A stretch of DNA of 24,441 bases, taken from positions 1 through 24,441 of the IMG/VR virus record IMGVR_UViG_3300008261_000432. One strand, 5' to 3'. Source of the stretch: a virus. This document shows, piece after piece, positions 1 to 24,441 of the stretch (position 1 is the first letter of the stretch; each line of letters opens with the position of its first letter). The notes beneath the pieces were generated by a model, which was not told the origin of the DNA, searched no databases, and was given only the letters and a program-made list of their open reading frames with translations. A program made the position numbers and the translations under genes.

Positions 1-213
1 GATTTGGCACGTAGAGCAATGAAAGCTGCCGGTGCAAAACAAGCTAACAGTGTGGGTGCTAAGTCGATGAAAGAGGCTACACTAGTCGAATCACGTAAAA
101 CAGAAATTATTAAAGATGCAGCAGATTCTGCCAAAAAGAAGAAATCTGCGTCTGATAAGTTCGAGGCTAATCCAACTTTAGATTCACAGATTCAAAAAGT
201 TGACAACACATAA
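1..213 (+). CDS. C-terminal end of a truncated gene, unknown function
   Basis: The frame is open from the first base of the window, so this is the 3' end of a longer gene whose start lies upstream. About 70 residues are visible. They are Ala/Lys-rich and likely helical or disordered, with a run of four lysines (KKKKSAS) near the middle and a polar tail ending in KVDNT. I recognise no family. Its stop codon overlaps a late-promoter-like octamer (209-216), so transcription for the next gene may start here. Confidence 0.55.
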   Translation, partial: DLARRAMKAAGAKQANSVGAKSMKEATLVESRKTEIIKDAADSAKKKKSASDKFEANPTLDSQIQKVDNT

Positions 214-216
214 ATA
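209..216 (+). promoter_or_regulatory. Late-promoter-like octamer CATAAATA
   Basis: CATAAATA differs by one base from the T4 late promoter TATAAATA, which needs no -35. A start about 6 nt downstream (near 222) would leave a short leader containing the AGGAGA ribosome site at 230-235 and the ATG at 241. T4-like cyanophages are reported to use NATAAATA. The position before a likely virion gene fits late expression. An octamer this short can occur by chance. Confidence 0.4.
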
Positions 217-240
217 TAACAATAATTCTAGGAGAAAAAC

Positions 241-579
241 ATGCCTTTATTCACAGCAACAGACGCAAACACAGGTGCTCCAAAGTGGGCAGTAGCCGGT
301 GGTTTGGGTGTATCCAACAACGGCCACGACTTATATGCCAATTCAACAACCAGTGCATTCGTTACTGGTGCCGCAGTTGGTGTATTTGGTGTATCCGACG
401 CTGAGATTGCTCTATCTACAAACAAAGCAAACAAACCTGCTCACACAGGTTGGGTTTTAGTTAAACAAGGTACTGGTGGTCGCACTGGTCGTGTTCAGAC
501 TGAAGTTCTAGTTGCTGGTGGTATGAGTGCTGATGCAGCTACTGGTGCCAACGACAACATAATGTTCGCTAATACTTAA
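241..579 (+). CDS. Probable small virion structural protein
   Basis: This 112-residue protein is rich in Gly, Ala, Thr, Val and Asn and has almost no charged clusters, a composition typical of beta-rich virion proteins. The first half carries APKWAVAGGLGVSNNG and GAAVGVFGVSDAE. I recall similar small proteins from T4-like marine phages, where they are called structural, but that is memory and not a search. The ATG has a good AGGAGA site 5 nt upstream and a late-promoter-like octamer before it. Low charge and no signal peptide argue against a membrane or secreted role. The exact place in the virion is unknown. Confidence 0.6.
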   Translation: MPLFTATDANTGAPKWAVAGGLGVSNNGHDLYANSTTSAFVTGAAVGVFGVSDAEIALSTNKANKPAHTGWVLVKQGTGGRTGRVQTEVLVAGGMSADAATGANDNIMFANT

Positions 580-584
580 TATTA

Positions 585-604
585 ACTGGAGTTTTGACTC
601 CAGT
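585..604 (+). promoter_or_regulatory. 7-bp hairpin in the leader of the next gene
   Basis: ACTGGAG (585-591) pairs perfectly with CTCCAGT (598-604) around a 6-nt loop. No T run follows, so it is a poor terminator. The left arm contains the only GGAG upstream of the next gene, so the hairpin would hide that ribosome site. It could also shield an mRNA end after the previous gene. Confidence 0.4.
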
Positions 605-611
605 ATTAGAT

Positions 612-1031
612 ATGACATTTAAATCATTCCTCAAAGAGTTCTATAATATAGAGCCCAATCAGGCAAAAGATGCACACGAACCGACTGGTGAATCTTCATC
701 ATCGGTTCAAAACCCTGTTGTAGTTTCTGAAATCAATGCTCAATTGTATAGAGAATTGAACGTTGATGGATTTAAAGTTGCACAAGATGGTATACAAAAA
801 GTTCGTAAGGTGTTAAATGCTTATGGACTGGATATACCTGCACTGTATGAATTGGATGTTGAAGGTGACGAAATCACCTTTGATATTCATCAGTTTGACA
901 ATCCAGATAATGTAATTTATTTGTATTTGTTGTACTATCAAACTGATGCAGGCAATTACGATTTTTATGCACAAGTAGGTGATGAAGAAACAATTAACGA
1001 ACTAGTCACCGAAGAACCAGAAGAAGATTAA
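612..1031 (+). CDS. Acidic protein with capsid-targeting-like N-terminus
   Basis: From ATG 612 the protein has 139 residues and begins MTFKSFLKEFYNIEP. This resembles the N-terminal targeting peptide of T4 internal head proteins (MKTYQEFIAE), and L-K-E fits the (L/I)-x-E cleavage rule of the T4 gp21 head protease. The body is acidic (VEGDEITFDIHQFD near the middle, EEPEED at the end). I chose ATG 612; an in-frame TTG at 594 is only 2 nt from GGAG. Neither start has an ideal ribosome site. It may be a packaged head protein or scaffold-associated factor; this is inference from the N-terminus and the T4-like context. Confidence 0.6.
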   Translation: MTFKSFLKEFYNIEPNQAKDAHEPTGESSSSVQNPVVVSEINAQLYRELNVDGFKVAQDGIQKVRKVLNAYGLDIPALYELDVEGDEITFDIHQFDNPDNVIYLYLLYYQTDAGNYDFYAQVGDEETINELVTEEPEED

Positions 1032-1423
1032 TGTCCTTTGATAATTTAAATAATGAAAATATAATGTTATATGCAGCGAAGTCTTATGATAAGCCTGACT
1101 GCATAATGAGTGAGTTCAAAGAGGACATGAAGAGGTTTAATTACCTCAAAAGACTATTTCAAAGGTACCGTAGGTATGATGAGATGCGTGAGAGGTTGGT
1201 TTTAAACCACCTCATTGTTATATACAATGTGTTTGGTGTAGAAGTGGCTACGAGAATGTTATTCTTCAAGGTGGCCAAAGATGATTATGCTGTGTTGAAA
1301 ACGTATTTGTTATTTTTAAATTATATGCCACAAGTTATAAGAGGCATCAAAGGACAAGATTTATTATCTTCTGATATTGCGGTTGATATGAGAATCGCAG
1401 AAGTATTAAGGAACATAAAATGA
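1031..1423 (+). CDS. Conserved T4-like phage protein, unknown function
   Basis: The start overlaps the previous stop by 1 nt. The 130-residue protein is basic and helical, with MLYAAKSYDKP near the N-terminus, FKEDMKRFNYLKRLFQRYRR in the first third, and a hydrophobic helix LVLNHLIVIYNVFGVEVATR. I recall this pattern from hypothetical proteins of T4-like marine phages, where it lies near virion genes, but I cannot give a function. No signal peptide or catalytic motif is visible. Coupled translation with the genes on both sides (1-nt and 4-nt overlaps) suggests one transcription unit. Confidence 0.65.
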   Translation: MSFDNLNNENIMLYAAKSYDKPDCIMSEFKEDMKRFNYLKRLFQRYRRYDEMRERLVLNHLIVIYNVFGVEVATRMLFFKVAKDDYAVLKTYLLFLNYMPQVIRGIKGQDLLSSDIAVDMRIAEVLRNIK

Positions 1424-1818
1424 TAAAGTTTAATGAGTATACAGTTTTAGAAGAAGGTCGTCCTTCTCAACGCCATCCATTGGAAGGCCACGAATATCAT
1501 AAGAAGTCTGATGAGGCATTGGTACACATTGCCAAGGATGCACACGCAGCTGCAGAAGCAATGAAGTCACACAATACTACGGCAGAGAACAAGTATCGTG
1601 ACCAAGCAAATGATTCAGCAACAGTCAGACATTATCGTAAGACACATGGTATGAAAGACTGGTATAAAAAGAAGTATGGTCACATGAAAGAAGATGTGCC
1701 AACCAATTCTGTTGGTACTGGTGCAGAAACTTCTCTACCACCATCAGTAGAACCTGGTGTTAAGAAGAAGAAAGTGCCTTCATTCATTTCATATGTACCA
1801 CGTAGGACTCCGCAGTAA
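1420..1818 (+). CDS. Small basic protein with capsid-targeting-like N-terminus
   Basis: The gene overlaps its upstream neighbour by ATGA. The 132-residue product begins MIKFNEYTVLEEG, again like a T4 head-targeting peptide ending in a possible L-x-E cleavage site (L-E-E). The remainder is highly charged, His/Lys/Ala-rich (HAAAEAMKSHN, RKTHGMKDWYKKKYGH), with a Pro/Ser-rich tail containing KKKK. The lack of hydrophobic segments fits a DNA-associated or head-internal protein rather than an enzyme. The role is inferred only from the N-terminus, composition and neighbours. Confidence 0.6.
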   Translation: MIKFNEYTVLEEGRPSQRHPLEGHEYHKKSDEALVHIAKDAHAAAEAMKSHNTTAENKYRDQANDSATVRHYRKTHGMKDWYKKKYGHMKEDVPTNSVGTGAETSLPPSVEPGVKKKKVPSFISYVPRRTPQ

Positions 1819-2231
1819 TGTGGTACTTGCAGTTTGTTCCTCATTGGATATTTTATGGTATACTTGGAATAGGTATATTCGGAATAATATTCAGTAGATT
1901 CGTACCTTTTTATTATAAAACTGCCGCTCAGGCAGTTTCTTATCTTGCCTTTGCATTTGGTTTGTTTATGACTGGTGCAGTTAAAGGCAGTGAATCTCTA
2001 TTGGCTGAGATGAAAGATTTACGAGAAAAAGTAACAGTTGCAGAAGAACAATCTGTGCAAGAAACAGTTAAGATTGAAACCAAGTATGTCAACAAAACAC
2101 AAGTGATTCGTGAGCGTGGTGAAGATGTGTTGAAATATATTGACCGTGAAGTTGTGAAGTATGATAGTACTTGTATTATACCAAAAGAATTTATTGAAGC
2201 ACACAACAAGGCTGCGGAGAAATTAAAATGA
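1818..2231 (+). CDS. Inner-membrane spanin (i-spanin, Rz-like)
   Basis: Two hydrophobic segments (residues 7-33 and about 38-57) are followed by a charged coiled-coil region (about 60-115) and a C-terminal tail with CIIPKEFIEAHNKAAE. The Cys-x-x-Pro tail resembles the ends of phage Rz-type i-spanins. Spanins fuse the inner and outer membranes in the last step of lysis of Gram-negative cells. The next gene overlaps by ATGA and encodes a short lipoprotein, the standard o-spanin partner arrangement. Two N-terminal hydrophobic stretches instead of one are a little unusual. The call rests on topology plus gene pairing. Confidence 0.72.
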   Translation: MWYLQFVPHWIFYGILGIGIFGIIFSRFVPFYYKTAAQAVSYLAFAFGLFMTGAVKGSESLLAEMKDLREKVTVAEEQSVQETVKIETKYVNKTQVIRERGEDVLKYIDREVVKYDSTCIIPKEFIEAHNKAAEKLK

Positions 2232-2488
2232 AATTTGCTTTATTATTGGTTGTATTGTTGACTGGTTGTTCTACTGCAGTGCCTGTGGTGATGAAGTTTC
2301 CAGAACCACCAAAGTTTGTTAGAGAAGCATGTCCACGTTTGGAGATGTTAAAAGATGATGCTAAATTGAGTGATGTGTCCAAGACAATTACGGTAAACTA
2401 TACTACATACTATGAGTGTGCCGTAAAAAATGATGCTTGGATTGAATGGTATGGTGTACAAAAGATTATTTTCGAATCAGTAAAATAA
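2228..2488 (+). CDS. Outer-membrane spanin lipoprotein (o-spanin, Rz1-like)
   Basis: The 86-residue product starts with a lipoprotein signal, and the lipobox LLTGC puts the acylated Cys at residue 14. The mature part has a Pro-rich start (FPEPP) and a Cys pair flanking a helical stretch (ACPRLEML, then YECAVKND). Its start overlaps the stop of the upstream i-spanin-like gene, as in Rz/Rz1 pairs. It would sit in the inner leaflet of the outer membrane and join the i-spanin across the periplasm. This requires a host with an outer membrane. Confidence 0.72.
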   Translation: MKFALLLVVLLTGCSTAVPVVMKFPEPPKFVREACPRLEMLKDDAKLSDVSKTITVNYTTYYECAVKNDAWIEWYGVQKIIFESVK

Positions 2489-2498
2489 AGGAATTAAA

Positions 2499-3047
2499 AT
2501 GGCGGAAGAAAAGAAACCATTATCACGTTCAGAACGAGAAGCACAGATTAAAGACAAAGCAGGTTGGTTAATCACTGTACTTGCTGCATTATTGGCCATT
2601 AACACATACATTTCTTCTGGTAATAGTTCTAAAGTATTGAACAATACCATCAAGGCCAATGATACATGGGCATTCTTTCAAGCAAAATCTATCAAGCAAA
2701 CACTTGCTGAGATGGCTAGAGATGATGCCATTGAGAGAAAACAATTTGAGAAGGCAGATAAGTTAACTGCAAAAATCAATAGATATGAATCTGAACCTGC
2801 AACAGGTGAAGGTAAAAAAGAACTTATGGCTAAGGCACGTGCTTTAGAAGCGGAACGTGATGAAATTCGTAAGTCTGGTCCTTGGATGACATTCGCTGGT
2901 TCTGCATTTCAGATCAGTATCGTATTGTTATCTGCAAGTATTCTAGCGGTTAGTATGTCATTATATTGGGGTAGTATTGTAGTTGGTGCTTTTGCAGCAT
3001 TATTGATGAGTCAAGGTCTTTGGCTTTGGTTACCAATAGTTTTGTAA
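2499..3047 (+). CDS. DUF4337-like membrane protein
   Basis: The 182-residue protein has a membrane segment at about 24-43, a motif NDTWAFFQAKSIKQTLAEMA at about 54-73 that I associate with DUF4337 proteins (WAFYQAKS-type signature), a charged coiled coil (about 75-125), and two or three C-terminal membrane segments (about 127-182). DUF4337 proteins occur in bacteria and some phages and have no known function. It sits between spanin and endolysin genes, so an envelope role during lysis is possible. Start ATG 2499 has AGGAAT upstream. The 3' end overlaps the next gene by 28 nt. Confidence 0.7.
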   Translation: MAEEKKPLSRSEREAQIKDKAGWLITVLAALLAINTYISSGNSSKVLNNTIKANDTWAFFQAKSIKQTLAEMARDDAIERKQFEKADKLTAKINRYESEPATGEGKKELMAKARALEAERDEIRKSGPWMTFAGSAFQISIVLLSASILAVSMSLYWGSIVVGAFAALLMSQGLWLWLPIVL

Positions 3048-3238
3048 AACCAATAGTCTTTATACTATGTTTAATAATTTTAAGTGCAGGTGCAGAAAAG
3101 ACTAAAAAAGACGAAACGTTAAAGTGTGTCCGTTGGGGATGGACTGGTGATGTTTTCGAAAGAAAAGTATACTGTATAGAGTGGGCTAAAAAAGATTGCT
3201 CACATCGACTTCACAAAGAAATTTGTAAACAAGAATAA
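3020..3238 (+). CDS. Small secreted Cys/Trp protein, paralogue of the gene at 16821
   Basis: No ATG is available in frame, so a TTG start is likely (3020 or 3026), with AAGG at 3013-3016. A hydrophobic stretch FVKPIVFILCLIILSAGA forms a signal peptide or anchor. The mature part contains CVRWGWTGDVFERKVYCIEW and two further Cys residues. The same spacing of Cys, Trp and Thr recurs in the 46-residue product at 16821 (CVKWTWTKDTVICLKW). The gene overlaps its upstream neighbour by 28 nt. It is probably periplasmic or envelope-associated; function unknown. Confidence 0.6.
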   Translation: MALVTNSFVKPIVFILCLIILSAGAEKTKKDETLKCVRWGWTGDVFERKVYCIEWAKKDCSHRLHKEICKQE

Positions 3239-3249
3239 GGAACAAAAAA

Positions 3250-3747
3250 ATGATTGATCCATTAACAGCCCTTGCAGGTATACAATCTGCAATAAGCATG
3301 GTTAAAAAAGCTAGTAAAGTAGCTAATGACCTAGGCTCTTTGGCACCAATGATTGGGAAAATGTTTGATGCTAAGAGTACGGCAACTAAAGCATTGATAG
3401 AGGCTAAAAATTCTAAGAAGGGTTCCAATATGGGAACCGCACTTCAGATTGAAATGGCATTAGAACAAGCTAGAGCCTTTGAAGAGGAACTTAAAATGTT
3501 GTTCATGCAGACAGGCAAGATTGACGTTTGGAACAAAATTAAGGCTCGTCAAGCAGAAATGGATGCAGACGATGCTCAAGAAATAAGACTCCACAATGCT
3601 CAAGAACGTAAGCGTAAAGAAAGAGAAGAAGAGTTAAATGAATGGGCAATGATTATAGGCGCAGTTGCATTTGTCGTATTCATATTTGCCATCGGTAGTT
3701 ATGAACTGATACAATGGTGTCAAACAAGTGCTAGGTGCGGAAGATGA
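3250..3747 (+). CDS. Helical protein with C-terminal membrane anchor, unknown
   Basis: The 165-residue protein starts MIDPLTALAGIQSAISMVKK, continues as an Ala/Lys-rich helical region, then a charged coiled coil (about 105-133, QERKRKEREEELNEW), and a single membrane segment near 134-155 before a short tail with two Cys. AAGGAAC precedes the ATG by about 6 nt. I recall proteins of this layout (an MQTG-x-(I/M)-DVW motif in the middle) in the lysis region of T4-like marine phages; no function is established to my knowledge. Tail-anchored topology in a lysis block fits a role at the inner membrane. Confidence 0.6.
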   Translation: MIDPLTALAGIQSAISMVKKASKVANDLGSLAPMIGKMFDAKSTATKALIEAKNSKKGSNMGTALQIEMALEQARAFEEELKMLFMQTGKIDVWNKIKARQAEMDADDAQEIRLHNAQERKRKEREEELNEWAMIIGAVAFVVFIFAIGSYELIQWCQTSARCGR

Positions 3748-3896
3748 ACGAATACCAAAAAACATTTGATGTGTGTTTAAAGATATTTGTGTATGGGTGT
3801 GTGGCTTTATACTTTTTAGGATTTCTTAAATTTCTACCTGATGACCTATCAGACAGAATTGTCAACGGATTAATAGGTAGATTTTTACCTGGATAA
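3744..3896 (+). CDS. 50-residue membrane protein, unknown
   Basis: The ATG overlaps the previous stop by ATGA, indicating translational coupling. The 50-residue product has one hydrophobic helix (about residues 11-30, KIFVYGCVALYFLGF) followed by a short amphipathic end FLPDDLSDRIVNGLIG. Its size and topology would fit a small holin-associated or antiholin peptide, but no motif supports a specific call. Confidence 0.5.
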   Translation: MNEYQKTFDVCLKIFVYGCVALYFLGFLKFLPDDLSDRIVNGLIGRFLPG

Positions 3897-3917
3897 AAGA
3901 AAAAAGAGGTTATAAAT

Positions 3918-4277
3918 ATGTCAATGAATAAATTATTAATCGTTTTAAGTATGGTATTATTGAGTGGTTGCAGTACTGTTCAAAAGTATTGGCCAAGACC
4001 ACATGAACCAGTTATGTTCAATTATTTGGTAACAACAGATAATGAATTGCGTAAGGTTGATTGTACATCAGCAAATTGGTCTAAAGTTATTGCTCAAACT
4101 GAATTGTTGACAATGTATGTCAATTGGCGTAAAGACCCACAACAAGATAATATTGTTGGTCTACACAATCATGTGATTAAAATGAGTAATGGTGGCAGTA
4201 AAGTGTTTTGTGAGATAGGTAAGAAAACAGCAGAACAAAGAATTGAAGCCGCAAAATCCGCATGGGGAGGAAGATAA
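3918..4277 (+). CDS. Phage lipoprotein, unknown function
   Basis: A lipoprotein signal peptide ends in the lipobox LLSGC (Cys 18 from ATG 3918, Cys 16 from ATG 3924). The mature 100 residues are polar, with two further Cys (VDCTSANW, KVFCEIG) that may form a disulfide. AGAGG at 3905-3909 lies 8 nt before ATG 3918, which is why I prefer that start. It is the second lipoprotein in the lysis block besides the o-spanin. Possible roles are envelope alteration or superinfection exclusion; nothing in the sequence decides. Confidence 0.65.
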   Translation: MSMNKLLIVLSMVLLSGCSTVQKYWPRPHEPVMFNYLVTTDNELRKVDCTSANWSKVIAQTELLTMYVNWRKDPQQDNIVGLHNHVIKMSNGGSKVFCEIGKKTAEQRIEAAKSAWGGR

Positions 4278-4462
4278 TGCATCCACTAGAACAAGAAATA
4301 CAGGCCATTGTTGAACAATGCCAATTAGGTAATATTAGCGCAGAAGAAAGAAATTATCTCATTAATGAGATACGTGATGTGCGTGCTGCTCAAGAATGTG
4401 CAGACAACGAACAGGCATTTAGATATGTTGTACAAGTGTGCAACGCAGCATTATTAATTTGA
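4277..4462 (+). CDS. Small acidic cytoplasmic protein, unknown
   Basis: The ATG at 4277 overlaps the previous stop by 1 nt and has a strong GGGAGG site 6 nt upstream (4265-4270), which decides the start over a more upstream codon. The 61-residue product is helical and acidic (LINEIRDVRAAQECADNEQA) with three Cys and no membrane segment. I recall similar short proteins beside endolysin genes in T4-like marine phages, without known function. Confidence 0.6.
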   Translation: MHPLEQEIQAIVEQCQLGNISAEERNYLINEIRDVRAAQECADNEQAFRYVVQVCNAALLI

Positions 4463-4470
4463 GGTAAAAA

Positions 4471-5094
4471 ATGGAACTAACTAAAGAACAACTAAAACAA
4501 CTTTTACCGAAGAATCCGCATCTTGATTATTGGTATAATGCATTAGAACAATTGCTACCAGAGTATGAGATTGATACACCACAGAGAATTGCAGCATTTG
4601 TCGCTCAGTGTGCCCATGAGTCTGGTGGTTTTATGGTACTCAAAGAAAATTTAAACTATCGTCCTGTTACATTACGTAAAATATTTCCAAAGTATTTCAC
4701 TGATGATGCCATTGCAAACCATTACTGTTCACTACCAAACAAACAAGAAGCCATTGCCAATCGTGTCTATGCCAATCGTATGGGCAATGGCGATGAGGCC
4801 TCTGGTGATGGGTACAGATATTGTGGTCGTGGTCTGATTCAATTGACAGGCAAAAACAACTACAGAGCATTTGCAGATTCATTAGAGATTACACCAGAAG
4901 AAGTATCTGAGTATTTGGCCACATTTGAAGGTGCCGCACAATCTGCATGTTGGTTTTGGGAATCAAACAATCTTAACCAATGGGCAGATAAAGGTGACAT
5001 TCTCACATTGACAAAACGAATTAACGGTGGTACCATTGGACTTGAGGACCGTATTAAACATTATGAACACGCCTTACACGTATTAGGAGTTTAA
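4471..5094 (+). CDS. Endolysin, glycoside hydrolase family 19 (chitinase-like)
   Basis: The 207-residue protein is a GH19 domain from end to end. AAFVAQCAHESGGF carries the catalytic acid Glu50; DEASGDGYRYCGRGLIQLTG (108-127) carries Glu109 and the substrate-groove motif; the C-terminal half has TLTKRINGG. GH19 enzymes cleave beta-1,4 glycosidic bonds; phage members act as muramidases on peptidoglycan. No signal peptide is present, so it should need a holin to leave the cytoplasm, and a candidate holin follows 2 nt downstream. RBS AGG just before the ATG at suitable distance. The role in lysis is strongly supported by fold motifs and neighbours. Confidence 0.92.
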   Translation: MELTKEQLKQLLPKNPHLDYWYNALEQLLPEYEIDTPQRIAAFVAQCAHESGGFMVLKENLNYRPVTLRKIFPKYFTDDAIANHYCSLPNKQEAIANRVYANRMGNGDEASGDGYRYCGRGLIQLTGKNNYRAFADSLEITPEEVSEYLATFEGAAQSACWFWESNNLNQWADKGDILTLTKRINGGTIGLEDRIKHYEHALHVLGV

Positions 5095-5095
5095 T

Positions 5096-5626
5096 ATGGC
5101 AAAAGAAACTAAAGTAGAAAAGAAAAAAGACGAAGACTGGATGACCAAGAAGTGGCGTCCAATGATGGCAATGATGTATATGACATGTTGTTTATTTGAC
5201 TTTGCTTTGTTCCCAATTATGTTTACGATTGTACAGTTTTGGGAAGTACAGGCAGCCAATGACGCATTCCGTCAATGGGTTCCAATCACACTACAAGGCG
5301 GTGGTTTGTTTCACGTTGCCATGGGTGCCGTATTAGGTGTGTCAGCATATGGTCGTACACAAGAGAAAGTAGCAGGTGCATCAAATGTCTCAACCGGTCT
5401 ACCATCAGGCGGAGTTACAACACCTACGTTATCTTCAACAACACCAACGTTCAACGGCGGTGGTTTTGGTTCACCAACACCAACATCATTCTCCCAACCA
5501 ACACCATCATTTGGTGGAGGGTACAATCCAGGTGCATCAACAGATTACAGTCAACAACCAATTTCGGTGACAGTAGGTTTCGGTGGTAAAGCTGCGCCAC
5601 CTGCCGCACCACAACCATTAATTTAA
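5096..5626 (+). CDS. Candidate holin (multi-TM, GTA_holin_3TM-like)
   Basis: A charged N-terminus (MAKETKVEKKKDEDW) leads to KKWRPMMAMMYMTCCLFDF, a signature I associate with three-TM phage holins. Membrane segments lie at about 22-48 and 70-85. The C-terminal half (about 90-176) is a low-complexity Gly/Pro/Thr/Ser-rich tail, which is unusual for a holin and could be a periplasmic or cytoplasmic linker. AGGAG lies 6 nt before the ATG. Directly following the endolysin, it is the best holin candidate in the window: it would oligomerise in the inner membrane and release the endolysin. Confidence 0.72.
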   Translation: MAKETKVEKKKDEDWMTKKWRPMMAMMYMTCCLFDFALFPIMFTIVQFWEVQAANDAFRQWVPITLQGGGLFHVAMGAVLGVSAYGRTQEKVAGASNVSTGLPSGGVTTPTLSSTTPTFNGGGFGSPTPTSFSQPTPSFGGGYNPGASTDYSQQPISVTVGFGGKAAPPAAPQPLI

Positions 5627-5635
5627 AGGAATGAT

Positions 5636-5857
5636 ATGAAAAACCTTGCATGGAAATTGCTCTTACCGTTAGTTGTTTGTTTTACTGTTGGTTTATCGAC
5701 AGCTTATGCTGAGGCACAAATAAAAGAAGTGTGTCGAGATAAAACAGGTAAAGACGGCAAACCAATAACTGGTAAAGATGGCAAAGTTGTACAAGAATGT
5801 AAAAAAATCAAAGTACACAAAAAACTAGAAGGCACAGAAGTTCCTGTGAAAAAATAA
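5636..5857 (+). CDS. Small secreted lysine-rich protein with TGKDGK repeats
   Basis: A classical Sec signal peptide (residues 1-25, ending in an A-Y-A-E cleavage context) is followed by a very basic mature part of about 48 residues. The mature part contains TGKDGKPI and TGKDGKVV as tandem repeats between two Cys (EVCRDK, QECKKI), which could form a disulfide loop. AAGGA precedes the ATG. Function unknown; a periplasmic or envelope-binding role is likely from the signal and charge. It lies between candidate holin and coiled-coil membrane protein. Confidence 0.6.
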   Translation: MKNLAWKLLLPLVVCFTVGLSTAYAEAQIKEVCRDKTGKDGKPITGKDGKVVQECKKIKVHKKLEGTEVPVKK

Positions 5858-6163
5858 ATGGCAACTACGACAGAACGGCTTGGTATTGTTGAAACCAAAG
5901 TTGAGAATCTAAATGAAAAATTAGATGGGTTAAAAGAAGACGTTAAAGAAATGCATGATTGCCTTGATAAAACAAGGGAAAGCTTGACAAACAAGCTGGA
6001 TGAGATGTATGGTGCTTCTTGCAATCAACATAAATCTTTAGCTGATGAAATTAATGCATTGAAAACTCAAAGAGACAAATGGTTGTGGACTGCCGCTGGC
6101 GCAATTGCCGTTATGGGTTGGGTGTCTGGTCATACGGAAACAATAATGAAAATCATTGGTTAG
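5858..6163 (+). CDS. Coiled-coil protein with C-terminal membrane anchor (XhlA-like layout)
   Basis: The ATG follows the previous stop directly. Residues 1-45 form an amphipathic coiled coil (RLGIVETKVENLNEKL, then repeated Lys/Glu heptads), and residues about 74-95 a single membrane helix (WLWTAAGAIAVMGWV). The overall plan of coiled coil plus tail anchor is that of haemolysin XhlA-like proteins that accompany phage holins, but sequence similarity is not proven. As the last gene of the lysis block it may modulate the holin. Confidence 0.6.
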   Translation: MATTTERLGIVETKVENLNEKLDGLKEDVKEMHDCLDKTRESLTNKLDEMYGASCNQHKSLADEINALKTQRDKWLWTAAGAIAVMGWVSGHTETIMKIIG

Positions 6164-6165
6164 TC

Positions 6166-6194
6166 TTGACAAACACTTGAGGTTGTGTTATATT
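6166..6194 (+). promoter_or_regulatory. Strong sigma70-type promoter for the replication block
   Basis: TTGACA (6166-6171), 17-bp spacer, TATATT (6189-6194). The expected start, about 7 nt after the -10, falls at 6201, one base before the primase ATG at 6202, so the transcript would be leaderless or nearly so. It marks the switch from the lysis block to the replication block. Confidence 0.75.
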
Positions 6195-6201
6195 ATGGTC
6201 T

Positions 6202-7233
6202 ATGACAATATCGACCGACTCAAAATATATCAAATTAGTATCTTCACGTTTGCGTAATTTCAAACAGAAAGATTCTTACCTATGGAATTTCTCTTGCCCA
6301 ATTTGTGGTGATAGTCAAAAGAACAAAAGCAAAGCTCGAGGGTACGTGTACCAAAAAGGCAATGGTTTGTTCTATCGTTGCCACAATTGCAGTGTGGGTA
6401 CAAATCTAGGCAATCTTATCAAGAACCTAGATGACTCTTTGTATAAAGAGTATGTGATGGAGAATTATAAAAGTGGTGAGACTGGTGTGCAAAACAGACC
6501 AGTTTCATTCATTGATATACCACCTCCACGATTTGGTAAACTACAAAAAGAAACCTCATTTACTGAGGCAGAAGTTTGCAGTAAACTACCTGAAGGTCAT
6601 TTTTGTTTGACCTATCTACAGAACCGTATGGTACCAAAAGAATCATACAATAGATTATTTTTCACACAACACTACAAAAGATTTTTAGATGCCTTGATTC
6701 CAGATCACGGCAAAAAAGTGGTCGATGATGCACGGCTTGTAATTCCATTCTATGACGAGTATAATGACCTTATTGGTGTGTCTGGACGTGCATTGGAGAC
6801 TTCAGATAACAAATTACGTTATGTGACATTGAAGATTAAAGAAGATACAGATAAGATGGTATTTGGCCTCGATAGAGTTGACTTAAGTAAACCTGTTAGA
6901 ATGGTTGAGGGACCTCTTGATTCAATGTTCCTAAGTAACTGTCTGGCATCAGGTGATTCGTCATTGCATCAATCGGTAAAAAATATCAAGGCAAATAATA
7001 TTACCTTGATATATGACAATGAACCACGTAATAAAGAAATTACGAAGTTGATGCAAGAAGCGATAGCGTTAGGTCATAATGTCGTCATTTGGCCTGATAC
7101 TGTTGAAGGTAAAGATATTAATGAGATGGTATTGAATGGTTTATCGCCTGATGAAATTGAAGATATTATAAGTAATAACACATTCAAAGGCATAAAGGCA
7201 CAAACTGAATTTATTTTTTGGAAGAAAGTATGA
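6202..7233 (+). CDS. 61: DNA primase, T4 gp61-like
   Basis: At 343 residues it matches T4 gp61 (342). An N-terminal zinc ribbon has Cys32, Cys35, Cys60 and Cys63 with the flanking KARGYVYQKGN seen in gp61. The central toprim region carries Glu236 (MVEGPLDSMF) and Asp272 in IYDNEPRN, and GKDINEM near 303 completes the motif set. The enzyme makes RNA primers for lagging-strand synthesis, in T4 together with the gp41 helicase (not in this window). No Shine-Dalgarno is visible because the promoter start is at the ATG. The next gene overlaps by ATGA. Confidence 0.93.
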   Translation: MTISTDSKYIKLVSSRLRNFKQKDSYLWNFSCPICGDSQKNKSKARGYVYQKGNGLFYRCHNCSVGTNLGNLIKNLDDSLYKEYVMENYKSGETGVQNRPVSFIDIPPPRFGKLQKETSFTEAEVCSKLPEGHFCLTYLQNRMVPKESYNRLFFTQHYKRFLDALIPDHGKKVVDDARLVIPFYDEYNDLIGVSGRALETSDNKLRYVTLKIKEDTDKMVFGLDRVDLSKPVRMVEGPLDSMFLSNCLASGDSSLHQSVKNIKANNITLIYDNEPRNKEITKLMQEAIALGHNVVIWPDTVEGKDINEMVLNGLSPDEIEDIISNNTFKGIKAQTEFIFWKKV

Positions 7234-7916
7234 GTATGAAAGTTGAGTTGATTAGTTATTCGCAGCCTGAGTCACATTTCGCAGAGAATATGACTGAATT
7301 GGTTGCGTTTTGTGCGAGGGTATCAAACCCTGCAAACCAAGACAATAAAGAAACAAGTGAGAAGTTGATTCGTTATTTGGTTAAACACCAACATTGGTCA
7401 CCACTTGAGATGGTGAGTATGTGTTTGGAACTTACAACGACACGTGACATTGCACGACAAATCTTGCGTCATCGTAGTTTTAGTTTTCAGGAGTTTAGTC
7501 AACGTTATGCTGATCCTACAGCTGAACTTGATGAGGCATTTGTGTTGCGTGAGGCAAGATTGCAAGACACAAAGAATCGACAGAACAGTGTAGAATTAGA
7601 TATGAATGATGAGGCACAGAAGTTATTGGCATTTGAATGGGAACGTGCTCAGAAACGAGTATTGTTTTCAGTCAAACAAGAATACTCTTGGGCTATTAAG
7701 AATGGTATTGCCAAAGAACAGGCACGTGCGGTATTGCCAGAAGGCCTTACTGTAAGTCGCCTCTACATGAACGGCACATTGCGTTCGTGGATTCACTACA
7801 TACAACTCCGTTCAGCAAACGGTACACAAAAAGAACACAGAGACATTGCGATTGAATGCGCTAAAGTAATTGCCAAAGTATTTCCGATGGCAAATGAGTT
7901 TAAAGAACAAAAATAA
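7230..7916 (+). CDS. thyX: FAD-dependent thymidylate synthase ThyX
   Basis: The protein (228 residues from ATG 7230) contains the ThyX signature RHRSFSFQEFSQRY: Arg80, His81, Arg82 and Ser90 fit RHR-x7-S. Residues TQKEHRDIA (199-207) provide the second FAD/dUMP-binding motif (QxExR), and ARAVLPEG precedes it. ThyX converts dUMP to dTMP with methylene-tetrahydrofolate and FAD/NADPH. ATG 7230 overlaps the primase stop and has GGAAG 6 nt upstream; ATG 7236 is a possible alternative. T4 itself uses a ThyA-type enzyme; ThyX is common in T4-like marine phages. It is followed by ribonucleotide reductase genes. Confidence 0.95.
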   Translation: MSMKVELISYSQPESHFAENMTELVAFCARVSNPANQDNKETSEKLIRYLVKHQHWSPLEMVSMCLELTTTRDIARQILRHRSFSFQEFSQRYADPTAELDEAFVLREARLQDTKNRQNSVELDMNDEAQKLLAFEWERAQKRVLFSVKQEYSWAIKNGIAKEQARAVLPEGLTVSRLYMNGTLRSWIHYIQLRSANGTQKEHRDIAIECAKVIAKVFPMANEFKEQK

Positions 7917-7931
7917 TTAATTGGAGTAAAT

Positions 7932-8138
7932 ATGGATATCGTTCACGGTATAAAGGTTGACTATTCTCGGGACAATTTGTTCGATGAGTTAGGTAAAAAA
8001 AGATTAAAAGAAAGTTACATGAAGGACGATGAAACGTCCCCACAAGAAAGGTTTGCGTATGTATCGAAAGCGTTTGGGTCTAATGCAGAACATTCGCAAA
8101 GGTTGTACGAATATAGTAGTAGACATTGGTTGGCGTAG
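7932..8138 (+). CDS. nrdA: NrdA N-terminal fragment, cut off by a frameshift
   Basis: These 68 residues match the start of phage class I ribonucleotide reductase large chains: KKRLKESYMKDDETSPQERF and then YVSKAFGSN, and RLYEYSSRHW. The frame then runs into TAG at 8136-8138. The rest of NrdA continues in another frame from about 8137. Homologues have about ten residues including a TPxLS loop between HW and (R/T)(S/K)KRGLPISC; here only about 7 nt lie between them. The simplest explanation is a deletion of about 29 nt, real or an assembly error. GGAG precedes the ATG. Confidence 0.75.
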   Translation: MDIVHGIKVDYSRDNLFDELGKKRLKESYMKDDETSPQERFAYVSKAFGSNAEHSQRLYEYSSRHWLA

Positions 8139-9717
8139 TAAGCGTGGCCTTCCTATATCATGCTTTTTACCTTATCTACACGATTCCTCTGAAGGCCTTG
8201 TCAATTGTTTATCAGAAGTTAACTGGCTCTCAATGTTGGGAGGTGGTATTGGCATTGGGCTTGGTATTCGTTCAGCAGATGATAAATCTACTGGAATTAT
8301 GCCTCACCTTAGGACTTATGATGCTTCTTCTTTGGCTTATAGGCAAGGTCGTACTCGCCGTGGTTCTTATGCTGCTTATCTCAACATATCCCATCCTGAC
8401 ATCCTCATTTTCTTAGAGATGCGTAAACCTACTGGTGATCCCAATATGCGAACGTTGAACCTACATCATGGTATCAATATCACCGATGATTTTATGGAAT
8501 TGGTTGAGAAGGCCATGTTAGACCCTAATGTGGATGATACATGGGAACTAAAAGACCCACACAATGGTGAAGTGCGTGAAACAATTTCTGCTAAACTATT
8601 GTGGCAGAACATACTTGAAATGCGTATGTTAACGGGTGAGCCATATATACATTACATTGATACGAGTAATCGTGCGATGCCTGAGTTTCAAAAGAAACTA
8701 GGTTTGAAAATCAATCAATCAAATTTATGCAGTGAGATTATTTTACCAACTGATAAAGACCGTACCGCTGTATGTTGTCTGTCTTCAGTTAACTTGGAGT
8801 ATTATGATGAGTGGAAAGATGACCCGTTATTCCTTAGAGATATGGCTGAGATGCTCGATAATGTGCTTGAATATTTTATCGTTAATGCTCCTGATGCCAT
8901 TTCACGTGCAAAGTACTCTGCAGGCCGTGAGCGTAGCATTGGGGTTGGTGCTCTCGGCTTTCATGCTTACCTACAACGGAATGGCGTTGCTTTCGAGGGT
9001 GTTATGGCCAAAGTCCTTAACAACCAAATGTTCAAACATATCAGAGGTAAATTAGATGAAGCTAACACCGACCTTGGGACTCTTAGGGGATCTCCGGCAG
9101 ATTGCGCTGGCACTGGTCGCAGGTTTGCTCACGTTATGGCTATTGCTCCCAATGCTAGTTCTTCTATTATTATGGGTAATACCAGCCCTTCTATTGAACC
9201 TTATCGTGCTAATGCTTACAGACAAGACACGTTGAGTGGTTCACATTTGACCAAGAATAAATGGTTAGATAGAGTAATTATGAAACATCTATCACCAACT
9301 GGTGCACCATTGACACCAAAAGGTGATGGTGAGTACCAAGATATTTGGTCTTCTATTATTGCCAATGATGGTTCAGTACAACACCTTGATTGGATGGACG
9401 AGAACGATAAAGAGGTGTTCAAAACTGGTATGGAAATTGACCAACGATGGGTTGTTGAACATGCGGCTGATCGTCAGCAATACATAGACCAAGCACAAAG
9501 TTTAAACCTGTTCTTTAGGCCTGATGTAAATGTTAAATACCTACACGCCTGCCATTTCTTGGCATGGAAAAAAGGATTGAAGACATTGTATTACTGCCGT
9601 TCTGAAAAATTGGCCAAGGCTGATAAGGTATCTAAACGTATTGAGAGAGAAGTTATTAAAGAGTTGGACATGAGTGCGATTGCTCAAGGCAATGAGTGTC
9701 TGGCTTGCGAAGGTTAA
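8029..9717 (+). CDS. nrdA: NrdA, ribonucleotide reductase large subunit (body, frameshifted)
   Basis: The homologous part begins near 8137 (RSKRGLPISCF); the open frame reaches back to an ATG at 8029 inside the N-terminal fragment, but its first 36 residues are out-of-frame translation. Catalytic features are intact: the redox Cys in LPISC (codon 8161), Gly-rich GGGIGIGLG, radical-site NLCSEI (Cys codon 8728), PNASSS near 9150, LYYCR near 9585, and a C-terminal C-x-x-C tail. It reduces ribonucleotides to deoxyribonucleotides with NrdB. The missing piece upstream includes the TPxLS substrate loop, so neither fragment alone should be active. Codon choice shifts to GCT/CCT/CTT in two blocks (8140-8450, 8930-9220). 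Confidence 0.85.
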   Translation: MKRPHKKGLRMYRKRLGLMQNIRKGCTNIVVDIGWRSKRGLPISCFLPYLHDSSEGLVNCLSEVNWLSMLGGGIGIGLGIRSADDKSTGIMPHLRTYDASSLAYRQGRTRRGSYAAYLNISHPDILIFLEMRKPTGDPNMRTLNLHHGINITDDFMELVEKAMLDPNVDDTWELKDPHNGEVRETISAKLLWQNILEMRMLTGEPYIHYIDTSNRAMPEFQKKLGLKINQSNLCSEIILPTDKDRTAVCCLSSVNLEYYDEWKDDPLFLRDMAEMLDNVLEYFIVNAPDAISRAKYSAGRERSIGVGALGFHAYLQRNGVAFEGVMAKVLNNQMFKHIRGKLDEANTDLGTLRGSPADCAGTGRRFAHVMAIAPNASSSIIMGNTSPSIEPYRANAYRQDTLSGSHLTKNKWLDRVIMKHLSPTGAPLTPKGDGEYQDIWSSIIANDGSVQHLDWMDENDKEVFKTGMEIDQRWVVEHAADRQQYIDQAQSLNLFFRPDVNVKYLHACHFLAWKKGLKTLYYCRSEKLAKADKVSKRIEREVIKELDMSAIAQGNECLACEG

Positions 9718-9737
9718 TATTTTAAAAAGGAATAAAA

Positions 9738-10181
9738 ATGAAAAAATTACTAATCGTTGCCATTTTGGCATTAACATCAGTTGCAAGTTTTGCACAAAAA
9801 GAAAAACCAATGGTCATCTATGATTTCCCACTCACTAGGGTTATTGATGGTGACACGGTTGCATTTCAAGCAACATTCTTGCCACCACCACTGAAACAAG
9901 AATTAAGCATTCGTGTGTTTGGTGTTGATACACCTGAAAAAGGTCATAGAGCAATGTGTACACAAGAAGCACAGCGTGGCGAAGCAGCAACAGCATTCAC
10001 CAAAGCACAAATCAATGCCGCACAAAAAAGACAAGTTGCATTGATGGATTGGGACAAGTATGGTGGTCGTGTTCTTGGTGATGTTCTGTTAGATGGTAAG
10101 AGTCTCAGAGCGATGTTAATTCAAAATGGTTTCGCACGTGAATATTACGGTGAAGCAAAACAAAGTTGGTGCAACAAATGA
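9738..10181 (+). CDS. Secreted SNase-like nuclease (thermonuclease family)
   Basis: The 147-residue protein starts with a Sec signal peptide (about residues 1-19, cleavage near SFA-QK). The SNase core follows: TRVIDGDTVAF (Asp38, Asp40 area), RVFGVDTPE (Arg59, Asp64, Thr65, Glu67) and KYGGRVLGDV (Arg111), which align with the catalytic Arg/Glu/Arg and calcium-binding residues of staphylococcal nuclease. Two Cys (74 and 145) may bond. It would degrade DNA or RNA outside the cytoplasm. Lying between nrdA and trx/nrdB, it may scavenge nucleotides or destroy DNA of superinfecting phages; that is inference. AAGGA precedes the ATG. Confidence 0.9.
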   Translation: MKKLLIVAILALTSVASFAQKEKPMVIYDFPLTRVIDGDTVAFQATFLPPPLKQELSIRVFGVDTPEKGHRAMCTQEAQRGEAATAFTKAQINAAQKRQVALMDWDKYGGRVLGDVLLDGKSLRAMLIQNGFAREYYGEAKQSWCNK

Positions 10182-10423
10182 AAAAGATTATTAGATTTAC
10201 CGCTTCATGGTGCCAACCATGTAAAGCAATGGCAATGATTCTAAACAATGTAGATTCACCATACCCAATTGAGGTTGTTGATATTGATGCACAATCAGAT
10301 GTTGCAATTGAATTTGGCATTCGTTCAGTACCAACACTGGTAATGATTGAGGATGGTACTGTACTTAAGAAGATGATTGGTGTAAAATCAGAAGAACTTG
10401 TGAAAGAATGGATCAATGGTTAA
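10178..10423 (+). CDS. Thioredoxin-like protein
   Basis: The 81-residue protein carries the active site TASWCQPCKAM (a CxxC variant of WCGPC) at about residues 8-18 and the cis-Pro loop RSVPTLVMI at about 49-57. It is shorter than E. coli thioredoxin (109), like T4 NrdC and other phage thioredoxins or glutaredoxins. It would re-reduce the C-terminal Cys pair of NrdA. ATG 10178 overlaps the nuclease stop (ATGA). Its 3' end overlaps nrdB by 8 nt, which supports coordinated expression with the reductase. Confidence 0.9.
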   Translation: MKKIIRFTASWCQPCKAMAMILNNVDSPYPIEVVDIDAQSDVAIEFGIRSVPTLVMIEDGTVLKKMIGVKSEELVKEWING

Positions 10424-11411
10424 GAAAAATCCCAGCCGACTGACGGACGAACGCAGTTCATTTAAACCCTTTAATTACCCATGGGCATATGATGCATGGT
10501 TAAAACACGAACAATCACATTGGTTGCATACAGAGGTGCCAATGCATGAAGATGTGAAAGATTGGAAGAATAAGTTATCAGCTGAAGAAAAACATTTTCT
10601 CACAAACATTTTTCGTTTCTTTACACAAGGTGACATTGACGTTGCAGGTGGTTATGTAAACAACTATCTACCATATTTCCCTCAGCCTGAAGTTCGCATG
10701 ATGTTGTTGGGTTTTGCAGCACGTGAAGCATTACACATTGCCGCATACTCACACCTGATTGAAACACTAGGCCTGCCTGAAACAATGTACAATGAATTCA
10801 TGGCTTATCAAGAAATGAAAGACAAGCACGACTATGTGATGGACATTTCTGGTAAGAATGGTACAAAAGAGAACACTGCTCGCCATATCGCCGTGTTCAG
10901 TGCCTTCACTGAAGGTATGCAGTTGTTCTCATCTTTTGTTATGTTGTTAAACTTCCCACGCACTGGTAAGATGAAAGGCATGGGACAGATTGTTACTTGG
11001 TCTATTGTTGATGAAACAATGCACGCTGAGAACATGATGAGATTGTTTAAGACATACATTTCAGAGAACCAAGAGATTTGGAATGATGAGTTGAAATCAT
11101 CCATTTACACCATTGCTGAACGCATGGTTGAATTGGAAGATAAATTCATTGACCTAGCGTTTGGTTTCAATGCTATGGAAGGTCTAACATCGGATGAATT
11201 GAAGAAATACATTCGTTACATTGCTGACCGCAGATTGATTGGTCTTGGTATGAAAGGCATATTCAAAGTTAAACGCAATCCACTACCATGGGTTGAAGAA
11301 ATGATTAATGCACCAACACACACCAATTTCTTTGAGAATCGTGCCACAGACTATGCCAAAGGTGCCTTATCTGGTTCATGGGATGAGGTGTGGAGTAAGG
11401 CCACAACATGA
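10416..11411 (+). CDS. nrdB: NrdB, ribonucleotide reductase small (radical) subunit
   Basis: The 331-residue protein is a class I R2. Di-iron ligands are visible: Asp73 (TQGDIDV), Glu104 and His107 (AREALHIAAYSH), Glu166 (AFTEGMQLF), Glu200 and His203 (VDETMHAEN). Tyr111 sits where the radical tyrosine is in E. coli NrdB (Tyr122, four residues after the His ligand). It generates the radical that NrdA uses. All ligands are intact, so the frameshift in nrdA is the only visible defect in the pathway. The start overlaps the thioredoxin gene by 8 nt. Confidence 0.95.
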   Translation: MVKKNPSRLTDERSSFKPFNYPWAYDAWLKHEQSHWLHTEVPMHEDVKDWKNKLSAEEKHFLTNIFRFFTQGDIDVAGGYVNNYLPYFPQPEVRMMLLGFAAREALHIAAYSHLIETLGLPETMYNEFMAYQEMKDKHDYVMDISGKNGTKENTARHIAVFSAFTEGMQLFSSFVMLLNFPRTGKMKGMGQIVTWSIVDETMHAENMMRLFKTYISENQEIWNDELKSSIYTIAERMVELEDKFIDLAFGFNAMEGLTSDELKKYIRYIADRRLIGLGMKGIFKVKRNPLPWVEEMINAPTHTNFFENRATDYAKGALSGSWDEVWSKATT

Positions 11412-11503
11412 ACCTCGACCTCATTATTTTTATCTCAGTAATAGCTATTACTGTTGGTTTAATAGCATGGGATGGGTGCAACAATAAGGATGGAAAAGAT
11501 TAA
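11408..11503 (+). CDS. 31-residue single-TM peptide, unknown
   Basis: The ATG overlaps the nrdB stop (ATGA). One hydrophobic helix (residues 3-20, LDLIIFISVIAITVGLIA) is followed by a polar Lys/Asp tail with one Cys. The stop directly abuts the next ATG at 11504. Size, topology and coupling make it a plausible real gene; function unknown. A peptide of the same length and layout is encoded at 19694. Confidence 0.5.
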   Translation: MNLDLIIFISVIAITVGLIAWDGCNNKDGKD

Positions 11504-12136
11504 ATGAGTTTTTTAGTGGCAAATCTACCACCAGTAAAATGTTTTGTTCGCAGAGAGTTTCTCTATGACTTTGAAAAGGGTCACGGAGAACTTGAACCAT
11601 GTTGGTGGATATCATTGAAGTCTCAGCGTAGTCAAGCGTTTCGTATTGAAGCATACTTAAATGAATATGGTGCATTGTATGACAAACTGCCATTACATGC
11701 ATTTTGTTGGAAACCTATAGAAGGTGAACCATACCCTTTAGATTTTCTACAATTATGGAACAGCATGTCTTATGATATTACTGTAATAAGAAAAGCAATG
11801 ATATCAAATATGAGATGTAAGATTAAGATGAAAGATGGGTCTTGGTTGGAAGGTGAATACCTTTTCACTGTTGATTCTGCACATCCAGATTTTAACATTA
11901 TAGATTGTGGTCATAGTGAAGACGTTGAAGATCACAAATCTTTCAACTTTATCAAATGCGACAATGGTCAGTTCGCTGCACAGCCAAACAATCGTGTGGT
12001 GATATTAGAACCAGCATCCAATCCTAAAAAGATGAAGATACCAGATTTCAATGTCGCTACCACTAGATGGAATGTTGAGATGGATCCAAAGTGGGACTAT
12101 GGCCTGCCAGAAAACAAATGGAGAATGAACGAATAA
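11504..12136 (+). CDS. Conserved T4-like phage protein, unknown function
   Basis: The 210-residue protein is one I recall as strongly conserved among T4-like marine phages: MSFLVANLPPVKCFVRREFL at the start, NEYGALYDKLPLHAFCW, SYDITVI, and HKSFNFIKCDNGQFAAQPNN in the second half. It contains no known catalytic motif, signal or membrane segment, and looks like a beta-rich cytoplasmic protein. Conservation and position next to the reductase genes hint at a core role in replication or metabolism, but none is known to me. Confidence 0.75.
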   Translation: MSFLVANLPPVKCFVRREFLYDFEKGHGELEPCWWISLKSQRSQAFRIEAYLNEYGALYDKLPLHAFCWKPIEGEPYPLDFLQLWNSMSYDITVIRKAMISNMRCKIKMKDGSWLEGEYLFTVDSAHPDFNIIDCGHSEDVEDHKSFNFIKCDNGQFAAQPNNRVVILEPASNPKKMKIPDFNVATTRWNVEMDPKWDYGLPENKWRMNE

Positions 12137-12157
12137 CATTAACATCCTTTGTTGTCT

Positions 12158-12184
12158 ATATACTCAAGTAATAGTATATGGAGG
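12158..12184 (+). promoter_or_regulatory. 7-bp hairpin abutting a strong ribosome site
   Basis: ATATACT (12158-12164) pairs with AGTATAT (12173-12179) across an 8-nt loop, and GGAGG (12180-12184) follows directly, 6 nt before ATG 12191. A weak promoter (TTGTTG, 17 bp, TAGTAT) overlaps the same dyad. It may be an operator or an mRNA 5' stabilising hairpin. Confidence 0.4.
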
Positions 12185-12190
12185 TAACTT

Positions 12191-12352
12191 ATGTTAATAG
12201 TAAATCACGAATGTGAATCGTGTGGTTCAGATTTTGCAATTCAATATGATGAGACAGAGTGTGAGAGTGATCCAATGCACTGTCCCTTCTGTGGCGAATA
12301 TATAGCTTTAGAGGAAGATGATTTTATCGACCCTGATGCTGAAGAAGAATAA
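12191..12352 (+). CDS. Zinc-ribbon protein, 53 residues
   Basis: The product has the zinc-binding pattern ECESCGSDF ... HCPFCGEYI (C-x2-C and C-x2-C, about 20 residues between), then a strongly acidic tail ending in four Glu/Ala-Glu repeats. GGAGG 6 nt before ATG is one of the best ribosome sites in the window. I recall near-identical short zinc ribbons in T4-like cyanophages; function unknown, perhaps nucleic-acid or RNA-polymerase binding. The stop overlaps the next ATG. Confidence 0.75.
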   Translation: MLIVNHECESCGSDFAIQYDETECESDPMHCPFCGEYIALEEDDFIDPDAEEE

Positions 12353-12808
12353 ATGTCATGGTTTTATAATGGAGTAGAGGTGACCGACCAAATGATTGAA
12401 GGTCAATATGGTTACGTCTATTGTATCACAAACAAAGTAACCGGTCGCAAGTACATTGGCCGGAAGTATTTCACCAAAGCCGCAACAAAGCAAGTTAACG
12501 GGAAGAAAAAGAAAACCCGTGTCAATTCAGGTTGGCAAAACTATTTTGGTTCAAACAAAACAATCATTGAGGATGTGGCCACTATGGGAGCAGACAGTTT
12601 CCATCGTGAGATTTTGTATTTCTGTAAGAATCGTACAGAGTGCAGTTACTATGAGACTTATGAAATATTTGTACGAGGGTGTTTGCTTACGCCTGAATAC
12701 TATAATGATTGGGTCACATGTAAGATTCGTAAAGCTCATCTGAAAAGCAACACCAATACTTATAAAGAAGGAGAGGCCAAACATCAACTTTCACACATCA
12801 TTGCCTAA
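12353..12808 (+). CDS. GIY-YIG nuclease-domain protein
   Basis: The 151-residue protein contains GYVYCITNKVTGRKYIGRKY (20-39), a GIY-YIG core with Tyr21/Tyr23, Tyr34-Ile-Gly36 and Arg37, followed by a basic insertion (GKKKKTR), HREILYFC (Arg85) and the helix carrying the likely catalytic Glu101 (YYETYEIF). T4-like phages carry several such proteins, some being free-standing Seg-type homing endonucleases. Here no obvious DNA-binding tail is present, so homing is unproven; a repair or recombination nuclease is equally possible. The start overlaps the zinc-ribbon stop by coupling. Confidence 0.8.
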   Translation: MSWFYNGVEVTDQMIEGQYGYVYCITNKVTGRKYIGRKYFTKAATKQVNGKKKKTRVNSGWQNYFGSNKTIIEDVATMGADSFHREILYFCKNRTECSYYETYEIFVRGCLLTPEYYNDWVTCKIRKAHLKSNTNTYKEGEAKHQLSHIIA

Positions 12809-12836
12809 TAATTACCGTAAAGAGAGAAAACCAAGA

Positions 12837-13592
12837 ATGGCTAGAAAAGCAAATACCAAAATCATGGTGTCTGATTCAGCGGATACCAAACCACGCAGTA
12901 ATTCTTTAAGAGTGAAAATCGATGACTTGCAAACATTCGATCCACTAACGGAGAATCAAAGACTATTCTTTGATGCATATAAAAGAGGAGATTATTTTGT
13001 TGCACTACATGGTGTAGCAGGTACAGGTAAAACCTTTTGTGCTTTGTACAAGGCAATAGAAGAGGTGCTCGATAAGAGTAACCCATTCAATAAGATAATC
13101 GTGGTGCGCTCTGCCGTGCAATCACGTGAGATTGGTCATTTACCAGGTGATGTAAATGAAAAGATGGAGATTTACCAACAACCATACAGGCAGATTTGTG
13201 AAACCTTATTTGGTCGCAAAGACGCATGGGATAGATTGGAAGAACAAGGCCACATAGAATTCATTTCAACCTCATTCATTCGTGGTATGTCCTTTGATGA
13301 TGCCATTATCATTGTGGACGAAATGCAGAACATGACCTTTGAGGAGATAGACACCGTGATGACACGTGTTGGATATCGTTCCAAGATCATTTGGTGTGGT
13401 GATTACAGACAGACTGACCTCAACAAAAAGAAGAATGATGTAACAGGCATTTTGAAATTCTTTGAGATTGCCGAACACATGCACGCCTTTACCCGTATTG
13501 AGTTTACTGTGCATGATATTGTCAGGTCATCGTTGGTCAAGGACTATATTCTTGCCAAAATACATTACGATGATTTAGACACGGCACACTAA
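12837..13592 (+). CDS. phoH: PhoH-like ATPase
   Basis: From ATG 12837 (AGAGAG about 11 nt upstream) the protein has 251 residues. Walker A is GVAGTGKT (59-66) and Walker B IIIVDEMQN (157-165); PLTENQRLFFDAY (36-48) resembles the Q-motif of the PhoH/SF1 family, and VVRSAVQSREIGHLPGDV is the PhoH signature after Walker A. PhoH proteins are predicted ATP-dependent RNA helicases or ATPases common in T4-like marine phages; the physiological role is not settled. A TTG 36 nt earlier (12801) is a poor start inside the previous gene. A weak terminator follows. Confidence 0.92.
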   Translation: MARKANTKIMVSDSADTKPRSNSLRVKIDDLQTFDPLTENQRLFFDAYKRGDYFVALHGVAGTGKTFCALYKAIEEVLDKSNPFNKIIVVRSAVQSREIGHLPGDVNEKMEIYQQPYRQICETLFGRKDAWDRLEEQGHIEFISTSFIRGMSFDDAIIIVDEMQNMTFEEIDTVMTRVGYRSKIIWCGDYRQTDLNKKKNDVTGILKFFEIAEHMHAFTRIEFTVHDIVRSSLVKDYILAKIHYDDLDTAH

Positions 13593-13593
13593 T

Positions 13594-13619
13594 AAAACCT
13601 AGTAGAAACACTAGTTTTT
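13594..13619 (+). terminator. Weak intrinsic terminator after phoH
   Basis: AAAACCTAGT (13594-13603) pairs with ACTAGTTTTT (13610-13619) with one mismatch and a 6-nt loop; the 3' arm ends in five T. The stem is A/T-rich, so termination should be partial. Confidence 0.45.
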
Positions 13620-13639
13620 GTTGCAATGCAACATATATA

Positions 13640-13670
13640 TTAATGAGGTGCTTGAAATAGGCCTCATTAA
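13640..13670 (+). promoter_or_regulatory. 9-bp leader hairpin upstream of 13694
   Basis: TTAATGAGG (13640-13648) pairs perfectly with CCTCATTAA (13662-13670). The right arm ends about 13 nt before the AAGGAG site of the next gene. A second small hairpin, GTTGC/GCAAC, lies just upstream. It may be an mRNA-stabilising 5' structure or an operator. Confidence 0.4.
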
Positions 13671-13693
13671 TTTAATCGTCTAAGGAGATACCC

Positions 13694-13909
13694 ATGTTTG
13701 CATATAACACATTCATTGATGCAGTTCAAAATTCTAAAAAGTTTTTCGTTAATAGTTATATTACCGATGAGAAGGTTCGTAAACCATTGTTGGCATTCGT
13801 TGATGCACAAACAACATTCACAAAACAAATCGTAAAGTCTAACGAAGAAGTTACCGCATACGTTAGCGAAGAAGCCACTAACCTATACAAAAAAGGTCTA
13901 ACAAAATGA
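13694..13909 (+). CDS. Small helical protein, weakly phasin-like
   Basis: The 71-residue product (MFAYNTFIDAVQNSKK) is fully helical, with FVDAQTTFTKQIV and a Val/Glu/Ala-rich second half. It superficially resembles phasin-type helical proteins, but that is composition, not homology. AAGGAG precedes the ATG. It is the first gene of a new unit after the phoH terminator and overlaps the next gene by ATGA. Function unknown. Confidence 0.6.
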   Translation: MFAYNTFIDAVQNSKKFFVNSYITDEKVRKPLLAFVDAQTTFTKQIVKSNEEVTAYVSEEATNLYKKGLTK

Positions 13910-14091
13910 ATAGACCACTTGACGCCTTTGCTGGTGTTGATGTGCCGAAGATGAGTGATTTTTGGATTTGGGTACATAAGGCATTCAAACCATCTTACCA
14001 AGATGAAGTTGAATCATATCTTGGAGAATCTGTAGACCACAAAGATTTACAGGCCAGAATGGACAACCTAATGCGTAGAGGACTAATATGA
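13906..14091 (+). CDS. Small DUF3563-like protein
   Basis: The 61-residue protein has SDFWIWVHKAFKPSYQDEVE followed by SYLGESVDHKDLQARMDNL and a final basic RRGLI. The arrangement (DEVE-x-YL, then D-x-x-DL-x-x-RM) resembles the short DUF3563 proteins of proteobacteria and phages, which have no known function. It is translationally coupled on both sides by ATGA overlaps, forming a three-gene unit 13694-14177. Confidence 0.6.
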   Translation: MNRPLDAFAGVDVPKMSDFWIWVHKAFKPSYQDEVESYLGESVDHKDLQARMDNLMRRGLI

Positions 14092-14177
14092 AATTCTTAT
14101 GGAAAATAGTAGAGACAATTGTTGAAATTAAAAAAGCAATTGCTCGCCGTCATTTGAATAGACACATAGGCTCTTGA
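14088..14177 (+). CDS. 29-residue basic amphipathic peptide
   Basis: The ATG overlaps the previous stop (ATGA). The peptide MKFLWKIVETIVEIKKAIAR continues to RRHLNRHIGS: an amphipathic helix followed by a basic end. Its coupling and clean coding run support it; its shortness leaves doubt. A membrane-interface peptide is possible. Confidence 0.4.
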   Translation: MKFLWKIVETIVEIKKAIARRHLNRHIGS

Positions 14178-14187
14178 TGTAACGCAA

Positions 14188-14231
14188 ACCTCAATTATTT
14201 GTGGTTATACATATACCATAATAGTTGAGGT
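14188..14231 (+). promoter_or_regulatory. 12-bp inverted repeat that covers the next ribosome site
   Basis: ACCTCAATTATT (14188-14199) pairs with AATAGTTGAGGT (14220-14231) with one G-U pair, around a 20-nt A/T-rich loop. The right arm contains GAGG (14227-14230), 4 nt before ATG 14235, so a folded transcript would hide the ribosome site. The loop also holds a possible -10 (CATAAT, 14217-14222). Confidence 0.5.
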
Positions 14232-14234
14232 ACT

Positions 14235-14471
14235 ATGCATAAAAAAACATCCAAAAGCGAGTTTACTAGTCTGTTCCGTGATGCGGCATTAAAAACCAAA
14301 TCGTGGCATTCTGTAACAAGAAACAACTGGAGTATCAAATTCTCCATACATGATGATGATACAATTATGGTGTCCATATATTGTACACTGACCCTTAGGT
14401 CATACATTAGATTTTTTAGTGTAGAAGATGAAGCGGTACAATTCATTAATTTTGTAGTAAACCTAGACTAA
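14235..14471 (+). CDS. Unknown 78-residue protein
   Basis: The product begins MHKKTSKSEFTSLFRDAALK, is basic in the first half and has a beta-like centre (SIKFSIHDDDTIMVSIYCTL) and a C-terminal FINFVVNLD. No signal peptide, membrane helix or known motif. It is a single-gene unit: an inverted repeat controls or covers its ribosome site, and a strong terminator begins on its stop codon. Confidence 0.55.
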   Translation: MHKKTSKSEFTSLFRDAALKTKSWHSVTRNNWSIKFSIHDDDTIMVSIYCTLTLRSYIRFFSVEDEAVQFINFVVNLD

Positions 14472-14494
14472 CCCACCCATTGAGGTGGGTTTTT
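14471..14494 (+). terminator. Strong intrinsic terminator
   Basis: ACCCACC (14471-14477) pairs with GGTGGGT (14484-14490) over a 6-nt loop, followed by TTTT. The first base is the last base of the previous stop codon. Confidence 0.88.
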
Positions 14495-14522
14495 CGTTTG
14501 CGGCAATCATGTTGTGGAGCCA

Positions 14523-14551
14523 TTGCATTCATTGATTGTCCGATGTATAAT
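14523..14551 (+). promoter_or_regulatory. Sigma70-type promoter
   Basis: TTGCAT (14523-14528), 17-bp spacer and a perfect TATAAT (14546-14551). It lies just after the terminator, and AAGGAG (14561-14566) plus ATG 14572 follow at normal distances. Confidence 0.65.
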
Positions 14552-14571
14552 TGTTAGACAAAGGAGTGCAT

Positions 14572-14829
14572 ATGGACGAGTTATCAAAAGTTAAACATTC
14601 TAAACGTATTCAACAAAAAGAGAATCACGTTAAAAAGCAGGTAAAGATTGCCAAGGCATATGGTATACCGATCAAGCAAGGCGAAGAACATTACCTTGCC
14701 AAGCATTCGGCATTAAATTGCGGCAACCCACAATGTCTCCTCTGTATGAACCCACGCAAATCAATGGGTGAGAAAACAATACAGGAGAAGAAATTTGACC
14801 AACGGAAATTACATGATGAGACAAAATGA
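14572..14829 (+). CDS. Small basic Cys-rich protein (CGNPxCxxCMNPRK type)
   Basis: From ATG 14572 (AAGGAG 5 nt upstream) the product has 85 residues. A Lys/Gln-rich N-terminal helix is followed by HSALNCGNPQCLLCMNPRK, a three-Cys motif that may bind zinc, and a basic C-terminus. I recall this motif in short hypothetical proteins of many phages and bacteria; the role is unknown. It is the first gene of an operon driven by the promoter at 14523. Confidence 0.65.
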   Translation: MDELSKVKHSKRIQQKENHVKKQVKIAKAYGIPIKQGEEHYLAKHSALNCGNPQCLLCMNPRKSMGEKTIQEKKFDQRKLHDETK

Positions 14830-15215
14830 GAGATGAACTAGACGCCTTGCTGTGTGAGAAATATCCCAAGATGATGGTTAACCGTGACAAGTTTATGATG
14901 GGCACCTGTATGTGTTGGGGCTTTGAGTGTGGTGATGGTTGGTTTAATATCATTGACCAGCTCATGCACAATATACAAGGACACATTGATTGGAAGAACC
15001 GAGATTTTGAAATAGTGCCGCAAGTGACACTAGACCAAGTTAAAGAAAAGTTTGGTGCTCTACGATTCTATTATAGTGGTGGTGATGATATTATCGCTGG
15101 CATGGTACGATTGGCCGAAAGCATGAGTGTGGTTACATGTGAGGTCTGTGGTTCACCAGGTAAGTTTCGTGGTAAATCTTGGTTCTATACATCGTGTGAA
15201 GAACATGCCCGCTGA
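14826..15215 (+). CDS. Conserved phage protein with C-terminal zinc-finger-like Cys pair
   Basis: The 129-residue protein overlaps its neighbour by ATGA. It has CWGFECGDGWFNIIDQLMHN in the first half, VKEKFGALRFYYSGGDD in the middle, and TCEVCGSPGKFRG ... SCEEHAR at the end, where C-x2-C and C-x2-x-H could bind zinc. I recall the GDGWF..I-DQL and KFG-LRFYY motifs in conserved hypothetical proteins of many proteobacterial phages. No enzymatic role is known to me. Confidence 0.7.
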   Translation: MRDELDALLCEKYPKMMVNRDKFMMGTCMCWGFECGDGWFNIIDQLMHNIQGHIDWKNRDFEIVPQVTLDQVKEKFGALRFYYSGGDDIIAGMVRLAESMSVVTCEVCGSPGKFRGKSWFYTSCEEHAR

Positions 15216-15519
15216 AAAGATTTGTCCACGTTGCTCTAAGAAACACACCAAACGTGGACAGTTTTGTTCAGCGTCCTGTGGTAATGTCCGTGTGCATTCC
15301 GAAGACAATAAGAAACACCTCGCCAATAAACTGAATCAATATAATGTTACACCAGAGGCAGCCGCCCGTAACGCACGGATTGCACGTGAGTCCAGACTAC
15401 GCCAGCAAGGTGTAGATTTTAACCCATTGACCTCTGAAGACTTTTACATTGAAATACCGGATGTGAAAGATTATCTGGACGACTATGATGATAGCTGGTC
15501 CCGAGGCAGTAAATGGTGA
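15205..15519 (+). CDS. Small zinc-finger protein
   Basis: ATG 15205 overlaps the previous gene by 11 nt. The 104-residue product starts MPAEKICPRCSKKHTKRGQF and continues CSASCGN: two C-x2/3-C pairs around a basic turn, a likely zinc finger. A basic helix (AARNARIARESRLRQQG) and an acidic tail (DYLDDYDDSW) follow. Such fingers occur in phage DNA-binding or homing-nuclease-associated proteins; there is no nuclease domain here. Function unknown. Confidence 0.6.
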   Translation: MPAEKICPRCSKKHTKRGQFCSASCGNVRVHSEDNKKHLANKLNQYNVTPEAAARNARIARESRLRQQGVDFNPLTSEDFYIEIPDVKDYLDDYDDSWSRGSKW

Positions 15520-15587
15520 TAATACTCCACCGGAGATTGTGAGAACTTAAGTATACAGCTTGCCAACCACACTGGTTCTGTTATACT
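15519..15587 (+). promoter_or_regulatory. Promoter A with upstream ATAATACT element
   Basis: ATAATACT (15519-15526), 33 bp, TTGCCA (15560-15565), 16 bp, TATACT (15582-15587). The same layout recurs at 16729 and 18130. The spacer holds a perfect dyad, AACCA-CAC-TGGTT. A block ACCGGAGA...TGAGAACTT lies between octamer and -35, shared with promoter 18130. Confidence 0.65.
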
Positions 15588-15617
15588 GTAGGTAAGTTAA
15601 GAAATAAAGAGTTTATT

Positions 15618-15878
15618 ATGCGAACAAAACAGATCATTTGGGGTTTAAAAAATACGCAGAAAATGCGGGTTATTATTGATGGTGTTGGTCTTTATATGCA
15701 AATTAAAGATTCCAATAATCTATTTGCTACATTATCCCACCGTGCCGCAGTATTTGATGCTTTACTCCGATTATCTGGTATGCGAGTAGTGGCTCATTTG
15801 AATAAGCAAGAGATTCCCACTGGATTATGTGATAATTTTCGCAATCACCAAGTCCAATTGAGTTTAATTGAAGGATAA
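15618..15878 (+). CDS. Unknown 86-residue protein
   Basis: The product reads MRTKQIIWGLKNTQKMRVII and later SNNLFATLSHRAAVFDALLR; it is a small soluble, mixed alpha/beta protein with no recognisable motif. Promoter A lies 30 nt upstream and AAAGAG precedes the ATG. The next gene starts 1 nt after the stop with AAGGA overlapping the stop region, so the five genes up to 16712 form one unit. Confidence 0.6.
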   Translation: MRTKQIIWGLKNTQKMRVIIDGVGLYMQIKDSNNLFATLSHRAAVFDALLRLSGMRVVAHLNKQEIPTGLCDNFRNHQVQLSLIEG

Positions 15879-15879
15879 T

Positions 15880-16107
15880 ATGAATACTGTGAATAATACT
15901 AATGTTCAAGCATTAGCCGCTGATATTGATATGATTATTGGTCAGTTAATGAACCAATATGAATTAGAACCATTACAAATCTCTGCCGTTATATTGGCAC
16001 GGATTATGCGAATGAATATGGAATTAGGCGAAGCCGATACATTTAACCAGTTAATGAGTAATGCCATTAATGATGTTGGATTATCTGCCTCCGATACAAT
16101 TCAATGA
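15880..16107 (+). CDS. Unknown 75-residue helical protein
   Basis: From ATG 15880 (AAGGA 4 nt upstream, which decides the start over a TTG at 15868) the product is MNTVNNTNVQALAADIDMII and so on: wholly helical, acidic, Met-rich (ARIMRMNMELGEAD). No membrane span. It overlaps the MazG-like gene by ATGA, so the two may work together, but no link is known. Confidence 0.6.
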   Translation: MNTVNNTNVQALAADIDMIIGQLMNQYELEPLQISAVILARIMRMNMELGEADTFNQLMSNAINDVGLSASDTIQ

Positions 16108-16373
16108 ATATTAAAGAAACCGAGATTATATTAATCGCACAGGAAGAGTGTGCCGAGGTTATTCAAGCAATATCAAAAGTTAATCGATTTGGTATTGATG
16201 GTATTCACAATGGTAAGAGTAACCGTGACCATTTAGAAGAAGAAATTGGTGATTTAATGTGTATGTTTGAATTAATGATTGAGAATGGTATTATCCAGAA
16301 AGAATCAGTGGATAATGCTAAAGAGCGTAAAATCGCCAAGTTAAAATGCTGGTCTAATATCTATGGAGAATAA
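16104..16373 (+). CDS. MazG-like nucleotide pyrophosphohydrolase
   Basis: The 89-residue protein has the all-alpha NTP-pyrophosphatase pattern: AQEECAEVIQAISKVNRFG (Glu14, Glu15 and Glu18 as ExxE-type metal ligands) and HLEEEIGDLMCMFEL (Glu47 and Asp50 as the second pair). MazG/dUTPase-like enzymes hydrolyse (d)NTPs to monophosphates and pyrophosphate; phage members may adjust nucleotide pools or (p)ppGpp. Its length fits a single MazG-like domain. It starts by ATGA overlap. Confidence 0.8.
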   Translation: MNIKETEIILIAQEECAEVIQAISKVNRFGIDGIHNGKSNRDHLEEEIGDLMCMFELMIENGIIQKESVDNAKERKIAKLKCWSNIYGE

Positions 16374-16374
16374 T

Positions 16375-16551
16375 ATGACACGGAGTGAAGTTAATTTTAT
16401 AGTATCACAATATGGCATGAGAGTTAATGCCGTTGATTTTCGGGATTGTATTGAGAAAATGGATGCCGATACTGGTTTATCAGTCATTGAGCAAGAGGCT
16501 TATAAACGGATGGTTTATATGTTGATTGATGAAGCAGAGGAACGAGCATAA
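16375..16551 (+). CDS. Unknown 58-residue protein
   Basis: ATG 16375 has GGAG 6 nt upstream (16365-16368), which favours it over an in-frame ATG at 16363. The product starts MTRSEVNFIVSQYGMRVNAV and continues with CIEKMDADTGLSVIEQEAYK; helical and acidic. No family recognised. It overlaps the next gene by 1 nt. Confidence 0.55.
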   Translation: MTRSEVNFIVSQYGMRVNAVDFRDCIEKMDADTGLSVIEQEAYKRMVYMLIDEAEERA

Positions 16552-16712
16552 TGGAAAAAGCAATAGAGATAATCCGACAAATATTTACCATTGTATTATG
16601 GTTATCGGTCGTGGTTGGTTGGTATACTGGTGATTATGCAACCGCACTATTATCTGGTATTATCTTGGTGGTATTAGAACTTGAGAAGGTTAATGATAAT
16701 CTTGAGAAGTGA
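16551..16712 (+). CDS. 53-residue membrane protein, unknown
   Basis: Two hydrophobic stretches, QIFTIVLWLSVVVGWYTG and ATALLSGIILVVLEL, form a helical hairpin with both ends likely cytoplasmic, then a charged tail. The ATG overlaps the previous stop. It closes the operon that begins at promoter A. No known family. Confidence 0.55.
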   Translation: MEKAIEIIRQIFTIVLWLSVVVGWYTGDYATALLSGIILVVLELEKVNDNLEK

Positions 16713-16728
16713 GTAACCACTTACTAAC

Positions 16729-16796
16729 ATAATACTTGACTAAAAAATAGTAATACTTTTTTCTACGCTTGACAATTCTGCCGAAACCTGTACAAT
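16729..16796 (+). promoter_or_regulatory. Promoter C with upstream ATAATACT element
   Basis: ATAATACT (16729-16736), 32 bp, TTGACA (16769-16774), 16 bp, TACAAT (16791-16796). The -10 lies inside an AAACC...GGTTT dyad. The sequence CGAAACCTGTACAAT and the leader TGTTGAGTTGATAAAG recur almost unchanged at promoter 18130-18197. Confidence 0.72.
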
Positions 16797-16820
16797 AGGT
16801 TTTGTTGAGTTGATAAAGAT

Positions 16821-16961
16821 ATGAAATTAAGTAAGAGAATTTTTTTGGTTTTGGTGACTTTGAGTTATGCAGTTGATTGTATTGCCGCAGTATCTAAACC
16901 TGTGTGTGTAAAGTGGACGTGGACAAAAGACACGGTTATTTGTTTAAAGTGGAAAGCCTGA
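16821..16961 (+). CDS. 46-residue secreted Cys/Trp protein, paralogue of 3020
   Basis: A signal-peptide-like N-terminus (MKLSKRIFLVLVTLSYA, with IAAVSKP after it) leads to CVKWTWTKDTVICLKWKA. The Cys-x-x-Trp-x-Trp-Thr ... Cys-x-x-Trp pattern matches the gene at 3020. The mature peptide would be only about 20-25 residues. It is the first gene behind promoter C and has GATAAAG before the ATG rather than a strong ribosome site. Likely periplasmic; function unknown. Confidence 0.6.
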   Translation: MKLSKRIFLVLVTLSYAVDCIAAVSKPVCVKWTWTKDTVICLKWKA

Positions 16962-16962
16962 T

Positions 16963-17262
16963 ATGAGCAAGATTTACGTTATGACCCAAGATTATGAGAA
17001 TTATGGTTCTGTTGAAGAGCCGTATTGGAAGCCTAAGGGTGGTTCTGATTATTTCATTACCAATTTCACTGGTAGTACAGAGCAGGCCGTGGCCTTGGTG
17101 AATTCTATGGCCGAGAAAATCGAGTATGCCAATGAATATGCTACCTCGACCATTATTGGTGTTGAGGTTGTGGCGGACGATTATATGACCGAGTATGAGC
17201 AGTGCCAATTGGATTATGAGGGCAAGATCCGTTATCCCGCTAAAGTATTGGAGGCAGTATGA
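16963..17262 (+). CDS. Unknown 99-residue acidic protein
   Basis: The product begins MSKIYVMTQDYENYGSVEEP, continues YWKPKGGSDYFITNFTGS, and has a helical middle (AVALVNSMAEKIEYANEYA) and an acidic end. I recall the QDYENYG and YWKPKGGSDY motifs in hypothetical proteins of several phages and plasmids; no function is known to me. It overlaps the next gene by ATGA. Confidence 0.62.
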   Translation: MSKIYVMTQDYENYGSVEEPYWKPKGGSDYFITNFTGSTEQAVALVNSMAEKIEYANEYATSTIIGVEVVADDYMTEYEQCQLDYEGKIRYPAKVLEAV

Positions 17263-17438
17263 GTACCGAGTACAATTATTATGCTGACCAGTTGCTGAAG
17301 GTGTGTCCATTTCCAGTAGAGAAAAACGGCATTATCCGTATTCAATTAACCTCCGAACATGGTAAGACTCATTATATGAATATCAGTCCAGACCAATTCC
17401 GCCTCATAGAAAAGGTATTAATGGGAGAGATAAAGTGA
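17259..17438 (+). CDS. Unknown 59-residue protein
   Basis: The start overlaps the previous stop (ATGA). The product begins MSTEYNYYADQLLKVCPFPV and ends in QFRLIEKVLMGEIK: mixed alpha/beta, no motif. Its last bases overlap a GTG start of the next gene (GTGA), continuing a chain of coupled small genes. Confidence 0.55.
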   Translation: MSTEYNYYADQLLKVCPFPVEKNGIIRIQLTSEHGKTHYMNISPDQFRLIEKVLMGEIK

Positions 17439-17590
17439 TCGATTATATGGTAGAGTTTAGAATCAACCCATCCAGTCCTGATATCATGCAGTATCCAATT
17501 AAGACCACATCCGTAGAACTGGCCATTAAGAACTGCCAGTATTTCTATCCAAATTCCGTGATAACCAATGTTTATATGAAGGTTCTATAA
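17435..17590 (+). CDS. Unknown 51-residue protein, GTG start
   Basis: A GTG start overlaps the previous stop by GTGA and has GGGAGAG about 7 nt upstream. The product reads VIDYMVEFRINPSSPDIMQY (first residue Met in vivo) and ends TNVYMKVL. A small beta-alpha protein; no motif. The next ATG overlaps its stop. Confidence 0.5.
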   Translation: MIDYMVEFRINPSSPDIMQYPIKTTSVELAIKNCQYFYPNSVITNVYMKVL

Positions 17591-17847
17591 TGTATATTGT
17601 ATTCTGTAACGATAATCCATCCATTAATAAAGAGTATAGTACAATGAGAGGTGCCAAGATTGCTAGATCCAAACTAGGTAACGATTATGGCCTATTATCC
17701 AGTAGTATATTCCAACAATTATATAATAGACCAGTAGAAGTAGAGTTTATCAATCCACACGATAATATAAAGAGAAAAGTAACAATAAACCAAATGGATA
17801 TTGGTACAGTAAATGATCCAAGGAGAGAAACCTATTGGACTATGTGA
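17590..17847 (+). CDS. Unknown 85-residue basic protein
   Basis: The product begins MYIVFCNDNPSINKEYSTMR, has a basic helix (GAKIARSKLG), and ends DPRRETYWTM. It may be a small nucleic-acid-binding protein by charge, but no motif is visible. The codon mix is strongly A/T-ending here. Two DnaA boxes lie just past its stop. Confidence 0.55.
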   Translation: MYIVFCNDNPSINKEYSTMRGAKIARSKLGNDYGLLSSSIFQQLYNRPVEVEFINPHDNIKRKVTINQMDIGTVNDPRRETYWTM

Positions 17848-17854
17848 TAATCCC

Positions 17855-17874
17855 TGTGGATAAACTGTGGATAA
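17855..17874 (+). other. Two tandem perfect DnaA boxes
   Basis: TGTGGATAA occurs at 17855-17863 and again at 17866-17874, each the exact reverse complement of the E. coli consensus TTATCCACA, in the same direction and 11 bp apart (one helical turn). They lie in a short gap between genes. A role as an origin part or a DnaA-responsive switch is inference. Confidence 0.6.
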
Positions 17875-17969
17875 TATGTTAGTAAGTGACGGAACGAATG
17901 TAAGTGAGTGGTTGCAAACGCACTATACCAAACCAGCGTAAAATGATGAATATAATGAAGGAAAATGAA

Positions 17970-18140
17970 ATGAAAAATAGTTATAATGTAGATGATATTA
18001 AATGGTCTCTAATGATTAATCAGTTACTAGATAATGTCGATATTAATAAAATGTCACAAGATAATATCTCTGAGTTATTCTTAGATAATCGAAAGATAAT
18101 CGGGTCTAGAATATATCTCCAAAAAGACCATAATACTTGA
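17970..18140 (+). CDS. Unknown 56-residue protein
   Basis: ATG 17970 has AAGG about 8 nt upstream; a GTG at 17904 is possible in the same frame. The product MKNSYNVDDIKWSLMINQLL is acidic and Asn/Asp/Ile-rich, with QDNISELFLDNRKIIGSR. No motif is visible. It lies between the DnaA boxes and promoter B, and its last codons overlap the ATAATACT element. Confidence 0.5.
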   Translation: MKNSYNVDDIKWSLMINQLLDNVDINKMSQDNISELFLDNRKIIGSRIYLQKDHNT

Positions 18141-18197
18141 CCGGAGAAACTGAGAACTTTAGTAGTATATTGCCATTCTCGCCGAAACCTGTATAAT
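18130..18197 (+). promoter_or_regulatory. Promoter B with upstream ATAATACT element
   Basis: ATAATACT (18130-18137), 32 bp, TTGCCA (18170-18175), 16 bp, perfect TATAAT (18192-18197). As in promoter C the -10 is flanked by AAACC and GGTTT. The octamer overlaps the end of the upstream gene. Confidence 0.72.
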
Positions 18198-18227
18198 GGT
18201 TTCTGTTGAGTTGATAAAGGACAGAAA

Positions 18228-18455
18228 ATGAGAGCTACTGAAAAAGAACTGGCGATGTACGGAATGTCCGAGGCGGACATCCGTGAGGATTATATGGAAT
18301 CATTGACCGCTCGCCATTGTGGTATTGATATGGTTATTGCTGGCATTCTCTCTGATTGTCAGGAACTATTGGCCATGGGTGCTTCTGCTGAGAGAATCAG
18401 CAAGCAATTAAATGTTGCGAAGTTTATCCTTTTCACCACTAAGGAAACAGTTTAA
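18228..18455 (+). CDS. Unknown 75-residue helical protein
   Basis: AAGGA precedes the ATG. The product begins MRATEKELAMYGMSEADIRE and has MVIAGILSDCQELLAMG and a C-terminal SKQLNVAKFILF. The first half resembles short helix-turn segments; there is no membrane span. I recall similar proteins from phages of proteobacteria, without function. It stands alone between promoter B and a structured non-coding stretch. Confidence 0.58.
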   Translation: MRATEKELAMYGMSEADIREDYMESLTARHCGIDMVIAGILSDCQELLAMGASAERISKQLNVAKFILFTTKETV

Positions 18456-18468
18456 TGCTGATGGATTT

Positions 18469-18531
18469 ACTAGGTCGTAGCCCCCGATAATTTGTTTCGG
18501 GTCACAGCCCCTAGTTTATCCTGAGGCTTTT
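18469..18531 (+). promoter_or_regulatory. Structured leader with possible alternative terminator
   Basis: ACTAGG (18469-18474) pairs with CCTAGT (18510-18515), enclosing CCCGA (18483-18487) and TCGGG (18497-18501). A competing pair, AGCC (18506-18509) with GGCT (18525-18528), is followed by five T (18528-18532) and would disrupt the outer stem, as in attenuators. AAGGAA and ATG 18546 follow. It matches no riboswitch that I know. Confidence 0.45.
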
Positions 18532-18545
18532 TATAAGGAATTGAT

Positions 18546-18740
18546 ATGAATAATTTTGTGAACGTTGCTGATATGATCGCTGCTTTGTCCGCATTGCCAG
18601 CTGATGCTCGGTTGGTGGTGACCCAGACTGGTTATTATTGCTATGATGACTTTGCGGATTGTTTCACTCCACGTCCTGCTGGTGATGATAATGATGGAAC
18701 CCCGTTGTTCTCCATTGGTCATTCACACCAAAGCTATTGA
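18546..18740 (+). CDS. Unknown 64-residue protein
   Basis: AAGGAA lies just upstream of the ATG. The product begins MNNFVNVADMIAALSALPAD, with a short helix, then a strand VVTQTGYYCYDDF and an acidic Pro/Asp loop. No motif. It may be regulated by the structured leader at 18469-18531. Confidence 0.55.
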   Translation: MNNFVNVADMIAALSALPADARLVVTQTGYYCYDDFADCFTPRPAGDDNDGTPLFSIGHSHQSY

Positions 18741-18750
18741 AGGAATTATT

Positions 18751-18933
18751 ATGATGAAAATTGACACAGCCATCCGTATACTGGAGAAGGAACGAGCATT
18801 CCTTGGTGTTGGCTTCTTGGAGTTGCTGCAAGATGTTCAGCGATATGGCCGCATGGTCTATTCTGAGAAGGTTATGGAGGCCTTTGACCGTTTTATGGTT
18901 GATGGCCAGAAGCTGTTCGCTGTTGCAGAATAA
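18751..18933 (+). CDS. Unknown 60-residue helical protein
   Basis: AAGGA (18740-18744) precedes ATG 18751; ATG 18754 is equally possible. The product reads MMKIDTAIRILEKERAFLGV and continues FLELLQDVQRYGRMVY, a fully helical acidic/basic protein. No family recognised. It is the last gene before two closely spaced repeated promoters. Confidence 0.55.
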   Translation: MMKIDTAIRILEKERAFLGVGFLELLQDVQRYGRMVYSEKVMEAFDRFMVDGQKLFAVAE

Positions 18934-18941
18934 CAACAGGG

Positions 18942-18988
18942 GCTTGACATTATTGCCTATTCTGTTATACTCTATCCATAGATTGAAA
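18942..18988 (+). repeat. 47-bp promoter-leader repeat, copy 1 (copy 2 at 19133-19179)
   Basis: The two 47-bp copies are 191 bp apart and identical in the first 13 bp (GCTTGACATTATT) and in the last 25 bp (-10 and transcribed leader); they differ only within a 9-bp block of the spacer. One drives a zinc-finger peptide gene, the other the structured RNA region. Confidence 0.8.
18944..18971 (+). promoter_or_regulatory. Sigma70-type promoter of the zinc-finger peptide gene
   Basis: TTGACA (18944-18949), 16 bp, TATACT (18966-18971); expected start near 18978. The initial transcribed sequence CTATCCATAGATTGAAA is the same as behind the promoter at 19135. Confidence 0.75.
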
Positions 18989-18997
18989 AAGTAAGCA

Positions 18998-19138
18998 ATG
19001 AAAATTAAATGCATAACCTGTAATAAGAAATTCCTCAGCAATGTTGTTTTTGAGCAACACTCCTGCGTGAAAGTTTATGACACAAAATCGCTGAAAGAAT
19101 TGTTGCAAGAATACAACAGCTCGAGAAAAAATGCTTGA
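18998..19138 (+). CDS. 46-residue zinc-finger-like peptide
   Basis: The peptide starts MKIKCITCNKKFLSNVVFEQ with C-x2-C (5 and 8), followed by HSC (His21, Cys23), giving a compact CCHC-type zinc site, and then a basic helical tail (KSLKELLQEY). The stop TGA at 19136-19138 lies inside the -35 of the next promoter. GTAAGC rather than a strong ribosome site precedes the ATG. DNA or RNA binding is plausible; function unknown. Confidence 0.55.
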   Translation: MKIKCITCNKKFLSNVVFEQHSCVKVYDTKSLKELLQEYNSSRKNA

Positions 19139-19162
19139 CATTATTACCGGTTGTGTTATACT
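19135..19162 (+). promoter_or_regulatory. Sigma70-type promoter of the structured RNA
   Basis: TTGACA (19135-19140), 16 bp, TATACT (19157-19162), with start expected near 19169. No good start codon follows until 19426, so the first 255 nt are non-coding. Confidence 0.78.
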
Positions 19163-19168
19163 CTATCC

Positions 19169-19414
19169 ATAGATTGAAATTTTAACCATTTTGAGACCGC
19201 ATGAGGAACTGTGGTACCGCAAAAAGCCCATGCCAACATGGGCTCTCAAAGTGTAAAGCAAAGGGATCGTATCCCCGAGGCTCCAGTTGAAAAATTACTG
19301 GGAATTAATGAATGAGCTGCTAGTTTGTAAATGGTGGATCCGAGGACAGACAGTGCAGGACGCTGACTTAGGGCTGGCGAGTAGTGAAACCGGTGAGCAG
19401 CTCATTCATTAGTT
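19169..19414 (+). ncRNA. Candidate structured non-coding RNA or long leader
   Basis: About 245 nt behind a strong promoter with no supported gene. Helices seen: TTTGAG/CTCAAA (19190-19195/19245-19250) enclosing ACCGCA/TGTGGT (19196-19201/19210-19215) and an 8-bp AGCCCATG/CATGGGCT hairpin (19225-19232/19237-19244), a three-way junction; GGGAT/ATCCC (19263-19267/19271-19275); CCAGT/ACTGG (19283-19287/19297-19301); and a 19-bp stem (19303-19321/19396-19414, one G-U) enclosing further pairs such as CAGTG/CGCTG. The stem ends next to AAGGA of the next gene. ACCGCA occurs twice (19196, 19216), allowing a switch. I recognise no known RNA class. Confidence 0.65.
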
Positions 19415-19425
19415 AAGGAAATAAA

Positions 19426-19692
19426 ATGACAGCATTAAAAACATATCTGGATCGCAAAAACATTTACGCTTCAATTTTTGGTGGAAAAGCACTTACTTTG
19501 ACCAATGCTACTGACCGTCAAAGAATTGCCGATTCAATTGATAGTGATTTGAGTCCCGAGAATCTTACCTGTGATGGTGAGCTTCCCCGTAATATTGTGC
19601 AAGCCCGTTATAAGGAATTGACAATGGCAGCAAAAGAATTGCAAAAGCTGGATCCATCTGTTAAAATTTATGAATTCTACACAGGAGAATAA
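19426..19692 (+). CDS. Unknown 88-residue protein
   Basis: AAGGA (19415-19419) precedes ATG 19426 and touches the foot of the 19-bp stem of the structured RNA. The product begins MTALKTYLDRKNIYASIFGG and has LSPENLTCDGELPRNIV and a helical end (YKELTMAAKELQKL). I recall the SPENLTCDGE motif in hypothetical proteins of proteobacterial phages; function unknown. It may be the gene regulated by the structured leader. Confidence 0.62.
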   Translation: MTALKTYLDRKNIYASIFGGKALTLTNATDRQRIADSIDSDLSPENLTCDGELPRNIVQARYKELTMAAKELQKLDPSVKIYEFYTGE

Positions 19693-19693
19693 A

Positions 19694-19789
19694 ATGACAA
19701 CCAATAGAGAAATTTTAGTTATCGCTGTGCTGTTCACCATTGGTGCCGCAGTGGTTATTATGGACTTGATGTTCTGGAGAGCAGTATGA
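19694..19789 (+). CDS. 31-residue single-TM peptide
   Basis: ACAGGAG lies 7 nt before the ATG. The peptide is almost all membrane helix (ILVIAVLFTIGAAVVIMDLM) and ends WRAV. The stop overlaps the next ATG (ATGA). Its layout echoes the 31-residue peptide at 11408, though sequence similarity is weak. Confidence 0.5.
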   Translation: MTTNREILVIAVLFTIGAAVVIMDLMFWRAV

Positions 19790-20061
19790 GCAAGATGAGC
19801 GACCTTCATTTATCCGTGGTGGAAGAGTTAAACCGTGGACAGCTGTCTTATTATGAGATCGCTTACAAGCTGGATATTCCAGTGGCATGGGTCGAGGTGG
19901 TCAGTGAAGAGGTTCATTCCACGTTGAATACCCTTAATGCTATCTTTGACATTGACCAAGATTTTATGGACGATTCCATGGATGGTGATGCCACCTCCGC
20001 ACTGTCATCCGCTGGCTTCGGCACGGATGAGGACTATGGTTACTATGGTGGTGAGGAATGA
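19786..20061 (+). CDS. Small protein with helix-turn-helix-like segment
   Basis: The 91-residue product has GQLSYYEIAYKLDIPVAWVE near residues 18-37, which fits a helix-turn-helix (S-x-x-EIA-x-x-L-x-(I/V)-x-x-x-WV) as in sigma-region-4-like folds. The second half is very acidic (DIDQDFMDDSMDGD) and ends in Gly/Tyr/Glu. A regulator binding DNA, or a DNA-mimic acidic tail, is possible. It overlaps neighbours by ATGA on both sides. Confidence 0.6.
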   Translation: MSKMSDLHLSVVEELNRGQLSYYEIAYKLDIPVAWVEVVSEEVHSTLNTLNAIFDIDQDFMDDSMDGDATSALSSAGFGTDEDYGYYGGEE

Positions 20062-20369
20062 GAAAGCGCAGATCCGACCGTAAGCATGTGCTGTATGGTC
20101 TGACCCTTATGGACACTGGTGATACCTACGTTGGTGTGACCGTGGCTGATGGTGCCGCACTGGTACGGGCGGTGAAGGTGAGAGTCCAAAAGCATTTCAG
20201 CCGAGCATTTACAGAAGACAAGGCATGGACACTGTGCCAGGCCATTAGATCCAATCCAAATGGAGACTGGCGTTATGAGGTGCTAGAAGTGGTACGTGGT
20301 CGTAAGGCAGCGCACCAAAGGGAAAGAACACTGATAGCTGAGAGGCAGGCGACATTGAATACCTTTTGA
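20058..20369 (+). CDS. GIY-YIG-like nuclease-domain protein, 103 residues
   Basis: HVLYGLTLMDTGDTYVGVTV (10-29) gives GLT and YVG in place of GIY and YIG; VRVQKHFSRAF supplies the basic helix with Arg42, and HQRERTLIAE holds the likely catalytic Glu89. Such short GIY-YIG proteins occur in T4-like cyanophages. No separate DNA-binding domain is present. Base composition here is more G/C-rich than in the flanking small genes, which hints at a separate origin. Confidence 0.7.
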   Translation: MRKRRSDRKHVLYGLTLMDTGDTYVGVTVADGAALVRAVKVRVQKHFSRAFTEDKAWTLCQAIRSNPNGDWRYEVLEVVRGRKAAHQRERTLIAERQATLNTF

Positions 20370-20542
20370 AAACCAAAGTACTAGTGAGGCGAGAGAGCTG
20401 AAAACAAAAACACTATATGGTTAGAAAAAAGGAGTCCTCTATCATTGGTATACCTTATCAAAAGGATCATTGAGCGCTCTCCATTGGATTCAGAATTTTT
20501 TTCCTCCACTAAAATCCATTCCAAATTTTTTTCCGGTAATTT

Positions 20543-20836
20543 TTGTTGGTTGTTCTGTATTCACCTGGTTTTGGTGCAGGTTGGTCTACTTGGAACCATC
20601 AATTTCCCGATTTGTTGTTTGATTCTATTATAGTGGATTTTGTTCTGAATAGGTCTGAGAATTGGCAGCAAGGTATTGAGGCTTATTGTTCTATTGCTTA
20701 TACTGGTCTATATGACGGTGGTATAAGTGATTTAGAGGTGGCTTGGATACCTGTCGGAAGCCAATTTAAAATAGATGAGTATGATGGTTCGGAATCTGTG
20801 GTTCTGAAAGATGAAATGAATTGGATAACAGCATAA
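20543..20836 (+). CDS. Conserved phage protein (SPGFGAGWSTWN type), TTG start
   Basis: The coding frame reads LLVVLYSPGFGAGWSTWN from TTG 20543 (or TTG 20546); a TAA lies just upstream in frame and no ATG is available. No ribosome site is visible. I recall the (Y/F)(S/N)PG(F/Y)GAGW motif at the extreme N-terminus of a conserved phage/bacterial protein family of unknown function, so the TTG start is credible. The rest is acidic with a PVGSQFKIDEYDG stretch. The upstream 170 nt (20370-20542) hold no supported gene, only T-rich imperfect repeats. Confidence 0.6.
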   Translation: MLVVLYSPGFGAGWSTWNHQFPDLLFDSIIVDFVLNRSENWQQGIEAYCSIAYTGLYDGGISDLEVAWIPVGSQFKIDEYDGSESVVLKDEMNWITA

Positions 20837-20952
20837 TGCCTAAATGGTTGCGTGATTGGTTAACTGATTGGTTGCCTACCATTTTGTTAATACTGGTTGT
20901 TGTGGCGGCATGGGTCTACCTATTGACCTATGTGGTGCCTATGCCTAAATGA
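20836..20952 (+). CDS. 38-residue single-TM peptide
   Basis: The ATG overlaps the previous stop by 1 nt. An amphipathic Trp-rich start (MPKWLRDWLTDWLP) is followed by one membrane helix (TILLILVVVAAWVYLLTYVV). The peptide ends PMPK, repeating its N-terminal MPK. Function unknown. Confidence 0.5.
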   Translation: MPKWLRDWLTDWLPTILLILVVVAAWVYLLTYVVPMPK

Positions 20953-20959
20953 GGATTAT

Positions 20960-21157
20960 ATGAAACAAAAAACAATTTATGATTTGGTTATTGAAGCGGA
21001 GTTTACTGAGGAAGATATGGTGAAGCGCCAAGATAATTTTCTACGATTGGTTGATTTAATCGTTTTGGAGTGCGCTCTGGTCGTTCGGAATCAAGGTCGC
21101 TTCCAAACATATGATAAACTGGCAGAGAGTGTCAAAGCAAGATTTATGGTGAAATGA
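20960..21157 (+). CDS. Unknown 65-residue protein
   Basis: GAGGA 4 nt upstream decides ATG 20960 over a more upstream ATG at 20930. The product begins MKQKTIYDLVIEAEFTEEDM and is helical with LVDLIVLECALVV and a basic end. No family recognised; it overlaps the next gene by ATGA. Confidence 0.55.
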   Translation: MKQKTIYDLVIEAEFTEEDMVKRQDNFLRLVDLIVLECALVVRNQGRFQTYDKLAESVKARFMVK

Positions 21158-21309
21158 TGGAAAAAAATTTTAATAAGAATGTAGAAGGCGTCATTGAGGC
21201 CGTGGCATTATGGCATGATATTTCTAGGGAAGAAGTGATTGCAAATTACTGGGGCGAGGTTGATTCTTGTCTCCAGTTACTTAAAGATTTGGAGAGTGTA
21301 AATGAATGA
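21154..21309 (+). CDS. Unknown 51-residue protein
   Basis: ATG 21154 overlaps the previous stop; ATG 21157 is an alternative. The product MMEKNFNKNVEGVIEAVALW continues HDISREEVIANYWGEV: acidic, helical. It overlaps the next gene by 8 nt. No known family. Confidence 0.5.
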   Translation: MMEKNFNKNVEGVIEAVALWHDISREEVIANYWGEVDSCLQLLKDLESVNE

Positions 21310-21487
21310 ACGAATTAAACAATTAGCCGAGGATGCTGGTTTCAGACCCTCTCCTTTCGGTATCTATGACCGAAACCAAGCCTTTGACATTGAAGGGTTT
21401 GCCGAAGATATTATTCGGGAATGTATCATGGCCACTGGCAATTGTGCCGGTACTGGTGATATGATTAAAGAACATTTTGGATTGTAA
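21302..21487 (+). CDS. Small phage protein, MNERIKQLAEDAGF family
   Basis: GGAGAG lies upstream of the ATG. The 61-residue product begins MNERIKQLAEDAGFRPSPFG, has FAEDIIRECI in the middle and ends MIKEHFGL. I recall this family (N-terminal IKxLAEQAG, central FAxLIxREC, C-terminal HFG) from phages and plasmids of many bacteria, without known function. The protein at 21618 has a related start. Confidence 0.65.
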   Translation: MNERIKQLAEDAGFRPSPFGIYDRNQAFDIEGFAEDIIRECIMATGNCAGTGDMIKEHFGL

Positions 21488-21488
21488 T

Positions 21489-21614
21489 ATGAAAAGGTTT
21501 TTAGAACCCGCATTTATTGAAGGTGTATTAATATTTTTTGTTATACAACCTCTTATATTTTTTATAGGTGTTGGAGTATTTCTTCACTCTATATACGAAT
21601 CAATTTTAGGATAA
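21489..21614 (+). CDS. 41-residue single-TM peptide
   Basis: A short basic start (MKRFLEPAF) precedes a long hydrophobic helix (GVLIFFVIQPLIFFIGVGVF). There is no strong ribosome site, only the close upstream stop. It is one of several tiny membrane peptides in this array. Confidence 0.45.
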   Translation: MKRFLEPAFIEGVLIFFVIQPLIFFIGVGVFLHSIYESILG

Positions 21615-21617
21615 ATT

Positions 21618-21818
21618 ATGAATACTATTGTAAAAGATATGGCCAAAGAAGCCGGATTCGTTCTATGGAAAGACGAGTCGTGGGGACCTGGTAAGGACAG
21701 AATTGACTGGTCGTCCAACTACGATATTGAATTTCAGAGGTTCGTGGTGATTCTAACCGAATACTATAAACAATTGCTTATAGATAATGGTTACGATGAT
21801 GCAGCGGAGTATCTATGA
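21618..21818 (+). CDS. Unknown 66-residue protein related to 21302 product
   Basis: The product starts MNTIVKDMAKEAGFVLWKDE, matching the N-terminal pattern of the 21302 protein (MNxxxKxxAxxAGF), and continues with FQRFVVILTEYYKQLLIDNG. Divergent duplication is likely. ATGA overlap with the next gene. Confidence 0.58.
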   Translation: MNTIVKDMAKEAGFVLWKDESWGPGKDRIDWSSNYDIEFQRFVVILTEYYKQLLIDNGYDDAAEYL

Positions 21819-22021
21819 GTTTTTTATCTCTTGTTGGAAGACCCTATGTTGTATTTGATCCTGAGAAAAAACAACATAGGTTGTGGTATTATGAGTTCGT
21901 AAAAAAATCTACATGGGGTCATTGTCCTGTGAGGTTTCTGGTACCTGAAGATCAAGGTGATCTAATTACCATGATTCAGCGAACATTGGTTAAATACTAT
22001 GTGAATAAGGAATTCAAATGA
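21815..22021 (+). CDS. Unknown 68-residue protein
   Basis: The product MSFLSLVGRPYVVFDPEKKQ continues HCPVRFLVPEDQGDLITMIQ and ends KYYVNKEFK. I recall the (C/W)PVRFxL...L...Q-x-L...YY pattern in short phage proteins of unknown function. It is coupled by ATGA overlaps to both neighbours. Confidence 0.58.
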   Translation: MSFLSLVGRPYVVFDPEKKQHRLWYYEFVKKSTWGHCPVRFLVPEDQGDLITMIQRTLVKYYVNKEFK

Positions 22022-22269
22022 ACGAATGGGATAGAGATAATCTAAATTTTATTATGTCTTGCTCTGATAAGGAGTTTAAGGCATGGTTTGACCAAGCCAC
22101 CGAAGATGATATCAGTTATGCTCTGGAATTAATCAAACAGAGTCGTTGTGAATTGCTGGAACAGGAGTTCGAGGTGCATAACCGAGAGTCTGAACGGATT
22201 ATGTTAAAGCACGGAAAGTACCCGGAAGCCACGGCAATTCTCAATAAGTTTCTGTTAAAAAGTGCTTGA
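22018..22269 (+). CDS. Unknown 83-residue acidic helical protein
   Basis: The product begins MNEWDRDNLNFIMSCSDKEF and is helical throughout (ALELIKQSRCELLEQEFEV). No motif or membrane span. Its TGA stop (22267-22269) lies inside the TTGACA of the following promoter. Confidence 0.55.
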   Translation: MNEWDRDNLNFIMSCSDKEFKAWFDQATEDDISYALELIKQSRCELLEQEFEVHNRESERIMLKHGKYPEATAILNKFLLKSA

Positions 22270-22294
22270 CAACTTATGGAAAGTATCATATAAT
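22266..22294 (+). promoter_or_regulatory. Sigma70-type promoter
   Basis: TTGACA (22266-22271), 17 bp, perfect TATAAT (22289-22294). The -10 overlaps ATG 22293, so a transcript starting near 22301 would miss that codon; an in-frame TTG sits at 22302. It may mainly serve the metallophosphoesterase gene at 22441. Confidence 0.7.
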
Positions 22295-22463
22295 GGCGGT
22301 GTTGACCGATGAGGAAGCTAATAGAATCTTAAGCCAAATGATAGAGATTTTTGGAGACCGGTTACCGGATCCAGAACATTACCCTTTGGCATTCGAGTAC
22401 TATGTTAAATTGTACCGTAAATTTTATATGGAAGAAAATAATGAGAATAGCAGTAGCGTCTGA
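22293..22463 (+). CDS. Small conserved phage protein (GDRLPxPEHYP motif)
   Basis: From ATG 22293 the product has 56 residues: MAVLTDEEANRILSQMIEIF, then GDRLPDPEHYPLAFEYYVKL and an acidic end. I recall the GxRLPxPEHxPxxF-x-YYVKL motif in short phage proteins of unknown function. GGAAAG 9 nt upstream could serve transcripts coming from further upstream. The 3' end overlaps the next gene by 23 nt. Confidence 0.6.
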   Translation: MAVLTDEEANRILSQMIEIFGDRLPDPEHYPLAFEYYVKLYRKFYMEENNENSSSV

Positions 22464-23283
22464 TATCCACTTGGAGTTCGGACCGATTGAATTGAAAAAC
22501 ACCGAGAATGCTGACGTATTAATACTATCTGGCGATATCTGTGTGGCTGCCGATTTGAATCCTTATGGTGAAGATGATGAGGAACGGTCGGTGAGAATCC
22601 ATACGTTCTTCCAAGGCTGTTGTTCTGAATTCAAGCATGTAATGTACGTTGTCGGCAACCATGAACATTATCATGGCGACTTTACCAAAACAATTTCAAA
22701 ACTGAAAAAATGTTTAGGTTATCTGGTGAATCTCCATATTCTGGATAAAGAATGTGCCACTGTGAATGATGTTTTGTTTGTTGGTGGTACTCTTTGGACC
22801 AATATGAACAAGGAAGATGGAATTACCTTGATGCATATGAAAAGTATGATGAATGATTTTAGAATTATTAAAAACAGTACTAGAGCAACAGAGTTCCATG
22901 ATACTGTTGGTAATTTACATTTTAATACACCAAGATTCACTCCTGAGGATTCAGTTGATGACCACAAGGAAATGTTAGAGTACCTAAAACTTATGGTATC
23001 TGGTAAACCTGACCGAAAAGTCGTGGTTGTTGGCCACCATGCACCGAGTAAACTATCCACGCATCCAAGATACAAGGATGAGGACATTATGAATGGTGCA
23101 TACAGTTCTGATTTGTCGGAATATATCCTTGACCATCCACAGATTAAATTGTGGACTCATGGACATACGCATGAAGACTTTGATTACCTGATTGGTAGCA
23201 CAAGAATCGTTTGTAACCCTCGGGGTTATATTAAGTATGAGAGTCGTGCTGATGAATTTAATTTGAAGTTTGTTGAGATTTAA
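22441..23283 (+). CDS. Calcineurin-like metallophosphoesterase
   Basis: From ATG 22441 the protein has 280 residues with the full metal-site set: SDIHLE (Asp8, His10), SGDICVA (Asp32), VVGNHEHYH (Asn73, His74), VVGHHAPS (His199) and THGHTHEDF (His242, His244). These are the five motifs of calcineurin-like phosphoesterases, which use two metals to cut phosphomono- or diesters; phage members include RNA phosphatases and cyclic-nucleotide hydrolases. The substrate is not evident. GGAAGAAA precedes the ATG. In length and motifs it is complete. Confidence 0.9.
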   Translation: MRIAVASDIHLEFGPIELKNTENADVLILSGDICVAADLNPYGEDDEERSVRIHTFFQGCCSEFKHVMYVVGNHEHYHGDFTKTISKLKKCLGYLVNLHILDKECATVNDVLFVGGTLWTNMNKEDGITLMHMKSMMNDFRIIKNSTRATEFHDTVGNLHFNTPRFTPEDSVDDHKEMLEYLKLMVSGKPDRKVVVVGHHAPSKLSTHPRYKDEDIMNGAYSSDLSEYILDHPQIKLWTHGHTHEDFDYLIGSTRIVCNPRGYIKYESRADEFNLKFVEI

Positions 23284-23332
23284 TGTACACTTTGGATATA
23301 TACTCCATACAATTAAATTTTTATAAAGACCT

Positions 23333-23437
23333 ATGTTACATTCATTAAGACACGGCGAGTATACGGAACAGTCCACAGTATGTGGCTGGATTAGCTCACG
23401 CCCAGCATTAATGGATAATAGGCTAGGGGTTTTGTAA
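23333..23437 (+). CDS. Possible 34-residue peptide
   Basis: The frame reads MLHSLRHGEYTEQ, then VCGWISSRPALMDNRLGVL. The second half looks like a short ordered motif, and a strong terminator follows 28 nt later, which supports expression. There is no clear ribosome site. Low confidence. Confidence 0.3.
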   Translation: MLHSLRHGEYTEQSTVCGWISSRPALMDNRLGVL

Positions 23438-23464
23438 AAGTTTAAATTAAAAGTTTACCGCAAC

Positions 23465-23497
23465 AAAACCCCAAACCTAAAAAGTTTGGGGTTTTTT
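23465..23497 (+). terminator. Strong intrinsic terminator
   Basis: AAAACCCCAAAC (23465-23476) pairs perfectly with GTTTGGGGTTTT (23484-23495) over a 7-nt loop, with six T at the end. It separates the small-gene array and metallophosphoesterase from the tRNA cluster. A second hairpin, GTGTTGT/ACAACAC (23503-23509/23516-23522), follows. Confidence 0.93.
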
Positions 23498-23528
23498 ATT
23501 TGGTGTTGTATAAAAACAACACTGATGG

Positions 23529-23556
23529 TTGCCAAAATATGTGGTTGTGTTACAAT
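23529..23556 (+). promoter_or_regulatory. Promoter of the tRNA cluster
   Basis: TTGCCA (23529-23534), 16 bp, TACAAT (23551-23556), the same geometry as promoters A and B. Start expected near 23563, 30 nt before the boxB hairpin. Confidence 0.65.
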
Positions 23557-23592
23557 TCATGTATGGATTGAGAAATCAATCAAAAAAAGATT

Positions 23593-23627
23593 CATTCGTA
23601 TTTACGAGTGATGAATGCTCTTTAACA
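23593..23627 (+). promoter_or_regulatory. nut-like boxB/boxA antitermination element
   Basis: CATTCGT (23593-23599) pairs with ACGAGTG (23604-23610, one G-U) over a 4-nt loop; TGCTCTTTAACA (23616-23627) follows. The latter equals the core boxA of E. coli rRNA leaders, and the boxB-then-boxA order is that of rRNA operons. In rRNA, NusB/NusE bind boxA and prevent premature termination. The tRNA cluster starts 18 nt later. Confidence 0.78.
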
Positions 23628-23644
23628 ATATAAATTTTGGTTTT

Positions 23645-23720
23645 GCTCGGTTCGTCTATCGGTTTAGGACGCTGCCCTTTCAAGGCGGAAAGATGGGTTC
23701 GATTCCCGTACCGAGTACCA
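23645..23720 (+). tRNA. tRNA-Glu (UUC)
   Basis: 76 nt with encoded CCA. Acceptor GCTCGGT pairs with ACCGAGT (one G-U), D arm GTCT/AGGAC-type, anticodon stem CTGCC/GGCGG with loop CTTTCAA (anticodon TTC at 23679-23681), T arm ATGGG/CCCGT. It reads GAA (and GAG), the preferred Glu codons of this A-rich genome. It is the first tRNA after the boxA element. Confidence 0.94.
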
Positions 23721-23922
23721 TAATAAAATTTATTGCGTTGACAAGTCCATTAGGGGACTATACCAAATAACGGGACGGCGGTCTCCGGTTTAGGTATACT
23801 CATGATAGCCGCTACGATGGTGATGGGTAGCTTGTACGTAATGACCACACACAGCGCAGGATCGCAGCCTGTGAAAAGTAGGTGTGAATGGTTCGCAGTA
23901 AATTTTATTATGGTAATATTGT

Positions 23923-24000
23923 TGGGGATTAGCTTAGTCTGGCCTAAAGCAGCGGACTTTGACTCCGTTATCACTGGTTCGAATCCAGTATCCTCTGCCA
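23923..24000 (+). tRNA. tRNA-Gln (UUG)
   Basis: 78 nt ending in CCA. Acceptor TGGGGAT pairs with ATCCTCT except the first U-U pair, D stem GCTT/AAGC, anticodon loop CTTTGAC (TTG), stem CGGA/TCCG, T arm ACTGG/CCAGT. The weak 1-72 pair is reminiscent of other tRNA-Gln, whose 1-72 pair is U-A and weak. The 200-nt stretch before it (23721-23922) holds no supported gene. Confidence 0.92.
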
Positions 24001-24017
24001 TTTTTTAAAGGAAAGTT

Positions 24018-24149
24018 ATGAAACGAAAATCAATCGCCAAGGAACGTAACTGCTTCGTTCGTTTGGCTTTATTCCGTAAAGCAGGTGCTCACCGCAAGTC
24101 CAATAAGGCATTGCGTAAAGCACAAAACCAAGTACCTGTGGAGGTATAA
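24018..24149 (+). CDS. 43-residue basic protein inside the tRNA cluster
   Basis: AAAGGA precedes the ATG. The product MKRKSIAKERNCFVRLALFR continues KAGAHRKSNKALRKAQ, with about one third Lys/Arg, so it likely binds RNA or DNA. I recall similar short basic proteins (xxFVxxAxFRKAGxHRKSxKALRR) from phages of beta- and gammaproteobacteria. Its last three codons lie within tRNA-Lys: the stop TAA (24147-24149) covers positions 8-10 of that tRNA. Confidence 0.65.
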   Translation: MKRKSIAKERNCFVRLALFRKAGAHRKSNKALRKAQNQVPVEV

Positions 24150-24214
24150 CTTAACGGTTAAAGTAACTGGCTTTTAACCAGTAAATCAGAGTTCGATTCT
24201 CTGTGCCTCTACCA
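24140..24214 (+). tRNA. tRNA-Lys (UUU)
   Basis: 75 nt with CCA. Acceptor GGAGGTA/TGCCTCT (two G-U pairs), D stem ACTT/AAGT, anticodon stem ACTGG/CCAGT with loop CTTTTAA (TTT), T arm CAGAG/CTCTG. The 5' ten bases overlap the coding end of the basic protein at 24018. Its CCA tail takes part in the following long stem. Confidence 0.94.
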
Positions 24215-24310
24215 TATAAAAGCACATTATTAGTGACGTATGAGCAGGTCATTAACTTCCGCTGGTTACGCCAATAGTAAGTAAGTGAAGGATAGTGTGC
24301 TTCTATATGG
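24212..24310 (+). ncRNA. Structured RNA element between tRNA-Lys and tRNA-His
   Basis: CCATATA (24212-24218) and AAGCACATTAT (24220-24230) pair with ATAGTGTGCTT (24292-24302) and TATATGG (24304-24310): about 18 pairs with one A-C mismatch and one G-U. Inner pairs include TGAC/GTCA and CTTC/GAAG. T4 also carries stable non-tRNA species (C and D RNAs) within its tRNA cluster. It could be a processing site or such a stable RNA. Confidence 0.55.
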
Positions 24311-24316
24311 TATTAT

Positions 24317-24392
24317 GCAGTTGTTAGTGTAACGGTTAACACCACGGATTGTGATTCCGTTAATATGGGTTCGATTCCCATACTTCTGCCCA
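24317..24392 (+). tRNA. tRNA-His (GUG) with weak acceptor stem
   Basis: 76 nt counting G-1 to CCA. G-1:C73 is present, as His tRNA identity requires. The acceptor CAGTTGT against ACTTCTG has two adjacent U-U mismatches at 4-69 and 5-68. D stem GTGT/ACAC, anticodon stem ACGGA/TCCGT with loop TTGTGAT (GTG), T arm ATGGG/CCCAT. Confidence 0.9.
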
Positions 24393-24441
24393 ATGGGTTG
24401 GGATATTTCAATTGGTAAGAACCGAGGATGTATAAGCCACG

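Follow-up and report, generated by a model that had tools for sequence, protein, structure and literature searches.

In phage T4 (NC_000866), rnaC and rnaD, the species 1 and 2 RNAs, are small, stable and noncoding, 139 and 119 nt long, and lie within the tRNA cluster. Their functions are described as yet unknown (PMC9697503). GOLLD and ROOL are described as RNAs of phages or prophages that are often found near tRNA islands and whose function is unknown (PMC12286853). For T4-like phages of aquatic habitats, the RNAs reported include a Melnitz-like glutamine riboswitch and tmRNA, together with the cyanophage RNAs wcaG, manA and glnA (PMC9004378, PMC9964418).

The DNA analysed here (hereafter the window) is a 24,441-base IMG/VR record from a freshwater T4-like virus of bacteria, and the RNA proper occupies about 250 bases of it, at 19169-19418. 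It is a new family within the phage structured RNAs of function not yet known and belongs to no named family. When the window was scanned with Rfam 15, tRNAs alone reached the gathering cut-off; the glutamine riboswitch, tmRNA, wcaG, manA and glnA are all Rfam families and none was found at this level. Relaxing the scan of the span to E 10 added DUF2815 (16.3 bits of 41.2) and snoR66 (13.1 of 43), both at chance level, and eight related loci gave tRNAs only. These results agree with the preliminary description of the locus, which had placed the RNA in no known class. In the literature surveyed, which consisted mainly of titles and the openings of abstracts and took in few subscription papers, no description of this RNA was recognized. 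Its setting is comparable to those of T4 rnaC/rnaD and of GOLLD/ROOL, but by the tests made it is not homologous to them. Covariance models of the present RNA (R1 and R2, see below), run with filters off, had no credible match to rnaC or rnaD (best E values 0.046 and 0.072; 8.9 and 9.5 bits), and rnaC ends in a T-arm-like hairpin, whereas the present RNA has none. GOLLD and ROOL, at about 660 to over 800 nt, greatly exceed it in size and belong to Rfam, where cmscan found no match to the window. Likenesses to a T-arm, a T-box and an anticodon loop, judged by eye against the consensus, were dropped because the loops lack the fixed bases.

Structure and covariation of the RNA

The whole span 19135-19425 was found to fold better than all 200 of its shuffled controls (z -4.60), and the same was true of the part from the likely transcript start (19169-19425, z -4.76), of 19185-19305 (z -4.25) and of 19300-19418 (z -5.05). 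When one strand of the window was scanned in sliding 120-nt frames with 40 shuffles, 28 of 406 frames had z below -2.8, and values in coding sequence reached -5.0; none of the 28 overlapped the RNA, whose helices are cut by the fixed frames. As coding frames also reach z -5.0, energy by itself is weak evidence, and relatives were therefore sought. The structured RNA at 19169-19418 is real, and it is covariation, rather than energy alone, that establishes it.

The records compared are those of T4-like phages, gp23 (the T4-type capsid protein) being present in 9/10 large records tested. The primase of the window is nearest to that of Methylophilales phage Melnitz (42.9% identity); among INPHARED phages the DNA relatives of the window were short chance-level pieces only, and megablast gave no match. 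Relatives of the 88-aa protein encoded downstream of the RNA were used as a first anchor in IMG/VR (80 loci taken) and led to contigs in which a portion of the RNA stands some 1 kb from the 88-aa gene. A pattern made from the most conserved stretch of the RNA gave 46 IMG/VR stretches, many of which are the clearly homologous, covarying RNA amid other genes, and a looser pattern gave 28, found without a protein query, of which one (L144) was new (L-numbers label the IMG/VR loci or contigs compared with the window). Covariance models of module A (R1) and of the core (R2) were then run on the fetched loci and records. The module A alignment consists of 16 distinct sequences chosen by reading the pattern stretches; L101, L103, L110, L112, L120, L124 and L128, for example, were left out because they are unrelated contexts without P5. 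Among the 34 matched elements, the cores of L051 and L049, of L160 and L162, and of the window and L089 are identical, and L111 is absent from the core comparison. A GAGGAAC hairpin that follows a promoter in L028 (R1 20.4 bits, E 0.004) and weak R2 matches in L164 and L040 were left out of the counts. A 19-base pattern matched bacterial genomes exactly at six places; these were judged to be chance, since R1 spans only 19-26 of its 119 positions there.

The constant part of the RNA is a 52-nt core, in which P4 carries a GGAUCGNAUCC hairpin and is followed by P5 with its UGNAAAAUY loop; IMG/VR phage contigs yielded 34 matched elements with it. Across 30 distinct cores, 99.0% of 414 cells pair (shuffled 87.0%, slid 23-47%), 9 of the 14 pairs change on both sides, and double-change cells number 50 versus 9.7. 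Because the first search pattern included the letters of the core hairpin, part of the hairpin's invariance reflects how members were selected; later members, such as L144, L184, L199, L224, L229 and L190, were found without the exact first pattern.

In 23/34 elements the core is preceded by an optional 5' part, in which P1 closes P2, with its GAGGAAC loop, and P3; the three-way junction and two small hairpins described previously were recovered in the fold of the window. Over the 16 rows of module A, 501/513 cells pair, compared with 463 in the best of 1000 shuffles (counted with our own script after one gap had been shifted by hand), and double changes are seen in 17/33 pairs with letters. 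Covariation in related phages, proposed earlier as a check, is thus strong in core and module A alike. G-U pairs occur in P2 in 10/16 rows, which suits an RNA rather than a DNA palindrome. On stems of at least 4 pairs, GAGGAAC was counted 28 times in the loci collected versus 0 to 8 for eight reordered loops; most of the 28 come from repeated contigs and from the family itself, so the count is descriptive and not proof. A switch built on a repeated ACCGCA had also been suggested, but among the 16 rows the window alone has ACCGC at the second place, and the lack of conservation leaves the switch without support.

A long stem (P6) begins right at the foot of P5 in 7/32 elements, namely the window, L089, L109, L122, L168, L199 and L229, with 0/100 shuffles as good in each. 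It corresponds in the window to the 19-bp closing stem with inner structure that had been reported. Its stem sequences are unrelated between groups and its interiors range from 4 to 77 nt; the window-type interior is conserved among five close relatives, the only sequences known to have it, and compensatory changes are found among them at three P6 stem pairs. Since P6 is optional, and is found joined to the core or, in L134, without the rest of the RNA, the 245-nt molecule of the preliminary description is one RNA with optional parts. Read by eye, a 34-codon frame within P6 (ATG at 19311) runs uninterrupted in the window and in L134; in L089, L109 and L122 it is disrupted or shortened.

Table 1. 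Features of the RNA and its flanks in the window
Feature	Positions	Strand	Remarks
Sigma70-type promoter TTGACA-16-TATACT	19135-19162	+	11/12 matches; TG before the -10 box
Putative transcript start and leftover 5' leader ATAGATTGAAATTTTA	19169-19184	+	Start inferred from the -10 box
Module A (P1-P5)	19185-19305	+	R1, 120.1 bits; the window is 1 of the 16 model-building rows
P1, 5' arm	19187-19195	+	Pairs with 19245-19253; fold and covariation
P2 hairpin, loop UGAGGAAC	19196-19215	+	GAGGAAC invariant in 16/16 rows
P3 hairpin	19225-19244	+	One compensatory change, G-C to A-U, relative to the close relative L089
P4 (19257-19259 with 19280-19282) and inner hairpin GGGAUCGNAUCCC (19263-19275)	19257-19282	+	First half of the core
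P5 hairpin, loop of UGNAAAAUY type	19283-19301	+	Second half of the core
Module B, optional long stem P6 (19303-19321 with 19396-19414)	19303-19414	+	Conserved interior 19322-19395
Next ORF, 88 aa	19426-19692	+	Outside the RNA; at least 574 relatives in IMG/VR

Gene order, promoter and genomic places

A homologue of a basic protein is encoded upstream of the RNA, on the same strand, in 23/34 elements. Its reading frame ends close by in 18 of the 23, the stop codon either covering the first base of the element or standing no more than 5 nt away. Most relatives have the RNA in this trailing position without a promoter of its own, and a tally of the 28 stretches found without a protein query gave the basic ORF upstream in 15. 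The protein is small, highly charged and rich in alanine and lysine, with a pI of 10.3-11.0 (seven proteins); four such proteins, scanned with Pfam and PHROGs, gave no family above the cut-off. A search with the basic-protein alignment led to 80 loci; at E<1e-6 the RNA, or at least the core, was present in 31 of these and absent from 49.

In L088, L089 and L122 a 49-aa Cys/His-rich ORF is followed by a promoter, the leader ATAGATTGAAATTTTAA, a ribosome-binding site, the basic ORF and the RNA. The window has a Cys/His-rich ORF of 46 aa, the same promoter and leader, and then the RNA directly, the leader meeting it at about 19184/19185; the leader ATAGATTGAAATTTTA is the same as that of the basic-protein gene in the three relatives, and the basic ORF is missing between two TAA-ended stretches. 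As the basic ORF and the RNA also stand together in the distant relatives L105, L119, L125 and L168, the simpler reading is of a loss in the window, where the gene would have been deleted and the RNA kept with its pairing. Between the window and L089, 7 alignment positions of module A differ, and the stem changes (C-G to U-G, and G-C to A-U at columns 42/62) preserve pairing. The preserved pairing suggests that the RNA stayed under selection once the ORF had gone, but the changes are too few to prove it, and a recent loss without selection would also be possible. The structure is likewise kept in the other elements that have no basic ORF (L113, L049 and the copies in tRNA arrays).

The RNA had been credited with its own promoter within a span of 19135-19425, and both points need to be qualified. 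The promoter does serve the RNA in the window today, but by descent it is, judged from the comparison with these relatives, that of the deleted protein gene; and the span does hold the structured RNA, but its first ~34 nt are promoter and not RNA, so that a 5-bp pairing of 19141-19145 with 19420-19424 in the full-span fold uses untranscribed bases. Promoter and leader form a direct repeat in the window (18942-18997 and 19133-19188, 86%), of which the copy at 18942-18997 is the promoter/leader of the 46-aa Cys/His-rich ORF, and near-consensus sigma70 promoters stand before many small genes in these phages.

Most copies of the RNA lie inside operons. Others have a tRNA-cluster setting like that of T4 rnaC/rnaD, all without the basic ORF: tRNA-Cys and tRNA-Glu flank the RNA in L084/L106 and L086/L126/L095, L102 has it at the contig end, 115 nt past tRNA-Cys, and L144 has it 175 nt ahead of tRNA-Glu. 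A promoter-like site is found ahead of it in L086/L126/L095 and L102. The window differs in this respect, its tRNAs beginning 4.3 kb downstream of the RNA. Where whole records are positive, the RNA is present as a single copy (9/9 records for R1, 6/6 for R2), and it is optional, with no match in 18/27 whole records for R1 and 28/34 for R2. Downstream of it stand at least six types of ORF, as well as tRNA-Glu. The 88-aa family that follows in the window occurs also on contigs of up to 524 kb, but has nothing above threshold in Pfam, PHROGs or INPHARED; in the 80 loci of this gene the RNA is directly upstream only in L003, a contig of the same phage, and partial or core copies lie about 1 kb away in a few.

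Mode of action and competing explanations

The explanation favoured here, to which we give a probability of roughly one half, is that of an undescribed modular RNA family of T4-like phages, the neighbouring ORF of which has been deleted in the window, and which works in trans as a discrete RNA. A constant core would have been joined, lineage by lineage, by the optional GAGGAAC junction (P1-P3) and the optional P6, and the usual order would place the basic-protein gene and then the RNA on one transcript. In the window, deletion of the protein gene would have left an early host-type promoter to transcribe the RNA directly. The RNA would then be released as a discrete molecule and act in trans, most likely as a decoy or scaffold whose invariant loops are presented to a partner, protein or RNA, a mode of action that would resemble that of a stable phage RNA. 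A constant, single-copy structure, with or without the protein and amid varied neighbours, fits a discrete RNA better than the leader of one gene, and the combination of variable stems with fixed loops suggests a binding partner. A trans-acting RNA, one of several possibilities raised in the preliminary description, is thus the reading preferred here; for a ribozyme, also raised there, the one result that bears on it is the absence of an Rfam match. On any reading of its action, a covariation-supported family with models and gene order joins the phage RNAs of open purpose, T4 species 1 and 2 included, and because the neighbouring protein gene has been lost naturally while the RNA remains, whether the RNA works alone can be tested directly.

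The main rival, which we hold to be possible but doubtful, is action in cis within the basic-protein operon. The element would then lie between cistrons or in a 3' UTR and serve to protect or process the basic-protein mRNA, or it would be a site of autogenous control, bound by the protein; the window copy would be a relic. The close approach of the element to the basic-ORF stop and the strongly basic protein favour it, as does the new promoter that often follows the RNA (L049, L098, L104, L162 and L205, by eye), and a place within operons is also what would be expected of a cis-acting operon element; however, elements that lack the ORF keep the structure, and no terminator-like site (hairpin plus U run) was found on the plus strand within 19135-19425. 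It is rather unlikely that the basic protein and the RNA form an undescribed two-part phage module. In such a module the protein would bind the core of the RNA derived from its mRNA, and a host function, for instance translation or RNA-sensing defence, would be attacked or hidden by the particle, or by the RNA alone in phages that have lost the protein gene or in which the RNA has moved to the tRNA array.

A regulatory leader of the downstream gene, riboswitch-like or translational, is improbable. The last stem of the window does come close to the ribosome site of the gene at 19426, as had been observed (P6 ends at 19414 beside AGGA at 19417-19420), and in L083 nothing but the core occupies the leader that runs from promoter to start codon. 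Yet the genes that follow the RNA are of many kinds, tRNA-Glu among them, a promoter separates it from the next gene in several contigs, and relatives of the 88-aa gene almost never have it directly upstream, so that the earlier proposal of a leader of 19426 is not supported. Still less probable is a sponge for the host regulator CsrA/RsmA, in which GGA in hairpin loops would titrate the protein. CsrA binds the consensus ANGGA, and the GAGGAAC loop is presented on a covarying stem and is invariant, with two such loops in L086 and L119; but 14/16 rows have a single loop, where CsrB/RsmZ have several GGA loops, the first base of the loop departs from the consensus, and on the phage side no CsrA gene was found in 20/20 phage records. 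Least likely of all is a mobile or selfish DNA/RNA element hopping among intergenic sites: the many genomic places, the modular ends and the lone P6 of L134 would suit one, but there is one copy per genome, casual inspection revealed no flanking repeats, and most copies retain the same neighbour gene.

Further RNA-like elements in these phages

The same phages carry several more RNA-like spacers between tRNA genes. In the window, the 205 nt between tRNA-Glu and tRNA-Gln (23716-23920) are closed by a 22-bp inverted repeat, fold with z -5.34 and are probably another noncoding RNA; among the loci collected, this stretch recurs only in L118. The 110 nt between tRNA-Lys and tRNA-His (24208-24317) likewise have a long closing stem (z -5.41). 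Stem-bounded spacers were also seen in the tRNA arrays of L126 (3649-3868, minus strand), L106 (10485-10722 and 10721-10880), L105 (9299-9657) and L135; such spacers are common to contigs at 68-91% identity, and the one that was folded gave z -4.81. L111 (5019-5180), a core-only locus, and the tRNA array of L144 (52-180) have in common, at 83% identity, an RNA-like element some 160 nt long (CCUAUCCCAAGGAUCAC...). Another shared element, of the form UUCAAAACGC...AUUAAAUGA-hairpin-UCAGCC, is found in L144 (731-830, minus strand), L028 (2884-2947) and L106 (10302-10363), and the arms of its hairpin covary by eye.

Follow-up and report, generated by a model that had tools for sequence, protein, structure and literature searches.

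A candidate rRNA-type boxA antitermination leader in front of phage tRNA arrays

We identified a short segment in the virus record IMGVR_UViG_3300008261_000432 that, judged from its sequence, is probably (we put this at about 0.8) a compact rRNA-type antitermination leader for a phage tRNA array. Many phages seem to use the host boxA machinery to make their tRNAs, because about 100 other phage tRNA blocks share the layout. A single 12-mer is unremarkable on its own; what goes beyond chance is its recurrence at a fixed spacing before phage tRNA arrays.

A promoter, a hairpin and boxA precede the tRNAs

The window (the whole stretch of DNA that was analysed), a linear virus fragment of 24,441 bases from IMG/VR, encodes a ribonucleotide reductase, a thymidylate synthase, a DNA primase, PhoH and a metallophosphoesterase. 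For the two window proteins tried, the matches to named phages are all below 60% amino-acid identity, and BLAST of the window region, near and distant, shows similarity to named phages at the tRNA level only. The terminator, the leader elements and the tRNAs, spacer RNAs and open reading frame of the array all lie on the plus strand.

An intrinsic terminator (23465..23495; 12-bp stem, 7-nt loop and T-rich tail) separates the metallophosphoesterase gene from the tRNA unit. Downstream is a sigma70-type promoter (TTGCCA-16-TACAAT, 23529..23556), which matches the consensus at 10 of 12 positions, has an extended -10 (TG) and is the best promoter-like match of the region. From the consensus promoter, transcription is predicted to start at about 23563. 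A boxB-like hairpin with a GNRA tetraloop (GAUUGA-GAAA-UCAAUC, or GATTGA-GAAA-TCAATC as DNA) follows at 23566..23581, and a second, lineage-specific hairpin (UCAUUCGU-AUUU-ACGAGUGA, or TCATTCGT-ATTT-ACGAGTGA as DNA) at 23592..23611; the folding z-score of the two hairpins is -2.0. Unlike in most relatives, the second hairpin sits between the boxB-like hairpin and boxA, with a gap of 4 nt to the latter. The boxA, TGCTCTTTAACA (23616..23627), has the exact rrn form, is followed by AATATA, is present as a single exact copy across the window and fits the boxA consensus GYTCTTTAANA (PMC5725501). The sequence-only reading had placed an rrn boxA behind a boxB-like hairpin and a sigma70-type promoter within 23529-23627, and all of these elements are found there. 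Their order, which it had likened to that of rRNA operons (promoter, boxB-like hairpin, boxA), agrees with the Enterobacterales rRNA leaders that we read.

Reading of 23628-23660 showed no boxC, a TGTGTGG-type sequence that would lie some 18-19 nt past boxA, and the site is therefore not a full rrn leader. We do not count boxC among the defining elements for activity, because the rrn boxA is reported to be both necessary and sufficient for the complex to form (PMC10250234).

In the window, the distance from boxA to the start of the first tRNA, tRNA-Glu(TTC) (23645..23720), is 29 nt. The array continues with a helix-closed structured RNA in the tRNA-Glu/tRNA-Gln spacer (23716..23915; 22-bp closing helix, 95% complementary), tRNA-Gln(TTG) (23923..24000), a basic 43-aa open reading frame without a PHROGs family (MKRKSIAKERNCFVRLALFRKAGAHRKSNKALRKAQNQVPVEV, 24018..24149), tRNA-Lys(TTT) (24140..24214), another helix-closed structured RNA in the tRNA-Lys/tRNA-His spacer (24210..24312) and tRNA-His(GTG) (24318..24392), and runs on past the window end. 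The stop region of the open reading frame extends 10 nt into the start of tRNA-Lys. After tRNA-His, positions 24394-24441 look like the first part of a tRNA-like element that the window end truncates; in the related locus L080, similar sequence is located between tRNA-His and tRNA-Asp, without an ARAGORN call.

Upstream of the leader, a hairpin formed by 23419-23435 and 23463-23479 competes with the terminator stem (23465-23495). The two hairpins are mutually exclusive, so that 23419-23495, which lies between the metallophosphoesterase gene and the tRNA promoter, is arranged like an attenuator.

The layout recurs at a fixed spacing before phage tRNAs

We scanned 2.9 million viral contigs for a boxA word spaced from a T-arm motif as if a tRNA starts shortly downstream, and judged the presence of a tRNA directly downstream with ARAGORN. 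With TGCTCTTTAACA, a tRNA follows directly in 24 of the 120 matches listed, the window being one of the 24, versus none with the reversed core (0/42) or a dinucleotide-preserving shuffle (0/35; 0/77 together). A stricter T-arm motif combined with TGCTCTTTAACA returned 21 loci; 20 were already classed as tRNA leaders and the other, L286, also has a tRNA. For GTTCTTTAANA, a second natural boxA form, a tRNA comes after 94 of the 124 matches listed versus 2 of 34 in the control, and the distance to the tRNA is most often 26-28 nt among these matches. Some of the short-spaced GTTCTTTAANA matches (16-18 nt) that lack a promoter may be chance. Collapsed at 80% identity, the leaders amount to at least 104 non-redundant ones, with a spacing peak at 26-29 nt from core start to tRNA start among the matches listed. 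Eleven loci, again among the matches listed, have more than one boxA leader (e.g., L432, L438, L506 and L538).

The promoter played no part in the leader search and was scored in the 85 nt upstream. Among the matches listed, the sigma70 score is at least 10/12 in 77 of 104 leaders and perfect in 24, versus 3.7% of shuffles reaching 10 or more. Hairpins were called between the -10 and boxA when the stem had at least 4.5 weighted pairs and a GNRA cap. Such hairpins are present in 24 of the 59 leaders with enough room (among the matches listed), compared to 0.2 expected from shuffles; their loop is usually GAAA and they mostly lie 2-4 nt before boxA. Nineteen distinct 16-mer hairpins, one of them from a T7-like phage, align gap-free, and in 27 cells both sides have changed. 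Stem covariation is 0.625 versus 0.277 shuffled and at most 0.133 slid, a value that is partly selected since the hairpins were picked by stem strength, so that the enrichment over shuffles is the safer statistic. Outside the searched word, positions +11 (A in 90%) and +13 (T in 82%) are conserved, as in rrn TGCTCTTTAACAATTTA, and A/T-rich linkers join boxA to the tRNA. The leader often has just 20-30 nt ahead of boxA. The shortest leaders (L014, L021 and L286) have no space for a hairpin, and boxB is thus common, not universal.

The three main phage boxA variants are the same as three sequences active elsewhere, those of rrn, suhB and a Legionella CRISPR array. One form equals the E. coli rrn GCTCTTTAACA in the rrn leaders read; another equals the E. 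coli suhB GTTCTTTAACA, a sequence that we saw directly and a boxA that is functional (PMC5725501). The commonest variant is identical to the boxA of the L. pneumophila Lens CRISPR array, GTTCTTTAAAA, a boxA that increased array RNA about 10-fold (PMC7862264, citing Stringer et al. 2020). Searches for GTTCTTTAAAA as the rRNA boxA of another proteobacterial group, which used one presumed pattern and a guessed 16S spacing in a sample where draft genomes often miss rRNA operons, found none. The proposal that the site is of the rRNA type, not the lambda type, and serves a tRNA cluster gains strong support from the roughly 100 non-redundant leaders found when other phage tRNA clusters are searched for boxA, with their promoters, covarying hairpins and experimentally active boxA variants.

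Conservation in close relatives

Relatives were fetched via the neighbouring metallophosphoesterase protein, independently of boxA. The expectation that close relatives keep boxA holds in part: it is at the same spot in L354 (CGCTCTTTAACA; 99% protein identity), L080 (TGCTCTTTAACA) and L357/L358 (TGTTCTTTAACA), but L355/L356 have the degenerate CGCTCATTAACA there (the L355 variant is also written CGCUCAUUAACA). With its altered core base, L355 is a genuine exception to the conservation. The boxB-like hairpin is identical across five distinct relative sequences. In the second hairpin, two pairs show compensatory changes and one pair is broken in two of the five relatives. More distant members (L402, L414 and L432) have GTTCTTTAAAA 29-30 nt before tRNA-Gln.

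Distribution among phages and hosts

In loci fetched by other routes, the boxA consensus is found in 3 of 24 arrays of at least three tRNAs, versus about 0.01 expected from the background rate, and at 1 of 198 internal tRNAs. In the clusters of T4, T5 and the KVP40-like Vibrio phage PVA8, the first tRNA is not preceded by the boxA consensus. Given that most arrays, including these three, are without boxA, it is not required for phage tRNAs generally; the boxA leader is widespread, yet a minority of arrays use it. In host genomes, TGCTCTTTAACA at the same spacing before a T-arm motif is detected in none of 198 genomes at the order level and none of 369 at the class level, suggesting that the leader is not a copied host tRNA operon.

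Megablast of two further loci (L151 and L184) gives tRNA-sized matches to named relatives at most. Short BLAST searches with hairpin-boxA queries return T7-like, SP6-like and T5-like protein-coding leaders and no named tRNA array, and four further hits that were fetched have no tRNA array. We read the boxA in the T7-like, SP6-like and T5-like leaders (CGCTGAGTAATCAGC and TTTGCTCTTTAACA in the T7-like one).

Boxes of this kind are also seen away from tRNAs. Sequences resembling boxA lie 5' of the T5-like A2-A1 genes in L293 (Salmonella phage STWB21, at 1514) and L556 (Vibrio phage VPG01, at 17-38), which suggests, by analogy with T7, that T5-like phages may use boxA in pre-early transcription. 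Many viral contigs from bacterial genomes have an exact rRNA-type boxA followed by conserved sequence, with no tRNA or rRNA nearby (e.g., L002, L003, L008, L028, L042 and L063; L009, L015, L024 and L032). These possibly reflect N-independent antitermination in prophages.

Helix-closed RNAs in the spacers

Long helices that start within the CCA end of the upstream tRNA often close the spacers between tRNAs. With helix closure called at a 1% chance threshold, 27 of 60 first spacers in boxA-led arrays are closed, versus 19 of 161 later ones (p 3.5e-7). Both spacer RNAs of the window fold far better than shuffles (z of -4.6 for Glu-Gln and -5.2 for Lys-His), and Rfam finds tRNAs only, with no family for the spacer RNAs. 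The Lys-His RNA is part of a set of 39 sequences, from loci that include the window, L491, L111, L148, L408 and L453, in which a closing helix of about 19 bp (CCATAT..AA..CATT / AGTGTGTTTC.ATATGG) is kept around unrelated inserts of 30-110 nt. Some of these inserts hold a T-arm-like GGTTCGA, and the RNA may be related to stable, tRNA-like RNAs that have been annotated in T5. Other helix-closed RNA families are larger (150-240 nt) and are common to different phages at different array positions (Glu-His in L127 and Ile-Tyr in L286; Glu-Cys in L129, Glu-Leu in L037, Glu-Tyr in L190 and Ser-Ser in L108).

A speculative and rather unlikely generalization is that many phages carry an rRNA-operon-like small-RNA module, made of a strong promoter, a GNRA boxB, boxA, tRNAs and helix-closed, partly tRNA-like RNAs, with Nus-dependent folding or RNase III processing of the helix-closed RNAs. 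If so, one host machine would both protect and mature the whole array.

Proposed function and alternatives

Phage tRNA arrays are common, and we know of no explanation for how such long untranslated transcripts escape Rho. The boxA leader is a directly testable answer, and would link the supply of phage tRNAs with the host's rRNA factors NusB and SuhB. Its most likely role would be to recruit host NusB/NusE-SuhB, so that the polymerase is not stopped in long untranslated RNA. The host sigma70 polymerase would start at the promoter (23529-23556), and the nascent RNA would expose the boxB-like GNRA hairpin and then boxA, where host NusB-NusE(S10) would bind. Together with NusA, NusG and SuhB, NusB-NusE would turn the polymerase Rho-resistant and processive, and this polymerase would transcribe the long untranslated tRNAs and structured spacers that Rho would otherwise terminate.

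A complex of NusA, NusB, NusE, NusG and SuhB delays both Rho-dependent and intrinsic termination in vitro (PMC6614801). In the relative L354, the array comprises 21-22 tRNAs, and its tRNA-filled 4919-7415 (about 2.5 kb), with little coding room, is a natural Rho target. The elements of the leader, their spacing, recurrence and covariation are observed directly in the sequences. The activity of these boxA forms comes from the work of others in other contexts, and from it, together with the little coding room of L354, we infer loading of the Nus complex by the leader during infection and, with it, full transcription of the array.

RNA folding has been reported or proposed as the main role of Nus factors at rRNA (PMC5725501), and 'antitermination' may therefore not be the whole function. 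It is possible, if on the unlikely side, that the Nus complex mainly folds and processes the RNA here instead of blocking termination, holding the leader near the exit channel and assisting the formation of the long inter-tRNA closing helices for RNase III. The excess of helix-closed RNAs among first spacers when boxA leads the array (27/60 vs 19/161, p 3.5e-7), the folding of the window copies (z -4.6 and -5.2) and the discussion of the delivery of 5' regions in PMC6614801 are all consistent with such a role. However, the leader lacks boxC, which is the pairing partner in rRNA, and the closing helices start after the first tRNA, outside the leader; folding is also compatible with antitermination, not exclusive of it.

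The leader might instead be a decoy: a strong phage promoter would yield abundant boxA RNA, and this RNA would titrate NusB/NusE/SuhB from host rRNA operons. Near-consensus strong promoters and short leaders would suit this function, but it needs neither a fixed distance before the tRNAs nor a repeat ahead of the second unit within an array (more than one leader is seen in eleven loci), and we consider it improbable. We see equally little prospect for a look-alike of boxA, an AU-rich element with a processing or promoter role in the maturation of tRNA 5' ends: the A/T-rich linkers between boxA and tRNA could serve RNase E, but the exact match to three experimentally active boxA variants with an rrn-like extension and the composition-matched controls (0/77) argue against it. 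For the window alone, the 12-mer is weak evidence against a short A/T-rich word arising by chance in A/T-rich phage DNA, and the four matches at two mismatches in the window equal the chance expectation. Chance is nevertheless hardly credible given the controls, the spacing peak and the enrichment of promoters and hairpins, and, for the window copy, its retention at the equivalent position in L080, L354 and L357; for the class, we rejected it on the scrambled controls. An antitermination leader for the tRNA array is the reading that we prefer.

Comparison with known boxA systems

In E. coli rrn, boxB, boxA and boxC lie after P2 (PMC10250234). The phage leader resembles the rrn leader (rrnTAC signal) in its promoter-hairpin-boxA order and in its identical boxA core, but it drives a tRNA array, has a clean GNRA tetraloop and lacks boxC. 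The lambda nut site likewise combines boxA with a GNRA-type hairpin and Nus factors, the loop of lambda boxB being of the GNRA type. However, lambda has boxA and then boxB and needs the phage N protein, whereas here the hairpin comes first, and ten open reading frames scanned against PHROGs gave no N protein; with this reversed order, a lambda-type nut site was rejected. The role of boxB in the rRNA system has been termed puzzling (PMC10250234), and the natural boxB-boxA pairs with covarying GNRA hairpins are material for finding out what it does.

Early transcription of phage T7 involves an N-independent boxA (PMC3709561, citing Savalia 2010). Like the T7 boxA, the leaders described here would be phage antitermination elements without N, but the T7 boxA precedes protein-coding early genes and these leaders precede tRNAs. 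Searches of open-licence full texts turned up no description of boxA on phage tRNA arrays. What appears to be new is boxA before phage tRNA arrays; phage boxA without N (T7) and boxA on a CRISPR array were already known. As in the CRISPR array of L. pneumophila Lens, boxA leads a long non-coding array, but here it is phage-encoded, located before tRNAs and part of a compact unit with a promoter and a boxB-like hairpin. Phage tRNA arrays would join the natural targets of boxA, alongside rRNA, CRISPR arrays and suhB.
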